From IMG/VR virus record IMGVR_UViG_3300021197_001654, positions 1 to 64,000 of that record: 64,000 bases of DNA; one strand, written 5' to 3'. Position 1 is the first letter of the stretch, and every line of letters starts with the position of its first letter. Below are positions 1 through 64,000 of this stretch, in pieces. The notes beneath the pieces were generated by a model. The model did no database searches. It was not told where the DNA came from and worked only from the letters and a program-made list of their open reading frames with translations. The position numbers were made by a program, and so were the translations under genes. This stretch comes from a virus.

Positions 1-1168
1 GGTTCTCTTCTGCAGTGCTCTCATTGTCAGTGACCAGAACATGCGCTGAGTTCGTGGCGTTCGTGGCGTTGGTAGAGTTCGTAGCGTTTGTCGCGTTCGT
101 TACGGTCACGCCAGCAATGACAGTGTTCAGCGCAGTGCCCCCTACAGTGATCGCATCAGCTTCCAGGGTTCCGTGAAAGTAACCATCCTTAAACTGCTTA
201 GCCGATGCACCCAAATCAACATCGGCGTCGGTCACAGGCTCCAGCACGCCATCCTTAAGGACAACCTGGTCGGCACCCGCCGCACGGAAAATAATGTTGT
301 TATCCGTACCAAAGTCAATGTCGTTGTCCGCATCGCGACCAACCACCAAGCCAGTGTTCTTAACTGAAGTGATGCCTGTTTGGGCCGCTGTAATAGCAAG
401 AGTTCCGCTACTGGCAGTAATGCCTGTGCTTGCAATACCGCTAACAAGGTCGGCGATGCTCTCCTTCTTAGAAGCGTTGCTATCATTAGCGTCAACAATA
501 GCGACGGAGTCATTAGCTACGTCTACCGTAGCGGCAGATAGCTCATTGAGGTCAAGTGCAACAGTAACAGCCCCGCTATTACCGCCACCAGAAAGACCAT
601 TGCCTGCAGTAACACCAGTAATGTCACCCACAGTAGGCGCTTCCCCCACAAACTTTGCGCCATCCCACGTAAGAACGTCCCCGCTCGACATCGAATCTTG
701 GCCAATCTTTGTAACATTACCCGACCCATCAAATGTAACCGCTGCAGTACCGCCAGCCTCCTTGAGTGAGCCGCCGTCATCAAGGATGATGTCGCCCGTA
801 GTAGAAATATCGCCTGACGCAGTAATAGCTGCAGCTTTTAGGGCCGCGTCAGTAAGCGTGAGGTCGCCGCTGCTGGACCCTGTGGCGTCGGTGGTAGAGA
901 CTACCCAGGTGTCAGCGCTTTCGTCCCAGATCAGAGATGCGTTTGTAGCGCTTCCGCGCTCAAGAATAATTCCGCCGTCGCCAGAGGGGGTTCCGGCAGT
1001 GCCGTTACCAAGCTCAATCAGCTTGTCCTCGACCTTGAGGTTGACGGTCTCGATACTGGTGGTCGTACCCTCTACTGTGAGGTCTCCCTCGATTGTGACC
1101 TTACCATCAGCATCAGCCTGAACCGATGCGTCAAAAAGACTTCCCGTGGTGCTGGTACTGCTGCCCAT
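1..1168 (-). CDS. Tail-fibre-like repeat-rich structural protein (3' end cut by window)
   Basis: Open from an ATG at 1168 to the left edge with no stop, so at least 389 residues and C-terminally incomplete. It is rich in Gly, Ala, Thr, Asp and Asn. It contains the pattern DADNDIDFGTDNNIIFRA followed by VTDADVDLG and a run of Asn-Ala-Thr triplets near the cut end. This low-complexity beta-type composition is familiar from marine-phage tail-fibre or appendage proteins; the exact role is inference. The start is supported by GGAGGG just upstream and by a one-base stop/start overlap (TAATG) with the gene before it. It is the last visible gene of the virion operon, where podoviruses commonly place fibre genes. 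Confidence 0.75.
   Translation of the reverse strand, partial: MGSSTSTTGSLFDASVQADADGKVTIEGDLTVEGTTTSIETVNLKVEDKLIELGNGTAGTPSGDGGIILERGSATNASLIWDESADTWVVSTTDATGSSSGDLTLTDAALKAAAITASGDISTTGDIILDDGGSLKEAGGTAAVTFDGSGNVTKIGQDSMSSGDVLTWDGAKFVGEAPTVGDITGVTAGNGLSGGGNSGAVTVALDLNELSAATVDVANDSVAIVDANDSNASKKESIADLVSGIASTGITASSGTLAITAAQTGITSVKNTGLVVGRDADNDIDFGTDNNIIFRAAGADQVVLKDGVLEPVTDADVDLGASAKQFKDGYFHGTLEADAITVGGTALNTVIAGVTVTNATNATNSTNATNATNSAHVLVTDNESTAEEN
48..104 (-). repeat. Short degenerate tandem repeat coding for Asn-Ala-Thr
   Basis: Six- to nine-base units of the GTTCGTGGC type are repeated inside the fibre-like gene. They encode alternating Asn, Ala/Ser and Thr residues near the cut end of the window. 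This probably forms a flexible or glycosylatable linker; the meaning is inference. Confidence 0.6.
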
Positions 1169-1602
1169 TATGCCCTCCAGTTAAGCCTGACGTTCACCGC
1201 CAGAGAACCTGTGGCTGACTTAGCGAACAAATAAATTGTCCCTTGAGTCGAGTTACTCACCGTCGAGTCGAGATGAAAATCTTTACCGATAGTGTATACA
1301 AATCCACCGACCGTACCCGTTCGGATGGTTGGCGCTTGTGTTGCGCCGGCCAGTTGATCCGTCGTAATAGGAACAGCCCCCGCAGAGTCTCGAGCTAAGT
1401 AGATTGTTACGTTCTCTCCTGCGGCGACACTGCTGGCCTCGAGTTCAATTGACTCGAGATAACAGTTAGCGGGAACCGCCAGAGCAGCCGGGGAGTTAGT
1501 CGCGTCTGAAGTTAGTGCGAACCCCGTACCATTGTACGAGGTACCAACGTTATTTGCGTGCGAGTAGGAGTACCCAAATCGAGTAAATTCTTGAATAGAC
1601 AT
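1168..1602 (-). CDS. Small virion-associated protein, unknown function
   Basis: A 144-residue protein rich in Ala, Thr and Ser, with beta-strand-like alternation (for example VTIYLARDSAG and TIYLFAKS), no membrane segment and no enzyme motif. It sits between the giant internal protein and the fibre-like protein in the late operon, so a small structural, adaptor or fibre-associated part is likely. The stop overlaps the next start by one base. I do not recognise a family. Confidence 0.7.
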   Translation of the reverse strand: MSIQEFTRFGYSYSHANNVGTSYNGTGFALTSDATNSPAALAVPANCYLESIELEASSVAAGENVTIYLARDSAGAVPITTDQLAGATQAPTIRTGTVGGFVYTIGKDFHLDSTVSNSTQGTIYLFAKSATGSLAVNVRLNWRA

Positions 1603-1645
1603 GCGCCAAACCTAGTTGAATTGCTGGTGACAGTGTAACACTTTT

Positions 1646-4600
1646 TTACTCCAGGTCGATTTTCCTGCTACCCGGATCACGCTTCTTTAATCTTTCTAAC
1701 CGCTCAAGGTCTCCCTTAAGGGGAGCGGGCTCCTTTTTCTCGACATCTACGTAGTCCGCGCCGATCGCTCTCTTGACCGCTGTAAAGTCTTGCCCACCAG
1801 TCTCCTCCTGCTGCTCGTAAACACCCATTGCGGCTGTCTTATCGGGATACACCTCGGTAATGTCCATCACACCAAACGTGCGTACCCACCTCTGAATCTG
1901 CCCACGTATCTCCGCTTGCTCTTCTGAGGGCGCCATCTCAAGTTTCTTCAGGTATCCGTTAAGCTCGTCAAGAGGAGAGTGCTTAAGCAGAAGAGTACCT
2001 AAGCCGCCGCTCATGTAGTAATTTTTAGTGGGCTTGAGTTGGGCTCCGAAAAGGTACGGATCCTCTTCTTCGAGCCTAATCTTTCCGTCCTCGACTTCTT
2101 GCATCGCTTGCGAGTACTCAAGCCGTCGACGGAACGGATCTTCTTTCGGATCTACAGGTAAAAACTCGTACCCAGATTTAGCCATCATCTTCGCCAGGCT
2201 TCCTGCGACCCGATAAGGTGGTCCGTTGTCTTTCATCTTCGCCATGGCAAAGAGGTCCGCCGCAAGCAACGCGCGGTCAGGCTGAAACAAATCCATTAGC
2301 GGCTTCGACACCGACATTAGTTCGTTCTCGTCGTCCGGCGAATACGCATCCGTCAAGTAGTCAGGAGCCGCCACCGACATCAAATTACTGCCTATCGCGA
2401 ACAATGCTGACCAGGTCAGAGCAAAGTGGTTGTACGCAGCTTTGTAGCTCTGCTCAGGAAACATAAATGCTGTAAACGATCGGTCGGGCTCTTGCCGTCC
2501 CTTTAGCGTATGAAACAATCTATTCTGCTCATTCGCAGCATGAGGCGACATGATTACATCGCGTCTTGAATAATACGGGGGTAGCGATGTTTTCGACGGC
2601 TTTTCAAGCGCGCCGCCTTCAAGAACCCCACCATAGTTAAACTTTCCGTCCTTAGATTTCTTGTACAGCCTTCGAATTTCTGCCCCGCTTGCGTTGAGCT
2701 TGTACCACTTACCGTGCTGGAACATCGAGTCGCGACCACTCATAGCCATCAGAATCTGACGTTTTAATTTGTCGTCAAGCTGAGATATCGAGTCAACGCC
2801 AAAGTCATCTACTAAGTCTTTCTTGAGCGCGTCATACGCGTCTCTCTGCTCGTCAGACAATGCCTGAACGTCGACGCCCAGAGGATCGACAATGTCTTCG
2901 AACAGCATCTCGCTTACAAACTGAGAACCCTTGTTGTACGAACGGTTGAGTACTCCCAGGCGGTAGGCCCCGCGAGGACTAAAGACGACATCGACAAGCT
3001 GTCGGTTAGCGTTTTTCTGGAATGCCCAGAACGGGAAGAAAATATTGATCAGCCAGTGCCGATCCATTTTCGACATCGATCCGGCATAATCGTACAGTGC
3101 ATCGATAGTTAGCCGCGCTGCTTTTCTCGGGTCAACACCCATCTCAACTAGTGTAAGCATTGCCCCGTACCGCTCACGCTCACTCCACCCCTCAGCAATG
3201 TCCTCGGCAACCTTGGTCATCTGACGGTAAGGATTAGCGCCCGTTGTCAGAAATCCGAGTTTACTAGTGTTTGCGCCTTTAGCCATCTCGTCACTCAAAA
3301 ACATTTCGCCCGCTAGGCGAATCTTTGTTCCTAGTGCCGCAGTATCGAATGATGCAGACAAGCCTTCTTCGACGCCAATGCGGCGCAAGTCTTTGTATGC
3401 AAGTGGGATGCCGTCGACCATCATGAACCCGTCGCGGGCTTCGAGCAAATCATTTAGATCGCCACGCCACTTAGACGATCGCAGAATCTTCGCGGACCAA
3501 TCAGCCGCCGCGTCACCCTTACTCTGAAGCCAACGTCGAGCCGCCTCACCAGCGTCATCGGGCCCAAACTTCTGGGCTACGGCAATTATTCCCTGGCCGA
3601 CGGGGTTAGCCGCAAATGTCTGCGGCAAGATTCTCGTAGTAGAGATAAGAGCGGGTCGGAACCCTACGATCTGACCCATCTGATTAAAGTGGTCCATCGT
3701 GTTCATCCAGAAATATCTAGACTTCAACAGAAAGTGACCCCGGACCATCCGTGTCTTGAGATAGCGATACGTCCAAGCCATCGCAAGCTGATCACCACCC
3801 GCAACTTCTTTGATTCCCTGACCTAAAGCCTCAAACAAATCACCGGTTAATTGTTTCTGCGTAGGGTCGGTTGCTTGCTCCAGCGCCATACTTAACTTTC
3901 TGCGTGCTGCTGCCGGGACATAGAAGTTTAAGCCCTCTAGCTCTGCGGCTTCCAAGAATTGAGGGTTGTAACCGTGTACCTTAAAAGCCTGTTCAACCTT
4001 AGCCATGTCCGCAGCATCGTCGATGCCCTCACCTTGAATCCACTTTTTAAAGTTATTCGCAGTGCGAGCATCTGTTGCGATGCCAAGATTAACCCACTCA
4101 AGACGAGCTTTCGCCGCCTGGCCGTAGCCCGCAATCAGCGCGGTGACCCGATTAGCTACAGGCCCGACGTCCGCATCGATCCCGTAAAGCCGATGAATAT
4201 CGTCATACAGCTTGCTAAACTGCGACACCGAATTGTCGGCGCCGTCAAATAGCTTACCCTTTCTCGTAGTAAGACCTAAAGAATACGTCACCGTCTCGAG
4301 AAGCTGGAACGCTTTCGGATCCAACGACCTTCCGTTTGCGTAGCCCCCAGCGGCGAAAATTTTCTGTAGCAAGTCGCTGCCGCCCTTGGCGAAGACTATC
4401 GAGTCGACTGCGTTTATTGCCGTTTGCTGGCCGTTCTCAAGCGTCTTCTCCCACCCCTTAGACATAAATCTCTGATCGTCTAATAAGCCCTTAAGTACTG
4501 AATAAGCCTTGCTTAATTCCGTCTGCTCCGACGTAGCCACGTTTGCAAAGTATTTATTCAACGACTGTGACGCAGACCCCATCATGTCATGCCCAGCACT

Positions 4601-7600
4601 CAACGCGTTCCGACCAGACTTAAATTTAATTTGAGGATCGCCGGTAATAAACCGAACCAGCTTTTGAGGTACGCCCTCATGGATAAGCGTCACGGCATCG
4701 CCGATACTTTGTTGCGTCATCCGAACGCCCGCCATGACGGCTTCTCTTACCTTCGGCGGCAGGCTCCTCATGTCAGCCACGGCATCACCGCCGATAAACG
4801 CAAATGCGGCACCCTTCTTCACCGGGCCTGACGTGACGACAAACTGCTCTATCATTTCCGTCGTCGAAAGCTCATTTACCGCGTCGGCCTGACTCGTAGT
4901 CGCAATTTTGCGTGTCGCCGGAGAGTCAACCGTGCTCTTTCTTGCAGCAAAAGACGCGTAACCACGACTAATTTCTTCCAGTGAGTACGATGACTTTGCT
5001 CCCGGAGACAAAAGTCCGCCGAGAGATACCGGTCCCGGCAGATCGATAGTTACATCTGCTTGACGGTCCTTTAGATATTTCTTGTGCGCCGCAAGCAGCT
5101 TTGACTTTAGCTCCTTTACCGATATCGGATGACCTAGCCTATCAGATTCTTGTGCAATTCTAAGGAGATACTCGTCGCTGACTTTTGCGGGTAGATCGTC
5201 CAGCAATGCCCGTCGAATAGACTTGAAGATATTTGGCGCCCCGGACTCTTCCGGCGGCATCCCGACTAAGATCCGGTCAAACACCGACTCAATCTGAGGT
5301 TGAGGGCTAAACTGCGCTCCGTCAACGCGAGCATTCTTGGCTGCTGCAAAACTCTCTGCAATCCGGTTTCGAACGCGCTCGAACGCTGAGGTAATCTCGG
5401 CGGTCGGCGGCGGAGCACCCTCGGCGTACGCGGTAAACGCTTTTGCAAATACATCCTCAGCGCGCGCAATCTCCGCCGGGTCGTCCGAAACAAACAACGC
5501 ACCGCGATGACCTACCTTGATTCCTTGAGTCGAGAGCCACTCCGTGACTTTACCCATCTGCTCGGCGTCCAGTTCTTTACGTGCAACCTTACTGATCTCA
5601 AGAATAAACGCTTCTACGGACGGCGCTTCTTCCATAGCTCGTACGACTTTCTGCGTATCGGCAGCAAACTCGGCGACCTCGGGTCCTGCCGCCGGTCGAA
5701 GTGCCGCTGCGCCAGGAGGAACATCAACCGAGGGGGCAAACTTCCGTATGTCTAAACCTGAATCAGCGAAATCCGCTAAGGTATTTTTATTCATCACGAA
5801 CCGCAGTAGAGGTTCGCCTGTAGCGGCATTCATAGTCTTGAGTTCAGAAAACGGAACGCCTGCCGCGATTAACCGCCGATACATCTTCGTCGCTTCCGCA
5901 TTGGGATTGACGTCACTCAAGAAACCCAGGCCCCGCGTCTTCGCAACCTTAAGTGCCTCTAGATACACCGAAGTCCCAATACCCTGACCACGAAGACTGG
6001 CAGGCAACTCGATCGACTTCACGGACAAGTTCTCGCCGTCAGCCTTAAACACCATCCCCGAAATAAAATCAGCGTCAGGGTCAACCGCTGCGTCGCGCAG
6101 TTCTTTTGTCGTCAGAAGCTCTAAGCCTTCCTTAAGAGGCTCGACCTTCGGATCAATCCCAATAGATCTCGCCGCATCATCCACCGCCGTCACCGCTGCC
6201 GCTGCCGCATCGTCTGATTGATCAACAATCGCCTCACGCTTCATACGGCCTATGATGTCGCTAAACTCTCGACGCTCAAAAATCTCTTCGACAGACTCGT
6301 TAGTAGTTCGTGCAATTGCTTTTAAGCGTTGGTCAAGGTTCCGCGCGACATGCATCGCCGAGTCACCCCGCATCGCAGGAAACGTTTCCTCTAGCTGGTT
6401 CCGGAAATTAAGGGCGGTAGACGAAATTTTACGCGTTCCGATCTCTTCGTATTTATTCGCGACGGATTGAATAATCGGACGAACCTTTATCTTCTCCTGC
6501 TCCGCCAACGCTTTTCGAGTTAGCGCGTGAGCGACACCTCTCGACTCGGCGATAGCGGCAATCGAATTAGTTACCTTGACAAGCTCGGCCGTTAAGTCAG
6601 CCTTTGACCGCTGCACTTCAGACTTAGCCGCAATCTTCGCCGCCTGGTCGTGCGCTTTGCCGATTTCCCGCGTCAGATCCCGAATATTAAATTGCTTCGA
6701 CCCCTTTTTTCCTGGTGGAAGTTCGGACAAATAGGTCACAAGACGACCCTCAAAAGCCTCTGGACTGCGGGCAATTAAGTCCGCGCCTTCTCGACTACGA
6801 ACAAACGACAACAAATCCATCACGGAACGACGCACCTGCTCCGACTGACCCGCCTTTTTCGCCTGCGTGAACCCCTGACGCACCAACTGGTTATTAAGTT
6901 TCGTCATAAGCGGAGCCAGCACTTCGCGCTGAATCTCAACGGCGTAGCCACCACTTGTCTGGTCCTTACCGATTCGCGTCGCCAAATTCTGAAGCCTCTC
7001 TAACTTACGAGAAAGACTAAGGAATTCGGGGAACGGTACAATCTGAGCCTCGGCTTCGCCGCGAGAAAGAACTCGCTCTGTTGCGGGGTGAACAAAGTCA
7101 CGCTTCAAGCCGGTGTCCGAGAAGCCCAGAACAGACGCAACTTCATCCGCGCCCTTACCCGTCAACAACGGAACATCGCGGGCTATCTCCATCGCAACGT
7201 TATGATCCGTACGATCAACTTCTCTCATCAGAGGCTTTAATTTTTTCCGTATCGTTTTTTCTGCGTCTTCCGCGACCTTAACGGTTTCCCGTGCTTGCGC
7301 TAAAAGCTTGTTACCTTCATCGATGTTTCCGGCGCTAAAAGAATCTCTCGCCCGAACAACCAACTTTTGAGTCTCAATCATTTCGCCGGCCGCATCACCC
7401 ATGCCGTCAAGTGCATCGGGAATAAACCTTTTGTTCAGCAGCGGCTGAAGCTTCTTGACTCCTGCGCCTACCGTGGACACAGCTTTAGCCAGTCCGACTG
7501 TAGGGTCCGGCGTTAGGACGTCAACTAAAAAGCCTAGCGAGCCGTAAGCAAATGCCTTTACGCCACCGTCTTCCGCCCCCTCACGAGAGAGCATCAGCTT

Positions 7601-9424
7601 TGTGAAGTCGTCCGCGTCCTTAATTCCCTGGACGGAGCCCTTCATCAAAGCCTCTCGAACAGACTCGCCCTCAGGTCCGTCTAAAAGTCGGCGCAGGCCA
7701 CCGGCAGTAAAGCTCAGGTGAAGGTTGAGCTTATTAAACACGCTATCGAGGGTATCCTCTGCCGTGAATACCGGTCGATTACTCTTGTCCAAACCGACGA
7801 TTCTTACTCGGTTTTTTCCTGCCGCGTCAGCCAATTGAGTGAGGTAGGGGTCTCCCTCGCCGACACGGTTCTCGAACATCGTGTTGTCGGGGTCCATAAA
7901 CTCGTACGACAACAGCGCCGGAACACCCAACTTATTTGTCGTAAGGTACAAGGCTACATGACGTTTGTTGGCTCTTACAAGCTCGTCCCGTAAAGCCTGC
8001 TCTCTAGACCCCTCCACCATAGCCGCCGCGTCAAAAGCGCCCACAGTGATCCCCATCTTTCGGGCGACAATCTCGCGGTCATACTGATAGCCTGCTTCGA
8101 AGAGCTTCTGGAAAGCACGATTCTCAAACGAACTTTTAATGTCCGTTTTCTCCAGCCCGGCTAAAATCGCAGAGATCATTCGCGCCCGATCAGGTTGATC
8201 CGATACTTCGGGGTCCGTCAGCATTCTGACTTCTTGCTCATAATGATTGTACGCCGCAGACCCCGGCTTTGCGATTTCGTTCTGGACGTCGCCGCCGATA
8301 GCTTCCTTGTCCAACAAGAATCGGTACGTCTCTTTTTTGTCGGCCTTGTTTATCCGGTCCAAAGCCGCTTGGCGCTTGCGCATATCAATCTCAGCAAGCG
8401 ACTCACCTTGAGGTGACGCCTTAGCCGCTTCACCTAAAAGTCGACTGGCTTGCTTTAGGTATGCTTGCCGCCGTTTCTGTTCCGTTGCATCTTGAATCGA
8501 TGGCTTCTCGAAATTAGTCATGAACTGATTTGTAAGCTCATTTGCGTCCGCGTCAGGGTTGCGGAACCCCGCCAACTCGTCACGGCTATGCACCGCGTCA
8601 AGAATCTTGGCCATCTGGAAGCGCGGATCCTGCAACTGCTCAACCGTGTACCCCACGCCTTCGCCAGCACCGCGATTAAACTGCCACACGCCGTGTGAGT
8701 CTTCCTTACCCGGAGACTTTATAAACGGATCCAACCGACTCTCAGAAAACCCATTAGCTAGAATAGCCGCCATCTGGTTCTGGTTAAGGCCCGCGCTAGA
8801 CCCCATATCATAGACAACCTGAGCAACTGCTTGTTGCCGCTTAGACGAATCTTTGATCGACTTAAAGTCAATTGGCTTAGACGCTTTAGCTGTGCGCCGC
8901 TCTTCGTCCGTAAAGGCATATTGCTTCTCGCCCGAAATCAGGCGCTGATTCGCGATGTCCTTGATTTCTTGCTTCCGCTTAAGAACATTAAGCTTCGAGC
9001 GAATAGATTTCATCGCTTCTTTACGCTGCTCAAGGGGCTTCAACGAAACCATGCCGCCAGCTTCAAGCTCTGAGAGGACATCCTTGACGTCCAGTCCCTT
9101 ACGTCCGACATCATCCAGCAGCGTGCCTACCTCAAGGCCCTGGCTACGCGCCGCACGCGCAAACTGGTCTTCGGTCAGGCCCAATCTGCGGCTGTGCTTA
9201 TCAACAATTACGGGCAAAGAAAAAAGCTCGGCCTCAATACCTTTGATACTACCCGGCCCAAACGCAAGTTCTCTCTGTCGGATTATCGTATTGGCCAGTT
9301 CCTCCACCTTCAGATCGAGGCTGTCAAACTCGATCTCTTCTTGAGCCGCCGAAGAATCCGAATCTACAATCGGCGTAAGGTCGGCCTCCGTCTTAGTACG
9401 ACTCGATTTTTTAGGCTCGGCCAC
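1646..9424 (-). CDS. Giant internal virion protein with lysozyme and GNAT domains
   Basis: A 2592-residue protein starting at a GTG (9424). Residues about 195-320 match the phage tail lysozyme type (Phage_lysozyme2-like): a putative catalytic Glu228 in GFSESRLDP, then GVWQF (245-249). Residues about 1100-1195 look like a GNAT acetyltransferase, with the acetyl-CoA loop RGQGIGTSVY near residue 1146 and a downstream NAEATKMYRRL. The rest is long, charged and mostly helical, with hydrophobic stretches toward the C-terminus (IFFPFWAF; ALFAIGSNLM). Size, lysozyme domain and position suggest a podovirus internal protein (T7 gp16 analogue) that digests peptidoglycan and enters the cell at ejection. 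The GNAT domain suggests an extra enzyme delivered with the DNA; that is inference. It could equally be called a polyvalent protein. Confidence 0.85.
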   Translation of the reverse strand: MAEPKKSSRTKTEADLTPIVDSDSSAAQEEIEFDSLDLKVEELANTIIRQRELAFGPGSIKGIEAELFSLPVIVDKHSRRLGLTEDQFARAARSQGLEVGTLLDDVGRKGLDVKDVLSELEAGGMVSLKPLEQRKEAMKSIRSKLNVLKRKQEIKDIANQRLISGEKQYAFTDEERRTAKASKPIDFKSIKDSSKRQQAVAQVVYDMGSSAGLNQNQMAAILANGFSESRLDPFIKSPGKEDSHGVWQFNRGAGEGVGYTVEQLQDPRFQMAKILDAVHSRDELAGFRNPDADANELTNQFMTNFEKPSIQDATEQKRRQAYLKQASRLLGEAAKASPQGESLAEIDMRKRQAALDRINKADKKETYRFLLDKEAIGGDVQNEIAKPGSAAYNHYEQEVRMLTDPEVSDQPDRARMISAILAGLEKTDIKSSFENRAFQKLFEAGYQYDREIVARKMGITVGAFDAAAMVEGSREQALRDELVRANKRHVALYLTTNKLGVPALLSYEFMDPDNTMFENRVGEGDPYLTQLADAAGKNRVRIVGLDKSNRPVFTAEDTLDSVFNKLNLHLSFTAGGLRRLLDGPEGESVREALMKGSVQGIKDADDFTKLMLSREGAEDGGVKAFAYGSLGFLVDVLTPDPTVGLAKAVSTVGAGVKKLQPLLNKRFIPDALDGMGDAAGEMIETQKLVVRARDSFSAGNIDEGNKLLAQARETVKVAEDAEKTIRKKLKPLMREVDRTDHNVAMEIARDVPLLTGKGADEVASVLGFSDTGLKRDFVHPATERVLSRGEAEAQIVPFPEFLSLSRKLERLQNLATRIGKDQTSGGYAVEIQREVLAPLMTKLNNQLVRQGFTQAKKAGQSEQVRRSVMDLLSFVRSREGADLIARSPEAFEGRLVTYLSELPPGKKGSKQFNIRDLTREIGKAHDQAAKIAAKSEVQRSKADLTAELVKVTNSIAAIAESRGVAHALTRKALAEQEKIKVRPIIQSVANKYEEIGTRKISSTALNFRNQLEETFPAMRGDSAMHVARNLDQRLKAIARTTNESVEEIFERREFSDIIGRMKREAIVDQSDDAAAAAVTAVDDAARSIGIDPKVEPLKEGLELLTTKELRDAAVDPDADFISGMVFKADGENLSVKSIELPASLRGQGIGTSVYLEALKVAKTRGLGFLSDVNPNAEATKMYRRLIAAGVPFSELKTMNAATGEPLLRFVMNKNTLADFADSGLDIRKFAPSVDVPPGAAALRPAAGPEVAEFAADTQKVVRAMEEAPSVEAFILEISKVARKELDAEQMGKVTEWLSTQGIKVGHRGALFVSDDPAEIARAEDVFAKAFTAYAEGAPPPTAEITSAFERVRNRIAESFAAAKNARVDGAQFSPQPQIESVFDRILVGMPPEESGAPNIFKSIRRALLDDLPAKVSDEYLLRIAQESDRLGHPISVKELKSKLLAAHKKYLKDRQADVTIDLPGPVSLGGLLSPGAKSSYSLEEISRGYASFAARKSTVDSPATRKIATTSQADAVNELSTTEMIEQFVVTSGPVKKGAAFAFIGGDAVADMRSLPPKVREAVMAGVRMTQQSIGDAVTLIHEGVPQKLVRFITGDPQIKFKSGRNALSAGHDMMGSASQSLNKYFANVATSEQTELSKAYSVLKGLLDDQRFMSKGWEKTLENGQQTAINAVDSIVFAKGGSDLLQKIFAAGGYANGRSLDPKAFQLLETVTYSLGLTTRKGKLFDGADNSVSQFSKLYDDIHRLYGIDADVGPVANRVTALIAGYGQAAKARLEWVNLGIATDARTANNFKKWIQGEGIDDAADMAKVEQAFKVHGYNPQFLEAAELEGLNFYVPAAARRKLSMALEQATDPTQKQLTGDLFEALGQGIKEVAGGDQLAMAWTYRYLKTRMVRGHFLLKSRYFWMNTMDHFNQMGQIVGFRPALISTTRILPQTFAANPVGQGIIAVAQKFGPDDAGEAARRWLQSKGDAAADWSAKILRSSKWRGDLNDLLEARDGFMMVDGIPLAYKDLRRIGVEEGLSASFDTAALGTKIRLAGEMFLSDEMAKGANTSKLGFLTTGANPYRQMTKVAEDIAEGWSERERYGAMLTLVEMGVDPRKAARLTIDALYDYAGSMSKMDRHWLINIFFPFWAFQKNANRQLVDVVFSPRGAYRLGVLNRSYNKGSQFVSEMLFEDIVDPLGVDVQALSDEQRDAYDALKKDLVDDFGVDSISQLDDKLKRQILMAMSGRDSMFQHGKWYKLNASGAEIRRLYKKSKDGKFNYGGVLEGGALEKPSKTSLPPYYSRRDVIMSPHAANEQNRLFHTLKGRQEPDRSFTAFMFPEQSYKAAYNHFALTWSALFAIGSNLMSVAAPDYLTDAYSPDDENELMSVSKPLMDLFQPDRALLAADLFAMAKMKDNGPPYRVAGSLAKMMAKSGYEFLPVDPKEDPFRRRLEYSQAMQEVEDGKIRLEEEDPYLFGAQLKPTKNYYMSGGLGTLLLKHSPLDELNGYLKKLEMAPSEEQAEIRGQIQRWVRTFGVMDITEVYPDKTAAMGVYEQQEETGGQDFTAVKRAIGADYVDVEKKEPAPLKGDLERLERLKKRDPGSRKIDLE

Positions 9425-9441
9425 GATAACACCCCACTCAG

Positions 9442-10572
9442 TTAATCTTCCTTAACCGTGCCGACGCCATCTGAAGCGTCTTTGAGCGCCTCAGACCTTA
9501 GAAATTTACGGTATAAGCCTTGTGACTTTTCAAGATCATCTCGCCGCCTACTTCGCAGCGATAATTCTTTCTCCGTGCGGCTGAGCATTTTACCAAGCTG
9601 ACTTAATTCCGTCGCGTACTTCGTCAGGTCGACATGAACGTATGCGTCCGTCGTCGGTCTTGTATCCACAGGGAAACCTTCGAGCACCTCAATCTGCGCG
9701 GCAGTTAGATCCTCTCGAGGGATACTCACCGTCTGACCTCTAGTGTTACCCTTGCTAAAGCCCTCCGCAGCCCCCAATCGATCGCTAAAGCCCTCCGCAG
9801 CCTCCAATCGATTACGTATCTGCGGGATATCCATATCTGCTAGCTTTTGCTTGAAAGAATCAACTGCTGGTTGCATATCGCCAATTGCGTAACGTTCATC
9901 CTCAGGGTCATCGAGTTTGCGCTCAATGTTTCGGAGCCCCGCCTCGATACCTATCGCCTTACGAGTATCTACATCATGCGGAAGAAGCGAATCCATCGGT
10001 GAGGTAGGAGCCTGCAGCGTCGAAGGCTTTACGCCCTCGATCTTCTCAGTGTAGTCAGGAGTCAAAGCCAAGTCCAACTCAAACGGATCGGATTTGCTGC
10101 GAGACGCGGCCTCGAATATTTTTCGCCTGTAGCCTCGATCAACGCTTTGCAGTTGAGGTGCGAAGCCTTCAGGGCCCCGGACCACTTTACCCGTAGCGTC
10201 GAGAGGAACCGCACCGTGTCGCAGCAGGTCGGACCCCCGCGCTCGACGTTTATCGTCTTCGGCAGCTTTTTTCTCCGTACGAGCATATTCCTCTTCTATC
10301 GAACGCCGCTCAGCTTCGGTCTTTGTCTGGGCAAGCTTGGCCTCATGTAATTCTCTGCGCTTACGTCTCCGAGCCTCCGCGCTGTTCGCTGCTTCGTTGC
10401 TCGCAACCTCTTCGGGAGTCGGCTCTGCCGGCCCGAGAAAAGCGCCATCGCTCTCATCCGAGCCGCCGCCACTACTGCTACCGCCACCGCCACCGCCACC
10501 GGAATTACCGCCGCCAGACGTTACGGGTTTAGGTGGGCTGATACTGTGATTTCTTTTAGAGCTACGTCGCAC
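9442..10572 (-). CDS. Coiled-coil virion protein with poly-Gly linker, unknown
   Basis: Taken from a GTG at 10572, preceded by GAGG and overlapping the upstream stop by 11 bases, giving 376 residues; an ATG at 10662 would extend it far into the neighbour. It begins with a basic stretch, then a Gly/Ser-rich linker, then a charged coiled coil (ARRRKRRELHEAKLAQTK and onward), and ends in another charged helical region. A ten-residue tandem duplication (AAEGFS repeated) lies about two thirds along. No enzyme motif. Being between two large internal-type proteins, it is probably a virion or ejection component. Confidence 0.7.
   Translation of the reverse strand: MRRSSKRNHSISPPKPVTSGGGNSGGGGGGGSSSGGGSDESDGAFLGPAEPTPEEVASNEAANSAEARRRKRRELHEAKLAQTKTEAERRSIEEEYARTEKKAAEDDKRRARGSDLLRHGAVPLDATGKVVRGPEGFAPQLQSVDRGYRRKIFEAASRSKSDPFELDLALTPDYTEKIEGVKPSTLQAPTSPMDSLLPHDVDTRKAIGIEAGLRNIERKLDDPEDERYAIGDMQPAVDSFKQKLADMDIPQIRNRLEAAEGFSDRLGAAEGFSKGNTRGQTVSIPREDLTAAQIEVLEGFPVDTRPTTDAYVHVDLTKYATELSQLGKMLSRTEKELSLRSRRRDDLEKSQGLYRKFLRSEALKDASDGVGTVKED
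9754..9813 (-). repeat. 30-bp in-frame tandem duplication
   Basis: Two adjacent 30-base copies starting GCTAAAGCCCTCCGCAGCC (9754-9783 and 9784-9813) differ at only two positions. They duplicate ten codons, so the reading frame is kept. This looks like a recent slippage event. Confidence 0.9.
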
Positions 10573-10903
10573 TAGAGCCTCGATTTTTTTGAGCGAACAA
10601 AAAAGCTTCCCCAAGCTCAACCAGATTAGAACTTGGTGCGGGGCTGATTTGCGTAGACTCACTTAACGAATTTGCATAAGGGTTAGGCGTGCCCGTTATC
10701 GCGGCCATCGCCCCGCCCATTTGCTTTGTGTGCGCATCCCGGTCAAACCCCTCTCGCTGATAAAATCTGTTTCCCGCCGCGTCTTCCGGCTTAAATATCG
10801 AACTGCCGTCCTCCCTCTTAAAAAGAGACCTGCGTTTCTTCAAAGACTCGGCAGCCGCACCCTTATCAAGGCTTACAGCGAGTGGATTCTCTTCTACGTT
10901 CAT
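10562..10903 (-). CDS. Small virion-operon protein, unknown
   Basis: A 113-residue charged protein. The first half is basic (SLKKRRSLFKREDGSS). The start overlaps the upstream stop by four bases (ATGA). The last codons include a run of seven A just before the next gene's start. No recognised domain. It could be an independent protein, or the N-terminal part of a product extended by slippage into the following frame (see findings). The translational coupling on both sides shows it belongs to the virion operon. Confidence 0.6.
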   Translation of the reverse strand: MNVEENPLAVSLDKGAAAESLKKRRSLFKREDGSSIFKPEDAAGNRFYQREGFDRDAHTKQMGGAMAAITGTPNPYANSLSESTQISPAPSSNLVELGEAFLFAQKNRGSSAT

Positions 10904-13743
10904 GGAGTCCCCTTAAATAGATCACGCCTAGCTTTTAGCGCTTCGAGCCCCTGAAGGTCGAAATTAATCGGGTTACCCACTGGAGGGGTCGAAGGGGGTG
11001 CCGTCGGAGGCGCTCCCCCTGCTCCAGGAGCGATAACCCCCGATGGTTTTTTCGCCTCATCTGCGGGAATATCCAACTCATTTGAGGTATCGGAAACTGG
11101 TGTAGGCGGGCTAACGCCGCCGCCCAGAGGGGCCTCGACTCCCCGAAGCATAATCGCAAGGTTCTTACGTCTCTGCTCTTGATCGGCGCCACTCAACGAT
11201 GTCGATAGCTTCCGCTGTGCCGCAGCCCGTTCTGCGTCCGTCATCGGAGTGACCGTTTTAGGCGTAACGCCGGCAGCCGCAGCCATCCTGTAGTACGCTG
11301 CCACGCGCTTCCCCGCGTCCTTGTTGTTTAGCGTCACTGCATTCTGTGCCGCCTTAAACGCTTGGTCTCCATCTTGCGCGAATACAGCCTTCGGGTCTTG
11401 GGGCACGGGGGTTACAGGAGGTTTATTTTCCTCCGCGTTAACGGCGGCCACTTCTTCAATACCCGCGATAACACTTTCCTCAGACGTCAGCTTGTCCGTC
11501 GAAGGTGCATCAGTTCTGGGGGGCGCAGTATTTTCCGCTGCGATTTCTTCCGTCGTCTTAGGTGGCGCGCTAATGCTCACAACCTTTAGGCCGCCAATAT
11601 TATATTCTTCGCCCCGAGACCTGCCCGCAGACGCGTCAAACTTCACGTCCGCGACTTCAAGACCCAAGGATTCGGGAGTGATCGCCTCGAGCCTTGAGGC
11701 GCGAACACCGTCGAATGTAGCGAGATACTTGGGATCATAATCGGGCTCACCCTCAAAGCTCTCCACGCCAAAGTCAAAATTGTCCCCTTTAAGGTCCTCG
11801 GCAGTGATAAATCTTGCCTTCCCATCCGCGTTCTCCGGATCGTCAGGATCGGCATCGTAAATAACAGCGCGACGTGACTCAGCAGCCATAACCTTCGAGT
11901 ACAGATCAAATCCTGGGAGGGAGCTTGAGTCAGGGTCGCTTTCAACCGGGGTCAGAACAGGTTTTCCCTCGTCCGTCAGGTCGCGCAAAAATACCTGGCC
12001 GTCAGATGTGACCAGGTATTCCTCGCCGTCTACAACCCGTGCCGTGATCTCACCGCCAGAAATTGCTTCCTCCCGCCGCGCATTGTACTCATCCTCACTG
12101 AGGAACCTTCCGTTATCGAGAATAAAACTGCCTTCGACCATCGCCGCCTCTTCTTCTGAGAGGGGAGAGGAGCCGCTGACCCGCGAGACCGCCGCAGCTA
12201 TGTCGGCCTCTGAGTTGCGGTGCAGCCTGTTCGCCCGACGCGTTAGCTTCGAAGCCCTATCGGGAATCTCACTAATCAACTCCACCTCACCGTTCTCGGC
12301 GATATCCTTTGTAATTAGTAGGGGCGGACCCTCAGCTTGAGTAATCTTCATCGTCCCCGGAGGATCAAACGCGTGATGCTTTAGACGCTCACCCTCGTAC
12401 ACCTTACCGTCGATCGTGACCCGAATAATCTCGCCGGTACCGATGCTCCGGAATCCGTAGTTACCCTCACCCCGCTTAAGCTCCCTCTCGAAAGCTCTCC
12501 GGGCAGGCATGTCATCGCGGCCTGGAATATAAGTGCTGAGGTCGACGTTACCATTAGCGTCCGTATCCACACGGCCGAGGCTTGTAAATCCATGGTCGGC
12601 CGCCCACGCCCGGTACGCCGTACTGGTTGTCGCCTGAGCTAGCTCCATCTGTGCTTCGTCGTATTGCGCGGGGCGCATCTGACGTAGCATCTCCAGATCT
12701 CGAAGACCTCGATCACGCGAAGCCTCTACGCTTTTGACGGTCGCCAGATCATCCAAAATCTGCTCTGCATCGTCAACGTCTATTCCCCCGTCGTTCGCCA
12801 ACTCTTCCATGGCAGTTGTCCGGTCACGAATAGCGCTCAGACTCTTCATATATTCGTCCGGCGTCAGGTCAGTCTTCATAAGATCGGCGGATCGAAGATT
12901 AATGTCATCCTGTGCATCTGATAGTTTAGCCATCGCCTCGTTGTGAGGCTGTCGGTACGTGTTGTATCGACTGAACAAGTCCATGCCCCTACCATCCGCA
13001 GTCCTGTCCGCAAATAGCTGCGCAACCTCATTCTCGTCGCGCAAGCCCAACCTCACAAGCGGGGAATCGGAGAGCGAGCGCTGGTTACCATTCTCGTCCA
13101 GGCCCTCACCCTTAAGCGCGGCCATGTTGGTTATTACCCCATTCTCCATCTCAAAAATAGCTCCGCCGCCGGGCAGAGCTTTCGCATCCTCATTCAGAGA
13201 CTTCAGAACTTGTTCGAAACCGTATACGTTCCTTGCCTCACTCAATTTGATGGGTTTAGTCGCGTTAAAAACATCTGGGTTAGAAAGCAGGTCCAGTTGG
13301 GCCTGGAGCTTCGAGACTCCCGACGCCCGTGAAGCTCCCGACTGACTCAACAACGTAGCTAGCATGTCGTCGTTCGGCTGCTTCTGGGCGTCAATAAGCT
13401 TCCCTAAGTCACGCGCAACTTTCTTCGCGTCCGCTGAAATACTCCTCGCCAAAGCCGTGTTTTTAGTATCCATCGCCTTTTTGATGGAGAGAGATAGTTT
13501 AGTCTGGCCGTTTCGATAGTCGAGTGCCATCTCAAGATCAGACCGACTCATCTTGTACAACTGCTGGTTCGCCATTCGAATTTCGATGGCTACGCCCTTC
13601 TCGAGCTTCATGATGTCGAGGAACCCTAGATCCGAAGCAGTTCGCTTAACCTGATTCGATGTCAGGTTGTTGACCGACTGCCCATGCTGATAGGCAGATG
13701 CCAGCTTTACCATATCGATTGTGGGTACGTTAGTAAAACTCAT
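10900..13743 (-). CDS. Large internal virion protein candidate, unknown
   Basis: A 947-residue acidic protein. The N-terminal third is helical (DLEMALDYRNGQTKLSLSIK). A central region has beta-type segments (GEIIRVTIDGKVYEGERL; LVTSDGQVFL). The C-terminus is Pro/Gly/Ala-rich and probably disordered. No transmembrane segment and no catalytic motif seen. Its size and position between the membrane-anchored protein and the giant lysozyme protein parallel the internal core proteins of T7-like phages (gp15 position); this is inference from gene order only. Its stop overlaps the next ATG by four bases. Confidence 0.65.
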   Translation of the reverse strand: MSFTNVPTIDMVKLASAYQHGQSVNNLTSNQVKRTASDLGFLDIMKLEKGVAIEIRMANQQLYKMSRSDLEMALDYRNGQTKLSLSIKKAMDTKNTALARSISADAKKVARDLGKLIDAQKQPNDDMLATLLSQSGASRASGVSKLQAQLDLLSNPDVFNATKPIKLSEARNVYGFEQVLKSLNEDAKALPGGGAIFEMENGVITNMAALKGEGLDENGNQRSLSDSPLVRLGLRDENEVAQLFADRTADGRGMDLFSRYNTYRQPHNEAMAKLSDAQDDINLRSADLMKTDLTPDEYMKSLSAIRDRTTAMEELANDGGIDVDDAEQILDDLATVKSVEASRDRGLRDLEMLRQMRPAQYDEAQMELAQATTSTAYRAWAADHGFTSLGRVDTDANGNVDLSTYIPGRDDMPARRAFERELKRGEGNYGFRSIGTGEIIRVTIDGKVYEGERLKHHAFDPPGTMKITQAEGPPLLITKDIAENGEVELISEIPDRASKLTRRANRLHRNSEADIAAAVSRVSGSSPLSEEEAAMVEGSFILDNGRFLSEDEYNARREEAISGGEITARVVDGEEYLVTSDGQVFLRDLTDEGKPVLTPVESDPDSSSLPGFDLYSKVMAAESRRAVIYDADPDDPENADGKARFITAEDLKGDNFDFGVESFEGEPDYDPKYLATFDGVRASRLEAITPESLGLEVADVKFDASAGRSRGEEYNIGGLKVVSISAPPKTTEEIAAENTAPPRTDAPSTDKLTSEESVIAGIEEVAAVNAEENKPPVTPVPQDPKAVFAQDGDQAFKAAQNAVTLNNKDAGKRVAAYYRMAAAAGVTPKTVTPMTDAERAAAQRKLSTSLSGADQEQRRKNLAIMLRGVEAPLGGGVSPPTPVSDTSNELDIPADEAKKPSGVIAPGAGGAPPTAPPSTPPVGNPINFDLQGLEALKARRDLFKGTP

Positions 13744-13756
13744 CTTAAATCACCCC

Positions 13757-14533
13757 TTAGTTTGGTGTAGGTGAAACCGTTTCATCTTTCGACAACCACT
13801 TACTTAAAAAGCCCTTCTTGTTCGGATCTTCGGGCCCCGAAAAAGCCCCCATCATTGCGGCTGACGTAAGAGTATTTCCGGCGATACCGGCCATTCGCTC
13901 ACCCATGCTCGGGGTCTGCAGCATCATCGAAGGTACGCTAGACTGAAGCCCCCCCAACATGCCGGCGTAAGCTTGAGTCGTCCCTCGATCGGCCGCTTGC
14001 TGCTGGGCGCCAACTTGCTCACCCAAGCGCTCGGCATCAAGACGGCTCTTCCCCGTCTCGCCCATCAACTGCTGCGTCAACTCACGCTTTAAGCGCTCCC
14101 TGCGCCCAGAGTAACGAGGCATCTGAGCCGCTCGGTCAAGGTCGGCAAAGGCGCTCTTCATCGCTGCCTGCCGCTGCCGCATACCCTCTTCGCTAAACGC
14201 CCTTACTCGTGTATCACTAAAGCCGTAGTCCCCCTTCTCGAGTCGCTTCGTCGCTTTCCTCGCTTCGGGACCGAAATACCTTTCAATCGACGCTTTTCTC
14301 TCGGCCTCTTGCTTTTTCTGCAAGGCCATCGCCTCTTTCGCACGCTTATCAGCCTTATACGCCCCCCAGATGCCTACGGCAGCGCCCAGGCCCAGAGCTA
14401 TACCACCGAGAAGCGGAAGAACGGCAAAGGACACTTCAGGGTTAGGCGGACCTCCACACACAGCACTGAAGACGTAAAACGACAGTAGCCCCAACCAGCA
14501 GATGGGGTGTATGCGGGGGAAGAGAATGCTCAT
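13757..14533 (-). CDS. Membrane-anchored internal virion protein candidate
   Basis: 258 residues. The N-terminus has two hydrophobic segments (about 9-27 and 35-58, the second Gly/Ala/Leu-rich: LPLLGGIALGLGAAVGIW). A strongly charged Lys/Arg/Glu helix follows (KADKRAKEAMALQKKQEAERK), then Gln- and Met-rich sequence. This plan resembles the small internal or pore-forming virion proteins of podoviruses (T7 gp14 position), but I see no specific family match. GAGG lies seven bases before the ATG. A holin-like role is an alternative but is less likely given the length and context. Confidence 0.6.
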   Translation of the reverse strand: MSILFPRIHPICWLGLLSFYVFSAVCGGPPNPEVSFAVLPLLGGIALGLGAAVGIWGAYKADKRAKEAMALQKKQEAERKASIERYFGPEARKATKRLEKGDYGFSDTRVRAFSEEGMRQRQAAMKSAFADLDRAAQMPRYSGRRERLKRELTQQLMGETGKSRLDAERLGEQVGAQQQAADRGTTQAYAGMLGGLQSSVPSMMLQTPSMGERMAGIAGNTLTSAAMMGAFSGPEDPNKKGFLSKWLSKDETVSPTPN

Positions 14534-14555
14534 AACGAAACCTCAAGCCGATAAA

Positions 14556-15473
14556 TTATAACAAGTTTAGTACGCGCGCGTTCCGGACACCAAGGCTTAG
14601 TTTACCCACAAGGTTAAAATAACCCCTGCCCGATACCGCCCCCTGAAGAAAAGACCCCTTATTTTTAAGGAACACTGCGGCCCCCTCAGGTAGGGCGATT
14701 GAGCACTCTAGATAGATCTCATGATAACCCTTAGACAAGCTTGTCATATGGTGCAAATCAAACTGCGTCGCCGTATGCGCTTCAGACTGAACATATTGAG
14801 CCCGTGCAGGCACCGGGTCCTCATCCTCAAACACAAAGAATCCGTACTCTTCGGTATCTGTTCTTTCCTTCAAGGCCTCCTCGACTCCATGGCCCGGCCC
14901 GGTCTCACCTACAGGCTGCGGCGCCCCAGGGGACAGAGGATGAAACATGTTCTGACCTAAAATTCTATTGCTGCCCGAAACAACCGAGTCGTCTAACTTG
15001 CAGCGGAGACGTATCGGCGTGTTGATATTCGAATGACTCTCACCTTCAGCGTCCCGGTAGCTCCCCCGCCAAGCGTTGTAGCTTACAAAAAACGACCACT
15101 GCATCAGAGATACTGAAGTGTCATACGGCTGATACCAACGAACCGTGCAGCCGGGGACCACAAAATAATTCGTCTCCGACACAGTCTCAGCAACGCCCGT
15201 ACCGTAAATAGTCGACGTATCCAAGACCGAGCCTATCCGGGCAAGCGATGCTTGTTCCGGCTGAATGTGCTCAGCTTTGAGTTGAAAGTTGGCGTCTAGA
15301 TTCTCAACCGAGAGTCGGCCGTTCGCGCTCGACATTAGCCCGCTGTCTTTGTCCTCTGACTTTAACCGCGCATACGTTGACACCGGGTAAGCGTCATTAA
15401 AATTACTAAACGAACCCGTGTCTAAAAGATCTTCTCCTACAGTCGGTAGTGTCGGCAGGGTAATTTTAGGCAT
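14556..15473 (-). CDS. Structural protein, probable appendage or tail component
   Basis: A 305-residue protein with beta-rich composition (SETNYFVVPGCTVRWYQPYD; HEIYLECSIALPEGAAVFLK) and no membrane segment. Its N-terminal region (FNDAYPVSTYARLKSEDK, then ENLDANFQLKAEHI) shares the layout of the gene upstream (FNEDIQPVHDLL, then NLDRTNFNANSLKN). The two may share an N-terminal attachment module followed by jelly-roll-like sequence. Seven bases separate it from the previous stop, and GAGG precedes the ATG. Function inferred from context. Confidence 0.6.
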   Translation of the reverse strand: MPKITLPTLPTVGEDLLDTGSFSNFNDAYPVSTYARLKSEDKDSGLMSSANGRLSVENLDANFQLKAEHIQPEQASLARIGSVLDTSTIYGTGVAETVSETNYFVVPGCTVRWYQPYDTSVSLMQWSFFVSYNAWRGSYRDAEGESHSNINTPIRLRCKLDDSVVSGSNRILGQNMFHPLSPGAPQPVGETGPGHGVEEALKERTDTEEYGFFVFEDEDPVPARAQYVQSEAHTATQFDLHHMTSLSKGYHEIYLECSIALPEGAAVFLKNKGSFLQGAVSGRGYFNLVGKLSLGVRNARVLNLL

Positions 15474-15480
15474 TAGATCC

Positions 15481-18108
15481 TCACTTCGTTACTTTGATCG
15501 CGCTTAATTTAGCTCCGCCCCATCGAACTGTTACACCATCTAGAATGTCGCGGCCTCCGACGGGAGACGCCCACTGAAATGGTAGATCTTTGTCTCCCGT
15601 AACAATATCTAAGCCTCCAGGAACTATTGATGACGGGACGGTAACAACTTCACCGTACTTCCGAACTTTGAGCGGCCCGTAACCCCGCATCCAAATATCC
15701 GGAACATACGAACTAACAAACCCACCAATCTCGGTAATGTCTAAGTCGACGGTAGTTGTGTTCTCAATAACCAGCATGACCGGTATATTAACACCCAAGT
15801 TACTCGGAAATAATCGGTCTCCCCGACCGTTAGACTTACCCTTAGGGCCGAGTGATTCGAAAAACCCAGGAAGGATACCCGCCGGCATCGCTGTAATTTC
15901 CCCGTTATGGTACAACTCGGTCAGATCACTGCGATCGTAACCGTCCCAGTCAGATGGTACCTCCCAGAAATTTTCTGTCGCGACACCGTGCGCCGTCATA
16001 GGAATCACGTCGCCGTTGTTATCGAACAACGGACTGCGGTTCGTCCAGTTGAACGAATTTGTCAGCGTAGGGACTGCCGCTTGACCGATCTTCCAAGAGC
16101 CGCCCTGCTTGTAACCAATCGCAAAAGACGCGAAAAGATCAAGATACCTCTCCGCCAATAAGTAGCTACCGTACTTACTGTAAAGCTCCCGCGTAAGAAT
16201 TCCGCCGCCCGCGAGACCGCTGTTCATAAAGACACTCGTCCGGACATAATTCGCGCCCGTAGAGTATATCGGATGGATGCCTAGCAACTCTACATCCATC
16301 ATGAGTATCAATTTTTCAGACGGCTTAACCGACAGACCAGACGCCGCGAAACCCAGTTTACTCGGACCATTATTTAACTGAAACCAACCTACGTTATTTT
16401 CGTCGAACTCCGCGTCCGACCCCGGATACCAGCCATCGCTAGAACTCGTCAGAATATTGTTAGTCAACGACAGATCATCGGGGTGGGGTAAAATTGCTTT
16501 GGACGTGTTTGCGTGCTCACCATGGGCTTCGTAACGACCTGTAAATTCGTTGATCTCAATATCAGGAGAAAGACTATCTGTCTCCGAGTACACGACCTTA
16601 GACGGTAGGTACTCACTCGAGAAAACGTTAGTCCCGATATTAGACCCCTGTACGCTATTAAGCGTGGAAGCTAAGATATCACGAGAGCCCGAAATATTAT
16701 CATTCGTCAACTTGTCTTCAGGCATAAATCCTGGAGTCTCGAAACGACTAAAATCAGTCAGTGGCGAGGCGTTGTCACCCGCAGAATCTTGCCTGATAGC
16801 ATTTATAGGCAAATCAAACGCAAGCATCCTTCGGGAAAAGACGCCGACCACGTCACCCTTGACGAACATATCGCTCTTAGGCTCAAGTCTGCGGGCGACT
16901 AACTCAATCGTATGATCTCCCGGCTCAAGGCTGACCACCGCCCCGAGGCGAACAGGCATTACTTCCGGACCATAAGCGACCGCACGAGTTGACTTTAGCT
17001 TCTGACCCGGAGCTTCCCCCGCTGTGTCGGGGTCATAGAAGCTCGTTCCCACGAAACTCTTCTGACCAAATATTGTCCCCAGCCAGGAGTCAGAAACACT
17101 CAATCCCAACCCGATGAGCACATCTCCCAAGTCACCATCTCCCTTTCTCGGAGTACTGTTCGTCACCTGGAGGCCGTGCGCAGACTCCTCAAAAGGTAGT
17201 CGCTTACCCGTAATGGTCTCCTCTAGAATCTTACCATCAACGCGAATCGCAAATTGAATTCGGCACGGCGTATGACCTTCGGATATATGGTGATACCCCT
17301 GACGGTTAGGTTTCGCATATTCCTCATCAGGGTAGATATCTTCGTTTAAAGGCCACGAGTAAGACTCGTCTTGTAGGTTAAGATTGTCTAAGCGGTTCTC
17401 GGTAGCCTCATTAGGTAGCGACTCCCATTTGGCCGACGGGTAGAAATTGTTGAGCGCCGTAGCCTCGTCTAACGCCAAGTTAGCTTGAGAATTACCGGCC
17501 CAAGTGCTCCTAAGTCCGTCACCCGGCTCAGGTGCGTCGAGGACCTCAACCCCAGTAAACTTCCGATCGCCGGGAACATAAGGCGACTTATACTCGAAAA
17601 AACCCTGCCATATATACTGCGCGTAAGCACAAACCCAAACTTGAGTCTGACCCGACACGAAGTTGATTTGCTGGGAGCCGCTTAAGTCTGCATTCTTAAC
17701 AGCCGTCCAGGCCCCGGAGTTCGGTATGATGGAGGGGTAGCCATCGGAGTCGGTGCCCGCATAAGTTCGCCGAAACGTCGCCTCGTCTAACTTCACAAAG
17801 TTCGGTGGCGGACGGAATGTGTAGTCGTCGACTAAGAATCCCGATTGCCCGTAAACCGGGTACGTACTCTCAATTTGAGTCGTATGGACATTAAAGTAGG
17901 CCCCCTCAGCCACGCACGGACCTGTTGTCTCCGGCGTTACACTAGTCGGGCCGGGCCTCAAGTCGTTCTTAAGACTATTCGCATTAAAATTTGTGCGGTC
18001 AAGGTTTGCCGCTAACAAATCATGCACCGGCTGAATGTCTTCGTTAAAATCTGAGGGGTCTAAAATATCGCGAGTCCGGAGGAATCGACGGGGAAAAATA
18101 TGAGGCAT
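15481..18108 (-). CDS. Large beta-rich structural protein, probable tail appendage
   Basis: 875 residues, beta-rich, many aromatic and Asp/Asn/Gly residues, no membrane segment. The N-terminal layout is shared with the 305-residue product just downstream. Repeated segments of the type GDHTIELVARRL and LILMMDVELLGIH suggest several jelly-roll-like modules. It lies between the tail-hub candidate and the internal virion proteins, so a receptor-binding or appendage component is likely. No enzyme motif seen. Start ATG with AGGA eight bases upstream, directly next to the preceding stop. Confidence 0.6.
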   Translation of the reverse strand: MPHIFPRRFLRTRDILDPSDFNEDIQPVHDLLAANLDRTNFNANSLKNDLRPGPTSVTPETTGPCVAEGAYFNVHTTQIESTYPVYGQSGFLVDDYTFRPPPNFVKLDEATFRRTYAGTDSDGYPSIIPNSGAWTAVKNADLSGSQQINFVSGQTQVWVCAYAQYIWQGFFEYKSPYVPGDRKFTGVEVLDAPEPGDGLRSTWAGNSQANLALDEATALNNFYPSAKWESLPNEATENRLDNLNLQDESYSWPLNEDIYPDEEYAKPNRQGYHHISEGHTPCRIQFAIRVDGKILEETITGKRLPFEESAHGLQVTNSTPRKGDGDLGDVLIGLGLSVSDSWLGTIFGQKSFVGTSFYDPDTAGEAPGQKLKSTRAVAYGPEVMPVRLGAVVSLEPGDHTIELVARRLEPKSDMFVKGDVVGVFSRRMLAFDLPINAIRQDSAGDNASPLTDFSRFETPGFMPEDKLTNDNISGSRDILASTLNSVQGSNIGTNVFSSEYLPSKVVYSETDSLSPDIEINEFTGRYEAHGEHANTSKAILPHPDDLSLTNNILTSSSDGWYPGSDAEFDENNVGWFQLNNGPSKLGFAASGLSVKPSEKLILMMDVELLGIHPIYSTGANYVRTSVFMNSGLAGGGILTRELYSKYGSYLLAERYLDLFASFAIGYKQGGSWKIGQAAVPTLTNSFNWTNRSPLFDNNGDVIPMTAHGVATENFWEVPSDWDGYDRSDLTELYHNGEITAMPAGILPGFFESLGPKGKSNGRGDRLFPSNLGVNIPVMLVIENTTTVDLDITEIGGFVSSYVPDIWMRGYGPLKVRKYGEVVTVPSSIVPGGLDIVTGDKDLPFQWASPVGGRDILDGVTVRWGGAKLSAIKVTK

Positions 18109-20568
18109 TTATCTGTCCTGACGATACGGAACACGGCCGAGCGGTGTTCCCTGAGTAGCGATACTTACGTCGAACGCAAAGCCAAATAACTTCAGTCGAC
18201 CTAGCTCCCACGTACCGGGAATCTTAACCGCCTTATTAAACTCTTCCGCGCCAACATCATTGTCCCGATATAGCGACTCCCACACATGTTTCGACCGGTC
18301 AAAAAAGTTAATGTCGGGAGCTATTTTCGGTTCGTCCGGGTCAGGCGGCGTAGGCGAAACCCCACCTACAAACTCAATCTCAAAAGCCCACGAGTTTGCG
18401 TTCTCGATGCCTACCGGGATCTGACGCCAGAATACTCGCGACTCTCGAGTTCTTGCCTTGCCGACAACAGCTTCTCGCGCCTGGTCAGACACGATGCCCG
18501 AACCGTCGTCAGGACCGCAAAGGAGTAGGTCATTCATTTCCGTAAAAGGCTCCCAAGAGCCGTTCCGATAAAGACGAACGGTCGCCGTACCCACCCAGGA
18601 GTCCAGCATCCCGACATACAGATTGCGAACATTAGTTGGGACTAAACCAAAATCACCTGAACGAAGCCAGGATGACCGGTAGCGAACTCTACGCGACGGC
18701 CCAAAATAGTCTGTCGACTGGCGATCAAGTACAAATATTCGGGCCAGGTCGACCCGATTACGAAAGTTTACCGTGGTCCCCGATGAGTCGGTTCCTGGAC
18801 CAGCGACGACAATGTTTTGCTCGCGCGGGTCCGAGCCAACGGCAACGATATGGCGAGTGAAATCTTTCACGACACAAAGATCCGCGACGTGAATACCTAA
18901 AGTCTGCCGGCGCCAGAACTCACCATCAAAGCAAAGCATGATCCGATTCTCAACTGAACCCTTCAGCGCAAGACAACAACGATACTCCTTCGACTTCGGA
19001 TCGAGGACAGATACCGCATTCTTAAACTGGCTACGGTTAAGCTCCATCTTAAATGTCTTATCTATAGAAGTACTAATTTTCATCAGCGCGTTGTTCGCAC
19101 CTAAAGCATAGAACCCATCACGGCTGAGCCAGATAAGGCTACCATCAGGAGTTGCTTGAATTGAGCGTGGGCCGATGCAGCCTACGCCCGTCGAAATAGG
19201 CTTAGGAGACATAAAGTCGTCGTCGATTACGTACGTCGAGTTTTTCGTGAACGCGATAAGGTTGCCGTTGTGAGACGCCAGCCCTGTGATTGCGTCACCA
19301 TCGCCGTCAGGAAAGATAAAGTCTTCGAGGGGAAAGGTGCCCGGAAATCCAACCTCTGACCGACGAACGACACCTGAGGACCCCGGAATGTTGCCGATAA
19401 TCAATCGGCCTTGGTGCGCGCAGGCTACGCGGAACAAGGGTACCGAAATAGTCTCCGTCCACTCGAAGCCAAGCTCTACGTCGGCAGCGTTGTCGTCATA
19501 AAAGAATTGCCTCGACCCAGGAACACGAACGAGAAACCGAGGAATCGCGTCAGAGTGAAGCGTGTCCGGCGTCCGAAAGATTCTTGTGGCGACTGTGTGC
19601 TCAGGAAGATCACCTGGCGACCGGACCAGAAACCGCCGAGTAAGGTCATCAATTTCCGTCCCTTCGGGCAGCGTGTGCGGGCCGGTCGTTTTACCGCCGG
19701 AAATCAACTTTTGTAACGGCCTCTCGTCGTCATCGTCGTAAGCCACAGGCTCGAGAGATATCCCCCGAAAAGGCTCTGCTTGATTCGTGTGAACCGTCGC
19801 GGCCTCGCTAGGAACAGATATCTCGGACAAGTTCCCGTTGATGTCCTCATACTGGAAGTAATAAAACCACGAACCCTTAAGCAACGCAGCGGCCTGACCA
19901 GTAAGCTCATCGCCTGCGGTGCCGATTCTTCCCTGCCACGAATAACCCTTAGAATTAGGGTAATAATTCACCGCATCATCAGCGCTCGGCTGACTCGGCG
20001 AAGATACTCCAGGAGCGGCAGCTTTGCGACTGTATCCCAACGGCGTGGCCGAGTTATCCGAAGTAATTACTTGCGGTCGATCGACACCGTTGAAGTAAAC
20101 AATTTGATCGTTAATAACAACGAACTGATCCAACGTCTCCGGATTAACCTGGGTACTTAGATTGCTCAGCAAGACTTGATCGGGACTATCATGACCTCCG
20201 CTGAAAGAGTACAGCCTCGATCCGATGCGGTAGAGGAGCATCCGGGCTCCACCGTTTAATAGCTCCGCAGAAAACACGGCTTTCGGTACACCGGTTTTAA
20301 ACCCGTAGTCCGGAACTTTATCCATCCACGGAGTAGTTAAATCGTTAACGTCAATAGAGACGTCCTCGAAAGCTGAACCATCCGCAGTGACATAAATTTC
20401 AGGCTTGATTCTTAAAATAGAGGGCCCCACGACACTACTGAGTATGCCGTCGGGCCCAAGCTCTAAATTCTCTATGACCCACGCAAGTGGTGCGGGGGCA
20501 AAAACTTGCTTTCCCTCCCCTGGCGGGATGAAAACAGTATTTGTTTTTTGCTCCGTTGCACCAGCCAC
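18109..20568 (-). CDS. Tail hub/nozzle-like beta-propeller protein candidate
   Basis: 819 residues from a GTG start (20568) with AGGTGA upstream. It contains propeller-like segments such as FVVINDQIVYFNGVDRPQVI and GNLIAFTKNSTYVIDDDF, each pairing a short strand with a read-out phrase. The phrase about a variable being defined and read out is reminiscent of podoviral tail nozzle or DNA stabilisation proteins (P22 gp10, T7 gp12 class). That assignment comes from pattern and gene order, not from a clear family match. It follows the small neck candidate and precedes appendage genes, as expected for a short-tail nozzle. Confidence 0.55.
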   Translation of the reverse strand: MAGATEQKTNTVFIPPGEGKQVFAPAPLAWVIENLELGPDGILSSVVGPSILRIKPEIYVTADGSAFEDVSIDVNDLTTPWMDKVPDYGFKTGVPKAVFSAELLNGGARMLLYRIGSRLYSFSGGHDSPDQVLLSNLSTQVNPETLDQFVVINDQIVYFNGVDRPQVITSDNSATPLGYSRKAAAPGVSSPSQPSADDAVNYYPNSKGYSWQGRIGTAGDELTGQAAALLKGSWFYYFQYEDINGNLSEISVPSEAATVHTNQAEPFRGISLEPVAYDDDDERPLQKLISGGKTTGPHTLPEGTEIDDLTRRFLVRSPGDLPEHTVATRIFRTPDTLHSDAIPRFLVRVPGSRQFFYDDNAADVELGFEWTETISVPLFRVACAHQGRLIIGNIPGSSGVVRRSEVGFPGTFPLEDFIFPDGDGDAITGLASHNGNLIAFTKNSTYVIDDDFMSPKPISTGVGCIGPRSIQATPDGSLIWLSRDGFYALGANNALMKISTSIDKTFKMELNRSQFKNAVSVLDPKSKEYRCCLALKGSVENRIMLCFDGEFWRRQTLGIHVADLCVVKDFTRHIVAVGSDPREQNIVVAGPGTDSSGTTVNFRNRVDLARIFVLDRQSTDYFGPSRRVRYRSSWLRSGDFGLVPTNVRNLYVGMLDSWVGTATVRLYRNGSWEPFTEMNDLLLCGPDDGSGIVSDQAREAVVGKARTRESRVFWRQIPVGIENANSWAFEIEFVGGVSPTPPDPDEPKIAPDINFFDRSKHVWESLYRDNDVGAEEFNKAVKIPGTWELGRLKLFGFAFDVSIATQGTPLGRVPYRQDR

Positions 20569-20581
20569 AGAATCACCTCAT

Positions 20582-21082
20582 TTAGAGTGTAATCTCATAC
20601 TGCTTCTGCTTCCACGCAGAGGACAGTTTATCGTAAATGCCCTGAGTCCCCTTAAGGGTGGGCTGTGACTTCAGAACTCTCGACCGCCAAGACATGTACT
20701 TCTCGTCCGTCCACGGCGCGGGAATGTCGAAAATCTTAGCCTGGAAGTCGTTCTGAGCCTCTTCGGGGTCCTCGACGGCTGCCTCGACGCTGTCGTCACG
20801 CAAAGCGCTCACAGGCGGCACCCAGCCGACTCGAGCTTTATCGTAGACCCAACCCATCGGCATCCAATCATGGACCGACCGGTGCTCTACAGCACCACTG
20901 ACAAACTCAATCCCGTTCTTAGTCATCAACGTCGCCGTCCACTGCTCAGACGTGGGAGATGCGCCAAGAACACTTACCACCATGGCTTCTTCGTATTGAT
21001 TGACCAGGGTAAGCCGGTGCATGACCTGACCGACGCTAACACGGGGAATGGAGCTTAGAGTTGAGTAAAAAGTTTGAGCCAT
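20582..21082 (-). CDS. Small neck or tail-connector candidate, unknown
   Basis: 166 residues, mixed alpha/beta, Trp-rich (MPMGWVYDKARVGWVPP; APWTDEKYMSWRSR). No recognised motif. Position between the adaptor-like and hub-like genes suggests a neck or stopper part. AGAGG precedes the ATG with good spacing. Confidence 0.55.
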   Translation of the reverse strand: MAQTFYSTLSSIPRVSVGQVMHRLTLVNQYEEAMVVSVLGASPTSEQWTATLMTKNGIEFVSGAVEHRSVHDWMPMGWVYDKARVGWVPPVSALRDDSVEAAVEDPEEAQNDFQAKIFDIPAPWTDEKYMSWRSRVLKSQPTLKGTQGIYDKLSSAWKQKQYEITL

Positions 21083-21100
21083 AAATACCTCTTTTAATTT

Positions 21101-22858
21101 CTATGAAGAACTGAACGTACCGTAACGGTGCCTACTGGAATAACCCAAAATAGGTACCGGTTCGACAACTCTACCAGAATTAGCGTATCTATCCCTAAAC
21201 ACGCGAAGTAAATCTTGGTACCGGGACAAATGAGCTTGAGCACTCACTTGGTCGTTACCGTCTGACAAACTGACATAGTACAGAGCCAACTCAAGTAGCG
21301 TCGGAATAGACTCCGGATGAATCGGTGCTGTGTCCGCGTCCGTGAGAAACGGCTTCGGCAATCGAGACACACGAAAGTCTACCTCATACCTCGAGTCTTG
21401 ATGAGGGAAGACCTTCCATGCGTAGTAACCAGTACTGTGCTTCAATGTTCGATGATAGTCGTAAAGCTCTTTACCCGTCCAGACGATCCTCGCCGCCGTA
21501 CTGTCTGACGTTCCAAGCTTACCGATCTCTTCCGGCAACTCGACCCCAGTAGACGTGATCGTCGTGACCATATCAAACGTCGGCTCGACCTCACAAAGAA
21601 GGTGAAACCTAGAATTGGTCTCGACGTCGTTAAACTTACCGATACCTTTAGACTCGGCATCAAGGTGCGCCACGTAGTAGCGAATCCTGAGGCCCGTACG
21701 CCCGTACCGCTTGTACGCAGAGTCACCAAACCCCAGCATGGCATCAATATTCGCCGCCGAGATGACCATCGCTGCCGCGTCACCAGACTCATCAGACTGC
21801 TTAATTGTAGTTATCGGCGACGGAGCGCTCTCAAACTGCGGGTCGTGGATGCCTGAGTACTGGTTCTCACCAGAAAGGACTGTACCCTTCTTATAGGCCC
21901 ACGTTAGGCCGTACGAGCTATCTTGCTCAACGTCGCCACCAGGAGTAACCAACGGTGATTGCTGCCATTCCTCGTCGCGTCGACCTAAAACATAGGTGTA
22001 GCAAACTGCCCAAGTCCCTCGGCGAAGACTTAAATCGTTCACCCACTTAAACGCGTCGGGAATCGGCGCGGGCGATTTCTTCAGGATTCCGCTATCCCGA
22101 ACGGCATCCGCTGACTGGTGCCGCGGCTGGTTAGCTTCCATAACCTTCGGCGCCTCTGTCGGTGCGGGAAGCTGGAAATGGCGGCCTCGCCAACACCGGT
22201 AGGGCTTACCCGTTGAATTACCTTGATAGTCCAACATGTCTTGCCGGCTTGCGCCTGCCGTATCAAGCTTCCACATCTGCTGACGAGATCCGTCAAAGAG
22301 GGTCGCGGGCTCCATGACCTCAATTACATCGTCAGCGACGAAAAATTCAGGCTGGTGAATCCTAAACTTAAGTGCTCCCGCGCCTGAATTGTTCGCAATC
22401 AACTCATTATACGGACGATCCAAAGTAACACCATAAGTGACAGCCTCACCTGCCGTGTACTGGAACCACTCGAGACACTGCCTTCGGTGAATCCGGCCCG
22501 TGGCATCGGTGATCTCGATATGCATCAAGCCATCCCACTCACCCGTCACCGTCGGCTTCCAGGTCGTAAGCGTAGACGCATCAATTTTAGTGCCTGCAGT
22601 ATCTACGAACTCAAGCAGGCGCTTGTCGCTATCGAGAGACACCACCCGAGACACAACAGTCGCGTCGGTACTGACCACATCAGGGTACAGAACAATATGT
22701 TCCTCATCGGGAAGAAGCGCTTCCGGAACGTCATTCGACATTCGGTTGAGGGCGACATTTAAAGCTCGCCGAACACGTTTGTCTTGGGTCTCACCACTCG
22801 AATCCCAAGATCGCATGGCATACAATTGCTCTTTCAATTGAGCTAACGAAACGTCCAT
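21101..22858 (-). CDS. Head-to-tail adaptor / tail tube candidate
   Basis: 585 residues. The N-terminal 60 residues are helical (AQLKEQLYAMRSWD; RVRRALNVALNRMSNDVPEALL), as in short-tail adaptor proteins (T7 gp11 or P22 gp4 class). Beta-rich sequence follows. The C-terminus ends in helical sequence (LLELALYYVSLSDGNDQVSAQ). Placement between the capsid/decoration genes and the hub candidate supports an adaptor or gatekeeper role. This is inferred from composition and order; there is no diagnostic motif. GGAGG sits five bases before the ATG. Confidence 0.5.
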   Translation of the reverse strand: MDVSLAQLKEQLYAMRSWDSSGETQDKRVRRALNVALNRMSNDVPEALLPDEEHIVLYPDVVSTDATVVSRVVSLDSDKRLLEFVDTAGTKIDASTLTTWKPTVTGEWDGLMHIEITDATGRIHRRQCLEWFQYTAGEAVTYGVTLDRPYNELIANNSGAGALKFRIHQPEFFVADDVIEVMEPATLFDGSRQQMWKLDTAGASRQDMLDYQGNSTGKPYRCWRGRHFQLPAPTEAPKVMEANQPRHQSADAVRDSGILKKSPAPIPDAFKWVNDLSLRRGTWAVCYTYVLGRRDEEWQQSPLVTPGGDVEQDSSYGLTWAYKKGTVLSGENQYSGIHDPQFESAPSPITTIKQSDESGDAAAMVISAANIDAMLGFGDSAYKRYGRTGLRIRYYVAHLDAESKGIGKFNDVETNSRFHLLCEVEPTFDMVTTITSTGVELPEEIGKLGTSDSTAARIVWTGKELYDYHRTLKHSTGYYAWKVFPHQDSRYEVDFRVSRLPKPFLTDADTAPIHPESIPTLLELALYYVSLSDGNDQVSAQAHLSRYQDLLRVFRDRYANSGRVVEPVPILGYSSRHRYGTFSSS

Positions 22859-22878
22859 AGAGCCTCCAAAAGACGAAA

Positions 22879-22904
22879 GGGGCGCAGCCCGAAAGCCACG
22901 CCCC
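22879..22904 (-). terminator. Hairpin between decoration and adaptor genes
   Basis: GGGGCG (22879-22884) pairs with CGCCCC (22899-22904). On the minus strand it is followed by TTTCGTCTTTT. Probably a partial terminator that raises capsid/decoration mRNA over downstream tail mRNA. Confidence 0.55.
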
Positions 22905-22928
22905 CTAAGTGTATCACGTAGTCAGATG

Positions 22929-23546
22929 CTACGGGATGTTGATGTACGCCTGAACAAACGTGTCCAGCGTTATGCCCTCACCCTCAAGGGCGACACCGAT
23001 TGCAGTACCTGCAGCGCCGTCATCATCGACCATGCCGTCAGTACCTTGAGAAGCGAGAGGCTCCCCGGCGGCAGTAACGTCTGCGTTGCAGAGAACGACA
23101 CAGGTGCCCTTCTTGATGATCCAACCATAAGACCCAGCAGCGATGTCGTTATCAGCAACACCAGCAAGAGTCTGAAGGATTTGATCCGCAGTAGTTGCCC
23201 GATCAATAGCGTAGGCGATCCCGTGGTCGAAATCCCACTCACATAGATCACCCGCTGTGATTGCAGTCTTTGCGTAGACAAAGACCCACTCACGATCACC
23301 GCCGAGAAGGGCAAAGTTCTTAGTGCGATCAACACCAGAGTTGCCCATGCCAGCTTCATCACCAGTCAGGATGGTTGAAGTTGCTGCTGGTGTCGACTGC
23401 GACAAACCAGACTCAACTTCGTCCGCCAACTGCATCCGAGTCGCGCCCAAGGCATACTGCTCAGTAGTGTAGGTAGAAGAAAAACCTGATTGAGCGCCGA
23501 CGCTGTTAGCGACGTCACCACCAGTACTAAAAGAATTTCCAGCCAT
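22929..23546 (-). CDS. Capsid decoration protein candidate
   Basis: 205 residues from the ATG at 23546, chosen because AAGGAGG lies just upstream; the in-frame start 36 bases earlier overlaps the capsid gene end. Residues about 65-190 have the pattern DREWVFVYAKTAITAGDLC, AGVADNDIAAGSYGWIIKKG, then Ala/Gly/Asp-rich sequence. This is typical of small beta-rich proteins encoded beside podoviral capsid genes and thought to decorate the head. The position immediately after the major capsid gene supports this. Confidence 0.65.
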   Translation of the reverse strand: MAGNSFSTGGDVANSVGAQSGFSSTYTTEQYALGATRMQLADEVESGLSQSTPAATSTILTGDEAGMGNSGVDRTKNFALLGGDREWVFVYAKTAITAGDLCEWDFDHGIAYAIDRATTADQILQTLAGVADNDIAAGSYGWIIKKGTCVVLCNADVTAAGEPLASQGTDGMVDDDGAAGTAIGVALEGEGITLDTFVQAYINIP

Positions 23547-23557
23547 GATGTACCTCC

Positions 23558-24607
23558 TTAGACCGCGCCGCCAGACACACATCCCTGCGCCACTAGCTTG
23601 GTGCAGATCAGGTTGCCTTGCATTGCAAAGATTGCTGTCACCACGTCTTGATCGCCAACCCGTTCCTTGAACTCCGAGACACTCGGGGCTTCAAGCATTG
23701 GGAACTCGATGTAATCCGTGTTGAGCATATAAGTAACGCCGTCAGCAGCGACACCAGTGAAGTCTGCACGATCAAGGTCGATCGAAGATGTAACAGAAGC
23801 AATTCCGAGGCTGAGGCCCAGGGTGTTGCTCTTGTCGATCTTGTCATCAACGATGCTCACGCGAACGTTCTGGCTACGCTCCTCTTCGAAGTTGGTGTAG
23901 GTATCATCGTCCATGAAAATCATGTCCGGACCCTTACCAATTCCGCCCGCGTAGTGCGAGCACTGGCGGTAAGCCTTACGAAGCTTGTTCATACCTTCAC
24001 CTGACCAGGTGCCAATGTCTTGGAACTGGTTGTAGTGGAAGTAACTGCTGCTCTTCGCCACGTTCTGAACAGTGTCAGTCTGGGTAGCTGGAGTCGCAAA
24101 GTCAAGAAGGCCATTCGTAACGCCAGTTCCGATACCGGCACTAAAGTCACCGTTGAGAGTCAGCATTCCCTGAAGCTCAGACGTGTTGAAAGCAAGACCG
24201 CGACTCACACCAGTGAGAAGGAACTTGTTCAAGTCAGCCTTTGCAGCTTCCATGGAAGTCTGAGGATACTCTTCGATTAGACGAATGATTGCCAACTTAC
24301 CTGAGTTCTGAGCAAGCTCACGCTTAGGAATGTTGATTGCCATAACCAGACGATGAGGCTCGACCTCAAACTTCCGGATTTGTTGACGGCGGGTCATGTT
24401 CAGTAGTTCGTCACCAACGTAGACACCAACACCGCGAGCAGGAGCGCCGCCGGAGAAGGAACGTTCAATCTTTGTTCCGCCTTCCATGGGCATACGTGCT
24501 TTTGAGTTAAGTGCTTCGAAAAGCTCATTACTACGAACAAACGAGTTTACTAGTGGTCCGCGAAGGTCCGCGAACGTAGTGTTCAGCAGTTCAGTACTGA
24601 TAGACAT
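23558..24607 (-). CDS. Major capsid protein
   Basis: 349 residues from the ATG at 24607 (sequence MSISTELLNTTFADLRGP). An upstream in-frame ATG would add 30 residues of atypical sequence. The protein has a helical N-terminal arm, a long central region with RKFEVEPHRLVMAINIPKRE (P-domain-like), then DMIFMDDDTYTNFEEER and a C-terminal FAMQGNLICTKLV strand pair. These are features of HK97-fold capsid proteins of podoviruses that recognise a Phe/Tyr-type substrate. It is first in the minus-strand late operon, directly upstream of a decoration gene, and divergent from terminase. Recognition is by overall pattern and context. Confidence 0.75.
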   Translation of the reverse strand: MSISTELLNTTFADLRGPLVNSFVRSNELFEALNSKARMPMEGGTKIERSFSGGAPARGVGVYVGDELLNMTRRQQIRKFEVEPHRLVMAINIPKRELAQNSGKLAIIRLIEEYPQTSMEAAKADLNKFLLTGVSRGLAFNTSELQGMLTLNGDFSAGIGTGVTNGLLDFATPATQTDTVQNVAKSSSYFHYNQFQDIGTWSGEGMNKLRKAYRQCSHYAGGIGKGPDMIFMDDDTYTNFEEERSQNVRVSIVDDKIDKSNTLGLSLGIASVTSSIDLDRADFTGVAADGVTYMLNTDYIEFPMLEAPSVSEFKERVGDQDVVTAIFAMQGNLICTKLVAQGCVSGGAV

Positions 24608-24842
24608 TTTGTTCTCACATAAAGTAGTTAGAAAATTTAAACGATTTCCCGCCTGCCCTGTACGTTCGCCGGACTCAATTGAGCTACCCGACCGCAAATT
24701 GGGTGCGTATATTTTGTTTACATTACATAGACTAATAGTGCAAGTAACTAATTCAGTAAGATTTCTACGCGGTTACCCGATTGAGCCTATTCAACCACCG
24801 AACCCCTTCGTCGAAAATAGATTTACGTGATAAACTTACCGT
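24608..24842. other. Divergent intergenic region between capsid and terminase operons
   Basis: 235 bases with no gene. It is AT-richer than its flanks, particularly 24700-24780, and must hold start signals for two divergent operons. Only one sigma70-like candidate could be picked out by eye; no convincing repeat or hairpin was seen. Confidence 0.6.
24715..24743 (-). promoter_or_regulatory. Candidate promoter for the capsid operon
   Basis: On the minus strand TTGCAC (24743-24738) and TAAACA (24720-24715) are separated by 17 bases, in the AT-rich part of the divergent region. The -10 element is poor, so this is tentative. Confidence 0.25.
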
Positions 24843-26492
24843 ATGGCTAACACAAAGAAAAAAGAAGCTAAGCAGCATAGCGGCGCAAAGTTTGCCGAAG
24901 CCCCAGGACTACATCAAGGAAAAATTAGGGCGCTATTCGCAACACCCGATGCGTTCGTCTCAATGTGTCAAATTGTCCGAGAAGACGAGTCTACAGGCTA
25001 CATGGAGCCTACGCATACGCAAAAGAAACTCTTAAAAGCATACGACGAGAACCGCTGGCTTATGGTGAACAAGTTTCGCCAAGCGAAGATTACAACCGTA
25101 TCCGTCATGTTGCTGCTTCGAGACTGCATGTACCTCAGCGGAGTCAAGGGGCTGCTTATCGCTGAGCGCCAAGATACCGCAGAGGATATTTTTGAGCGCA
25201 TACTGTTCGCTTACAACAAGCTCCCAGATGATGTTCGAATGCCGCTGACACCGGGCAAGAAAGCTGGCGCCACACAGATGCAGTTTGTACACGGCGGCGG
25301 AATTAAAGTTCTGACTGCCGGTGGTAGGTCTCCCGCGATCGGACGCTCAATTGACCGCCTGGTCATCACTGAGTTCGGTGAAGCGCAATGGCAACGCAAG
25401 GCAGCCATCAACATCTTCCCGACGGTCAACAAGAGGCCCAACGCAAAGGTCATCCTTGAGTCGACGCCAGGCAGAGCCGGATCACACCACGAACAGATGT
25501 GGCGCTCGGCGCTCGAGGGATCCAGTCGATTCCACCCACTGTTCCTTGAGTGGTGGGAAGACGATAGCTGCCGAGAGATGGAAGAAGATTTTACGCCTAG
25601 CGTAACTGAACTTGAATATATGAAACGCCACGCGGGGATGAGTAAATATAATCTCGCATTCCGAAGGCGAGGTCTCAATACAGAGTTTGTCGGGGATACC
25701 CGGCTGTTCTCATGTAAGTACCCGTCAGACCCCTACGACGGGTGGCTAGGAACAACAAATCCCGTCATGCCGGCAGAAGTACTTAAGCCTTGGTTGGCTA
25801 AGGCAAAAGCTGACCCGCCAATGTCCATGCACGGGTGCCACGAGTTCGACGCACCGATCCCCGGAAGAAAATATCTAATCACCGCTGATCCTGCAGGCTT
25901 CGGTAGCACAGGCGATAAATCTGCGCTGACTGTGTGGGACGCCCAAGACTGGCGGGAAGTTGCTTTCTGGGAGGATCGAGAAACTCCCGACCGATTCGGG
26001 CAAAGGCTGGTACGAATACAAAAACGATACAACCAGGCATTGTTGGCCGTAGAGTCAAACGCAACTGCATGTATCGCTATCCTCAAGGACCAGGGCACTC
26101 GGAACCTTTTGTGGACGGACAGAAACCACCCAGGCTGGTACGCAACTCAAAAACGAGTGCAGGAATCTGAAGCCCGACTTGTGCAAATGCTCCGCGAAGG
26201 AGACATTTATATCCGCAGTCGCGGAACCTTACATCAACTACTAAACTATGACGGCTCAAAGAAGAAGCGCGTGCGTGGCGAAGACGGAATACTCCACCAC
26301 TTCGACCGCGCGAGGACCGCTGTCATGGCCGCTGATATACTGTCGAAACGAAAGTTTAGCGCACCGCCGAAAGAAACCGGACCCACACACACCGCCGGAC
26401 AAGTTACAATTAGGCAGCTTGACCAACACAAACACGCTAAGCAACAGCAAGCCACATCACCATTTAAACCCGCATCACTAAACTGGTCGTAG
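24843..26492 (+). CDS. terL: Terminase large subunit
   Basis: 549 residues. ATPase part: a P-loop-like NKFRQAKITT at 76-85 (the usual Gly before the hydrophobic/Thr end is Lys82), Walker B DRLVITEFGEAQ at 171-182, coupling motif ILEST at 204-208. Nuclease part (RNase H fold): Asp349 in LITADPAGFGSTGDKSALTV, Glu404 in LAVESN, Asp488 in HHFDRARTA. This is the DNA-packaging motor that cuts concatemers and pumps DNA through the portal. It is the first gene of the rightward packaging operon; the portal follows after a small basic gene. Length and motif order are normal for the family. Confidence 0.93.
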   Translation: MANTKKKEAKQHSGAKFAEAPGLHQGKIRALFATPDAFVSMCQIVREDESTGYMEPTHTQKKLLKAYDENRWLMVNKFRQAKITTVSVMLLLRDCMYLSGVKGLLIAERQDTAEDIFERILFAYNKLPDDVRMPLTPGKKAGATQMQFVHGGGIKVLTAGGRSPAIGRSIDRLVITEFGEAQWQRKAAINIFPTVNKRPNAKVILESTPGRAGSHHEQMWRSALEGSSRFHPLFLEWWEDDSCREMEEDFTPSVTELEYMKRHAGMSKYNLAFRRRGLNTEFVGDTRLFSCKYPSDPYDGWLGTTNPVMPAEVLKPWLAKAKADPPMSMHGCHEFDAPIPGRKYLITADPAGFGSTGDKSALTVWDAQDWREVAFWEDRETPDRFGQRLVRIQKRYNQALLAVESNATACIAILKDQGTRNLLWTDRNHPGWYATQKRVQESEARLVQMLREGDIYIRSRGTLHQLLNYDGSKKKRVRGEDGILHHFDRARTAVMAADILSKRKFSAPPKETGPTHTAGQVTIRQLDQHKHAKQQQATSPFKPASLNWS

Positions 26493-26500
26493 GAAATAAT

Positions 26501-26731
26501 ATGAAATTCGGTAACAAAATGTACGGTGCCAAAGAAGCACACGCCGCTAAAACCAGCGCGAAAACGCACGACAAGAAAATGCGCTCAGCCGCGCTGAATA
26601 AATCGGAAGACGAGCCTAAGGAGAAGAAGCCTAAGAAGAAGCCTATTGCAGGGCCCATCAAAACTCCGATCATCGCTACGGGTGATTCTCCGAGAGATCC
26701 GAAATCGCCTCCGGCGGCACCTAAGAAGTAA
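26501..26731 (+). CDS. Small basic protein, unknown
   Basis: 76 residues, Lys- and Pro-rich (KEKKPKKKPIAGPIK), probably disordered. It lies between terminase and portal with 2-8 base gaps. A DNA- or terminase-associated role is possible but unproven. Confidence 0.6.
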   Translation: MKFGNKMYGAKEAHAAKTSAKTHDKKMRSAALNKSEDEPKEKKPKKKPIAGPIKTPIIATGDSPRDPKSPPAAPKK

Positions 26732-26733
26732 TC

Positions 26734-28521
26734 ATGGCGTCCAAACTATCAAAGCTGATTGATCGTCACCTAGACTTCTACAAGAGGTCCGAGAAGACTT
26801 CGTTCGATAAGGCCCGAAGGTTCTATCGGGGTGACTTTTTCGCCAACACAGATAGTGACATGGGCGGCACGCGCATGGACTCGTATCTATGCTCGAAGAA
26901 CTTAATCTACGCTATCGCAGACACCGCCGTTAGCGCACTGCTCGGACCCAATCCGACAGTCGCGGCGGTAGCTAGGACACCAAAATCACAAGATTCGGCA
27001 ACGTCTGTGTCCGGTCTTCTTGAGTACATCTTCCGATCTAACAAATTCCGACGTAAGGCATCAACCGCTCTAATTGACGCTGTTTTATGTAAGCGCGGAA
27101 TCTTTAAGACCGGCTGGGATGCTGATCGAGACATGCCGATTGTCCGAGCCGTAAACCCATCATCGATATTCTTCGACCTCACCGTGAGAGACCCTGATGA
27201 CATCAGGTACTGGATCGAGGCGACCGTCATTTCGTTCGATGAATTTAAGGATCGAGTAAGATCAGGTCTATACAAAGCCGAGCTTGTTAAAGACGTAACG
27301 CCTGATCGGTACCCAAAATGGTTGATGGATCGCAATCAACAGAGCGACACACAGTCTGTGCGTGACGCGTTCCAGTGGGTCACGATTTACGAGTACTACG
27401 ACCGCGAAGGCGGCACAATCCAGCATTACGTTAAGCAAGCTGACGCCATCGTATTCGAAGACAAGATCGACTACATCCCGTACTCAATGTTTAGCTTGAA
27501 CCAGTCAGGTATCGACTGCTTGGGCTTAAGTGAAGTTCAACTTGTCCTTAAGCAACAAGAGACAATCAACGATCTGCTCACCCACATGAAGCAAATCACA
27601 TATCTTCAGATTCCGCGAATCCTGTACGATTCCGGTCGACTCTCAGAAGAAGATCTGAATAAGGCCGTCGAAGCTAGCGCGGGCTCATTTATCGGTATCA
27701 ACCCGTCTAATAGCGAGGCTCTACGCACACTTGCTACGCTGTTCTACGAAATGCCACAGCCTCAAAACCCTCAGGGTGTACAGGAGTTTGTTGCCCGCCA
27801 GGAAGACGACGCTGCGTTTATCTCTGCGCTTGCCGAGGCTGCTCGCGGCCAGGTTGTCGGCGCCCGCACAGCAACCGAGATGGCGATTATCGACGCTCAA
27901 ATGCGAACACGACTTGCGACGAGAGAGGGGCATCTCAACGACGCAATCGAAGATGTTGCGCGGAAGGCGTTCTACCTCAGCAAAAAGTACATGCGGGAAC
28001 CTCGCCTTATTCGTATCGCAGGTGACCGAGGCTGGGCTCAGCTAGCCCACAAAGACTTGATGGATGTACAGGTCGACTTCGAAATGGTCTCCTACAACCC
28101 GATTCGTAAGAACCCAAGCGTCATGCTCGAGAGCTTGCTTCAACTGATCCCATTCCTGGTAGACAACGAAAATGTCGACATCAGAAAGCTTACCGAAGAA
28201 GTTATCTCGGGTATGGGCTTGTCACGCAGAATCATTATCCCAGAGGCCGAGCTTCAAGAAATGCAGGCCGAGATGATGGAGCAACAAGGTGGGGCTGTAG
28301 AGGCTCAAGCCCAGGCGGCCCTTGGCGGTGCTGCGGGCGGCCAACCGTTCCTCGAAGCGCAACAGATGCAGCAGATCCAAGCGACTATGGCTCAGTTACC
28401 GCTCGAAGACCAGGTTAGGATGGCGAAGGAAATCGAGCAGAAAACGGGTATCTCGATACCGCTACCGCCTGGATTGGCTGAGCCCGGTCAGCCTGCGGTA
28501 CCCGCCGAAGGAAGTAACTAG
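26734..28521 (+). CDS. Portal protein
   Basis: 595 residues. The pattern fits podoviral portal proteins: an N-terminal helical region (DRHLDFYKRSEKTSFDKARR), a central DPDDIRYWIEATVISFDEF, QYYVK-like strand and VLKQQETINDLLTHMKQI stem helix, and a late AARGQVVGARTATEMAIID segment typical of the portal crown. The C-terminal tail is rich in Gln, Ala and Glu. It forms the dodecameric DNA channel at the head vertex. Position next to terminase is classic. The stop overlaps the next GTG by one base. Confidence 0.87.
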   Translation: MASKLSKLIDRHLDFYKRSEKTSFDKARRFYRGDFFANTDSDMGGTRMDSYLCSKNLIYAIADTAVSALLGPNPTVAAVARTPKSQDSATSVSGLLEYIFRSNKFRRKASTALIDAVLCKRGIFKTGWDADRDMPIVRAVNPSSIFFDLTVRDPDDIRYWIEATVISFDEFKDRVRSGLYKAELVKDVTPDRYPKWLMDRNQQSDTQSVRDAFQWVTIYEYYDREGGTIQHYVKQADAIVFEDKIDYIPYSMFSLNQSGIDCLGLSEVQLVLKQQETINDLLTHMKQITYLQIPRILYDSGRLSEEDLNKAVEASAGSFIGINPSNSEALRTLATLFYEMPQPQNPQGVQEFVARQEDDAAFISALAEAARGQVVGARTATEMAIIDAQMRTRLATREGHLNDAIEDVARKAFYLSKKYMREPRLIRIAGDRGWAQLAHKDLMDVQVDFEMVSYNPIRKNPSVMLESLLQLIPFLVDNENVDIRKLTEEVISGMGLSRRIIIPEAELQEMQAEMMEQQGGAVEAQAQAALGGAAGGQPFLEAQQMQQIQATMAQLPLEDQVRMAKEIEQKTGISIPLPPGLAEPGQPAVPAEGSN

Positions 28522-28829
28522 TGGCACTGTCTAAACGCGATAAGATACGGAAGGCAAGCTTACTTAAGAAGCACCGACTAAAAGGTGTGAATAAGCCAAA
28601 GCGTACGCCAGATCACCCGACAAAGAGCCACATCGTACTGGCCCAAGAAGGGAGTCAGTTGAAGTTGATTCGCTTCGGGGAGCAGGGCGCGAGCACTGCG
28701 GGTAAGCCGAAGTCCGGTGAATCGGATCGCATGAAAAAGAAGCGCAAGAGCTTTAAGTCGCGTCATCAAAAGAACATCGCCAAGGGCAAGATGAGTGCTG
28801 CATACTGGGCTGACAAGGCGAAGTGGTAA
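28521..28829 (+). CDS. Small basic conserved phage protein
   Basis: 102 residues from a GTG start overlapping the portal stop. Lys/Arg-rich, ending KSFKSRHQKNIAKGKMSAAYW. From memory, this C-terminal pattern recurs in small proteins beside podoviral portals of aquatic phages; its function is unknown. Probably binds nucleic acid or a virion partner. Confidence 0.65.
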   Translation: MALSKRDKIRKASLLKKHRLKGVNKPKRTPDHPTKSHIVLAQEGSQLKLIRFGEQGASTAGKPKSGESDRMKKKRKSFKSRHQKNIAKGKMSAAYWADKAKW

Positions 28830-29251
28830 TGGCTGAATACGATGACATGATGGATGAGATGCGGAGAGGGGCGCAGAAGGCCGACTCCTGCCCCGCAGCA
28901 ACTCAAAACGTAGAGCTAAACTTAGACAACCGCCAGAAGGCGTTAGACACCAAAGAATACGGCCCGGCTAACCCCGGACTTGACGCTGAGGGCGGGAACC
29001 AAGAGTTTTGGCAGCGCTACGCTGACCGCTTTAACGACACCATCGAAAACGTAATGACCATGCGGTGCGCTAATTGTAGCTTCTTCGACACGTCTGAAGA
29101 CATGCAAGAGTGTATCGCTACAGGCATCGGAAACGAAGGCGACCCCGAGTCCGCCGTAGACGCCGGAGAACTGGGGTACTGCTCAGCGCTTGACTTCAAG
29201 TGCGCGTCACAACGGGTCTGCATTATCTGGGCCGGGGCCGCAGATGGCTGA
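28829..29251 (+). CDS. Cysteine-rich metal-binding protein candidate
   Basis: 140 residues from the ATG at 28829 (TAATG overlap with the preceding stop). The N-terminal half is acidic. The C-terminal half has CANC, then ECI, GYC, FKC and RVC, six or more cysteines spaced as in zinc- or iron-sulfur-binding proteins. Iron-sulfur (HiPIP-like) binding is possible from the spacing; the sequence alone cannot decide. It belongs to the packaging operon. Confidence 0.6.
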   Translation: MAEYDDMMDEMRRGAQKADSCPAATQNVELNLDNRQKALDTKEYGPANPGLDAEGGNQEFWQRYADRFNDTIENVMTMRCANCSFFDTSEDMQECIATGIGNEGDPESAVDAGELGYCSALDFKCASQRVCIIWAGAADG

Positions 29252-29429
29252 TAAACCAAAAAGCAAAGTAAACGAGGCTGGGAACTATACAAAGCCCGGA
29301 ATGCGCAAGCGCATGTTCCAGAGCATTAAGTCTGGCAGTAAGGGCGGAGGGTCCGGTCAGTGGTCTGCGCGCAAAGCTCAAATGCTTGCCAAGAGGTACA
29401 AGGCTAAAGGCGGGGGTTACAAGAACTAA
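29244..29429 (+). CDS. Small basic protein with GQWSARKAQ motif
   Basis: 61 residues from the ATG at 29244, overlapping the previous gene by eight bases. Gly- and Lys-rich: MRKRMFQSIKSGSKGGG, then GQWSARKAQMLAKRYKAKGG. I recall this short pattern in other viruses of aquatic microbes, without known function. Its basic character suggests nucleic-acid binding. Confidence 0.6.
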   Translation: MADKPKSKVNEAGNYTKPGMRKRMFQSIKSGSKGGGSGQWSARKAQMLAKRYKAKGGGYKN

Positions 29430-29680
29430 TGGCCCTCAAAAAACCTCAGCAGTCTCTAAAGACGTGGACAAAGCAGAAGTGGCGGACACCATCGGGTAAG
29501 CCGAGTGTGCAGGGTCCTAAAGCTACTGGTGAGGTTTACGCTCCGTCGGCAACCATCAAGAGCACTAAGAGATCGAAGCTGGCAGCCGCCACAAGAGCGA
29601 AGAGGAAGGCTACGGCAGAAGGTAAGCAGTTCGCGTCTCACGGCCTTCACAAAGGCAAAAACAGGTCAGGTACAGCATGA
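29429..29680 (+). CDS. Small basic protein with SLKTWTKQKWRTPSGKPS motif
   Basis: 83 residues, very basic. The N-terminal motif SLKTWTKQKWRTPSGKPS and the following Ala/Lys-rich part (AATRAKRKATAEGKQF) recall a short protein family found in many phages and viruses. Function unknown. One-base overlap with both neighbours' reading (TAATG). Confidence 0.65.
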   Translation: MALKKPQQSLKTWTKQKWRTPSGKPSVQGPKATGEVYAPSATIKSTKRSKLAAATRAKRKATAEGKQFASHGLHKGKNRSGTA

Positions 29681-30138
29681 GTCTAATAATGAACAACGTC
29701 GAGTGTACTGGTTGCGACTTCTTCGAAGAAGAGGCGATCTACCGTAGAGCCGATGGACCAGACAATTGCCCCGAGTGCGGAAGCAAACGGAAGATGTCGT
29801 TTAAGGGACTACGCTACGCTATTCATGGTCAAGGACCAGGATCATTCGCCGCAGTCGACTTCGGTGTTCTCGGTAAAGCCGAGACTCGAGAAGACTACGA
29901 TCGATGTATTGCAACTATCGAAGAAAGATTCCCCGGAAAACGAGTTCACATCCAAGGCGAGAGTGACGCGCAAAAACAAACGCGCCTCGACACTAAGCGC
30001 CACGAAAGTTGGAAGCGTAAGAAAGCTAAGGGACTCAACAACAAGATCCTCAAAGAAGTATCGACACACACGAAAAGACTTCAGTCTGAGGGGCGTAAAG
30101 AAACTAAAACCGCCGCTCAACTTGTTGGAGGTAAGTGA
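29677..30138 (+). CDS. Zinc-ribbon protein, unknown
   Basis: 153 residues. An N-terminal zinc ribbon (CTGC at 10-13, CPEC at 31-34) is followed by a globular segment (YAIHGQGPGSFAAVDFGVLG) and a basic C-terminal tail. No enzyme motif. ATGA overlap with the preceding gene. Possibly a small RNA-, DNA- or protein-binding factor in the head operon. Confidence 0.6.
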   Translation: MSLIMNNVECTGCDFFEEEAIYRRADGPDNCPECGSKRKMSFKGLRYAIHGQGPGSFAAVDFGVLGKAETREDYDRCIATIEERFPGKRVHIQGESDAQKQTRLDTKRHESWKRKKAKGLNNKILKEVSTHTKRLQSEGRKETKTAAQLVGGK

Positions 30139-30392
30139 TGCCCGATCCAAGCACGCGGGGCCTACTGTCAGATATTGAACTCGTCGAATACGCTCAACAA
30201 GAAGCCAGCAGAAAAAATAGATCTCTCCGAAAAGTAAAAGACGATACACTCAGAGACGCAAAGGTAGTTCAAGACAGGGCTACCGGAGAACAAATCACTG
30301 TACCCAATAAATTTATTCTGTCCATCGGAATAAATTCTGCTTTCGAACTAATGAGGCCGGATCTTTTTACCGAGTACCGGCAACAAACTTAA
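30138..30392 (+). CDS. Small protein, unknown
   Basis: 84 residues from the ATG at 30138, with GGAGGT upstream and TGATG overlap with the previous stop. Mixed charge, helical N-terminal half. No recognised motif. It is the last gene before a 43-base gap holding a perfect palindrome. Confidence 0.55.
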   Translation: MPDPSTRGLLSDIELVEYAQQEASRKNRSLRKVKDDTLRDAKVVQDRATGEQITVPNKFILSIGINSAFELMRPDLFTEYRQQT

Positions 30393-30401
30393 TAACCAAA
30401 C

Positions 30402-30415
30402 TGGTAATATTACCA
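30402..30415. promoter_or_regulatory. 14-bp perfect palindrome upstream of the scaffold genes
   Basis: TGGTAATATTACCA, a perfect inverted repeat in the short gap before the scaffold genes. Related half-sites occur between genes at 37869 and 44418. Probably a protein-binding site; it could also be a short RNA hairpin. Confidence 0.5.
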
Positions 30416-30435
30416 CTACGCAATAGGACTTTACC

Positions 30436-30912
30436 ATGGCCCAAGAAACACCGATGTCTCCCGAAGAAGATGCCAAAGAAATGAGCGCCCTTAAGGCTCT
30501 ATTCGATGCCGCAGATGCCGAGGCCGAAGCTGAAGGCGCACCAGATGCTCCCAGCATGGAAGAAGGTCCTGACATGGCTAGCGTGGCGCCCGCAGTCGAG
30601 CCTACCGGCGAAGAGGACATGCCTGCTGCCGGCGACGGCGACCTGGCCCCTCTTATGGAGACCCTTGGAGCCACCGAAGAGCGCGCAAAAATGCTCTACG
30701 ACGCGGCGCAACAGATCGACAAGACCGCAGGCAAGACTCCTCAAGAGCTTGCCGATATGATCGCAGATGACTTTGATATCCTTATGCAGCTTGAGATGGT
30801 AGCGGCCCGTGGCGAAGGCGGAGCGATGGGAGCACCTGCTGCAGAAGGAATGATGCCTGCCGGACCCGAAGGGATGCCTGCGGGTGAAATGATGCCGCCA
30901 GAAGGTATGTAA
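30436..30912 (+). CDS. Acidic protein, probable scaffold-associated
   Basis: 158 residues, strongly acidic, Ala/Glu/Gly/Met/Pro-rich with a central helical segment (ERAKMLYDAAQQIDKTAGKT). The Met-Pro-Gly repeats at the C-terminus look disordered. It directly precedes the scaffold candidate and shares its composition, so it may be a scaffold partner or an assembly chaperone. Confidence 0.55.
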   Translation: MAQETPMSPEEDAKEMSALKALFDAADAEAEAEGAPDAPSMEEGPDMASVAPAVEPTGEEDMPAAGDGDLAPLMETLGATEERAKMLYDAAQQIDKTAGKTPQELADMIADDFDILMQLEMVAARGEGGAMGAPAAEGMMPAGPEGMPAGEMMPPEGM

Positions 30913-30914
30913 AT

Positions 30915-31871
30915 ATGTGGGAAGAGGACAACGAAGCAGTCACTGATGAGCAAGAGGCGCCTGCGGCAGAAGTTGCTGCAGAGCCCGCAGCGGAAGCGCC
31001 TGCCGAGACTCCGGTCGAAGCGGCACCCGTGGAAAGCTCAGAAGGAGTATCAAGCGCCGCGCCAGAAGTATTCGACTGGAACGGCGAACTTGAGAGTCTT
31101 CGACAAGAGCAATGGTTCAACGAACTAGACGAAAATATGCGCTCGTCGATGACTAAGGGATTCGAGACTAAGTACCAGAACTGGGCTCGCGGATACCAAA
31201 AGAAGTTCGACGAACTGTCAACTCAACGACGCGAAGCTGATCGTGTTCTCGAAGCCGCAAGAACGCAAGAGCGGAAGGTAATGCAGTGGCTCCACGGTGA
31301 CGTGGATCCGATGGTCGAAAAGCAGAAGGAAGTCGACAACCTCAAGGTCGCCCATCGCGCAGCACTGGAAACTCTCCGCGAACGCGCAGAGATAGAGCAC
31401 GAAAAAGTAAAGAAAGCTTTCGGTGCTGATCTGGAAACTGCTGCGGCGGCTCGCGATCAGGCAATACAACAGCACGTACAACTACAAAAAGAACTCGATA
31501 CGTACGAGGAAGCCGCGACAGAGCAACAAGTCGACTCGATCGAAAAGTACCTGATGGCTAACGGGTCAGATATCTATGAGAACGACGAAGCTTTCGAGGC
31601 CTTTCTAGGTGCCTGGAAGGGCGGCTTTGAGATCGACCAAGCAATTAAGATGGTCCGAGCGCTTATGCCCCCACCACCTGAGCCCGAGCCAGAGCCCGAG
31701 CCTGAACCAGTGCCAGAGCCCGACCCCATACCCGAAGGCATGAAGCTCATGAACATGAAGCCCGATGCGGCAGCAGCTACCGAGGGCGGGAGCCCCCAGT
31801 CGTTCGAAGAGATGATGATGTCGCTAAAGAAAGAAGGACAACGCGAAGCCGATATTGTTCGCAACGCGTAA
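30915..31871 (+). CDS. Scaffold protein candidate
   Basis: 318 residues, acidic, alpha-helical and coiled-coil through about residues 60-240. It has an Ala/Glu-rich start, a Pro-Glu repeat (PEPEPEPEP) near residue 255, and a short mixed C-terminal tail (EEMMMSLKKEGQREADIV). High charge, coiled coil and position downstream of the portal match phage scaffolding proteins that guide capsid assembly and leave the head. A terminator follows immediately. The capsid gene itself is on the opposite strand some 7 kb away. Confidence 0.7.
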   Translation: MWEEDNEAVTDEQEAPAAEVAAEPAAEAPAETPVEAAPVESSEGVSSAAPEVFDWNGELESLRQEQWFNELDENMRSSMTKGFETKYQNWARGYQKKFDELSTQRREADRVLEAARTQERKVMQWLHGDVDPMVEKQKEVDNLKVAHRAALETLRERAEIEHEKVKKAFGADLETAAAARDQAIQQHVQLQKELDTYEEAATEQQVDSIEKYLMANGSDIYENDEAFEAFLGAWKGGFEIDQAIKMVRALMPPPPEPEPEPEPEPVPEPDPIPEGMKLMNMKPDAAAATEGGSPQSFEEMMMSLKKEGQREADIVRNA

Positions 31872-31874
31872 ATA

Positions 31875-31910
31875 AAAAACCCCCGGCTGCCTAAGCGACC
31901 GGGGGTTTTT
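31875..31910. terminator. Strong bidirectional intrinsic terminator
   Basis: A-tract, then CCCCCGG (31880-31886) pairing with CCGGGGG (31899-31905), then TTTTT. It ends the rightward packaging operon and, in reverse, faces the leftward decoration gene ending at 31926. Confidence 0.85.
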
Positions 31911-31925
31911 CTTTGTCTACGTTGT

Positions 31926-32585
31926 TTAGGCGTAGATAACGTAAGTAGCGTCGTCGGTGGACGAAGCATGGTGGATCGTCAGTGTACCCGATGCAATGAC
32001 CGCACCTGTTGTCGCGATGTTCGCGTCCATCGACACAACCACAGGAGCCCCGTCCAACTCAGCAGTAAACCCTGTGACGGTAGACGATGTACCGCTGCAG
32101 GTAACCTTACCAATCATCGGAGTGCTGTTAGCATCGCCCGGCGAAAGAACGTACGATCCCAGTGAGGCGTGAACCTTAGTGATTCGACCGACACGAACGT
32201 TGAGCGAAAACGCAGCACCGTCAGCCGTAGCCGCAGGAACGGCACCCAAAACTACACCGCCCTCAGAACCAGCAACTGTGCTGAGATAAACTGCATCGCC
32301 AACCTGAGCCGCAGCAGAAGTATCAACACCCGTCACAACCTTGTAAGGAAGCGCGAGAGCCGTGTACTCACCAGCAGCAGCAGCGTAGTCAGCTACAAAG
32401 AATGGGCCGCGACACTTGGAAATGCTTCCTGGATCAGCAGGCTCAACTGACATGAAGTCACCCTGCATACCAGTAGCTACGATAATATCGTTCGCTGCGA
32501 TAGCAGAGGCGCAGTACACCTTGAGAGCGTTTGTGCGTGTCTTAGTGACACCAGCGATAATCTGTTCTTGCTTAAACTTAGCCAT
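31926..32585 (-). CDS. Second capsid decoration/head fibre-like protein candidate
   Basis: 219 residues, Ala/Gly/Thr/Val-rich and beta-type throughout (FFVADYAAAAGEYTALALPYK; GDAVYLSTVAGSEGGVV). The composition resembles phage head decoration proteins and small DUF2190-like proteins. It has a GGAG ribosome site and lies leftward against the scaffold gene. Similar in class to the decoration gene beside the capsid gene, but not clearly its copy. Confidence 0.55.
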   Translation of the reverse strand: MAKFKQEQIIAGVTKTRTNALKVYCASAIAANDIIVATGMQGDFMSVEPADPGSISKCRGPFFVADYAAAAGEYTALALPYKVVTGVDTSAAAQVGDAVYLSTVAGSEGGVVLGAVPAATADGAAFSLNVRVGRITKVHASLGSYVLSPGDANSTPMIGKVTCSGTSSTVTGFTAELDGAPVVVSMDANIATTGAVIASGTLTIHHASSTDDATYVIYA

Positions 32586-32596
32586 GATTTCTCCAG

Positions 32597-32631
32597 CCCC
32601 TCAGAGGGGGTTTCAATACGCAGAAGTGCGT
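32597..32631 (-). terminator. Two short hairpins between the 1208-residue gene and the decoration gene
   Basis: ACGCA/TGCGT with a four-base loop (32618-32631) and CCCCT/AGGGG with a three-base loop (32597-32609). No clear T-tract, so attenuation or mRNA protection is as likely as full termination. Confidence 0.35.
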
Positions 32632-32651
32632 GAGGAGACTATATCACTTCC

Positions 32652-35600
32652 TCACGAACCCGTCTCGGACTTCTTAGCAGCCTTCTTCTCGGCTTTCTCA
32701 GCTTTTTTCGCCGCCTTGGCTTCGGCTTTTTCGGCCTTCTTCTGCTTTCTCTTAGCGAGACGCTCAGAAATGTTAGCCTTAAAGGCGTCAACCGTGTCGT
32801 CCTCAACAACTCGACCCCGAAGCGCATCAGAGTCAAGCCTGGCTACCGCCGCCGCTTGTTTCTGCTCGGCTGTCATCCGGGGACCGGCAACACGAGAACT
32901 CTCGGGAATTAGGCCCGATGAGACCCCGAGATCCAGGCGCTGCTCCGTCAATGGGCTTATCGACGATTCAGCCGCCGCGGCCAACTCCTCATCGGTTGGT
33001 GGCTTAGGCTTAGGCTTAGGCTTACGACGCGCCTCCTCAAATGTTAGCGTACCCGTATCGTCGCGCGTAACCTTAGCGTCAGTAGTCGACCCTCCACGAC
33101 GCACTGTAGCGCCAGCAGGTAACGGATAACGCTGCTCGTAAACCGACGTTTGAGTGGGGTCGGGACCAGTATCTACCGAACGAGGGCGTGGGTCCAGTGT
33201 AGGCGTCGCGGGACCAAATTCGTACTTACCGCCAGTGCTACCAGGAGGCAACTCGAACAGCGGGCCACGACTCTGGGCGGACATCAACGAAGCTGCGTCA
33301 GTTCCCGAGGGAGTCGACGCAAACTCGGCTAGCTTCATGGGATCCGTCGGAGCCGAAAGGATCATACCCTCTGCGTCTACCTCAGGCGCAGCCGCCCGCC
33401 GCGCGCGCAGACGCTCTTCGATCAACTGTTGTTTCAGCGAGTCCCAAGACTCTAAGCGATCGTCCTTAAACCGAAGCGGTCGCGTCGGAGGAGCAGCCGG
33501 CAAGCTCGACTCGATTTCAGCAATCTCTTCCAATACATCAGGATTGTCCTTGAATATGAGCTTCGCCTCTTCTACGTTATCCAGCAACTCAAGCTCAGAC
33601 ATGGTCGGGAAAGAGTCATCCCGAGCCTGATCGAGCAATTCTTTTTCGGCGAAGTCTTTATCTACTTTCGCCTGCTGCTTCACCCCGTAGACTTGATCGA
33701 GATAGTCGGACTCGTCGCCAACATAGCCACCTCGAGACGCGGCCTGCTCCGCCCTTACATCAGCCTCAAATGCCTCTTGCGCGTCCCGGTCGAAATTGGG
33801 AGATTCTTCTAAATCACTAACCCTCTGCGCCATAGGTCTTGCGTCTTTAACTCCTTTCGCTGGGGGCTTCGCCGCCTTCGGCTTGGCTGCCATCGGCGTG
33901 AGAGGTAAGTGTTGAAGAGGTAGGTCAGACTCCTCGACGACATCTGGGGCCCCTCTCAAGGCTTTACGCCTAGCCAAAGATTTAGCCTCGACCTTTGCGG
34001 CAATGTCGTCCACTGTAGCCGGGGCGGGCTCCGAAACCGTCGGCAATTTAGGCGGCTTGGCGGCGTCGGTAGCCTCCACCTTACTGCCCTTCCCGCTACC
34101 CACGATACGCTCAATCAAGTCAGCCTTGCGCATCTTGTAGTAGCCCTTAACGCCAAGCTTCTTTGCCTCCGCCTTGAGTTCCCTGACCGTTTTCTTGGAT
34201 AACTCACTTGCTTCGTCACGCTTAGGGCGACGCCGAAGAGTGTCGTCAGACACGCGCTCCGTAGTATGAGTCGTGCTCTCAGGCTTAGTAGGTAAGCTAG
34301 ACTCAACGACTGGGGCCCCCTGCGGCGGAACCTCAGAAACCTGGGCAGGAACACCCGCCGCCTCTCTTGAGCGAGCCCGGCGACGTTCACCCTGTTCGAT
34401 CTCTCGATTAACCCTCTTCGATGGAGTGCGTCCCGGCTGGCGGCGAAGAAAGTCGCGATTAACGCTCTCAAGATCTGCGGCACCAACAATCTCTTGACCC
34501 TCATCGAGGATATCGGTGCTACCGTCAATAGGGTTCTTAACGACGCGCTGGCCCTGCCTACGCAGGGTAAAAATTAGGTCTCGTGCCCGGTCACCCTCGT
34601 CCTGCGCAGTAGCCTCAGCCACCATCTCAAGCTCAGCATCATTGAACCTAGGGTTGCGATCAAAAGCTTTCCGCGCCGCAACTTCTTGAGCCTGAGCCCT
34701 CAGCGCCTGCAGTGCATCATAGGCCTCATCATCAGCAACTCTTCGCGCCGAAGGAGTCTCCGGAAACGCCTTGCTCTGAAGCTTCTTACGGGCTTCTTTA
34801 AGCTCCTCTTCGGTCTTAATCTTTCGCTGATGGGCAAACAGAGCCTCGTCATCCGAAGGAACGTAGTCAGCATCCGTAAGCTTAGGCTCGGGAGTAGGCT
34901 TACCATCAGGACCCTTACGACCAGCCTCACGCCACTCACGGCGACGCTGCTCAAGAGCTAGACGAGCGCCACCATCTTGGCGCGGTTTACCTTCAGCATC
35001 TGTCGTACGCAGCTTACGCGCGGCTGTTTTCCCCGTTTCGGGGTCGATGTTAAAGTAAGTCTTCTCGTAATCTATTGGTTGGCGGCCCGGAGCAACGCGA
35101 TCCTTAAACTCGTTCTCCTCCTGGGATGCGTTGCGCAGAGCACGATCCTCCGACTCACGTAGGTCCCTCTCTCTGTCGGGCGTTCTCTGGCCTGACTTCT
35201 TCCCCGCCGTGGCCGCCGCTGCGCTCGCACGCCGCCTCTCCATGACGTCGACGGCCTCCCCTCTGTTACCCGCAATATTAGGATCCTTGTACCACTCGTC
35301 ACCAGACCATATACCTTCGCCCGCCTCACGCTCGGCGTTACGTCCAAGAACAGGCATCTCGCGCTTAATTCGCTCAGCAGCTTGTGACCGAGTCAGATAG
35401 TCAGGATTCTTCGGACCAAGTGTCGTCTTCGCTATGATCTCACGCAGAACCGATCGGGCCGTCTTAGTCGAGGGCGAGTCCGGGTAGGCGAGAAGATTAT
35501 CCAGCGCGTCACGAGGAATCTGATCCTCAAAGAAGCTAGTCTTCCGCCCACTACTCGCCAGATTAAAGTCATGATCCGCCTTGTCGAAAGCATCACGTTT

Positions 35601-36278
35601 CTGCTGTTCCCGAAGTGCCCCCGCAAAGTACTCCTCCTCAGCCTTCTCTATCTGACCACCCTTCAATATCTCTAGCTGATTACGCTTGGCCGCGGCCTGA
35701 GCAGGCGTCAAATTACCTGCAACGAGGTCAGCATCAATCGCCTCCGTCCGACGAGCAACCTCACGGTTGATCCGAGCTGTTTGCGCCCTCAGTTGAATAC
35801 CCGAAGGCCCCGGTAGCCGCGCCAACTGCTTCGCACTATAAAAAGGGAAATAGGCTGCTGCCATACCCAAGCCGACGTTCAACCCTATTTCTTCTTTCGA
35901 CTCATCGTCCACGACGCCGCGAGCCACTCGACCGACCGTACCGACAATGTCAGAGGCCGGCGTAGGGTCTACAAGAGAGGCGCGGTCAGTCGCTATGATA
36001 AACGCATCGATAGGGCGCTGACCGTAAAGTTCAGCCTTTACTCGACGCTCTTCCCGAACCCGCTCTTGCTGCTCCGGAGTCAACGCGTTGAAGGCAGCCA
36101 ATGCCTTGCGCTGAGCCTCGGTTAGCTGAGTACCCTGTAATATCGAACCGGTAGCAGGAGCTACAGTCTCAGTGTCGAACCCTATGCCCTTGAGAGGATC
36201 GACAGCATCCGGGTTCGGTTGAAGCTCTAGCGGAAGCGTAGAGCGAGCGCGAAATTCTTTCGGTAAACGATCGCTCAT
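32652..36278 (-). CDS. Large putative internal virion/DNA-associated protein
   Basis: 1208 residues, highly charged and largely helical or disordered. A short hydrophobic segment (about 130-150) precedes a long Arg/Glu/Lys-rich coiled region. Residues about 695-735 (SKKTVRELKAEAKKLGVKGY, then KMRKADLIERI) match the Rho-N/SAP/HeH helix-extension-helix type of nucleic-acid-binding module. The C-terminus is a Lys/Ala tail of histone-H1 character. A DNA-binding internal head protein, ejected or packaged with the genome, is the best guess. It is the main gene of the third block; its ATG overlaps the preceding stop by four bases. Confidence 0.6.
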   Translation of the reverse strand: MSDRLPKEFRARSTLPLELQPNPDAVDPLKGIGFDTETVAPATGSILQGTQLTEAQRKALAAFNALTPEQQERVREERRVKAELYGQRPIDAFIIATDRASLVDPTPASDIVGTVGRVARGVVDDESKEEIGLNVGLGMAAAYFPFYSAKQLARLPGPSGIQLRAQTARINREVARRTEAIDADLVAGNLTPAQAAAKRNQLEILKGGQIEKAEEEYFAGALREQQKRDAFDKADHDFNLASSGRKTSFFEDQIPRDALDNLLAYPDSPSTKTARSVLREIIAKTTLGPKNPDYLTRSQAAERIKREMPVLGRNAEREAGEGIWSGDEWYKDPNIAGNRGEAVDVMERRRASAAAATAGKKSGQRTPDRERDLRESEDRALRNASQEENEFKDRVAPGRQPIDYEKTYFNIDPETGKTAARKLRTTDAEGKPRQDGGARLALEQRRREWREAGRKGPDGKPTPEPKLTDADYVPSDDEALFAHQRKIKTEEELKEARKKLQSKAFPETPSARRVADDEAYDALQALRAQAQEVAARKAFDRNPRFNDAELEMVAEATAQDEGDRARDLIFTLRRQGQRVVKNPIDGSTDILDEGQEIVGAADLESVNRDFLRRQPGRTPSKRVNREIEQGERRRARSREAAGVPAQVSEVPPQGAPVVESSLPTKPESTTHTTERVSDDTLRRRPKRDEASELSKKTVRELKAEAKKLGVKGYYKMRKADLIERIVGSGKGSKVEATDAAKPPKLPTVSEPAPATVDDIAAKVEAKSLARRKALRGAPDVVEESDLPLQHLPLTPMAAKPKAAKPPAKGVKDARPMAQRVSDLEESPNFDRDAQEAFEADVRAEQAASRGGYVGDESDYLDQVYGVKQQAKVDKDFAEKELLDQARDDSFPTMSELELLDNVEEAKLIFKDNPDVLEEIAEIESSLPAAPPTRPLRFKDDRLESWDSLKQQLIEERLRARRAAAPEVDAEGMILSAPTDPMKLAEFASTPSGTDAASLMSAQSRGPLFELPPGSTGGKYEFGPATPTLDPRPRSVDTGPDPTQTSVYEQRYPLPAGATVRRGGSTTDAKVTRDDTGTLTFEEARRKPKPKPKPPTDEELAAAAESSISPLTEQRLDLGVSSGLIPESSRVAGPRMTAEQKQAAAVARLDSDALRGRVVEDDTVDAFKANISERLAKRKQKKAEKAEAKAAKKAEKAEKKAAKKSETGS

Positions 36279-36580
36279 TTGAACAACGACCTACCCATCT
36301 GACCGACCAGCGTACTACCCGGACCATGAAGCACAGCCCCGCCAGCAAGCGAACCTATAGGGCCCGCGACTTTAGATGTGATCGTACGGCCCTCGTTCAG
36401 GCCCTCGGCAAGCTCGGCATCGGCACCAGATAGCCGGCTGTAACGACGCTTCTTGAGTTTGCCCGCAATATCAGACGGCGAGGACGTTCTAAGAAGCTGG
36501 CTGAGCCTCGGCTTGTCTGCCTGACCAGTTTTACGAGCCAATTCTTCGGCAAAAGGTATCCCAGCTATTGGCATGATCAT
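36275..36580 (-). CDS. Small Gly-rich protein, unknown
   Basis: 101 residues. Basic N-terminal half (GKLKKRRYSRLSG). The C-terminus is Gly/Ala/Ser-rich (VAGPIGSLAGGAVLHGPGST), reminiscent of membrane-active or glycine-zipper peptides. Coupled to the 1208-residue gene by a four-base overlap, so the two probably act together. Confidence 0.55.
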   Translation of the reverse strand: MIMPIAGIPFAEELARKTGQADKPRLSQLLRTSSPSDIAGKLKKRRYSRLSGADAELAEGLNEGRTITSKVAGPIGSLAGGAVLHGPGSTLVGQMGRSLFK

Positions 36581-36606
36581 AACTATATCTCCGTACGGTA
36601 CCAGGA

Positions 36607-36631
36607 TAACACGAAAAATACGGCCGTGTTA
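36607..36631. repeat. TAACACG/CGTGTTA inverted repeat
   Basis: TAACACG (36607-36613) and CGTGTTA (36625-36631) form a perfect inverted repeat in the gap between two minus-strand genes. It contains the same GTGTTA/TAACAC core as the repeat array near 39.65-39.99 kb. No T-tract, so probably not a terminator. Confidence 0.5.
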
Positions 36632-36651
36632 CCGCACCCAAGCCGGATAAA

Positions 36652-36840
36652 TCAGTCGCTGCCTTTGAGCCCGTAGTTATCCTTGGCCCAGCCGCCACCT
36701 TTGAGCGTAAAACTTGTGCGTGCGGGCTTCTTACTCATCTGACGCGTACATTCGGTGCAATCAGGCCACGGATCGGCAAATTTCTGCAGAATTTCCGTGG
36801 ATTTACCGCATATGTCGCAGGCAAATACGTATAAGGGCAC
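36652..36840 (-). CDS. FmdB-type zinc-ribbon protein
   Basis: 62 residues from a GTG (36840) with GAGGAG upstream. It begins MPLYVFACDICGKSTEILQK and has CDIC and CTEC knuckles, then the FTLKGGGWAKDNYG ending usual in the FmdB/CxxC_CxxC_SSSS family. This is a small zinc-binding protein with no settled molecular role. Common in phage genomes and bacteria. High confidence for the family. Confidence 0.85.
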   Translation of the reverse strand: MPLYVFACDICGKSTEILQKFADPWPDCTECTRQMSKKPARTSFTLKGGGWAKDNYGLKGSD

Positions 36841-36842
36841 GA

Positions 36843-37235
36843 TTACTCCTCTGATGGCGCGGGCTCGCGCACATATCGGTCGATAAACGCGTCAGTGGCG
36901 TCTTCTCGGCTCTGTATAGGGTTTAGTTCGCCGGGAGGTAGACTAACACCCACCGGATCAAGGTTAAATGACGCTATAAAGGGGGTATGGGGCCCCGCCC
37001 AGCACCCCTCTACGTTGTAACAGAAGTAATCAAGCGCTTCTTCGTACGATGCGCCCCGATCTACAAGTATCTGTAGGCACTTTTCGCGGTCATACAGGGC
37101 CAGAGCCTCCGTTGCGCACCGAGCAACGATGCCTACAAGGGCCTCGTCGAAGCCGTCGTACATGATCGCCTCCGGATTTAGCTCCTCTAAAGTCGAAACA
37201 ATGTCCGCTGGCGTCGAAACTTCGATACTCATCAT
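36843..37235 (-). CDS. Conserved phage protein, unknown
   Basis: About 130 residues from the ATG at 37235, whose ATGA overlaps the upstream stop. Segments AIMYDGFDEALVGIVARC, ALYDREKCLQILVDRG and DYFCYNVEGCWAGPHTP match a small protein I recall as widespread in tailed phages, without assigned function. No catalytic motif is obvious. It is cotranscribed with the ribbon-helix-helix-like gene. Confidence 0.65.
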   Translation of the reverse strand: MMSIEVSTPADIVSTLEELNPEAIMYDGFDEALVGIVARCATEALALYDREKCLQILVDRGASYEEALDYFCYNVEGCWAGPHTPFIASFNLDPVGVSLPPGELNPIQSREDATDAFIDRYVREPAPSEE

Positions 37236-37819
37236 CCACCCCACCCATGCGGCACAAGATGACCCGGTCCATACGGGGTATCCTGCACCTTAACTACCTT
37301 ACCCGCCGGGTCAGACCCGTCATAAGCCGCGATATCTTGGAGCGATGGGTCCGGAGACCAGTAAAACACCATGGTCTCCTCCCCTACTCGACCCCAGTAA
37401 CGACGCCAACCCTGACGATCATAGTAAGAATGCACATCACCATGTGCCTCAGGCACCCGCTCGCTCGCACGCCACGCGTTCCAGCCGTCCGGTATACGGA
37501 TCATACCTGCATTATCGCGCGGAGCGTCAACGACAGACCTGGATTCGGCGACTACGTCGTCATCAACCGCAGCTTTTGGGGGTTCGGTACCAGCAGACAT
37601 GGTGGTCGTGGGGCCCCCAGAGGGGGTGGCACTCGAGCCAGGCGGTGGCGGCGCAAGATTCGCGTCCTTTAAACCCCGAACAAGCGCCAGGCGGGCGACA
37701 GTCTCGCGTGTAACCACTATGCCAAGCTCCCGAACGGCCTCCGAGTCGCTCACAATAGGCACTAACTCGTCTAGCTGAGCCAATATCTTGTCGTCGATCG
37801 GTACTTCGATTGTCTTCAC
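37232..37819 (-). CDS. Ribbon-helix-helix-like protein, candidate regulator
   Basis: 195 residues from a GTG (37819) preceded by AGGAGGG. Residues 1-52 (MKTIEVPIDDKILAQLDELV, then RETVARLALVRGLK) have the layout of an Arc/MetJ-type DNA-binding domain: one short strand and two helices. A Pro/Gly-rich linker and a C-terminal domain with WNAWRASERVPEAHGDVHSY and ETMVFYWSPDPSL follow. The gene lies 50-70 bases downstream of a TGGTAATACCA palindrome, consistent with autoregulation; that link is inference. It is the first gene of the leftward block, divergent from the small-gene operon. Confidence 0.55.
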   Translation of the reverse strand: MKTIEVPIDDKILAQLDELVPIVSDSEAVRELGIVVTRETVARLALVRGLKDANLAPPPPGSSATPSGGPTTTMSAGTEPPKAAVDDDVVAESRSVVDAPRDNAGMIRIPDGWNAWRASERVPEAHGDVHSYYDRQGWRRYWGRVGEETMVFYWSPDPSLQDIAAYDGSDPAGKVVKVQDTPYGPGHLVPHGWGG

Positions 37820-37868
37820 AGAACCCTCCTGGCCGGAAACCTACCACGAGTAGCGCTTCGTAGCAAGG

Positions 37869-37890
37869 TGGTAATACCATTGTGGTAAGG
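37869..37890. promoter_or_regulatory. TGGTAATACCA palindrome plus half-site: operator candidate
   Basis: TGGTA-A-TACCA is a perfect inverted repeat at 37869-37879, followed by a second TGGTAAGG half-site (37883-37890). It lies 50-70 bases upstream of the ribbon-helix-helix-like gene. Same core as the sites at 30402 and 44418. Confidence 0.5.
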
Positions 37891-37953
37891 TGTTTTGAGA
37901 AATATGTCCGGTCGGGGAAACGCTCCCCCAAAAAAGGTACCATGGAGGATCAC

Positions 37954-37971
37954 AGGGGGGTGTACCCCCCT
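37954..37971. repeat. Perfect G/C inverted repeat
   Basis: AGGGGGG (37954-37960) and CCCCCCT (37965-37971) with a TGTA loop. A strong hairpin in DNA or RNA. No T-tract follows on either side. Role unknown. Confidence 0.6.
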
Positions 37972-38227
37972 CTCGCACCACGGCGAAGAGAGACACACTC
38001 CGGCGAGCACCTATTAACCTCATCCTTACTACTAACTGGGGGCGAAGACTAACTCCATCACGGCGGGCCCAAACTTTTTTCCACGGCGGGGGGGAAGGCA
38101 AGGTCAATGGCGGGCCGGGTGAGGAGACAAGAACTGTGGGGGGGATTGGCGTTGAGTAAAGTCTGGTGCCCTGTGCCCAGTCCGCCCGCGATCAAGCCCT
38201 TCAGTCATACCATGCGTTCAGAACCCT

Positions 38228-38283
38228 GGGTGAAACAAAGGTATATTTTTTAACCCCAGAAAATATCTTCCTTTCTTTCACCC
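38228..38283 (+). repeat. Long imperfect inverted repeat (22-24 bp arms)
   Basis: GGGTGAAA (38228-38235) pairs with TTTCACCC (38276-38283). The arms continue inward through AAAGG/CCTTT to ATATTTT/AAAATAT, leaving a loop of about ten bases. It sits 80 bases ahead of the first small gene of the rightward operon and would form a stable leader hairpin in its mRNA. Confidence 0.7.
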
Positions 38284-38363
38284 ACGAACCTGCCCACCTG
38301 GTCGGACTGGGTCGTGATCGGGACGGCCCGGTCACAGTTCCCCAGCCTTTACAGGAGATAGAA

Positions 38364-38540
38364 ATGAGTACTATGAAATCGTTGTTCGAACGTCAACTGG
38401 TTCCCATGGACGGTCAACTCGCTTACGGCGACAAGACCAGGCCATCGAGAGAGAAGCAGCCGGCGCAACAGACCTTGTTCCCCACCATCTACCACAACCT
38501 CGCAGCGAAGACAGCGACACCGGAAGGAGGTGCCAAATGA
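38364..38540 (+). CDS. Small protein, unknown (first gene of small-gene operon)
   Basis: 58 residues from the ATG at 38364 (MSTMKSLFERQLVPMDGQ), chosen for AGGAGA six bases upstream; a longer frame from 38166 lacks a ribosome site. Mildly basic, no motif. Its stop overlaps the next ATG. Confidence 0.55.
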   Translation: MSTMKSLFERQLVPMDGQLAYGDKTRPSREKQPAQQTLFPTIYHNLAAKTATPEGGAK

Positions 38541-38668
38541 ACGGGTTCATACTTTGGCTCGAAGCGAACGAGATCCCATACGCCTTGTGGGACGTTTGGC
38601 ACGAACACGGTTGCCTCCACCCGAAGCACCAGCCGTACTGGCTTGGACCACAAGGAGGCGGCAAATGA
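38537..38668 (+). CDS. 43-residue protein, unknown
   Basis: ATG inside the previous stop (ATGA) with GGAGG upstream. Trp- and His-rich (ALWDVWHEHGCLHPKHQPYW). Could bind a metal. Too short for family recognition. Confidence 0.5.
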   Translation: MNGFILWLEANEIPYALWDVWHEHGCLHPKHQPYWLGPQGGGK

Positions 38669-38718
38669 GCCTTGACGATCTCCTCCCTCTAGAAACCTCA
38701 ATCATTCCAACCACTTAG
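38665..38718 (+). CDS. 17-residue micro-ORF
   Basis: ATGAG overlapping the previous stop, GGAGG upstream, product MSLDDLLPLETSIIPTT. Either a real micropeptide or a coupling leader for the following gene. Confidence 0.3.
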   Translation: MSLDDLLPLETSIIPTT

Positions 38719-38726
38719 GAGGCCAC

Positions 38727-38960
38727 ATGGCTCTTTCCAAAGACAACTTCGACTTCGGTCCCGCATTGATCGGTCCAAACACAACACGCACTTGTGTGTG
38801 CTGTGGAGAAACCATCTACGAAGGGCACTGCGCAATCTGGGTTACTACCACCAAAGGCACTAAGTTCTTCTGCGAACCGTGCGTGCCCGACTTGGCCGGT
38901 AATCAAGAAACGTACGAAGACGATCACCGGATCGACGATAACGCCGAGATCCCGTTCTAG
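38727..38960 (+). CDS. Zinc-ribbon-like small protein
   Basis: 77 residues. CVCC at about 24-27, then HC and a late CEPC make a CxxC...CxxC zinc knuckle. The acidic C-terminal ending DDNAEIPF resembles the acidic tip of SSB proteins and may let it bind SSB partners; that is inference. TAGGAGG precedes the ATG. Confidence 0.6.
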   Translation: MALSKDNFDFGPALIGPNTTRTCVCCGETIYEGHCAIWVTTTKGTKFFCEPCVPDLAGNQETYEDDHRIDDNAEIPF

Positions 38961-38981
38961 CATTTGATTCCTTTCCGCGCT

Positions 38982-39001
38982 CATCCGGCTTCGGTCGGAT
39001 G
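38982..39001 (+). terminator. UUCG-type hairpin after the zinc-ribbon gene
   Basis: CATCCGGC pairs with GTCGGATG around a TTCG tetraloop. Very stable, but no T-tract follows, so it may be an mRNA-stabilising or processing element rather than a terminator. Confidence 0.45.
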
Positions 39002-39042
39002 GACGTTGTGAGTAATTAAACTCTAACCAACCTGGAGGCTAC

Positions 39043-39315
39043 ATGCTTCGCTTCTTTTTCATTCGTCTACTCCACCAACTCATCGACTCCGTCGATGACG
39101 TTACCTTTAGCACATACAGGGCAGAAGCCGAAGAAACCCTGCGGACTTTCCGAGACGTCACCGTCAAGCAACTCGCGGACTACGACAAAGGGATGCCCGA
39201 CGATTCGACTTTTCTCCGTCATCCAAAAGATCGCAGGGTACACAACGCCAAGCGCGGCGTGTACCTCGCGACCATCGAACTCATCGATGCCAAGATCGAT
39301 TCTCTCACCGACTAA
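39043..39315 (+). CDS. Small protein, unknown
   Basis: 90 residues, helical, basic and acidic residues mixed (TYRAEAEETLRTFRDVTVKQ). Start preceded by CCTGGAGG, the ribosome-site block shared across this operon. No motif. Confidence 0.55.
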   Translation: MLRFFFIRLLHQLIDSVDDVTFSTYRAEAEETLRTFRDVTVKQLADYDKGMPDDSTFLRHPKDRRVHNAKRGVYLATIELIDAKIDSLTD

Positions 39316-39338
39316 ACCCTAAACGACCTGGAGGTCAC

Positions 39339-39641
39339 ATGACTTATTCCGAATACACACCCCGTCAATGCTTCACCACCCACGAAGCTATCACCGAGCA
39401 GATTATCTTGCTTGCCACCAACTCGGCTAACTTCGAGAACTACGCAAAGCACGATGATCACAACGGCAACATCTGCTACGATATCCGCGAGCATCACGGC
39501 GAAAGTCAAACCAAAGCGCTCATGGATCTCATCGAGGACTACACGACTTTCGTTGTGCGGAGTCCATTCAGCCCAGACGTCGAAGATATCAAAGTAGTCT
39601 ACGACAAGTACCGCACTATCCGGTCAATGCTTCTTCGCTAA
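39339..39641 (+). CDS. Small protein, unknown
   Basis: 100 residues, helical with a His-rich middle (HDDHNGNICYDIREHHGESQ). Possibly metal-binding. CCTGGAGGTC upstream. It is the last gene before the GTAACAC repeat array. Confidence 0.55.
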   Translation: MTYSEYTPRQCFTTHEAITEQIILLATNSANFENYAKHDDHNGNICYDIREHHGESQTKALMDLIEDYTTFVVRSPFSPDVEDIKVVYDKYRTIRSMLLR

Positions 39642-40051
39642 ACCCTAACCCGTTACACAGCGTAACACTCTGTAACACACTCAGTGTTACGGCAAACCAT
39701 AGGTTCTATCTACCTTATTAGTAAGTGTAACACTGTAACACTAATTCCTTAGATAGTACTCCTCGTAGCGTGAGGCTCAGTGGGTTTAACGTAAGCCTAT
39801 TACCCACTACCCACTGTCTCCTTACGTATACACACCCTAAAACACAAACCCGTGTTACAGTGTTACACCTCGGCATATGTCAGGTTCAACGCCGAGTCTC
39901 CCGTAACACGCACCATGTTACGCCGTGTAACGCACATCAGAGCATCCGGCCATAAGCCAGGTTCTAACGTGGGTCCGGCGTAACACTACCTCAATCATCA
40001 GGCTTTTGCTGGTGATCATAGAAACTTCAACACGACCAGGAGGTCAACATC
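39642..40051. other. 410-bp gene-free stretch with GTAACAC/GTGTTAC repeat array
   Basis: Nothing codes convincingly here. Nine exact GTAACAC or GTGTTAC heptamers lie between 39662 and 39986, in both orientations. A further feature, GGC-N7/8-AGGTTC, occurs three times (39691, 39872, 39948), each with GTAACAC downstream. See the repeat entry. Confidence 0.75.
39652..39986. repeat. Iteron-like array of GTAACAC/GTGTTAC
   Basis: GTAACAC starts at 39662, 39672, 39727, 39735, 39903 and 39980; GTGTTAC at 39684, 39852 and 39860. Three composite units pair an outer heptamer with GGC-N7/8-AGGTTC: unit 1 39684-39733, unit 2 39860-39909 (both 50 bp), unit 3 about 39925-39986. In units 2 and 3 AGGTTC and GTAACAC are exactly 21 bases apart. 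Unit 2 also has CTCGGC (39869-39874) pairing with GCCGAG (39891-39896). Looks like a protein-binding array, such as an origin or partition/transcription control site. Confidence 0.7.
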
Positions 40052-40381
40052 ATGGAAATCGAGATCATCAACTCACAGACCGGCGCGCTGCTGCTGTGCT
40101 CAACAAGAGAACAAGCAAACCTGCACCTCGCGGAACACGAAAACGCAATCGTCGAAGAGGTCGGCATCACCGAAGACGGCATGTACTACATGGTCGACTA
40201 CGACGAAGAGCAAATGTTCACCTTGTGTGACGCGTGCAACAACCCCATCGATCCTTCCGGAGATCCAATCTTTCTCGGAGATCCACTGCACGAACAAACT
40301 CTTCCAGCACCTGACAACGACTGCTCGTACAGCGGGACGTTCTGCTCAGACAACTGCTTCTCCTACCACTACCAACACTAA
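40052..40381 (+). CDS. Acidic protein with cysteine knuckles, unknown
   Basis: 109 residues. Acidic N-terminal half. CDAC at about 59-62 and a late CSDNC make a likely zinc site. It begins just after the repeat array with CCAGGAGGTC upstream. Confidence 0.55.
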   Translation: MEIEIINSQTGALLLCSTREQANLHLAEHENAIVEEVGITEDGMYYMVDYDEEQMFTLCDACNNPIDPSGDPIFLGDPLHEQTLPAPDNDCSYSGTFCSDNCFSYHYQH

Positions 40382-40405
40382 ACACTCACCGACCAGGAGG
40401 TCAAC

Positions 40406-40567
40406 ATGCCAGACGAAATCATGATCGTACTCAACACCACAGGCGAAATCATCTTCGAGCCATTCTCCATCGAACATGCTTTGGTATGGATCGACGATCA
40501 TTTTCTCAAGATCGTATCCATCGAAGACGACGCCACTGACCTGTCCTACATGGTCATCCCTGTCTAA
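40406..40567 (+). CDS. 53-residue acidic protein, unknown
   Basis: ATG at 40406 preceded by CCAGGAGGTCAAC. Hydrophobic/acidic (IMIVLNTTGEIIFEPFSIEH). No motif. Confidence 0.5.
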   Translation: MPDEIMIVLNTTGEIIFEPFSIEHALVWIDDHFLKIVSIEDDATDLSYMVIPV

Positions 40568-40592
40568 AACCAAACCGACCAAGGAGGTCAAC

Positions 40593-40868
40593 ATGACATA
40601 CTTCATCGAAATCAATTCCTCAAACAACCGTCCCGGAACAACATTGGTAGGTCGCTCGGGTAACCGGGTCGCATCCCGCCTACTACACGAGGTCAAAGAC
40701 AATCCAGACTTTGCGTTTCGCAACGAACATACTGCAAACCGGGCTCTCATCGAAGCGATCAACGACCTACGGCTCAAACGAGTCGAAGAAAACCGTGGCT
40801 TCACAACCGAGTACAAACTCAACTTGCTCAAGCGCCTCAACAACGCTCAATTCATTTCATGTAAATGA
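40593..40868 (+). CDS. Small basic protein, unknown
   Basis: 91 residues from the ATG at 40593 (AAGGAGGTCAAC upstream). Basic and helical at the C-terminus (TANRALIEAINDLRLKRVEE). Could bind nucleic acid; no motif. Confidence 0.5.
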   Translation: MTYFIEINSSNNRPGTTLVGRSGNRVASRLLHEVKDNPDFAFRNEHTANRALIEAINDLRLKRVEENRGFTTEYKLNLLKRLNNAQFISCK

Positions 40869-40881
40869 TTCCACTGCAGGT

Positions 40882-40914
40882 AAAACATCTCATCCAGTAG
40901 GTGCCAGATGTTTT
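40882..40914 (+). terminator. Hairpin terminator candidate
   Basis: AAAACATCT (40882-40890) pairs perfectly with AGATGTTTT (40906-40914), ending in TTTT. It lies 14 bases after the preceding stop. Confidence 0.65.
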
Positions 40915-40984
40915 CCCTTCTGTGTAATTACGCACACCGCAGTCGGTCGGTCACCGTCACCCTAAAACAAAATCAGGAGTCATC

Positions 40985-41614
40985 ATGACACCAAGTAAAG
41001 AAGCCGCCCTTCGTCGTCGCATCCTCAAGCCTTACTTCCTCACGGTTGACCAGGTTGCGCACTTCTACAAATCCGACTCTGTGACCTACGGGTTCCGTCG
41101 GGTCGAGAAGATTGTCGACGGCAAGAAGGTCATCACGGATTACCCCATTGAGGTTGCCCGTAAGTTGATTAACCCTCAGGACCCAAGCTGCCCTAACTGG
41201 CACTTCCTGACCAACAACCCCGAGACAGCCAGGGAACTCGCTCGTCTACTCCCACGTAGTCAGCGTCCCTGGATGAACGACCAACGTTCTACCTGGTCAT
41301 ACGGCCTGGAGAAAGATTGGTACGCTGAGCCTGCCTTCTCCATGTCCTACAAGGTACGCGTCAAGGAGTGGACAGGTCGCCCAGGCCCGAGACACGTAGG
41401 TCCCTTCTGGGTCCGAACTGCCAAGGCCAAGGCACCCACAACCTTCTGGCTCCAGGGTCGCAAGGTTGAGGCCGGAGACGTCAGCGACCTCCAGGTAGAT
41501 ACGACCCTCAACGGAGATGAACTCTCATACGTTGAGAAGGTTGCAATGCTCCGCGACAGAAAAGCTTGGTCCGCCGCGGTCCGAGCAGGCGAACTTCCCA
41601 GCTTCACAGAGTAG
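40985..41614 (+). CDS. 209-residue protein, unknown
   Basis: Basic and aromatic-rich (LKPYFLTVDQVAHFYKSD; TYGFRRVEKIVDGKKVITDY). Mixed alpha/beta, no metal site or membrane segment, no catalytic motif I recognise. It follows a terminator hairpin and precedes another, so it may be its own transcription unit. Larger than most genes in this region. Confidence 0.6.
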   Translation: MTPSKEAALRRRILKPYFLTVDQVAHFYKSDSVTYGFRRVEKIVDGKKVITDYPIEVARKLINPQDPSCPNWHFLTNNPETARELARLLPRSQRPWMNDQRSTWSYGLEKDWYAEPAFSMSYKVRVKEWTGRPGPRHVGPFWVRTAKAKAPTTFWLQGRKVEAGDVSDLQVDTTLNGDELSYVEKVAMLRDRKAWSAAVRAGELPSFTE

Positions 41615-41630
41615 AAACCCATTGCATTCT

Positions 41631-41652
41631 CACCAGGCTCTCGGGTCTGGTG
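41631..41652 (+). terminator. Hairpin after the 209-residue gene
   Basis: CACCAGGC pairs with GTCTGGTG (one G-T) around a six-base loop, followed by GGTTTGTTG. Moderate intrinsic terminator. Confidence 0.5.
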
Positions 41653-41698
41653 GGTTTGTTGTGCGCTTCAACTTCCCTAAACCAACCAGGAGGACAAC

Positions 41699-42085
41699 AT
41701 GTCCCGTCGTCAATACAAAGTAATCGTAGCCGGTTCGCGAACAGCAACAGGCCCATCCATCTACTCCCTACTCGAACGCAAGCTCGACTCCATACTCAAA
41801 AACAAATCCGTGACTCACGACATCGTGATTGTTTCCGGGACTGCACGTGGCGCGGATCTACTCGGCGAACAATACGCAAAGTCCCGTTCCTTCCAGGTCG
41901 AACGATACCCAGCTGACTGGACCACCTTCGGTAAACGGGCTGGGTACCTTCGCAACGAAGAGATGGCTATGAACGCCGACGCACTCGTAGCTCTGTGGGA
42001 TGGTGACTCGCGAGGCACCCAACACATGATCAATCTTGCAGGTAGACATCACTTGCCAACTCGAATCGTTTCCTTAGATCAATAA
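41699..42085 (+). CDS. YspA-like SLOG family protein
   Basis: 128 residues, Rossmann-type. It shows the hallmarks of the YspA/DUF2493 branch of the SLOG superfamily: KVIVAGSRT near the N-terminus, VSGTARGADLLGEQYA at about 46-61, RYPADW then RNEEMAMNADALVALWDG, and a final SRGTQHMINLA. These proteins are predicted to bind nucleotide-derived ligands. SLOG proteins occur in signalling and defence systems, so in a phage it may interfere with host nucleotide signalling; that is inference. CCAGGAGGAC precedes the start. Confidence 0.85.
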   Translation: MSRRQYKVIVAGSRTATGPSIYSLLERKLDSILKNKSVTHDIVIVSGTARGADLLGEQYAKSRSFQVERYPADWTTFGKRAGYLRNEEMAMNADALVALWDGDSRGTQHMINLAGRHHLPTRIVSLDQ

Positions 42086-42097
42086 CAGGAGTTCCGC

Positions 42098-42367
42098 ATG
42101 GATCCATTCATCTACCTACTTGTCTTCATCCTCACCACAACAACGGCAGTGCTTGCCAACCTGCACTTCGCCGACCAACGTGCCTTGCGCCGTAAAATAG
42201 CTGACCTCACCGAACGACTCGGGACACTACAGTATTACGCGACCGACGCCTGGTTCGACGACGACTACATCGCAGCAAACGACCGCGAGTCCGCCCGAGT
42301 ACAACGCCAAATCGATACGCTCACGGAACAGCTTCGCCCCATCCCCACAAACCCTAAACCTTTCTAG
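42098..42367 (+). CDS. Membrane-anchored coiled-coil protein
   Basis: 89 residues. One transmembrane segment (residues 4-22: FIYLLVFILTTTTAVLANL), then a charged coiled coil (RALRRKIADLTERLGTL; RQIDTLTEQLRPI). The topology resembles spanin- or Rz-type lysis proteins but also many anchored host-interaction proteins. No cognate endolysin is adjacent. Confidence 0.55.
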   Translation: MDPFIYLLVFILTTTTAVLANLHFADQRALRRKIADLTERLGTLQYYATDAWFDDDYIAANDRESARVQRQIDTLTEQLRPIPTNPKPF

Positions 42368-42375
42368 GATCACAC

Positions 42376-42612
42376 ATGTCTATCTCCCTCACCAAACCGA
42401 CCGACACCACCAATCGTTTGACCGCCGACGAACTCGAGAAGATGCAAGACGCCTTAGTCAAACTCAACCACATCACAAGTCGACTCGATGAGATTGAACG
42501 TGACCTCGCACCGATGCTCAAGCTTCGCGACCACCTCCAAGAACAACGTCGCGTACACACTATCGCTTTCTACCGCGCAATCGGACAACCCGACCCCAAC
42601 CCAAACAGGTAA
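42376..42612 (+). CDS. Small coiled-coil protein, unknown
   Basis: 78 residues, helical and charged (LVKLNHITSRLDEIERDLAP). Possibly pairs with the membrane-anchored coiled-coil protein eight bases upstream. Confidence 0.5.
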   Translation: MSISLTKPTDTTNRLTADELEKMQDALVKLNHITSRLDEIERDLAPMLKLRDHLQEQRRVHTIAFYRAIGQPDPNPNR

Positions 42613-42618
42613 TCACCT

Positions 42619-42711
42619 ATGATACTACTCTTCCAAGCGTCACTCCTTCTCATCCTCAGCACACTGTTCAGCTTCGCTTACTTCACAGCACTGGACCCAC
42701 GGAGAAACTAA
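42619..42711 (+). CDS. 30-residue membrane peptide
   Basis: Product starts MILLFQASLLLILSTLFSFA, a single transmembrane helix, ending in DPRRN. The stop overlaps the next ATG (TAATG). Could be a tiny holin-like or membrane regulatory peptide. Confidence 0.45.
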   Translation: MILLFQASLLLILSTLFSFAYFTALDPRRN

Positions 42712-42941
42712 TGCCCGACCTCAACCCACTCTTCTCGATATACTGGCACGACCCTACCGGACAACAAATCCGAGAGAAGTACCTCGAGCCGATCGAGCAA
42801 TGCAAAGAAGCATTCGACCGCCTAACGCAAGGACCAGCAGCACAGATGGGCCTAGTCAAGTCCATAATAATGACAGACTCATTAGACTGCTTAGTAGTAA
42901 AACTTACCCGCGAACGTGACTCTTGGGTTCGCACCGTCTAA
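42711..42941 (+). CDS. Small protein, unknown
   Basis: 76 residues, acidic and helical (IREKYLEPIEQCKEAFDRL). No motif. It directly precedes ssb. Confidence 0.5.
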   Translation: MPDLNPLFSIYWHDPTGQQIREKYLEPIEQCKEAFDRLTQGPAAQMGLVKSIIMTDSLDCLVVKLTRERDSWVRTV

Positions 42942-42970
42942 CAACAACCCAGTATTGCAAAGGAGCAATC

Positions 42971-43372
42971 ATGAACATCGTAATCATCCACGGAAACCTT
43001 GGCGCCGACCCAAAGCCAGGACAAACCAAGTCAGGTCTCGCTGTGTGCAACATGAGCGTCGCCACTAACGAACGCAAGCAAACCGACGGCGAGTGGGTCG
43101 ACCACACCGAGTGGCACCAAGTCACCGTCTTCGGCAAGCAAGGCGAAAACTGCAGCAAGCACCTGGCCAAGGGCTCGAAGGTTGTCATCAACGGCAAGCT
43201 CCGTACCCGCAAGTACACCGACAAGAACGGCGTAGAAAAGTACAGCACCGAGATCGTAGCCGACCGGGTTGAGTTCTCAGGCAAGAGCAACAACGCTCCA
43301 GCCACAACGACAGGCAGCATCCCGTCGTTCAACGGAACCTCATCATACGGCAACGACGAAATACCTTTTTAG
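42971..43372 (+). CDS. ssb: Single-stranded DNA-binding protein
   Basis: 133 residues from the ATG at 42971 (AAGGAGCAATC upstream; an earlier in-frame start adds atypical residues). OB-fold: NIVIIHGNLGADPKPGQTKS, VCNMSVATNERK, WHQVTVFGKQGENCSKHLAK, GKLRTRKYTDKNGVEKYSTE. It ends in a flexible Asn/Thr-rich linker and the acidic tip GNDEIPF, the bacterial SSB interaction peptide. It coats single strands during replication and recruits partners. Its position in the early block, not beside the polymerase, is unusual but not rare. Confidence 0.93.
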   Translation: MNIVIIHGNLGADPKPGQTKSGLAVCNMSVATNERKQTDGEWVDHTEWHQVTVFGKQGENCSKHLAKGSKVVINGKLRTRKYTDKNGVEKYSTEIVADRVEFSGKSNNAPATTTGSIPSFNGTSSYGNDEIPF

Positions 43373-43684
43373 GGACAAGTAGTTTGCGGTCTGCTTTACT
43401 AAAACCGCACCCTTTATACGAGCCACGCCCAATCGCCATGGGATAGTCGGGGACCGTCCCCCGATGACATGAAGTGAGGTAGCCCCTCACAACAAAAAGG
43501 TCGGACCCCGAGTGCGCGTTCATTGCGTGCAGGCATACCGCTGGGGTCGGTGCGAGCGGCACCGTAAGAAGTGCGTCTGAACAGGTGCTGGCATTATCTG
43601 CCAGGAGTAGTCAGGCCGAGGATACTCGGAAGACTCGCCGTCGACGAGGCGACACTTCACCGCTCACCTTACCCAGGAGCAATC
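43373..43684 (+). ncRNA. Hairpin-dense gene-free stretch, structured RNA candidate
   Basis: 312 bases after ssb without a convincing gene. At least eight inverted repeats follow one another: TGCGGT/ACCGCA (43385/43404), TCGGGG/CCCCGA (43447/43459), GTGAGG/CCTCAC (43474/43485), GACCCC/GGGGTC (43504/43543), CGGTGC/GCACCG (43548/43559), CTGGCA/TGCCAG (43588/43599), CCGAG/CTCGG (43616/43625), TCGCC/GGCGA (43635/43648). This density is far above the surrounding DNA. It is not a tRNA: no T-loop GTTCRA with proper arms. It could be a regulatory RNA, a long leader, or a packaging/origin structure. Confidence 0.4.
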
Positions 43685-43867
43685 ATGCTTGAACCAAAAG
43701 GCCTCCCATTTAAACCAATCAGCGAATGGACAGACAAAGAACTCCAGCACGCGGTCGATACCGCTCCACACTTCCGCAAGGAAGACACCATCAACATGGC
43801 GGTGTGGATTGGGTGTCATGCCAGAGACGAACTTGAGAAACGAGCCAATACCAAGGAGCAGTCATGA
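43685..43867 (+). CDS. Small protein, unknown
   Basis: 60 residues from the ATG at 43685 with CCAGGAGC upstream. An earlier in-frame start would cover the hairpins and is rejected. Amphipathic, no motif. ATGA overlap with the next gene. Confidence 0.5.
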   Translation: MLEPKGLPFKPISEWTDKELQHAVDTAPHFRKEDTINMAVWIGCHARDELEKRANTKEQS

Positions 43868-44085
43868 CTAACGACGACCGCATCGCCTTGATCAACGACA
43901 CAACAACCATCGACTCTCTGAGCTTCGCGCTGGAACGATCGAACGAAACCACGCACGGCGATGGCAACTACGACAACTACTCGCTCGGTGACACTCAGAT
44001 CACCGCGAGCGATTGGCAGCAACATTGGACCAAATCAGACCGCATGTTCGACGAGATGTGGAACGGCACAACAACACAGGAGTGA
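43864..44085 (+). CDS. Small acidic protein, unknown
   Basis: 73 residues, Asp/Asn/Thr-rich, with a C-terminal WQQHWTKSDRMFDEMW. No family recognised. AAGGAGC upstream, coupled to the previous stop. Confidence 0.5.
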   Translation: MTNDDRIALINDTTTIDSLSFALERSNETTHGDGNYDNYSLGDTQITASDWQQHWTKSDRMFDEMWNGTTTQE

Positions 44086-44087
44086 TC

Positions 44088-44378
44088 ATGAAAGTAGTTA
44101 TCAATGACTGTTACGGCGGATTCAGCCTAAGCCCCGCAGCCGAGGCCGCATGGGAATCACGCACACAACGCGAGTTCGAATCATGGGATATCCCACGTCA
44201 CGACCCAGACCTCGTTGCGATCGTAGAGCTATTCGGCAGAGACGCTGACGGCCCCTACGCTGAACTCACAGTCGAAACAATACCCGGCAACAAATACCGG
44301 ATCCACGAGTACGACGGCGCCGAAACACTTTACACGCCAGAGACCACCAAGTGGATCACCGTTGACAACCCCAAGTAA
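44088..44378 (+). CDS. Conserved phage protein (MKVVINDCYGGF type)
   Basis: 96 residues from the ATG at 44088. The start MKVVINDCYGGFSLSPAAE, followed by DIPRHDPDLVAIVE and YRIHEYDGAETLY, matches a small protein I know from several phages and bacteria. No assigned function. CAGGAGTG upstream. Confidence 0.65.
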   Translation: MKVVINDCYGGFSLSPAAEAAWESRTQREFESWDIPRHDPDLVAIVELFGRDADGPYAELTVETIPGNKYRIHEYDGAETLYTPETTKWITVDNPK

Positions 44379-44394
44379 AACCATTTTCTGGTTT
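44378..44394 (+). terminator. Weak hairpin with T-rich tail
   Basis: AAACCA (44378-44383) pairs with TGGTTT (44389-44394), followed by GCGTTTTATTTT. It ends the preceding transcription unit; a promoter candidate follows at once. Confidence 0.45.
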
Positions 44395-44430
44395 GCGTTT
44401 TATTTTAATCTATAGTATACCGTATTGGTA
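44393..44430 (+). promoter_or_regulatory. Promoter and operator candidate
   Basis: TTGCGT (44393-44398) and TATACC (44416-44421), 17 bases apart. Over the -10 and start lies TACC-GTATT-GGTA (44418-44430), an inverted repeat related to the TGGTAA/TTACCA palindromes elsewhere. The gene starts at 44441. Confidence 0.4.
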
Positions 44431-44440
44431 AGGAAAGAAC

Positions 44441-44695
44441 ATGAAAGACGACATAACAATCCACGGCGGACCTCACGCATTCGCACCGGGACTCATCGAC
44501 TGGTGTATGGGCTGCACCCGTACGACCTTCGACGAGGAAACTCGGGACGTAGGGGCGCGCATGTTCGCCCTGGCCGGGTTCCTACCTGAACTATCCGCGC
44601 AACACCTACGACAAATCGCACAAAAAACCGTCACCTACTCAATCAATGAAGAGGCAAACACCGTCACCCTACACACCACAGGAACCAACGCATGA
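44441..44695 (+). CDS. Small protein, unknown
   Basis: 84 residues. GGPHAFAPGLIDWCMGCTRT contains a CxxC. No family recognised. AAGGAAAG precedes the start. ATGA overlap with the next gene. Confidence 0.5.
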   Translation: MKDDITIHGGPHAFAPGLIDWCMGCTRTTFDEETRDVGARMFALAGFLPELSAQHLRQIAQKTVTYSINEEANTVTLHTTGTNA

Positions 44696-45141
44696 GAATC
44701 ACCGACATCGAACTCGAAGCCCTACGCAAATTCAACGGCGGCAAGAACGCCAAGATACTTGCCAACGACCTGGAGCCAGGAACCTACCCAGTCCAAGTGA
44801 CATTTACTTTAGCAGGCACACTAACAAAGGACGAACCCGGCACAACGACACGACGCACAACAGCCGGCAGCAACCACATCACTCGGTTCCTCCTGGACCA
44901 CGCCAGCCCTAAAATCGTGGACTACCTGATCGCGAACCTACCACGCATCCGCAAGGGCGAGTTCTCAGAATACGACCCACCACGCCTCGAACAACTCATG
45001 AACATCGTCATGCCATACCAAGAGATTGCAAGACAGGGTTCAACTACGTTCGCCGGCACAGCCATCATCGAGGACAACTACCTCGAAACCGGCCTGCCCG
45101 AAACAGACCACCCTGGCCTACGCCTGATGGCCCGAAGATAA
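44692..45141 (+). CDS. 149-residue protein, unknown
   Basis: Mixed alpha/beta: MRITDIELEALRKFNGG, then YPVQVTFTLAGTLTKDEP, HITRFLLDHASPKIVDYLIA. The region from residue 28 pairs strands around a loop as in small nucleotide- or DNA-binding domains, but no diagnostic motif is seen. Translationally coupled to the previous gene. Confidence 0.55.
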   Translation: MRITDIELEALRKFNGGKNAKILANDLEPGTYPVQVTFTLAGTLTKDEPGTTTRRTTAGSNHITRFLLDHASPKIVDYLIANLPRIRKGEFSEYDPPRLEQLMNIVMPYQEIARQGSTTFAGTAIIEDNYLETGLPETDHPGLRLMARR

Positions 45142-45152
45142 GGAAACCTACT

Positions 45153-45449
45153 ATGAAACTCTACCAAGTATATCGATGGGAAAACGACGAAGGACCAACG
45201 GTTAGCTTCTACGCCAACAAAGCAGAGGCTACACGAGCAGCCAAAACCTTCGTAAAAGAAACCGACAATGACGCGGCGATAGAAGTATCCGTACTCAAAC
45301 TGCCCACAAAGAAGTCAGAACTAATCGACACATTAAACTGTATAGCCGCAACACGTGCGCACTACAGCGCCACACTGGTTGCATCGTATGACCCAGAGGA
45401 AGTACCTGACTACAACTCCGACAGCTTCTATAACGATGGAAGTGAGTGA
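45153..45449 (+). CDS. Small acidic protein, unknown
   Basis: 98 residues. YQVYRWENDEGPTVSFYANK, then ATRAAKTFVKETDNDAAIEV. The C-terminus is Asp/Ser/Tyr-rich. No motif. AAGGAAA upstream. Confidence 0.5.
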   Translation: MKLYQVYRWENDEGPTVSFYANKAEATRAAKTFVKETDNDAAIEVSVLKLPTKKSELIDTLNCIAATRAHYSATLVASYDPEEVPDYNSDSFYNDGSE

Positions 45450-45787
45450 TGCCACTTGCATACGTACCACCAGAAGAAGCCTTCGAGGTTTGCATTCAGT
45501 GTACCGAGGAGCAAATCCAACGGCACTGGCATCAAGTCCCGGTGTACCACGTCTACAAGGGAACCAACTTCCCTGACCCACTTGTCTACTGGTACACGTT
45601 CGACAAGTGCGAAAGTGAGGACAACGAGTTCGACATCCGAAGCCTGCCCACATGGAGCACCAGGGCTGAGGCGATGGGCTCCCTTAGTGAGCGCACAAGG
45701 TTTCACGAGAGCTTCCTGCAAGAGGCCCTGGACCGTGGACTGGTCCGCATCAACAACAACCAACTGACCACCGAAGGAGGTGAGTGA
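45449..45787 (+). CDS. Small protein, unknown
   Basis: 112 residues from the ATG at 45449 (one-base overlap with the previous stop). VCIQCTEEQIQRHWHQVPVY, then FDKCESEDNEFDIRSLPTWS. Two cysteines spaced as CxxC. Function unknown. Confidence 0.5.
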   Translation: MPLAYVPPEEAFEVCIQCTEEQIQRHWHQVPVYHVYKGTNFPDPLVYWYTFDKCESEDNEFDIRSLPTWSTRAEAMGSLSERTRFHESFLQEALDRGLVRINNNQLTTEGGE

Positions 45788-46011
45788 TGACACATGGCAT
45801 AGCAGTGATGGCCAAGTATCCACCGACTCACCCACGCTACCACGTTTGCCCTGAGTGGCACGCATGGGGCGGCCAGGTCTTCCAAACTAACGACCCAAAC
45901 CTCGAACGCCTCATAGAACAAACCAGTGAGGTCGCTCGACGAACCGGATGCTCAATACGAGTGCAACGACAACCCCTACCCAAAACCACAGAGGAGACAA
46001 CATGTCCTTAA
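45787..46011 (+). CDS. Small protein, unknown
   Basis: 74 residues from the ATG at 45787 with GGAGGTGA upstream. MTHGIAVMAKYPPTHPRYHV, then LIEQTSEVARRTGCSIRVQ. The next gene starts before its stop. Confidence 0.5.
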   Translation: MTHGIAVMAKYPPTHPRYHVCPEWHAWGGQVFQTNDPNLERLIEQTSEVARRTGCSIRVQRQPLPKTTEETTCP

Positions 46012-46229
46012 ATTTTGACTGGCACATGAATGTACACATCGACAGCGCTGTTGTAGACATCGAAGTCAACTACGCCTGCGTAGAAATAGAGGTAAACGAC
46101 TTCAACGCAGACACAGTAGTCACGTTCGACAAAGACATGCTTGACGAATGTCTTGACATCGACAGCCTATTGATACTCCAGGAGCTATGCCGCGCAGAGT
46201 TAGCCCGCCGAAACAAGGACGAAGAATAA
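46002..46229 (+). CDS. Small acidic protein, unknown
   Basis: 75 residues from the ATG at 46002 (GAGGAGAC upstream). Acidic strands (VVDIEVNYACVEIEVNDFNA) then a helix. Possible DNA-mimic character, inferred from acidity only. Confidence 0.5.
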   Translation: MSLNFDWHMNVHIDSAVVDIEVNYACVEIEVNDFNADTVVTFDKDMLDECLDIDSLLILQELCRAELARRNKDEE

Positions 46230-46507
46230 TGTTTCACATGATCACGGACAACATCCAGGCTTACAGACGTGCAGTCGCAGCTACCGCAACAGCGAAGTCA
46301 ATCACCCGACTCAATCCACACAGTACAAACATCGACGAACTCGTCAACTGCCAAGTAGACGAACAACTCAAGCTTGACGGACTGATGAGTATCATCGGAG
46401 CAGTAATCAAAAAAGCGGCCGCTGAACCACCCCACAACCCGTTCAGTATCAACGGCGATGTCAATCAACCCGACACATCACCACCCCCACCCACGAGAAA
46501 CTCATGA
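46229..46507 (+). CDS. Small helical protein, unknown
   Basis: 92 residues from the ATG at 46229, one-base overlap with the previous stop. Ala/Leu helical (SITRLNPHSTNIDELVNCQV; LMSIIGAVIKKAAAEPPH), with a Pro-rich C-terminus. No motif. Confidence 0.5.
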   Translation: MFHMITDNIQAYRRAVAATATAKSITRLNPHSTNIDELVNCQVDEQLKLDGLMSIIGAVIKKAAAEPPHNPFSINGDVNQPDTSPPPPTRNS

Positions 46508-46707
46508 ACCCACAACTGCACACGACCCAAACATTCGACTTTCGAATCAGCCAGTCAGATGCGGCCCTGCTATTCCAAGCCATCGGTTATGCGGACAGCG
46601 AAAACAACATCAAGAACTGTGTGTCAGACCAGGCTTACCAACGACTGCAGCGGATGTCCCGTCGCTTCGAAGACATTGCCTACACACTCGTCACCTACAC
46701 GGAATAA
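46504..46707 (+). CDS. Small protein, unknown
   Basis: 67 residues, helical, ATGA overlap with the preceding stop. TFDFRISQSDAALLFQAIGY. No motif. Confidence 0.5.
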   Translation: MNPQLHTTQTFDFRISQSDAALLFQAIGYADSENNIKNCVSDQAYQRLQRMSRRFEDIAYTLVTYTE

Positions 46708-46710
46708 CAA

Positions 46711-47118
46711 ATGACCGGCGAACATGACGACAGCCAACAGTATTACTGCCCACACTGCCTCAAAGACTTCGGTCGAGGCCATCACTGCTGCGACTGTGAC
46801 ATAGAAGCAGACCGGCTACCAACTCTACCCAACCAGGTATTAGCTAGATGTACAAACCTCAAGTGTCGTACCCATACCTGGGACCATAATGACATCTCCG
46901 ACTGGGTCGACCAACATGGACGCATGAGGTTCTACATACCTGAAGAAGATGCAAACACATACAGCGGTGTGATCGACGTCCATCCTTTGATCGATCTCGG
47001 CACGTACGAATACGCCCACAAAGAAAAGATCTGCTGCTCTCTCTGTAACGAAGGCGCATCCTTTAATTCACTCACGGACCTCATAGTCACAACCCAAACC
47101 CAACAACAGGCACAGTAA
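46711..47118 (+). CDS. Multi-zinc-ribbon protein
   Basis: 135 residues. Three cysteine knuckle groups: CPHC at 13-16 with HCCDCD, CTNLKC at about 47-52, and ICCSLC near 107-112. These give two probable zinc sites. Likely a nucleic-acid- or protein-binding adaptor. Its stop overlaps the next ATG by one base. Confidence 0.6.
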   Translation: MTGEHDDSQQYYCPHCLKDFGRGHHCCDCDIEADRLPTLPNQVLARCTNLKCRTHTWDHNDISDWVDQHGRMRFYIPEEDANTYSGVIDVHPLIDLGTYEYAHKEKICCSLCNEGASFNSLTDLIVTTQTQQQAQ

Positions 47119-48047
47119 TGCAAATTCACAACACAACACCAGTAGCAGCCCCACGTCTCAACACATCAATCCCTCGAGCACGGGTCGCACCACTACCGCA
47201 ACTCAAGTCGCAACAAATCATGACCGTCGGCGCACCTGAAGCGTACCGCGCACCATACGAAGCAGTGTGTGCAGTACCCGTACCCGACAACACGTACCAT
47301 CCGACAACCGGTAACACCCAGTACCAAGCCGTTCCGTACGCATCGTTAATCAACGGCGCACGAGACGAGATGTCGAACATACTGAACGCTCCACCACTGT
47401 TCGAGACATACGCTCTCAACAAGTCCGGCAATCAGATGTTCGGTATGATCGGCTTCGGGTCAGGACACACCGGCCAGGCCATCACGGTCGCCATGCGTTC
47501 GAGCTACGACAAGACCATCGCCAACCAGGTAGCCATCGGCAGCGCACCATTCATCTGCGCAAACGGTTGTTTCTCCGGCGAGCATATGATCAGCGCCAAG
47601 CACACCACCAACGTCTTCGAGACACTGGGTAACATGCTGGGTGACATCACCGAGACTGCAATCACACCAGTACTCGAGCGTATCCAGATGATGGAAGACT
47701 GGAAGGATATACCTGTCCAGGACGACTTGTTCGGTGCATACATGGGTGTGTTGTTCTCTCGAGGACTCATCAAGCCCAACTCATTCACCGCAGCCTTCAG
47801 GTACTGGCGCGACTGCCACGACGGCAAGCTCCACAACGAGCACGGAACTAACGACCTGTTCTCCGCGTACCAAGCAGTCACGGCAGCAGGTCAGCGTAGC
47901 TCACCAGGTCAAGCCTTCCGTCACTTCGCAGGTATCGACCACGCGACCAAGGCAATCGCTCAAGCAGGTGGGTCAGTCACAGACGCGTACATCCCAGCGT
48001 TCGACTTGCAGATCCGTGAGTACGTCGACGTAGCAGAGGCCAAGTAA
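47118..48047 (+). CDS. DUF932-type phage/plasmid protein
   Basis: 309 residues. The centre (about 108-170) reads GMIGFGSGHTGQAITVAMRS, YDKTIANQVAIGSAPFICAN, GCFSGEHMISAKHT. It matches DUF932 (plasmid/phage TIGR03299-like) proteins that carry a GxR/CDN..FSG pattern. Their biochemical function is not established; they occur in phages, plasmids and integrative elements and are probably involved in mobile-element maintenance. The N-terminal 60 residues are Pro/Ala-rich. By far the largest gene of this block. TAATG overlap with the previous gene. Confidence 0.75.
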   Translation: MQIHNTTPVAAPRLNTSIPRARVAPLPQLKSQQIMTVGAPEAYRAPYEAVCAVPVPDNTYHPTTGNTQYQAVPYASLINGARDEMSNILNAPPLFETYALNKSGNQMFGMIGFGSGHTGQAITVAMRSSYDKTIANQVAIGSAPFICANGCFSGEHMISAKHTTNVFETLGNMLGDITETAITPVLERIQMMEDWKDIPVQDDLFGAYMGVLFSRGLIKPNSFTAAFRYWRDCHDGKLHNEHGTNDLFSAYQAVTAAGQRSSPGQAFRHFAGIDHATKAIAQAGGSVTDAYIPAFDLQIREYVDVAEAK

Positions 48048-48115
48048 TCCTTGTGGTTCGCCGGGTCATCCAGAAGCTCCAAAACCCGGCACTCCTCCAA
48101 CCTACAGGACCCAAC

Positions 48116-48433
48116 ATGCACTACACCACACACAACAACACCGACATCGACATCTTCGGCACCCACCTGCAGGGCTACATCGACTGCTCCTATCAGCGAC
48201 TGACAACCCTCTTCGGCAAACCAGACCCTACAACATCCTGGAAAGTAAACTGGGAATGGATCATAAAGTTCGACGACGGCACAGTAGCCACAGTGTACGA
48301 CTGGAAGTCCGGTTCCCGACTACGCGACATCGACGGCGACCGAGACACAGCAATCGTCCAGTGGAACATCGGCGGACACAACCGCAAGGCTCTCGACTAT
48401 CTGTACGACACCATCAACACAGACACCGCGTAA
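48116..48433 (+). CDS. Conserved phage protein, unknown
   Basis: 105 residues from the ATG at 48116. RLTTLFGKPDPTTSWKVNWE, then WIIKFDDGTVATVYDWKSG and IGGHNRKALDYLYD. This resembles small phage proteins of the type 'W.I.F.DGTVATVYDWK' that I recall from several genomes. Function unknown. A GTG start 63 bases earlier is less likely. Confidence 0.6.
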   Translation: MHYTTHNNTDIDIFGTHLQGYIDCSYQRLTTLFGKPDPTTSWKVNWEWIIKFDDGTVATVYDWKSGSRLRDIDGDRDTAIVQWNIGGHNRKALDYLYDTINTDTA

Positions 48434-48498
48434 CGCTTTCGCGCAGTTGGGGATCTGCGGTGAACGGAACCAAAATCCCCCCTATCAACGGAGCAACC

Positions 48499-48675
48499 AT
48501 GTCCTACCCAGACGATTGGGGCAACGGCTACACACTGTGCCCTACATGTAAACACTACTTCCACAAAAGCGGCACCATGGAATGCATCTGCATCCAGTGC
48601 GCATCACCAGACTGCGACGAACTCGTAGACCCACAGGAGAAAACATGCAACGACTGCACGACGGACTCAGAGTAG
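48499..48675 (+). CDS. Zinc-ribbon small protein
   Basis: 58 residues from the ATG at 48499 (CGGAGCAACC upstream). CPTC at 14-17, CICIQC in the middle, then CDEL and CNDC: two probable zinc knuckles. It overlaps the next start by 31 bases in another frame. Confidence 0.5.
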   Translation: MSYPDDWGNGYTLCPTCKHYFHKSGTMECICIQCASPDCDELVDPQEKTCNDCTTDSE

Positions 48676-49055
48676 AAGCCTACTGGAACCTGCGCCGAAA
48701 AACCTGGAGCATCCGGTACAAAGGCCGAGTCATCGCGCACAAAACAGCACTGACCTTACGTGATGTAACCTGGGTAGTGCAGCCAGCAGGACGTGACCGC
48801 GTACGCAGAGAGCGGCGAAAAAACGTCCACGCCATGGCACGCGGCACAGTGCATATGCCGAAACACCCAGACCCAGTACAGTGGAACCGCTACTGCGCAT
48901 CCATCACGTACAACCCATACAAGCACGACCAGTTCGTCTACTGCGAAGACGACCACCCGATCCGCAAAAGCCAGATGGGTTTCCTATCTACCACCTTCAT
49001 CGTAACCCGGGACACTCGAATCCCATCCGTACAAATCCTCGGCCACATCGCCTAA
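48645..49055 (+). CDS. Conserved phage protein, unknown
   Basis: 136 residues from the ATG at 48645 with CAGGAGAAAA upstream. Residues 8-66 (LRVEAYWNLRRKTWSIRYKG, VVQPAGRDRVRRERRKNVHA) fit a small conserved phage protein with a Trp/Arg-rich pattern. Basic; may bind RNA or DNA. Function unknown. Confidence 0.6.
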   Translation: MQRLHDGLRVEAYWNLRRKTWSIRYKGRVIAHKTALTLRDVTWVVQPAGRDRVRRERRKNVHAMARGTVHMPKHPDPVQWNRYCASITYNPYKHDQFVYCEDDHPIRKSQMGFLSTTFIVTRDTRIPSVQILGHIA

Positions 49056-49079
49056 CCCCCCCGCAAAACAGGAACAACC

Positions 49080-49580
49080 ATGCCCACAAACATCTACAAA
49101 GTCACCATCGAAGCAATCATGTTCGCCGACACAGACCCAACCAACGGCGACGCCGACGCACTGCTCACGGACCTGCTGACCAGCCCCAGCCGTATCATGA
49201 ACGTCTCAAGCAAACGATACGTCGAAGCGACCAGCACCAACGAAGACGACTGGACCAAACACTCAGTTGAACCAGCACCGACACCTATCGAAGGTCCCCC
49301 ACCCGGAACACTCAAGACGACCGGATCGCCGAGACCACATAGCACCCGACCACACCAACTCGAAGCACGCAAAGCTGCAAACGGCAAATGGAGCAACGTA
49401 CATACATACGCCTACTTCAGCAACGACTACATCGCAAAGGGCCTACTAATGGGACGCGAAGCAAGAGTCTGCCACGGACGACGCTGCGTATGGCTCACGA
49501 TCGACGAGTCCAAAAAGGTCAGCGCCCAAATCAAAGCGTACACCCGTGAACGCGCAGTTGCGCGGAAGGCACAACTATGA
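49080..49580 (+). CDS. 166-residue protein, unknown
   Basis: An N-terminal beta segment (NIYKVTIEAIMFADTDPTNG), a Pro/Ser/Thr-rich linker, and a basic C-terminal domain (GREARVCHGRRCVWLTIDES). No enzyme motif. Coupled to the following gene through ATGA. Confidence 0.55.
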   Translation: MPTNIYKVTIEAIMFADTDPTNGDADALLTDLLTSPSRIMNVSSKRYVEATSTNEDDWTKHSVEPAPTPIEGPPPGTLKTTGSPRPHSTRPHQLEARKAANGKWSNVHTYAYFSNDYIAKGLLMGREARVCHGRRCVWLTIDESKKVSAQIKAYTRERAVARKAQL

Positions 49581-50257
49581 AACCAACTATCCTATGGGTC
49601 GGACAATCTAAAAACAGCAAAACCGGCAACATCCCCCAAGGTTACGTCGGCGCGACACGAGAGGAAACACGCAAGTCATGCGAAGGCTGCCCAATGTTAG
49701 GCAACGGCTGTTACCACTGGCAAGGGCTGCCCCGCGCAGCCCAGGCCGGAATGCAACGCGCATACAAAAACAAACCCGAACGTTACAGTCTTGCCCATGC
49801 ACTCGACAACTCCAGCCGTATGGCACGCTACGGCCGCGGCGCAGTCGGCGGTGACCCATGGGTATTCGACCGTGACACAGTCATCGGATGGACAGACCAA
49901 GCGAAGGCCAAGGGCCTCAAAGGCATACTACTCTACACCCACTTTGCCGCCGACAAAGGAGCACACCTCAAAGGATTAGCGCTGGCATCAGTCCACACAC
50001 CCGCCGAAGCCGACGACCGCATTCGAGAGGGCTGGCGTGCAGCAATGGTCGCACCGTACAAAACAAAGGACAGCAAACGACAAAGACTAAAGGACGTACC
50101 CGTATGGAACGGCGAAACAATAACCACACCTGACGGTCACAAAGGCATCGTGTGCCCCGCTCAGCATAAACAAGTAGACTGTAACTCATGCGGTCTATGC
50201 GACGCACAACGCACAGGCGGCAAAGACGCACCACTAATCATCTTCCTTCAGCACTAA
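49577..50257 (+). CDS. Cysteine-rich Gp88-like conserved protein
   Basis: 226 residues. SCEGCPMLGNGCYHW at about 33-47 gives three cysteines; RYGRGAVGGDPWVFDRDT lies mid-protein; IVCPAQ, DCNSCGLC at the end give four to five more. This arrangement matches a conserved phage/actinophage-type protein family (Gp88/DUF7227-like). The cysteine clusters suggest an iron-sulfur or zinc centre. Function not known. Confidence 0.65.
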   Translation: MKPTILWVGQSKNSKTGNIPQGYVGATREETRKSCEGCPMLGNGCYHWQGLPRAAQAGMQRAYKNKPERYSLAHALDNSSRMARYGRGAVGGDPWVFDRDTVIGWTDQAKAKGLKGILLYTHFAADKGAHLKGLALASVHTPAEADDRIREGWRAAMVAPYKTKDSKRQRLKDVPVWNGETITTPDGHKGIVCPAQHKQVDCNSCGLCDAQRTGGKDAPLIIFLQH

Positions 50258-50263
50258 GGACCA

Positions 50264-50437
50264 ATGGACACACCGACCAACGACGCCGTCGTACCGATCA
50301 CACCCACCGACCTGGAGACAATTATCGCAATCATCCCACACCTACTCAAATCCGACGAAGCCGGCCCCGCATTCTTCATCGCCACAGAAGAATGGCAGAC
50401 CAAACACAACTACTCCGAGACCGTATCCGATGTATGA
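50264..50437 (+). CDS. 57-residue protein, unknown
   Basis: ATG at 50264, AAGGACC upstream. Starts MDTPTNDAVVPITPTDLE; helical after residue 18. No motif. Overlaps the next small gene by eight bases. Confidence 0.45.
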   Translation: MDTPTNDAVVPITPTDLETIIAIIPHLLKSDEAGPAFFIATEEWQTKHNYSETVSDV

Positions 50438-50519
50438 CGTCTACGACATCATCTTCACCTTCTTCTGGCTCTTCGCATTCTGGCACGGCTTAGCCGCTTG
50501 TGCCCAGCTAGCCTCATAA
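50430..50519 (+). CDS. 29-residue membrane peptide
   Basis: MYDVYDIIFTFFWLFAFWHG: one aromatic transmembrane helix with Cys near the end. Coupled to the previous gene by overlap. Small membrane peptide of unknown role. Confidence 0.45.
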   Translation: MYDVYDIIFTFFWLFAFWHGLAACAQLAS

Positions 50520-50532
50520 ACACAGGACAACC

Positions 50533-50760
50533 ATGGACACCGACCGCAAAACCCTTCTCGAAGCAGCACACGAAACGTATCACATCACAACGAAACTGCA
50601 CCGCGTAGTCGCTGAAGACATCACAGAAAAAATAAACCGTGGACACGAAAATCCACAACTGCTCGCACAATTGATCGCGGCACACACCCACCAGACAACG
50701 GAACTAAACAAAATGTTGTACACAATCACAAACATCGAAGACAACTGGAGCAACGTATGA
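50533..50760 (+). CDS. Small helical protein, unknown
   Basis: 75 residues, helical, His/Glu-rich (LEAAHETYHITTKLHRVVAE). CAGGACAACC upstream. Last gene of the rightward block before the convergent terminator region. Confidence 0.5.
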   Translation: MDTDRKTLLEAAHETYHITTKLHRVVAEDITEKINRGHENPQLLAQLIAAHTHQTTELNKMLYTITNIEDNWSNV

Positions 50761-50897
50761 CAAACACCGGCCCTCCTGGCCATTGTTGAACCCCTAAGCG
50801 AACCATAATCAACATCGGGGCCACAAGTGTGTCGTAATTTACGGCATCGAAGGACGTACGCATCGGAGTCGCTCTAAATCCAGCGCGCGCCACCAGT

Positions 50898-50926
50898 TTG
50901 ACACACTACATGTAGTAGGGTTAACC
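50898..50926 (+). promoter_or_regulatory. TTGACA promoter candidate with palindromic spacer
   Basis: Consensus -35 TTGACA (50898-50903), 17-base spacer, TTAACC (50921-50926). The spacer contains the perfect palindrome ACTACATGTAGT (50905-50916), a possible operator. It points rightward into a terminator 40 bases further on. Confidence 0.4.
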
Positions 50927-50931
50927 TTGAC

Positions 50932-51000
50932 GGGACCACCCAGGTCAGTCCGAACAAAAGCTCGCGCCCGGTCAGGACCTCTCCTCTGATCGGGCGCACT
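50932..51000 (+). ncRNA. Possible short RNA ending in the convergent terminator
   Basis: If the promoter at 50898 is real, the transcript would be about 65-70 bases and end in the 50964-50997 hairpin. No open frame inside. It could also just be insulation between operons. Confidence 0.2.
50964..50997. terminator. Strong convergent terminator hairpin
   Basis: GCGCCCGGTCAG pairs with CTGATCGGGCGC (one G-T) around a ten-base loop, followed by ACTTTATT. Ends rightward transcription and probably that of the leftward gene ending at 51001. Confidence 0.75.
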
Positions 51001-51315
51001 TTATTCGAGTTCGTGGGGGTCGCCGTAAGAACCGTCGTCGGACTCGTCCTCTGAATGGCCTTCGTCACCGTCCATCTCACCGTCACCGATGAGACCCATG
51101 ATGTGATCAGCCTGCGCCTTGTGCATCTTCGAAGCCTTCTGCAACTCCTCAGCGATCTTACGCAGCGCCTTGTCCGGATCTGACCCATACTCTGAGTCTT
51201 CGCGCACCATCTTCTTCTTAGCGTCCAAGAACGAATCACCGCCAAAGTCAGCGCAGTCAGGTCCCATCGCTTCTTTCTTGGCGACGATCAATAGTTTAGG
51301 TCCGCTTCCGTGCAT
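51001..51315 (-). CDS. Small acidic protein, unknown
   Basis: 104 residues. N-terminal half KLLIVAKKEAMGPDCADFGG, then a helix (RKIAEELQKASKMHKAQADH) and an acidic Asp/Glu/Gly tail. No family recognised. Last gene of the replication block as transcribed. Confidence 0.55.
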   Translation of the reverse strand: MHGSGPKLLIVAKKEAMGPDCADFGGDSFLDAKKKMVREDSEYGSDPDKALRKIAEELQKASKMHKAQADHIMGLIGDGEMDGDEGHSEDESDDGSYGDPHELE

Positions 51316-51332
51316 GATATTTTCCGTCCTTC

Positions 51333-51878
51333 TTAAGATCCGACAACCGCGCCGCCGGCAACGATACGAGCGAGACGCTCATCAAAGTCTACATCAACCG
51401 TAACGCCTACTCGAGTGTCTGACGATTCGGACTGCGGTGTAATTCCGCATCTATCCAGTATCGCTTCCGATGCCTTGACACGATCTCTCGGCTGAGCGCC
51501 TACGTCTGTTGCAACCTCCAGGAGCGCACTGAGCGCTGCGGTAGCAGCCTCCTGCAAACCCTGACCTAATGCATCTTTCCGGCGTTCGGCCCCGCTCTCG
51601 ATAGCCTCAACGAACTCGGGCTCTTTAGACCAGCCCCACACTGTGGTCGGCCGTATACCAAGTCGTCGGGCTGCCGTAGAAACTGTGTATCCGGCTACCA
51701 ACAACTGCTTTGCCACATCCCGCATCTCATCGTTGTCACTAAACCGAGCTTGCTCGGCGAGCATAGCCACGATCTCTGCTTCTCCGACTGGAACCACAGT
51801 GCGTGGTACGACTTGTAGCCCCTCGACCGAAGGCAGAGTTGGTTGCGGTGCGTCTACTTCATCTTCCATAGACAACAT
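51333..51878 (-). CDS. HTH protein, possible small terminase subunit
   Basis: 181 residues. Residues about 50-85 form a homeodomain-like helix-turn-helix (AKQLLVAGYTVSTAARRLGI, RPTTVWGWSKEPEF). A long helix (ERRKDALGQGLQEAATAALS) and PRDRVKASEAILDRCGI follow, a layout seen in small terminase and related HTH proteins. It lies 25 kb from the large terminase gene, so the terminase role is only a suggestion; a transcription or replication regulator is the alternative. Start could be 51878 or the ATG nine bases later. Confidence 0.6.
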   Translation of the reverse strand: MLSMEDEVDAPQPTLPSVEGLQVVPRTVVPVGEAEIVAMLAEQARFSDNDEMRDVAKQLLVAGYTVSTAARRLGIRPTTVWGWSKEPEFVEAIESGAERRKDALGQGLQEAATAALSALLEVATDVGAQPRDRVKASEAILDRCGITPQSESSDTRVGVTVDVDFDERLARIVAGGAVVGS

Positions 51879-51929
51879 CTTACCCCACCAAATAAAACCT
51901 CACAACAAACGAGGCGCAGGACGAAGGCA

Positions 51930-54062
51930 TCACGCCTCCGATTCTATCGCCATATCTGCTGCGTGCCTGTCGATGCAGTAACATCGTGTCGGCTGACCAT
52001 CGACGCGCACAACGCGGCTTCGAGCCTTCTGTATTCCACCGCTACGCTTCAGCCACTCCCGGTCTTTCCAGCGCGTGATAATCTCATCGGGCTCGTGTCC
52101 AAGCTCACGCATTAGATTATTAAAAGCAGTAGTCGTTACTGCAATCTGATCCCAATCGTTCTTCTGGTCCCATGAGCCGACCCATCCCTGCGAAGGCGAT
52201 TTAGTATTGCCCTCGCGGTCACGCTCTGCACGACCCCAAAACCTTTTCTGGTTCGACGCACACCAAGTCAAGAAATCTTGCAGTGCTGACAACGGTCGGT
52301 CAGCGTCTACGCCAGCCTGCTCCTGCGACTCAAGTAAGCAGGTGAATGGGTCAACCGTAGGGTGAGGCACACCCAAACTATGTACGATGCTAGCAGATAC
52401 TTCGAGTACAGCCAGATGCCCCGCATGTCTCCGAGCCACCGCAGACTTGGCCAGGTCGGAGTATTTCTGACGCGCCACCTGAAAGACTCCTCGGATGTCG
52501 TCATGTCTTTCCCGGTTGGCCACCAGGTACTGAACTACGCGTCGGCCGAGATGTCCGTAAGTCTTCGCCAGCAGCGCCTGTGAGTCTTCGCTCGCCGCTG
52601 AACCCACTACAATGTCGTCTCCCAGCGGCTTACCCTTGAGCGACAGAACACGCGCACGAGTACCAGCATCCTGCGAGAATGATGTAGCCGCACCTTCTCC
52701 ACTACTTACAAGAATCGAACGCCAGGACTCAGTATGGCGCGTACCTTCGACGGAGCCGCGACCCCTACCTTGACCCTGACAGAAGTCATAGATGACGTCA
52801 CGGACGATCCTCGTGTGCCTAGCGCGCTTGGTTTCGTCTAGGATCAAAGGCAGGTTCTTAAGGAATCCACTTGTACGCTCAATCCAAACCTTAGTGGCGT
52901 CCCAAGAATACATGGCTGTCGGGTATGACTCTGCGGGACGACCCCAGACGGCAGCCGCAAAGCGAAGAGCCGTAGTCTTACCACCGCTAGTCTCCCCGCT
53001 GAAGTCTAAAACAAAGCCCGGAACACGGAGCACTTCGAGTAACGGAGCCGCAGCGCTCGCGTATGTCGCGACGAACATGTAAGGAAAGTCCTCGACTAAA
53101 CGCATAGCGTCAAGCCATTCGTTCCAAGTTCCCTTAGCAACCCATCCACCCGACAAAGTCTCAAGACCTGACGGAGGCGTAAGCGCAAAGTCTGTGTCGG
53201 AATCATCCCCAGACGAATAGTACATGTCTGGTAGGAGAAACCCACCATCGGGCTGCCATCCCATCGAGGAAGCTGACTGCACTACAGGAAACCTGTGCGC
53301 ATTCTCAGCGTCGAACTCAGATAAATACGACACCATGTGCAATGTATTGTTCGTACTGACCGGCGCGTCTAAGTTTGAAAGCGTAATGATCTTTGATGTG
53401 TCGACGATAGTTCGTCTGTTGACGACTCGTGACCGCCACCCACTGGCTCCACGCCAGACAAGCAGTCGCTTAGCGTCGCCACTGACCACATCTATTGTTC
53501 GACCCGCGATAAAGATCGGCGCAAGAGCGATACGTGTCCGCGATATAGTTCCGTCGGGCTGAGCCGCAAGCCTGTATACGCCGTTAAAGTCAATCTCAAA
53601 CCCGCGAGGAGTCCTAAGACTTCCAAGCACTTGCCGGGTAACAATTGATGGCGGCGGCGAACCTTCACCCAACATAGTCTCGAGGCTAGGTAATTCGCCA
53701 AGCTGCTCTTCAATCTCGGCCAAGATAGCGTCGGAACGACGACGTCGCATATCGTTTGCGAGGTTCTGTATCGTCCTACGCAACTGACGTGCGCGCTGAA
53801 CCTGTCGCGGAATCATCTCGATAAGCGCAAGGTTTGTGTTTAGTCGGACCTCGTCTTGCAACCAAGCTTCCGCCAAGTCGCTAATGGTCTCGGGGTCATG
53901 CATGGAATCCCACGCAGCCCTATGTTCTGGGCGTCCCCCCTCTCGTAGCCGACCAACGAGTCGGTTAATTACTTCTACTGCGCGATCAACGACAGAGACT
54001 TCATCCGCGTCTCTGCTTTGGCCACCGGGGCTCTCCATCCCCACCGTGCCATCTGCTTCCAT
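51930..54062 (-). CDS. DUF927-type DNA helicase/primase-associated ATPase
   Basis: About 710 residues, preferably from the ATG at 54062 (AGGTGG upstream). A long helical N-terminal region is followed by an ATPase core with a canonical P-loop FSGETSGGKTTALRFAAAVW around residue 356-372 and Walker B LPLILDET near 405-410. FCQGQGRGRGS and LVSSGE follow. The order matches DUF927 superfamily helicases that act in phage and plasmid replication. It would unwind DNA for the family A polymerase in the same operon. No separate primase gene is visible. Confidence 0.85.
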   Translation of the reverse strand: MEADGTVGMESPGGQSRDADEVSVVDRAVEVINRLVGRLREGGRPEHRAAWDSMHDPETISDLAEAWLQDEVRLNTNLALIEMIPRQVQRARQLRRTIQNLANDMRRRRSDAILAEIEEQLGELPSLETMLGEGSPPPSIVTRQVLGSLRTPRGFEIDFNGVYRLAAQPDGTISRTRIALAPIFIAGRTIDVVSGDAKRLLVWRGASGWRSRVVNRRTIVDTSKIITLSNLDAPVSTNNTLHMVSYLSEFDAENAHRFPVVQSASSMGWQPDGGFLLPDMYYSSGDDSDTDFALTPPSGLETLSGGWVAKGTWNEWLDAMRLVEDFPYMFVATYASAAAPLLEVLRVPGFVLDFSGETSGGKTTALRFAAAVWGRPAESYPTAMYSWDATKVWIERTSGFLKNLPLILDETKRARHTRIVRDVIYDFCQGQGRGRGSVEGTRHTESWRSILVSSGEGAATSFSQDAGTRARVLSLKGKPLGDDIVVGSAASEDSQALLAKTYGHLGRRVVQYLVANRERHDDIRGVFQVARQKYSDLAKSAVARRHAGHLAVLEVSASIVHSLGVPHPTVDPFTCLLESQEQAGVDADRPLSALQDFLTWCASNQKRFWGRAERDREGNTKSPSQGWVGSWDQKNDWDQIAVTTTAFNNLMRELGHEPDEIITRWKDREWLKRSGGIQKARSRVVRVDGQPTRCYCIDRHAADMAIESEA

Positions 54063-54097
54063 CTGAACCACCTAGTTACTTACAATTTCAACCCAAA

Positions 54098-54123
54098 CAA
54101 AAACCGACCACCCGAAGACGGGT
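54098..54123 (-). terminator. Hairpin with T-tract upstream of the helicase gene
   Basis: ACCCG (54110-54114) pairs with CGGGT (54119-54123) around a four-base loop. On the minus strand GGTCGGTTTTTG follows. It may cut read-through from the Rad50-like gene or the antisense of the embedded gene. Confidence 0.45.
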
Positions 54124-54206
54124 AATCTCAGACGAGCGTACTCGACCGGTCCAACCAGACTATCGAGTTGACGCACCCCGTGTCAAACCACGATTCGCTA
54201 CATCCT

Positions 54207-54214
54207 GTTATACT
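54207..54214 (+). promoter_or_regulatory. Extended -10 promoter candidate
   Basis: TGTTATACT carries the extended -10 TGN plus TATACT (54209-54214), 26 bases before the plus-strand ATG at 54240. No matching -35 at 17 bases. A separate promoter is expected because the gene is alone on this strand. Confidence 0.45.
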
Positions 54215-54239
54215 TACCTGAACGGCAATAGGAGGACTC

Positions 54240-54593
54240 ATGCCAACACCGAAAAAGACTGCGTCATCTAAACCTGCCGCAAAAAAGAAAGCCCCTGCAA
54301 AGAAGAAGGCCCCCGCAAAGAAGGCAGCACCAAAGAAGGTCGCTGCTGCTAAGCCTACACCTAAGCCGGCACCGAAACCTGCACCCCCACCACCAAAGCA
54401 TCGCTCGGTATGGATACGGACAAACGCAGGCGAAAAGACGTTTAACTTCGTAGGCGATAATGATTTTAACGCTGCGATGAAGATCATCAATTTTGCTCCG
54501 AGTAAGTCGCAAGGGTTCCGCCGACCACCAATTTACAGTGTCGACGGATACCAGTTTCAGTTTGTGTATCAATGTGTTGTGACTGAGCACTAA
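54240..54593 (+). CDS. Histone-H1-like Lys/Ala/Pro-rich protein with C-terminal domain
   Basis: 117 residues. The N-terminal 55 consist of Lys, Ala and Pro repeats (KKKAPAKKKAPAKKAAPKK), as in histone-H1 tails and bacterial H1-like proteins. The rest (SVWIRTNAGEKTFNFVGDND; YSVDGYQFQFVYQC) is a small compact domain that I do not recognise. Likely binds DNA. It is the only plus-strand gene within the replication block, with a strong ribosome site (TAGGAGGACTC) and its own promoter candidate. Expression could thus be independent of the operon. Confidence 0.7.
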   Translation: MPTPKKTASSKPAAKKKAPAKKKAPAKKAAPKKVAAAKPTPKPAPKPAPPPPKHRSVWIRTNAGEKTFNFVGDNDFNAAMKIINFAPSKSQGFRRPPIYSVDGYQFQFVYQCVVTEH

Positions 54594-54614
54594 GCGCACC
54601 CAGCCACATCACTG

Positions 54615-56621
54615 CTACGGAGCCGGCGGAAGATTAATCGGGACAACGTTGTCTGCCTTCACGACCTTAAAGCTACCATCAGGTAGTATCTCGGTGAGTG
54701 AGGGGTCAAGGTTGTTCTCGATTAGATGCGCCGCTGTCTCTTTAGTCATCGTAAGAATATCGACCATGAGAAACCCGCGCTCCTCCAACTTCTTAGCTGA
54801 CCGGCTGATAACACTGAGCCCACCATCGTTACGTACCTTCTTGCGGGCAGGCTTCTTTTCCTGTGGCTCGGGTACTGCAACGTCCTCGACGACCTTCTCG
54901 CCTTCGACCCAGGTCTTGCTGACCTCGTCCATGTCAATGATAGTCCACCCCTTTGGCGGACGACCCATCGGACGAACGGTGCTCGCGATAACAACTTGAC
55001 CCTCAAAGCTGAGAAACCCACGCATGACGGCAGACAGAGTGCGTGTGTCCCACGCCCGGTCATACGGAATCAGAATCGCAGGGTCAGACTTACTCATCTT
55101 AGCGGTGACGGCCATACTTACAGCAACGATTACTGTGGCCCACTCGGCACCAGACAAGGCGCAGTGTAGCCTACCGTTACGCTCGAACCCCATGCGGAAT
55201 ACCTCTCGGTCGCCATCCATGAGTTCAATCTTAAAGGTCCACTGCTCCGGCAAAAACTTCTGTACTTGCGAGGTAAACTTGAGAGCTTGGACTGAGAGTA
55301 GGTGACCCACAGCTTTCTCACACGCAATCCTCAAGTCCTTGTAAGTACTCTGGTCTTCCCGAAAGTTCTGGATTCTTGATTGGGCATTAGTCAAATCGGA
55401 CCAGCGGTCACGAACGACTTCCATCTTACCTAAGGCGTCCATAGCAACACCCAGTCTCGCTTGTGCGTCGTCGACGGGAATCGCTCGACCATCTTTGGCC
55501 CTCACCTCGGTCGCCTCAACAGAAGCGATCTCTACCTCAACAGCACTCAAGTTCTTCTGAGCACTATCAATACGCCCCTGCATGTCGTTGATGCGGCCAC
55601 GGAGTTCGAATGATTGCTGCTCCCACGTAGAGTTGATGTCCTCGTAGTAGGTCTGGCAACTCTTGAGGTGGTCAAGTCCCACAGCGCTGCTGCATACAGG
55701 GCATTGCTCAAGGCTGTGCTCAACAGCAACGTTCACGATTGCGATTGCCTGGTCAACATTAGCGCCCTTCTGAGGCAGATTTAATTCAAGTTCGCGCTTA
55801 GCCGAAGTCGAAGTCACCTTCATGTCTTCCCACGCGTGTCGCTGCTCAGCTAATCGACGTAGCTTGTCTGACTTCTCGGCTTCCGTCATGCCTGAGTTCG
55901 CCGCTCGAATTGACGCGTCTAGTATCTCTCTCGCTTCGGCGACAGCAAATCGAACCTTCTCGATGTCTTCGTCCGACGGCTGGGCCTCAACGGAGTCACC
56001 GATTGTCCCGATAACAATTTCTGCGCCCTTGATCTCTTTTGCTATCTCCCGGCCACGAGTGTTCGCGTAGTTGAGAATCTCAATGAGAGTTTCAGTCTCG
56101 CTCAAGTTCCGGCCTCGATGCTGTGCAATGTCTTTATACTTGCTGTGCAACTGCGTAGGTAAGCAGGCTAAAACGTCCTCGCGATGGACGTCTTCACTTG
56201 ACCACTGCAAGAATGCTTTTCTTGCTGTCGACGCCGACCCCGAAAGAGCAGCCGCGACTGAACGGTGGACCAAGCTAAGTGCGCCCGGCCCATCATGCTG
56301 AGGCCTCTTGACCTTGCCGTCTTCTCGACGAGCGTTGTAGCTCGCTGTATTGCCATCGCTAAACCGTGCGGTAACTCCAAGCTCGTCTCCTGGTGCAAGG
56401 GTAAGAAGTAAAGCCGCGTCAGATACAATGCTTCGGCCGATAATATCATCGGCAGAGCCCGCAATCGCAAGCTCGATAGCTTGCACGACGGTGCTTTTGT
56501 GGCTTGTGTTTGACCCCACAAGCAAAGTTTTCGGTCCAATGTCGATGCTCCAGGCATCTCCATTAGGTCGAGGTGACTTCAAATTACTATAGACATTCTC
56601 GACGTAAGGTCGCGTGGACAT
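54615..56621 (-). CDS. Rad50/SMC-like ATPase with zinc-hook motif
   Basis: 668 residues. N-terminal P-loop LLVGSNTSHKSTVVQAIELA (36-44; His41 stands where Gly is usual). A coiled-coil core holds a zinc-hook-like CPVC (307-310). LSGAE (489-493) is in the signature position, and AILIPYDRAWD (about 515-525) is where Walker B falls, with Arg522 instead of the catalytic Glu. The plan is that of Rad50/T4 gp46 recombination ATPases, but two catalytic residues are changed. A Mre11-like nuclease is not seen nearby. C-terminal 70 residues are Lys/Pro-rich. GGAGG precedes the ATG. Confidence 0.82.
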   Translation of the reverse strand: MSTRPYVENVYSNLKSPRPNGDAWSIDIGPKTLLVGSNTSHKSTVVQAIELAIAGSADDIIGRSIVSDAALLLTLAPGDELGVTARFSDGNTASYNARREDGKVKRPQHDGPGALSLVHRSVAAALSGSASTARKAFLQWSSEDVHREDVLACLPTQLHSKYKDIAQHRGRNLSETETLIEILNYANTRGREIAKEIKGAEIVIGTIGDSVEAQPSDEDIEKVRFAVAEAREILDASIRAANSGMTEAEKSDKLRRLAEQRHAWEDMKVTSTSAKRELELNLPQKGANVDQAIAIVNVAVEHSLEQCPVCSSAVGLDHLKSCQTYYEDINSTWEQQSFELRGRINDMQGRIDSAQKNLSAVEVEIASVEATEVRAKDGRAIPVDDAQARLGVAMDALGKMEVVRDRWSDLTNAQSRIQNFREDQSTYKDLRIACEKAVGHLLSVQALKFTSQVQKFLPEQWTFKIELMDGDREVFRMGFERNGRLHCALSGAEWATVIVAVSMAVTAKMSKSDPAILIPYDRAWDTRTLSAVMRGFLSFEGQVVIASTVRPMGRPPKGWTIIDMDEVSKTWVEGEKVVEDVAVPEPQEKKPARKKVRNDGGLSVISRSAKKLEERGFLMVDILTMTKETAAHLIENNLDPSLTEILPDGSFKVVKADNVVPINLPPAP

Positions 56622-56654
56622 AAGTCCTCCTGTTGTGATGTTACTCTTGGTCAG

Positions 56655-56681
56655 ACTATAGCAGCCTTACCGGTGTGTCAA
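56655..56681 (-). promoter_or_regulatory. Promoter candidate for the Rad50-like gene
   Basis: On the minus strand TTGACA (56681-56676) and TATAGT (56660-56655), 15 bases apart, straddling the end of the upstream gene. Good boxes but short spacing. Confidence 0.4.
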
Positions 56682-57109
56682 GCGCTAAACTCTAACCGTG
56701 CCCATGAAGCCCAGTTATCTTCAGGCAGCACATGTATCGCCTGTACTTGTTGGAATCTATCTTCGTCAGGGCACCACGAATAAACATGCTTACCCTCAGA
56801 CAAGAAGCCATCTACGATCTGCGCAGTAGCTTTCCCTACAATTATGTCCCCGCACTCTGAGTACGCAGGCACGATAACGCCATGGAACATAGGTGCTCCA
56901 CGATAGTCTTTCCCATGCGGTACGTCTCGGCACCAAGCCTTCCATCCGCCGAGGGCTGCCGACCTGGTGTCGTAGTCATCTCTTCCCGAGACTACTTTAG
57001 TTTCCCAGCCGTCTTGCACTAGAGATCTACCGATCTTGGCGCACCACTGCTCTATCTCCCCTGGATCATCCGCTTTCGAATGCGCCAGGAACCACTTTGA
57101 TTGATTCAT
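56678..57109 (-). CDS. Rossmann-like protein, nucleoside deoxyribosyltransferase/TIR-like candidate
   Basis: 143 residues. It begins KWFLAHSKADDPGEIEQW, a first strand and helix as in TIR or related Rossmannoid proteins, then SGRDDYDTRSAALGGWKAW, HGVIVPAYSECGDIIVGKAT, AQIVDGFLSEGKHVYSW. The GKAT/helix/strand end is reminiscent of nucleoside 2-deoxyribosyltransferase-like or SLOG folds. I cannot decide the family. In a phage beside the polymerase it could adjust nucleotide pools or remove a signalling nucleotide. GGAGAGG upstream. Confidence 0.5.
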   Translation of the reverse strand: MNQSKWFLAHSKADDPGEIEQWCAKIGRSLVQDGWETKVVSGRDDYDTRSAALGGWKAWCRDVPHGKDYRGAPMFHGVIVPAYSECGDIIVGKATAQIVDGFLSEGKHVYSWCPDEDRFQQVQAIHVLPEDNWASWARLEFSA

Positions 57110-57117
57110 ATCCTCTC

Positions 57118-59892
57118 CTATATGTCCTTTAGGCTGCGTCCGACTTCAGCCTCTGCAGTCATCGTAACTTCCCACCCAGGAATCGTCACGGTCATGCATT
57201 CTTCAACTCGTTTGCGTGCAGCTTCCAACTCCGGCGGCAAAGGCTCACCCTCCACCGGCTTCCAGTCTGGTGGTAGATGGTCGGGTAACGGAACCTCTAC
57301 GGCAATTGAGTCATGGCACTGATGAATCATGCCCGTCCCCTTACCCGCGAAGTCAAACGCAAACTCATCAATGATAGCCTGCTCTGCAAGCCTCATGATC
57401 GATGACTCGGCCGCGAGTATCGGAAAGTTTACGACCTCGTTCTTCTTTCCATCTGACAGCGGGCCTGAGCGACGTCCGAAGACCGGCTCCTCCATAAAGC
57501 CTTGCTGGCTGTACTTACTGAGCATCTGCGCCCAGGCGTCCTGCCACTGAGGCTCGGCTTTCAACCACTTATTGTGGAAGTGCCTCACCTCACGAGGCTC
57601 GAATTTAAGGTAAGGCATTCGCCCGTCGTCAGTCTCGGTGCTTGTCAGTACCTGCCAGACTGTCATCGGGTCGGCCCAGTAAATCGACGCATACCGGAAC
57701 GTCTTCATGACGTCGCGCATGGCCTTAGCTTCGCCGCCCGTTGGCTTTCGGTCAAGGCTGAACCCATCTGGGCCCCAGCCACTGGCGTTCTTAAAATCAT
57801 TACCAAAAACATCATAGGCTAATAGATTGTGGGGATCCTTACCTGTGTCGAAGCACTCAAGTAGTCGCGGTATCTGCCAATAGCACGCCGTGATTCTGAG
57901 GTGCGCCTGGTCGAGGTCCGCGCCCACAAGTATGCGGCCCGGAGGAGCCGTAAAGATTGACTTAAGTCGGCCCTGACCCTTTCTGTTCCCAATGTTCTGG
58001 AGGTTTGGCCCTGAACTGGATAGCCTTCCTACGCTGGTAACGTGAGCGTTCCATGTAGACCTCACACGACCATCGTCATGCACTAGTCCCTTCTTCGGGT
58101 CTTGGCTCCTACGCCTAAGCGGAACGAGCACGGTCCCGAGAATCTTATTTTTCTCTCTACGATAAAGTCGAAGCTCCTTTAAAAATGACTCTTGATTACT
58201 GCTCAATTGACCCGATGCGAGGTGCCCACGGATTACTGCATCACCTGTACCTGGAGCGCCTGTCTCCGTATAAAACTCATTCGTGCTCATCGAAGCCGGA
58301 ATCCCGAGATTCCAAGACTCGTAAAGAAGCTTCCGAATCTGATCGACACTCCCAGGATTAAAGTTGCTGTCGACATACTTCTGCAACTCCTTGTAGCGCT
58401 TCTTGACCGAGATCTCGTACTCACACTCAAGCGAGCTTCGAAGCTCCTGGTCAATCCACACGCCGGATTTGTGCATTCCCACGCACATGTCTTGCGTTGC
58501 GTGATCAATTTCGTTTAGGTCCCAAGCCCTGCCGCTCGCCCAGAAACCAGGTTTAATTCCGTCATTGATTGGACGGAAGGCACCCATCTCAGTTGCCGCG
58601 TCGATCAGGGGTACCGTGATCCGTGCGTTTACAACCGTGTCGATAATGTTGTACCGAAGAAGTTCGGTGTCATCTTGGCTGCCCGTAGATATCTTCGTAC
58701 CTTTCTCGGTAGTCTCCCAGCGCTCGACGTCAGTCAGTACTGAGCCGATAGTCTTCAGCCCTTTCGGAAGGTCAGGAGCCCGGAACCGAGCATGAAAGAG
58801 AGTGTCGACCAACGGCGCAGGCGTAACGCCAAGCTGCGTCTCAACGACCATGCGGTCATAGTACCCAGCGTTGTGCCCCACCCACACGCGACCATCTGTG
58901 AACGCGGCGCAAATAATCTCGCGTATTCGGCGTTCTTGCTCTCGCGGGTAGATTCGAGTGACCCCATCCGTTGAGAGAATGCCGACGCCGACAGCCCGGC
59001 AAACTTGCGCTGGCGGTTCCCGAGCAGCCTTGCCTTCGTCGTCAAGGTCAGGAATAGCGATAGCAATAGTGCGTAGGTTGCACTCTAAGGGCTCGATGCC
59101 GTCAGTCTCAACGTCATACACCCAGAACGGTGCTGGTTGCGCTAGGAACTCTTCGAGTTGCTCAGGGGTGGGGTTGAGTAGGGAGTCAGGTTCAAGCCAG
59201 CGCAGCGTATCGTTGAACCAACGTGTCGCTTTAGAAATGTCGGCCTCAATAACGGGTCGCCAGTTCGGCGCTCGCGTAACGTAATGAGGCGAAAACGTGG
59301 CCAGCATCTTCTTATTAGTGGGCTCTAAACTCCAGAGCCAGTCGTCGTCAATGTACATCGGGCCACCACGTATGCCGTGAATGCTACCCGACTGACCGGA
59401 AAGTGTTCGCACCGCAGTCTTACCGAACGCGATGAACTTGTCGTACTTACTGAGCACGTTGAGCAATCGAGGCCTGCAGCAGTCGGCCGGGTGAGGTAGC
59501 GGGTCTTCGCCCTTACTGACACGCTTCTTGTTTAGGCGATCTAATGACTTCTCCATCCGACCCCACGCGCCACCTACCTTTCCTGGAGGCTTACACGCGA
59601 TGACGTTGTCGAGGTCTACGTGCGACCGGTTCATTCCGGCAGTCGCCAGGAACCGCGACCACTCACCAGCGGCGGTCCCCATAACGGGTCGACCGTGATT
59701 GATATCCTCTGCTCTAGGAGCTTCCCCGAGCGCTAAAATCTTAGCTCCAGGATGAAACTCGCCCATGACAGGACGCCACTCATCTTTCTGTAGCGCCCCG
59801 TTCGGGCCAAGAGGGCACTCATCGCAACGAGCACCGCATTGTTTTGGATTAGTATTCATAAGAAATAAGGCATCTATCTCGACCACCCACAT
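57118..59892 (-). CDS. DNA polymerase I with N-terminal uracil-DNA-glycosylase-like domain
   Basis: 924 residues. Residues 1-225 resemble family 4 UDG: Cys19, 23, 26, 100 and 138/139 could hold a 4Fe-4S cluster, with GEAPRAEDINHGRPVMGTAA at 56-75. Residues about 255-435 are a 3'-5' exonuclease: Asp260/Glu262, Asp346, Asp418. Residues about 460-924 are family A polymerase: motif A GADLDQAHLR (Asp659; His664 where Glu is usual), motif B R726...K730...Y734...Y738, motif C CHDS (Asp861, Ser862 instead of Glu). The position equivalent to E. coli 762 is Tyr734, as in T7. The fusion recalls SPO1-type phage polymerases. Start may be 59892 or the ATG at 59859; neither has a strong ribosome site. Confidence 0.9.
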   Translation of the reverse strand: MWVVEIDALFLMNTNPKQCGARCDECPLGPNGALQKDEWRPVMGEFHPGAKILALGEAPRAEDINHGRPVMGTAAGEWSRFLATAGMNRSHVDLDNVIACKPPGKVGGAWGRMEKSLDRLNKKRVSKGEDPLPHPADCCRPRLLNVLSKYDKFIAFGKTAVRTLSGQSGSIHGIRGGPMYIDDDWLWSLEPTNKKMLATFSPHYVTRAPNWRPVIEADISKATRWFNDTLRWLEPDSLLNPTPEQLEEFLAQPAPFWVYDVETDGIEPLECNLRTIAIAIPDLDDEGKAAREPPAQVCRAVGVGILSTDGVTRIYPREQERRIREIICAAFTDGRVWVGHNAGYYDRMVVETQLGVTPAPLVDTLFHARFRAPDLPKGLKTIGSVLTDVERWETTEKGTKISTGSQDDTELLRYNIIDTVVNARITVPLIDAATEMGAFRPINDGIKPGFWASGRAWDLNEIDHATQDMCVGMHKSGVWIDQELRSSLECEYEISVKKRYKELQKYVDSNFNPGSVDQIRKLLYESWNLGIPASMSTNEFYTETGAPGTGDAVIRGHLASGQLSSNQESFLKELRLYRREKNKILGTVLVPLRRRSQDPKKGLVHDDGRVRSTWNAHVTSVGRLSSSGPNLQNIGNRKGQGRLKSIFTAPPGRILVGADLDQAHLRITACYWQIPRLLECFDTGKDPHNLLAYDVFGNDFKNASGWGPDGFSLDRKPTGGEAKAMRDVMKTFRYASIYWADPMTVWQVLTSTETDDGRMPYLKFEPREVRHFHNKWLKAEPQWQDAWAQMLSKYSQQGFMEEPVFGRRSGPLSDGKKNEVVNFPILAAESSIMRLAEQAIIDEFAFDFAGKGTGMIHQCHDSIAVEVPLPDHLPPDWKPVEGEPLPPELEAARKRVEECMTVTIPGWEVTMTAEAEVGRSLKDI

Positions 59893-59948
59893 GCCTACCT
59901 GCTGGGCCCTTGGGGGTACAGGTAACCCCCTGGTCTATCTACTCAGCT

Positions 59949-60545
59949 TCAGCTAACGATACCCTGCGCGGCACTTGCGGGAGGTGGTAGCGAGACTCCA
60001 GCGGAGGGCACAGGAGCGCCGTTAGACACAGCAGGCTTAGCCTCTGGTGATGGTGCAGGCTTCGCAGGTGTCGCAGGTGTCGCTACCTTCTGGAGAGCCT
60101 CGAACTGCTTCCGGTTCAGCCACTTACCGATCTCATTGTACGATCCCTGTACGCCCTTCTGGCCGGGGATGAACTCGATATGAGCTTTGCGTCCACCATT
60201 CTGGGCCGTCAGGAACCAGTTAGTGTTGATTTCCGCAGCGCCTTCGATGTCCGACGCTGAGTACCCGAGAGACTCAAGTATTGAGCGGAGTACCGCGAGT
60301 CGACCACGCAACTGCTTATCTGTGAGGTCCGTGAACAGCGCGCCTGTGTCATCGAATGGAAGACTCAGAAACGAGAACATCTTAAACCCGTTCTCAAATT
60401 GAATGTGAACTCGACGAGTCGTTGCCTTGTCTGTTGAGGCCCTTTCGATATTTACGACGCTGACCTCGTAGTAGCCCGCCTCCGGCGCCGAAGCCCCGAG
60501 AGCACTGATTCCTTGAAATGCGTTTCCTGATACTTTGATAGCCAT
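59949..60545 (-). CDS. DUF669-like ssDNA-binding/annealing protein candidate
   Basis: 198 residues. The N-terminal 150 residues are beta-rich: GYYEVSVVNIERASTDKATT, RRVHIQFENGFKMFSFLSLP, WFLTAQNGGRKAHIEFIPGQ. The last 50 are Ala/Pro-rich and disordered. It directly follows the Sak4-like ATPase gene and precedes the polymerase; a DUF669-type recombination accessory in that place is common in phages. Match is by pattern, not certain. AAGGAGCC upstream. Confidence 0.55.
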   Translation of the reverse strand: MAIKVSGNAFQGISALGASAPEAGYYEVSVVNIERASTDKATTRRVHIQFENGFKMFSFLSLPFDDTGALFTDLTDKQLRGRLAVLRSILESLGYSASDIEGAAEINTNWFLTAQNGGRKAHIEFIPGQKGVQGSYNEIGKWLNRKQFEALQKVATPATPAKPAPSPEAKPAVSNGAPVPSAGVSLPPPASAAQGIVS

Positions 60546-60562
60546 GATGGCTCCTTTTGTTG

Positions 60563-61543
60563 TTAGTTAATTGGTGGTGGAGGTGGAAGATTCGGAGACG
60601 AATTACTCTGAGCTTCCTCGTTAGAAAAATCAAACATTGATTGAGTTGCCTGCTGACCCAATACGCCACGCGCAATGCCATCCTGGCAAGCCCAGCGAAG
60701 ATGCAACCGATTGTCAGTCCGACCCGACACGGCTGACTTAATCGCTTCGGATACATCAGCCCCGCTAATGATATCATCTGCGACCGACTGAGCAACGTCA
60801 TCTTGCCATTCGAGGCCTTCGATGCGGCTCAACTGGTAGTTGCTCTTGCTCGCGCGTAAGATCTCGCGAAGATTACCCGGAGTCTTCGCCGAACAAGTTC
60901 CCGTGCGGTCACCGGTTACCCACTCAGGATTCGTCGGGTCGCAATAGTAGATGCTTGGGAACCACGGGTCCGGGTACGTAGGGTCCACCATCGCGCGAAC
61001 GTTGATGTCGCACCAAGATGGTAGCGTCTCAATTTGATTCCTCGAAGGCACATCGGGGCCGCCAGGGCAGAATCTCCCCTCCGCGTTTGTGCCGGGCATC
61101 CGCTCGTGGAAATTCATGAGTAAGTGAACCCCCAGGTACCGAGACGTATGGGCCACCTCCAGTAAGTGCTGGTTTAGCTGCTGGTAGGGGTAGAACCTAT
61201 CTTTCTTTCCGCTGCGGCCGGCGGGCGCATTCTCCGTCCACTCGAACATTGAGCGCTGGCACAAGTGACTAATGTCATCCACGACGAGGGCGTCATGCGA
61301 TGCTTTGTCGCTAATCTCTGCAAAGCTCTTCAGCATACTGACGAGGTCAGTAAGATTCTTCGGTGAATCGGGGTGTACTGACGGACTAAACCCCAACTCA
61401 TTCTGAGCCACAAGCGTAATCGCTGACGGCACCCCAAGGAACAATGCCCTGGGAAACGCAGCTAGCGCGTCACTCGTTTTCTTTTGTTTGGGTTTACCGT
61501 AGACTGTAATCATTACAGTCGGCAGCGGATCTGACTTACTCAT
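60563..61543 (-). CDS. Sak4-like RecA-family ATPase
   Basis: 326 residues. P-loop-like MITVYGKPKQKKTSDALAAF (11-29; Lys21 where the Gly of GK is expected), then Walker B ALVVDDISHLC near 85-100, and GVHLLMNFHER and a C-terminal Pro-rich tail (PNLPPPPPIN). This plan is that of Sak4/AAA_24 single-strand annealing ATPases of phages. It would help recombination or replication restart with SSB and the DUF669-like protein. GGAGAG upstream. Confidence 0.75.
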   Translation of the reverse strand: MSKSDPLPTVMITVYGKPKQKKTSDALAAFPRALFLGVPSAITLVAQNELGFSPSVHPDSPKNLTDLVSMLKSFAEISDKASHDALVVDDISHLCQRSMFEWTENAPAGRSGKKDRFYPYQQLNQHLLEVAHTSRYLGVHLLMNFHERMPGTNAEGRFCPGGPDVPSRNQIETLPSWCDINVRAMVDPTYPDPWFPSIYYCDPTNPEWVTGDRTGTCSAKTPGNLREILRASKSNYQLSRIEGLEWQDDVAQSVADDIISGADVSEAIKSAVSGRTDNRLHLRWACQDGIARGVLGQQATQSMFDFSNEEAQSNSSPNLPPPPPIN

Positions 61544-61552
61544 TGCTCTCTC

Positions 61553-62542
61553 CTAAATAGTCTTTGCGGCTTCGCCGTAGAAACAAAACTTAATACCGGG
61601 GCACGCGCCGTATCTTCCGATGCACGAGGTCTCATGCTGAACCTTAGGCCAGTCCCAGAAACTGGGTGAATCTACCTCAAGCCGAGCCAGCCTGTGCTCA
61701 TCGCGCCAAATCATCTCGGCAAAATGATTATCTCGGTGAGGTGTCGCAGGAACCATCGGACGCGCGACGCGCCAGGGAGCCTGAGTCTGAATCAAGTTAA
61801 GCCCCAGGCCGCCGAAGTCGCTGCCGTACATCTGCTTGCCCATGATTCGGAACGCCGCGAACCCACCATCGATTGCGTAGCCGTCGACATTCTTGTTCGC
61901 CTGCACGCGAGCCTGGTGCTTGTGGTCCCAGATAAATGTGCGTCCTCCGCGCTCTTTAGTAACCATGTCGAGACGTCTGGTCAGCGTCAGGGCAGCCCCT
62001 GAATCTGGGTGGCCGGGGCAATTTAGCGGTGACGGAATAATCACGCCTCCGTCCCAAGCCTTAACCTTTGCGGCTCGACGATTGAAACCTGTATCCTCAG
62101 CGTGTACAACCCATAGACCCCACTGGTTGTCTTTAGTTCCGAGAACTGCAGTCACGGGGTACTCGACTTTAATCACGTTACCCGGAGGTTCGGGGTGTTT
62201 CGACATGTACCGCCTAAAGGTCTCAAGCATACGTTCAAGATGCTCATGCCCACCATTGGTATCGCACCACATCTCTACGGCTTCTTCAGGGTCGAGAAAC
62301 ACGGCGGGATCATCGTGCCATGTCTCATCGACCCAGACACCTTCGTCGGAGGGAGCCCCCCAGATTGCGTGCTGATGCGCCTGGAGGATGTGGCCCATGC
62401 TTCCACGAGTCAAAGCGTGAGCCGGAATCATCGTAAGGTCAAGCCGTTGCCCATAGGCGAACAACTGCGGACATCGGGAGAAGGTTCCGATACGTGACCA
62501 CCCACGGTCAGACCTTCCTGCGTCGATAAGAATCTTTCTCAT
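61553..62542 (-). CDS. PD-(D/E)XK nuclease, Cas4/RecB-like
   Basis: 329 residues from the ATG at 62542 (MRKILIDAGRSD), preferred because it overlaps the upstream stop (ATGA) and has GAAGG upstream; a frame opening at 62602 runs into that gene. Near the N-terminus WSRIGTFSRCPQLFAYGQRL and RGSMGHILQAHQHA match the RecB-nuclease signature. RRLDMVTKERGGRTFIWDHK around 190-208 carries the D...DxK active site. Late cysteines (SCIGRYGACPGIKFC) with Cys24 make a Cas4-type iron-sulfur cluster likely. Probably resects DNA ends with the SNF2 helicase and Sak4-like ATPase. Confidence 0.8.
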   Translation of the reverse strand: MRKILIDAGRSDRGWSRIGTFSRCPQLFAYGQRLDLTMIPAHALTRGSMGHILQAHQHAIWGAPSDEGVWVDETWHDDPAVFLDPEEAVEMWCDTNGGHEHLERMLETFRRYMSKHPEPPGNVIKVEYPVTAVLGTKDNQWGLWVVHAEDTGFNRRAAKVKAWDGGVIIPSPLNCPGHPDSGAALTLTRRLDMVTKERGGRTFIWDHKHQARVQANKNVDGYAIDGGFAAFRIMGKQMYGSDFGGLGLNLIQTQAPWRVARPMVPATPHRDNHFAEMIWRDEHRLARLEVDSPSFWDWPKVQHETSCIGRYGACPGIKFCFYGEAAKTI

Positions 62543-62712
62543 CCCGCAGCCTTCCGGCGTTGGTTTTCCATGCGGCTTTTTGCGCTTAGTGCAAGCTTCC
62601 ACAGGCGTCGCTTCTGGGCCGCAATCAACACCTCTTGAGGATCAACTCCCTCTTTCTCCAGGAGCCTCCAGGGCACTCGCCTACGGTGAAGTCGTTCATC
62701 ATCTAAATCCAT
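62539..62712 (-). CDS. 57-residue basic protein, unknown
   Basis: ATG at 62712 with GGAGG eight bases upstream, overlapping the helicase stop by one base and coupling through ATGA to the nuclease gene. MDLDDERLHRRRVPWRLLEK, then QEVLIAAQKRRLWKLALSAK. Basic helical. Probably a small partner of the nuclease or helicase. No family. Confidence 0.6.
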   Translation of the reverse strand: MDLDDERLHRRRVPWRLLEKEGVDPQEVLIAAQKRRLWKLALSAKSRMENQRRKAAG

Positions 62713-64000
62713 CACGCTACCTCCAACTTGCTGATAATGCTGCTTACAAGAGCGTCCTCGTCTTCCATACCAAGAAGCTTGTCGCCCAAGCCATCAAGCT
62801 CATCGGCCTTAAGGAAGGACTCGATAGGGCCAAACTTGTCTACGAGAATCTGAACGACACGCTCGTCGTACGTTCCTTGAGCAACAACAACTTTAAGAAG
62901 CGTCGGGCTGCCTCCTAGACGGTCAAACCTGCCCTTCCATTGAAGGAAATCACCAGGCTTCCAAGGAAGCATCGCAAAGATAGCGAGGTTCGCCGTCTGC
63001 ATACCATCAACTCCGGTGCCCACACTCTGCCCCGTAGCCACCAGGCAGCACGCCTCATCGCTGTTCCTGAAGGCATCAATCATCTGGTCTCGCTCAGTCT
63101 CAGACACACCGCCATGGGCCATCCACACGGGCACACCCTTCTGGGCCTCGTCCCCCTTGCTTAATTGTTGACGCAATTGATGGGCCCACAACTCAGTCTC
63201 ACGCCTGCGCGCAGTAAAGATTACGACTTTACCGCCACCCTTTAGGCCCTCAATAGCCTCTTCGATGACGTACCGACGTTTACGCCCGCAGGCCTCGGCA
63301 AGTCTCGCCTCGACGACACGCTCTCGGCCCTCTGGCCGGGTCGCCGCCTCACGAGTCATCTGACGTACCGCTTGATTAAACGTTTGCTCGTCGCTAAACC
63401 GATCGGCACGATTAAGTTCAGTGTTACCCAGGTAATCTACCTGAACTCGCGTACTCGGAAGGCTCGAGTGCGACTCACTGTACGGAACTTCGTGTACAAA
63501 GAACGAGCACCTTGCTTTCAGTTCTTTGATGTTGGAATACCCGCTATCGTTCATGCCCCCGTAGGCGCCAGGCCGAGCATCGCAGTAGCGACTAGCAAAA
63601 TTAGAGTAGCTGTGGGAGAACCCGCCAGGAGCCAGCAAATCAAGCTGTGACCACAGCCTTCGAGGGCGTCCATCATCCAAGGGTGTAGCTGTCAGTCCGA
63701 TACGGAGGTCGATGCTCGAAATCCTCGACACTTCCATCATCGCAACTGCGCGAGCGTGGCGATTTACCTGTGAGTTAGGGTTCTTGCTCGCCGATGTCTT
63801 CCGCTTCTCGAAACGCACACTACCATCGACGTTATGAATCGCCGTCCAGCGTTTACTGTTTCCATGCGTGTGAATCTCGTCCAATATGAGTATTTCAGGG
63901 GCGATACCCCGGATAATCCCTATGTTATCGGCGATTGACTCCGCGCCGACCACGACAAACTTGCGTTGACCGGTTTCTGCGCACTCATCTACGTACTGAC
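62712..64000 (-). CDS. SNF2-type DEAD/H helicase (5' end cut by window)
   Basis: Frame is open to the right edge; at least 429 residues are present and the N-terminal P-loop half is missing. ILILDEIHTHG is motif II (DEIH), LRIGLTATPLDDG motif III, VVIFTARRRETELWAHQLRQ begins the second RecA domain, and GQSVGTGVDGMQTANLAIFA, then DFLQWKGRFDRLGG hold motifs V and VI. These are SNF2/SF2 helicase features as in many phage replication helicases. It is the most upstream gene visible of the leftward replication operon. Confidence 0.9.
   Translation of the reverse strand, partial: QYVDECAETGQRKFVVVGAESIADNIGIIRGIAPEILILDEIHTHGNSKRWTAIHNVDGSVRFEKRKTSASKNPNSQVNRHARAVAMMEVSRISSIDLRIGLTATPLDDGRPRRLWSQLDLLAPGGFSHSYSNFASRYCDARPGAYGGMNDSGYSNIKELKARCSFFVHEVPYSESHSSLPSTRVQVDYLGNTELNRADRFSDEQTFNQAVRQMTREAATRPEGRERVVEARLAEACGRKRRYVIEEAIEGLKGGGKVVIFTARRRETELWAHQLRQQLSKGDEAQKGVPVWMAHGGVSETERDQMIDAFRNSDEACCLVATGQSVGTGVDGMQTANLAIFAMLPWKPGDFLQWKGRFDRLGGSPTLLKVVVAQGTYDERVVQILVDKFGPIESFLKADELDGLGDKLLGMEDEDALVSSIISKLEVA

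Follow-up and report, generated by a model that had tools for sequence, protein, structure and literature searches.

The question raised by this locus is what function is served by an ordered array of short repeats in an intergenic gap of a tailed phage. The window analysed here is the whole stretch of 64,000 nucleotides (positions 1 to 64,000 of IMG/VR record IMGVR_UViG_3300021197_001654). It contains a 410-bp gap between two + strand genes, the upstream one ending at 39641 and the downstream one starting at 40052. Nine exact copies of GTAACAC or its complement GTGTTAC are situated in that gap, from 39662 to 39986, with starts at 39662, 39672, 39727, 39735, 39903 and 39980 on the + strand and at 39684, 39852 and 39860 on the - strand. 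Three truncated sites (39652, 39917 and 39927) retain GTAAC or GTTAC. The first-pass annotation had reported nine exact heptamers, in both orientations, in gene-free DNA, and all of the copies were reproduced. The array reads as an outer group, 43 bp, a direct pair, a 110-bp spacer, a mirror pair, 43 bp and an outer group, with AGGTTC boxes placed inside the arms. Its parts are as follows.

39652-39986, no strand assigned: whole iteron array, candidate replication origin (nine exact heptamers plus truncated GTAAC sites)
39652-39690, no strand assigned: left outer iteron group (GTTAC 39652-39656, GTAACAC at 39662 and 39672, GTGTTAC at 39684)
39701-39706, + strand: AGGTTC box 1, left arm (AGGTT present here in 8/8 aligned phages)
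39727-39741, + strand: left inner direct pair, GTAACAC-T-GTAACAC (also found in relatives and in unrelated elements)
39742-39851, no strand assigned: central 110-bp spacer, candidate unwinding region (fast sequence divergence)
39768-39827, no strand assigned: imperfect inverted repeat in the spacer, a single-strand hairpin (recurs in relatives with different bases)
39852-39866, - strand: right inner pair, GTGTTAC-A-GTGTTAC, mirroring the left pair (exact heptamers)
39882-39887, + strand: AGGTTC box 2, right arm (alignment and record scan)
39903-39986, no strand assigned: right outer iteron group (GTAACAC 39903, GTTAC 39917, GTAAC 39927, GTAACAC 39980)
39959-39964, + strand: AGGTTC box 3, right outer group (alignment and record scan)

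The number of heptamers is far above chance, as had been proposed. The window as a whole contains 16 copies of GTAACAC/GTGTTAC, compared with a mean of 5.6 in dinucleotide shuffles, and the highest count that a heptamer of any sequence attains in 330 bp is 9 in the window versus 3-4 in 20 Markov-simulated windows. Outside the array the heptamer occurs at background density, so that it is not equally dense throughout the genome. Apart from overlapping variants of the array heptamer, every other 7-mer in the 73.7-kb record, which is possibly incomplete, stays below five copies per 350 bp. A 480-bp bin at approximately 15481-15960, in a coding region, contains seven GTAAC/GTTAC pentamers (record mean, 0.9) and no repeated heptamer. 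The two 50-bp units described previously (39684-39733 and 39860-39909) were recovered, as was the 21-base spacing from AGGTTC to GTAACAC in two units (39882 to 39903 and 39959 to 39980). GC skew has no sign change at the array and is uninformative. BLAST of the array region against phage records gave no match, and a literature search for the GTAACAC heptamer as an iteron yielded nothing relevant. RNA-family and tRNA searches of the array region were likewise empty, and the idea that AGGTTC resembles a tRNA T-arm was abandoned.

Relatives of the window phage were found via DNA-polymerase matches in viral contigs and by a scan for the 15-mer GTAACACTGTAACAC; the gene at 40985-41614 retrieved none as a query, and the single-strand DNA-binding protein (SSB) retrieved only unrelated SSBs. 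Column conservation was counted over eight phages, namely the window phage and seven close relatives, in which the array is in register. The heptamer columns are invariant (63/63), while 51 of 162 columns (31%) are invariant between the heptamers and 20 of 110 (18%) in the central spacer. The spacer hairpin surpasses shuffled sequence in seven of the eight phages (z of -2.6 in the window and -3.0 to -6.0 in six relatives) and is absent from L163; it could represent a priming or cruciform signal. The composite unit GGC-N7/8-AGGTTC of the first-pass annotation held in part: AGGTT is mostly kept among the relatives, but the leading GGC varies.

The expectation that the array would be kept in related genomes was borne out for the close relatives but only in part for the more distant ones. 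In the wider relatives, with polymerases approximately 58-77% identical, the GTAACAC pair is missing, and most of them encode the same helicase (see below). Six carry a different iteron within an unchanged layout (GTAACCAC in four genomes, GGTCGTAAC in one and GGTGTAAC in one), alongside a helicase of the same family, with one displaced array each in the stretches read. The high-GC members of this wider clade yielded no recognisable array.

The same layout was found in unrelated elements. The 15-mer GTAACACTGTAACAC occurs at 111 loci, and at 37 of these at least four heptamers fall within 400 bp; the contigs concerned differ widely in composition. These and the following locus counts are inflated by related sequences and do not represent independent events. 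A gapped pattern based on the layout matched 57 viral contigs, as against one for a control pattern (reversed, uncomplemented). It also matched 16 bacterial contigs, mainly MAGs of Lachnospiraceae, Oscillospiraceae and Bacteroidales. An ORF of 600-900 aa ends beside most of the gapped-pattern arrays, often 0-70 bp away. Thirty-four proteins were scanned, comprising the window helicase and 33 array-side ORFs, and 26 of the 34 contain DUF927 and HTH_56, including 25 of the 33 large ORFs that adjoin arrays of other loci. The helicase was located within 300 bp of the array at 28 of 60 gapped-pattern loci and at 2 of 37 15-mer arrays. It was found near none of 74 lone 15-mer loci and near none of 55 SSB control loci, a set that consisted of unrelated SSBs only and included 55 of 80 loci.

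The window phage encodes a helicase of this kind. Its gene and those of other likely replication proteins are listed here.

51930-54062, - strand: candidate initiator, a 710-aa DUF927-HTH_56 (Cch/SaPIbov1 Rep-like) replicative helicase (domains, PDB profile and fold)
51969-52289, - strand: HTH_56 C-terminal winged-helix region of the helicase, putative iteron reader (domain match and predicted model)
42965-43372, + strand: SSB, likely part of the replisome (protein match)
57118-59892, - strand: family-A DNA polymerase, likely part of the replisome (domain match)

The helicase contains DUF927 and HTH_56 domains, with a partial match to SCCmec Cch. A profile of its family, compared with solved structures, matched SaPIbov1 Rep (8tch, E value 1.4e-75) and also Cch (5dgk). 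The AlphaFold2 model of the protein (mean pLDDT 86) has 8tch as its best and 5dgk as its second-best fold match. The 3' end of the gene faces the array, 11.9 kb away, and no array is present in the window within 600 bp of that end. A terminase-small-subunit-like HTH protein (51333-51770, - strand) is encoded directly behind the helicase gene, in the place where other elements have the origin. The polymerase has an N-terminal uracil-DNA-glycosylase-like domain (PF03167). The start of ssb, at 42965, agrees with its reported position 3 kb from the array, and a small protein encoded 1.7 kb from the array (41699-42085, + strand) matches phrog_289, which has a GTP-binding domain description (E value 1.1e-30). 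The proposal that a small ribbon-helix-helix-like or HTH protein binds the array was unsupported, the helicase's own C-terminal HTH being the better candidate.

Whereas the 15-mer and gapped searches presuppose the heptamer, a converse test is independent of it, since its loci were found by the helicase alone. At 66 of 76 such loci in viral contigs, at least five GTAAC/GTTAC occur within 480 bp on the 3' side of the helicase gene, and on the 5' side of the same 76 loci there are never more than three. Two-orientation arrays were observed right behind the helicase gene in all eight records examined. The iteron is GTAACCA in Anaerostipes AC844P1 and MT835739, GTAACAA in Jekyll, Ruminococcus phiRg507T2_3 and MT835606, and GGTAACCGA in Thermoanaerobacterium THSA-485A. 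Iterons not of the GTAAC type were seen behind the DUF927 helicases of the remaining two records, Epona (L374; TAGGTGAAAC, 10 copies) and PT1028 (L377; AGTTCCC, nine copies), and also at L457 (GTGAACA, eight copies). From the converse test and these exceptions, the GTAAC core is the usual, but not the universal, iteron of DUF927-HTH_56 initiators.

Conversely, GTAACAC arrays also adjoin replicative helicases of the AAA_25, VapE-like and DUF5906 families, mostly just 3' of the gene (loci L296, L299, L302, L305, L314, L316, L325 and L326; L187, L237 and L253; L218 and L243). The heptamer is thus not exclusive to DUF927-HTH_56 initiators. A profile comparison of the C-termini of the AAA_25 helicases with HTH_56 detected no homology; the occurrence of GTAACAC beside these families may reflect either convergence or an ancient winged helix common to them.

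Known systems provide a basis for comparison. In SaPIs, Rep uses its C-terminal domain to recognise an origin with iterons that directly follows the rep gene, apparently as two hexamers, and Cch, a DUF927 protein, is related to SaPIbov1 Rep (PMC7581432). The window phage resembles the SaPIs in having a putative iteron origin (PMC7581432), and its candidate initiator is, like SaPIbov1 Rep, of the DUF927 type with a C-terminal DNA-binding domain, SaPIbov1 Rep being its best PDB match by both sequence and fold. In contrast to SaPIbov1, the window iteron is GTAACAC rather than AGTTCCC, the latter being the iteron of the SaPI-like record PT1028, where it occurs in both orientations right behind the helicase. 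The window array is also not immediately downstream of the gene but at a distance of 11.9 kb, it has AGGTT boxes and a spacer hairpin in addition, and it belongs to a complete tailed phage that encodes its own polymerase. The window helicase shares DUF927 and the Cch HTH (HTH_56) with SCCmec Cch, but differs from it in the N-terminal region. For SCCmec, PMC7581432 gives an origin for Cch2, which is unrelated to Cch, and none for Cch; the C-terminal domain of Cch2 reads iterons downstream of its own gene. Cch2, unlike the window protein, is a Primase_Cterm/D5-type helicase, and its origin has three 5-nt AAGTG direct repeats rather than two opposed sets of GTAAC sites. AC844P1, phiRg507T2_3 and THSA-485A have the same helicase family and opposed GTAAC-core arrays, which carry no origin annotation in their records; unlike that of the window, those arrays are directly behind the gene and have different flanks. 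Phage P4 alpha is an initiator helicase with an origin-binding domain and short iterons, acting at ori and at crr, a site distant from the gene. The window phage resembles P4 in its short iterons, initiator helicase and gene-distant site, but alpha is a D5-type primase-helicase, not a DUF927 protein, and its iteron is different.

Taken together, the sequence comparisons argue that the array is probably the replication origin of the phage, of the SaPIbov1-Rep/SCCmec-Cch type, with the helicase at 51930-54062 as the likely initiator; a rough probability of 0.87 is assigned to this reading. The first-pass annotation had left a choice among replication iterons, a partition site and a cooperative regulator. 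Replication iterons were selected on the comparative evidence, i.e. arrays of the same anatomy immediately 3' of initiator helicases in many unrelated elements and such a helicase in the window phage. The element contains a DUF927 self-loading helicase with a C-terminal HTH, and several short iterons, which form two sets with a central region between them. The putative origin is not directly downstream of the helicase gene, so the array is classed as a variant rather than a plain member of this type. The distance is 11.9 kb in the window and 5-12 kb across its clade, always beyond the helicase 3' end, with two of the clade distances presupposing wrap-around of the contig. According to the mechanism envisaged, the helicase would bind the iterons via its C-terminal winged helix and form what are probably two hexamers, facing in opposite directions, on the opposed sets. 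It would then open the spacer and serve as the two fork helicases, and the family-A DNA polymerase and SSB would copy the DNA. In the clade of the window phage, 5-12 kb of other genes would separate the initiator gene from the origin, on the 3' side of the gene.

Several observations count against the array being the origin. The distance to the presumed initiator gene is at odds with the adjacency seen elsewhere. AT-richness of the spacer is only modest (45% G+C versus 53.5% for the window), the skew does not switch at the array, and there are the high-GC wider relatives in which no array was recognised. The presence of GTAACAC beside VapE, DUF5906 and AAA_25 helicases also counts against it.

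An operator array, on which a repressor or the helicase would control the rightward early genes while the origin lay elsewhere, would accord with the location of the array, which heads the early block and has a + strand gene on either side, and initiators can also regulate nearby promoters. It is nevertheless improbable. Arrays in unrelated elements follow the 3' end of the helicase gene with no fixed downstream gene, and opposed sets around a spacer are unnecessary for such a function; the lack of a sigma-70-like promoter match from 38000 to 41000 is weak evidence in the same direction. The gap of 11.9 kb between array and helicase gene might instead suggest a site for controlling or enhancing replication, comparable to P4 crr, at which the helicase binds while forks start nearer its gene; alpha of P4 likewise has a second binding site at a distance. 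This is a still less probable account, given that the array is the sole iteron cluster in the 73.7-kb record, with none within 600 bp of the helicase 3' end, and that the six changed-iteron relatives likewise have a single displaced array in the stretches read. A partition centromere or an array of integration (attP) arm sites, loci at which short repeats in both orientations also occur, is very improbable indeed, as neither ParB_N nor a tyrosine integrase is present in the record, which disfavours the partition option raised earlier, and as the link to replicative helicases elsewhere is constant.

Four specific candidates were rejected. Matches in the record were lacking for a ParB/parS centromere (PF02195), a tyrosine-integrase attP with arm sites (PF00589) and a Rep_3 iteron-plasmid origin (PF01051). 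A DnaA-box origin was also rejected: the 64 kb contain one TTATNCACA, which is at chance level and lies 11 kb away.

Flanks of the iteron differ between clades while GTAAC is kept. Two observations on the HTH are suggestive only. The differences between the GTAACAC phages and the GTAACCAC phages include a longer wing, and a family-wide statistic that ignores relatedness places in the wing (674-691) those residues whose association with the base following GTAAC is strongest. A broader proposal, held tentatively and at somewhat less than even odds, is that DUF927-HTH_56 initiators of bacterial phages and satellites largely share a GTAAC-core iteron, with flanks chosen by the winged helix and origins predictable from the protein. 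The clade of the window phage would have uncoupled origin from initiator gene while initiator and iteron changed together, and VapE, DUF5906 and AAA_25 helicases would use the same GTAACAC.

The surprise is that in this clade the candidate origin is separated from the helicase gene by 5-12 kb rather than adjoining it. For a group of uncultured phages, the analysis points to a concrete candidate origin and its candidate initiator. How origin and initiator gene remain matched across 12 kb becomes a directly testable question. The iteron series GTAACAC, GTAACCAC, GTAACAA, GTAACCGA and GGTCGTAAC, together with the sequenced HTH domains, makes a recognition code directly testable. As a rule, GTAAC-core iterons behind DUF927-HTH_56 helicases should locate the origins of many phages, satellites and cassettes.

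Follow-up and report, generated by a model that had tools for sequence, protein, structure and literature searches.

Pseudoknotted RNAs in the vicinity of genes for single-strand DNA-binding proteins (SSB) have been described in bacteria and in phages. The STAXI RNA motif (RF01728), a pseudoknot of Enterobacteriales, is found near SSB and other DNA-handling genes, arranged in tandem as two or three units and often carrying UUCG loops (PMC2864571). In phages T4 and RB69, the autoregulatory pseudoknot of gene 32 lies upstream of the SSB gene, and gp32 binds to it; its stems are coaxially stacked in T2, and a related structure is present in RB69 (PMC535899, PMC3014915). In turn, the put RNA of phage HK022 is a cis-acting element with two copies per genome, carried by early transcripts, which is about 70 nt long and consists of two stem-loops, no pseudoknot being reported (PMC9378689).

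Here we describe a locus in which a predicted pseudoknot directly follows an ssb gene, and we show by comparing viral contigs that this small conserved RNA pseudoknot, as read from the sequences, recurs in many unrelated phages.

The gap after ssb

The window, i.e., the whole stretch of 64,000 nucleotides that was analysed, is part of a 73.7-kb virus record with tailed-phage-like structural and replication genes (terminase, portal, DNA polymerase and primase-helicase families). Among the sequenced phages searched no close relative of this virus was found, and its metagenomic relatives are numerous by portal protein (66-100% identity). The ssb stop codon (43370-43372) and the ATG at 43685 enclose a gap of 312 bases (43373-43684) with no convincing gene inside. 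The features of this region, together with a second copy of the pseudoknot, are the following.

42971-43372, + strand: ssb, single-strand DNA-binding protein (PHROG 44, E 1e-42).
43371-43413, + strand: possible outer helix AGGG/CCCT enclosing pseudoknot copy 1, read from the sequence and overlapping the ssb stop codon.
43377-43409, + strand: predicted H-type pseudoknot, copy 1 (orthologues in the related contigs G003 and G008, covariation, model match, shuffles), with S1 AAGTAG 43377-43382 paired to CTGCTT 43391-43396, L1 TT 43383-43384, S2 TGCGGT 43385-43390 paired to ACCGCA 43404-43409, and L3 TACTAAA 43397-43403.
43414-43670, + strand: hairpin-dense, apparently non-coding insert (fold and hairpin counts; absent from G003 and G008), with stems GTGAGG/CCTCAC 43474-43490, GACCCC/GGGGTC 43504-43548, CGGTGC/GCACCG around 43548-43564, CTGGCA/TGCCAG 43588-43604, CCGAG/CTCGG 43616-43629 and TCGCC/GGCGA 43635-43652.
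43685-43867, + strand: small gene 3′ of the gap, 60 aa, with no relative in the searched viral contigs.
48442-48480, + strand: predicted H-type pseudoknot, copy 2 (model match 21.7 bits, E 0.005; 8 of 1000 shuffles as good), with S1 CGCAG/CTGCG, L1 TT, S2 GGGGAT/ATCCCC and an L3 ending AAA.

The first-pass annotation had described the gap as eight consecutive hairpins, too ordered for a simple terminator. Six perfect, non-overlapping hairpins are counted when arms are required to have 5 bp or more and loops 3-8; shuffled sequences average 1.47, and 2 of 1000 have as many. The density is thus real, and the number eight is recovered if larger loops are included. Four of the hairpins have arms of at least 6 bp, a count that none of 1000 shuffles attains, and among 817 stretches of 312 bases three match the gap's count at 5 bp and two its count at 6 bp. 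Terminator prediction indeed finds no terminator in the gap. Furthermore, the + strand RNA folds more stably than shuffled sequence (-118.3 kcal/mol, z -2.50, 2 of 100 shuffles as good) and the - strand fold is ordinary (z -1.03); in a GC-corrected scan of the + strand over the whole window, the best 200-base stretch of the gap ranks 15th of 1277, which is high but not extreme. In the same window, the - strand fold of 38202-38309, where two arms of 50 nt, 72% complementary, form an imperfect inverted repeat around an 8-nt loop, is the most extreme after GC correction (z -6.1).

Over the gap, neither ARAGORN nor the Rfam tRNA model reports a tRNA, no Rfam family reaches its gathering threshold, and relaxing Rfam to E 10 yields chance-level matches only. 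A tRNA or a degenerate tRNA array was rejected on these empty searches, though a branched, cloverleaf-like fold can be drawn for 43568-43659. An HDV-like ribozyme, suggested by GGGGACCGTCCCC, which we take to resemble the HDV P4 stem, has no Rfam match and its remaining helices could not be placed by eye; a group I intron has no Rfam match either.

When 30 related viral records were searched at the DNA level, the only part of the gap to match above chance was its first 37-38 bases. This stretch is 92% identical in G003 and 89% in G008, in each case directly after an ssb orthologue (protein identity to the window 57% and 61%, respectively), and the next gene, which by eye is unrelated to the one that follows in the window, starts about 25 nt past it. 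Since the relatives keep the first ~40 bases only, the rest of the gap (~43414-43670) would be an insertion in the lineage of the window or a loss in the others. The gap is thus composite, with a conserved pseudoknot at its start and a lineage-specific run of hairpins behind it. Copy 1 starts 5 nt past the ssb stop, a position similar in G003 and G008; in both relatives S1 reads AAGCAG, which gives a C-G pair in place of the window's T-G, and L3 is 7 or 6 nt long. A candidate outer helix can also be read in their sequences (GGGAG/CTCCC in G003 and GGAGA/TCTCC in G008). The first hairpin of the earlier description (TGCGGT..ACCGCA) corresponds to S2, the simple-hairpin view being unable to reveal the other half of a pseudoknot. 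A frameshift or readthrough signal was rejected, given that the spacing from stop to knot and the length of L3 shift by one base between G008 and the window or G003 and that, past the ssb stop, the ssb frame closes in about 10 codons (window, G003).

Two other stretches of the window deserve mention. At 39662-39986, GTAACAC occurs nine times, exactly and in both orientations, in 325 bases of a gap with no convincing gene (seven further copies lie elsewhere in the window), which makes this cluster a candidate replication origin or operator array. At 44388-44434, an AT-rich sequence ends in TATACCGTATTGGTAAGG ahead of a gene start and looks like a promoter or operator; a similar sequence precedes a gene in G003 and G008. 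A search for relatives of the gene at 40985-41614 was empty.

A pseudoknot family in unrelated phages

In viral contigs, the pattern AGTTTGCGGTCTN{1,20}AACCGCA returned 17 stretches, and nearly all the distinct ones complete S1 beyond the searched letters (GCAG/CTGC, CCAG/CTGG, ACAG/CTGT, CTGGGAG/CTCgCCAG). A second scan of viral contigs, CAGTTTGNNGTCTGN{3,14}AAAACNNC, left two S2 pairs free and gave 49 distinct matches. Both free pairs are kept in 40 of the 49, where 14% would be expected (p ~5e-26, treating the matches as independent), in nine combinations: CG/CG, AG/CT, GA/TC, GG/CC, GG/CT, GT/AC, TG/CA, TA/TA and AA/TT. The three AA/TT matches were excluded from the model: they may be chance, as they are near-identical, do not extend S1 and overlap a long frame in part or in full. 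The nine matches that do not pair all lie in frames of at least 100 codons, as expected of chance matches.

In an alignment of 29 sequences, 94.8% of the pairs are standard, 40 cells are changed on both sides, and the covariation score is 0.35; shuffles give 0.09, and slid structures do not exceed 0.08. The rows of this alignment (A2) had been filtered for pairing of the core stems, so that the unbiased support comes from the free-pair scan and from the outer S1 pairs, which were not selected and in which both sides are changed in nine and nine of the 29 sequences. G-U pairs are present in both stems. Copy 1 matches the model with 46.8 bits (E 1.6e-8), its own sequence being included in it, and in 1000 shuffles of the region no knot of equal quality arises. 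Altogether, compensatory changes between homologues, the check proposed in the first-pass annotation, uphold the structured RNA that had been supposed in the first-pass annotation for the 33-nt pseudoknot at the start of the gap, at pairs that the search left unfixed, and not for eight consecutive hairpins.

The fold that we infer from these comparisons has an S1 of 3-6 bp, an L1 of 1-3 nt, mostly U, an S2 of 5-7 bp, no L2, and an L3 that is mostly A-rich; the commonest sequence is CAG-UUU-GNNGU-CUG-(n)AAA-ACNNC, in which the conservation of the fixed letters is overstated because most members were found with patterns fixing much of the sequence. No family of Rfam 15 covers the knot, whether the gathering threshold is applied or short stretches are searched with relaxed E-values, and no description of the motif was found in the open-access literature (subscription papers and most preprints being outside this scope).

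Searches of a phage collection with the knots of the window and of three other carriers (L299, L225, L352) gave chance-level matches at most, and the knot of L336 led to cultured Streptomyces phages. Five of these carry the knot at one site after tRNA-Arg(acg), with a different S1 in each. In pSt2308 and GiJojo, where it lies 55 nt after the tRNA and 28 nt upstream of the next gene, S1 is CAG/CUG in one and CGG/CCG in the other, so that the second pair differs, A-U against G-C, with both sides changed; these two knots are below the 4-bp S1 threshold of the shuffle scan. Alone3 has CCCGG/CCGGG. In LuckySocke S1 is CUGU/ACAG (CTGT/ACAG in the DNA) and S2 is rewritten to GGCAG/CTGCC, and in BRock S1 is CCCUA/UAGGG (CCCTA/TAGGG) and S2 is rewritten to TGCCGGA/TCCGGCA; in both phages the otherwise constant letters are nearly all replaced and the topology is retained. 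In the shuffle test BRock is significant (5 of 1000), and LuckySocke alone is not (51 of 1000). Bacterial genomes yielded 16 pattern matches, mostly chance ones without S1, with the exception of L316, which lies in a tRNA-rich contig; among 393 genomes of the order to which its genome belongs, the knot is present in one, L316's own.

Genomic context of the knots

The knots are largely intergenic: eight of 39 sites lie in frames of at least 100 aa, compared with 108 of 114 chance copies of a 14-mer. A tRNA is found within 100 nt of ten of the 39 sites and of none of the 114 chance copies, an excess due in part to the intergenic position of the knots, and in both counts related contigs are not independent. 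Within 1 kb of the knots, all 42 tRNAs are on the strand of the knot, which fits a transcribed element. In five contigs (L299, L307, L316, L352, L367) the 3′ end of the knot is 3-6 nt before a tRNA, and in more than 12 cases it is 16-28 nt ahead of a start codon; the 5′ end is often 6-15 nt past a stop codon, as with copy 2 of the window, which comes directly after the stop at 48431-48433 and 18 nt upstream of the ATG at 48499. Other knots are hundreds of bases from the next predicted gene, and the tight spacing may reflect compact genomes alone. The neighbouring genes vary between carriers.

Some tRNA-related sequences were noted in passing. On the reverse strand of L303, the knot at 13089 has long repeats TAGAATAGGC..GTGTCTATTCTA on both sides; between them are tRNA-like pieces with GGTTCGAACCC, which ARAGORN leaves uncalled. 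On the reverse strand of L304, no clear gene follows the knot at 2481, and a tRNA-like 3′ half, GGTTCAAATCCTGACCGTTCCA, is not called as a tRNA. The phage contig L352 has about 20 tRNAs and a tmRNA at 11382-11717 (69.5 bits), near its knot.

In L291 and L349, a separate hairpin-rich insert of about 240 nt directly follows the knot; it is absent from L225, which has the same downstream gene. Together with the insert of the window, this means that an untranslated hairpin-rich stretch has been placed behind the knot at least twice. It is tempting to consider the run at 43414-43670 as a conserved functional non-coding RNA of this phage in its own right, and we regard this as doubtful. It does have more hairpins and a stabler fold than shuffled sequence, and the insert of L291 and L349, at the same place, keeps a stem, CTGGGA/TCCCAG, while its loop changes; however, a z of -2.5 is modest, with 14 of 1277 + strand stretches of the window ranking higher by GC-corrected energy, and no homologue of the run was found by DNA search of the 30 related records, by a covariance model (R2) over those records and 11 loci, or in viral contigs by way of the three following proteins joined as one query. 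Nor does the model of the window insert match that of L291 and L349. The most suitable reading of the window insert is that of an orphan RNA or of untranslated RNA cargo. As for the roles put forward in the first-pass annotation, that of a leader for the downstream small genes is possible, and that of a trans-acting RNA could concern only the insert.

Role of the knot and known systems

Orientation, free choice of neighbours and retained topology point to a fold that acts in cis at cistron boundaries, and we incline on balance to the view that polycistronic phage transcripts carry the knot as a cis-acting boundary element. It would form a compact folded block in such a transcript, placed where one cistron gives way to the next gene, tRNA or untranslated RNA. 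One specific form of this role, which we put forward tentatively, is that the knot could set a boundary of RNA processing or decay, either by stopping exonucleases or by fixing cut sites. Among the possible roles we rank this one first, antitermination second and translational control third; the results presented here separate none of the three. With still less confidence, the family may be imagined as a reusable boundary module of unrelated tailed phages, for which protein genes, tRNAs and orphan RNAs would be interchangeable cargo, and which would act on a shared host machine (RNA polymerase, ribonuclease or ribosome).

Were the knot instead an RNA for processive antitermination or against pausing, recognised in cis by RNA polymerase as HK022 putRNA is, it would let the polymerase pass untranslated structured RNA and tRNA arrays. 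In keeping with this, several knots precede untranslated RNA (the five tRNAs 3-6 nt downstream, the window insert and that of L291 and L349), and the number of copies per genome is low, mostly one and at most about two (besides the second copy of the window, G038 has one at 49092, and L283 has two about 340 nt apart). Some carriers also have a strong promoter-like site just upstream, namely TTGACA-18-TATAAG 24 nt upstream of the knots of L225 and L291 and TTGACA-17-TATACA 31 nt upstream of that of L309, and such a site is clear for L357 as well. Nevertheless, many knots have no promoter-like site within 250 nt, and in the group of the window the knot is within an operon after ssb, with no promoter or terminator found beside copy 1. 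Given also a fold that differs from the ~70 nt and two stem-loops of put RNA (PMC9378689), this explanation appears rather unlikely.

It is less probable still that the knot is a translational operator of the next gene, comparable with the gene 32 pseudoknot bound by the SSB of T4. Here and in three related contigs the knot does adjoin ssb, and the common distance of 16-28 nt to a start codon would put it just beyond the ribosome footprint; but it is 3′ of ssb and not 5′, most carriers have other genes adjacent, and in several it is an untranslated tRNA that begins 3-6 nt downstream.

Short H-type pseudoknots with an A-rich L3, as in the knot, are known from the preQ1-I riboswitch (RF00522) and other short H-type aptamers. 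Letters that are constant in L1, at the S2/S1 junction and in L3 across unrelated phages (many of them fixed by the search patterns) would suit a ligand-binding riboswitch or a self-cleaving ribozyme. We consider this very improbable, since the neighbouring genes change between carriers, LuckySocke and BRock replace nearly all these letters while the topology stays, and no Rfam riboswitch or ribozyme covers the knot.

Finally, the DNA structure for packaging or replication considered in the first-pass annotation, to which the proximity of ssb and a DNA fold of the insert that also beats shuffled sequence (z -3.4) could be related, is hardly credible in view of the strand shared with all 42 neighbouring tRNAs, the G-U pairs tolerated in both stems, the varied and unrelated gene contexts, the lack of a consistent association of knot sites with packaging or replication genes, and a better origin candidate at 39662-39986.

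Among described motifs, STAXI is the closest to the knot, both being pseudoknots found near ssb. Membership was rejected: in ten carriers nothing scored above the gathering cut-off of the RF01728 model (40.5 bits), and the model did not match at the knot, while as a control it exceeded this value in 5 of 295 genomes belonging to the same order as a Vibrio genome; reciprocally, the pseudoknot model matched none of six true STAXI loci. Moreover, the knot occurs once per site, and the two copies of the window are 5 kb apart and not in tandem, unlike STAXI. With the gene 32 operator it shares the nature of a phage RNA pseudoknot of about 30 nt adjoining an SSB gene, but in four related contigs it is 3′ of ssb, and elsewhere it has no ssb beside it. 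It differs from HK022 put RNA as a 33-nt pseudoknot differs from two stem-loops, and from the preQ1-I riboswitch in having no Rfam match even at relaxed E-values and no constant neighbouring gene.

Few RNA elements common to unrelated tailed phages are known. The knot is strongly supported by comparison, has no counterpart in Rfam 15 and is located in phage tRNA arrays, and its presence in cultured Streptomyces phages makes its function directly testable. Should its target be a host machine that distant bacteria have in common, the knot would represent a general phage strategy for dealing with long, partly untranslated transcripts.
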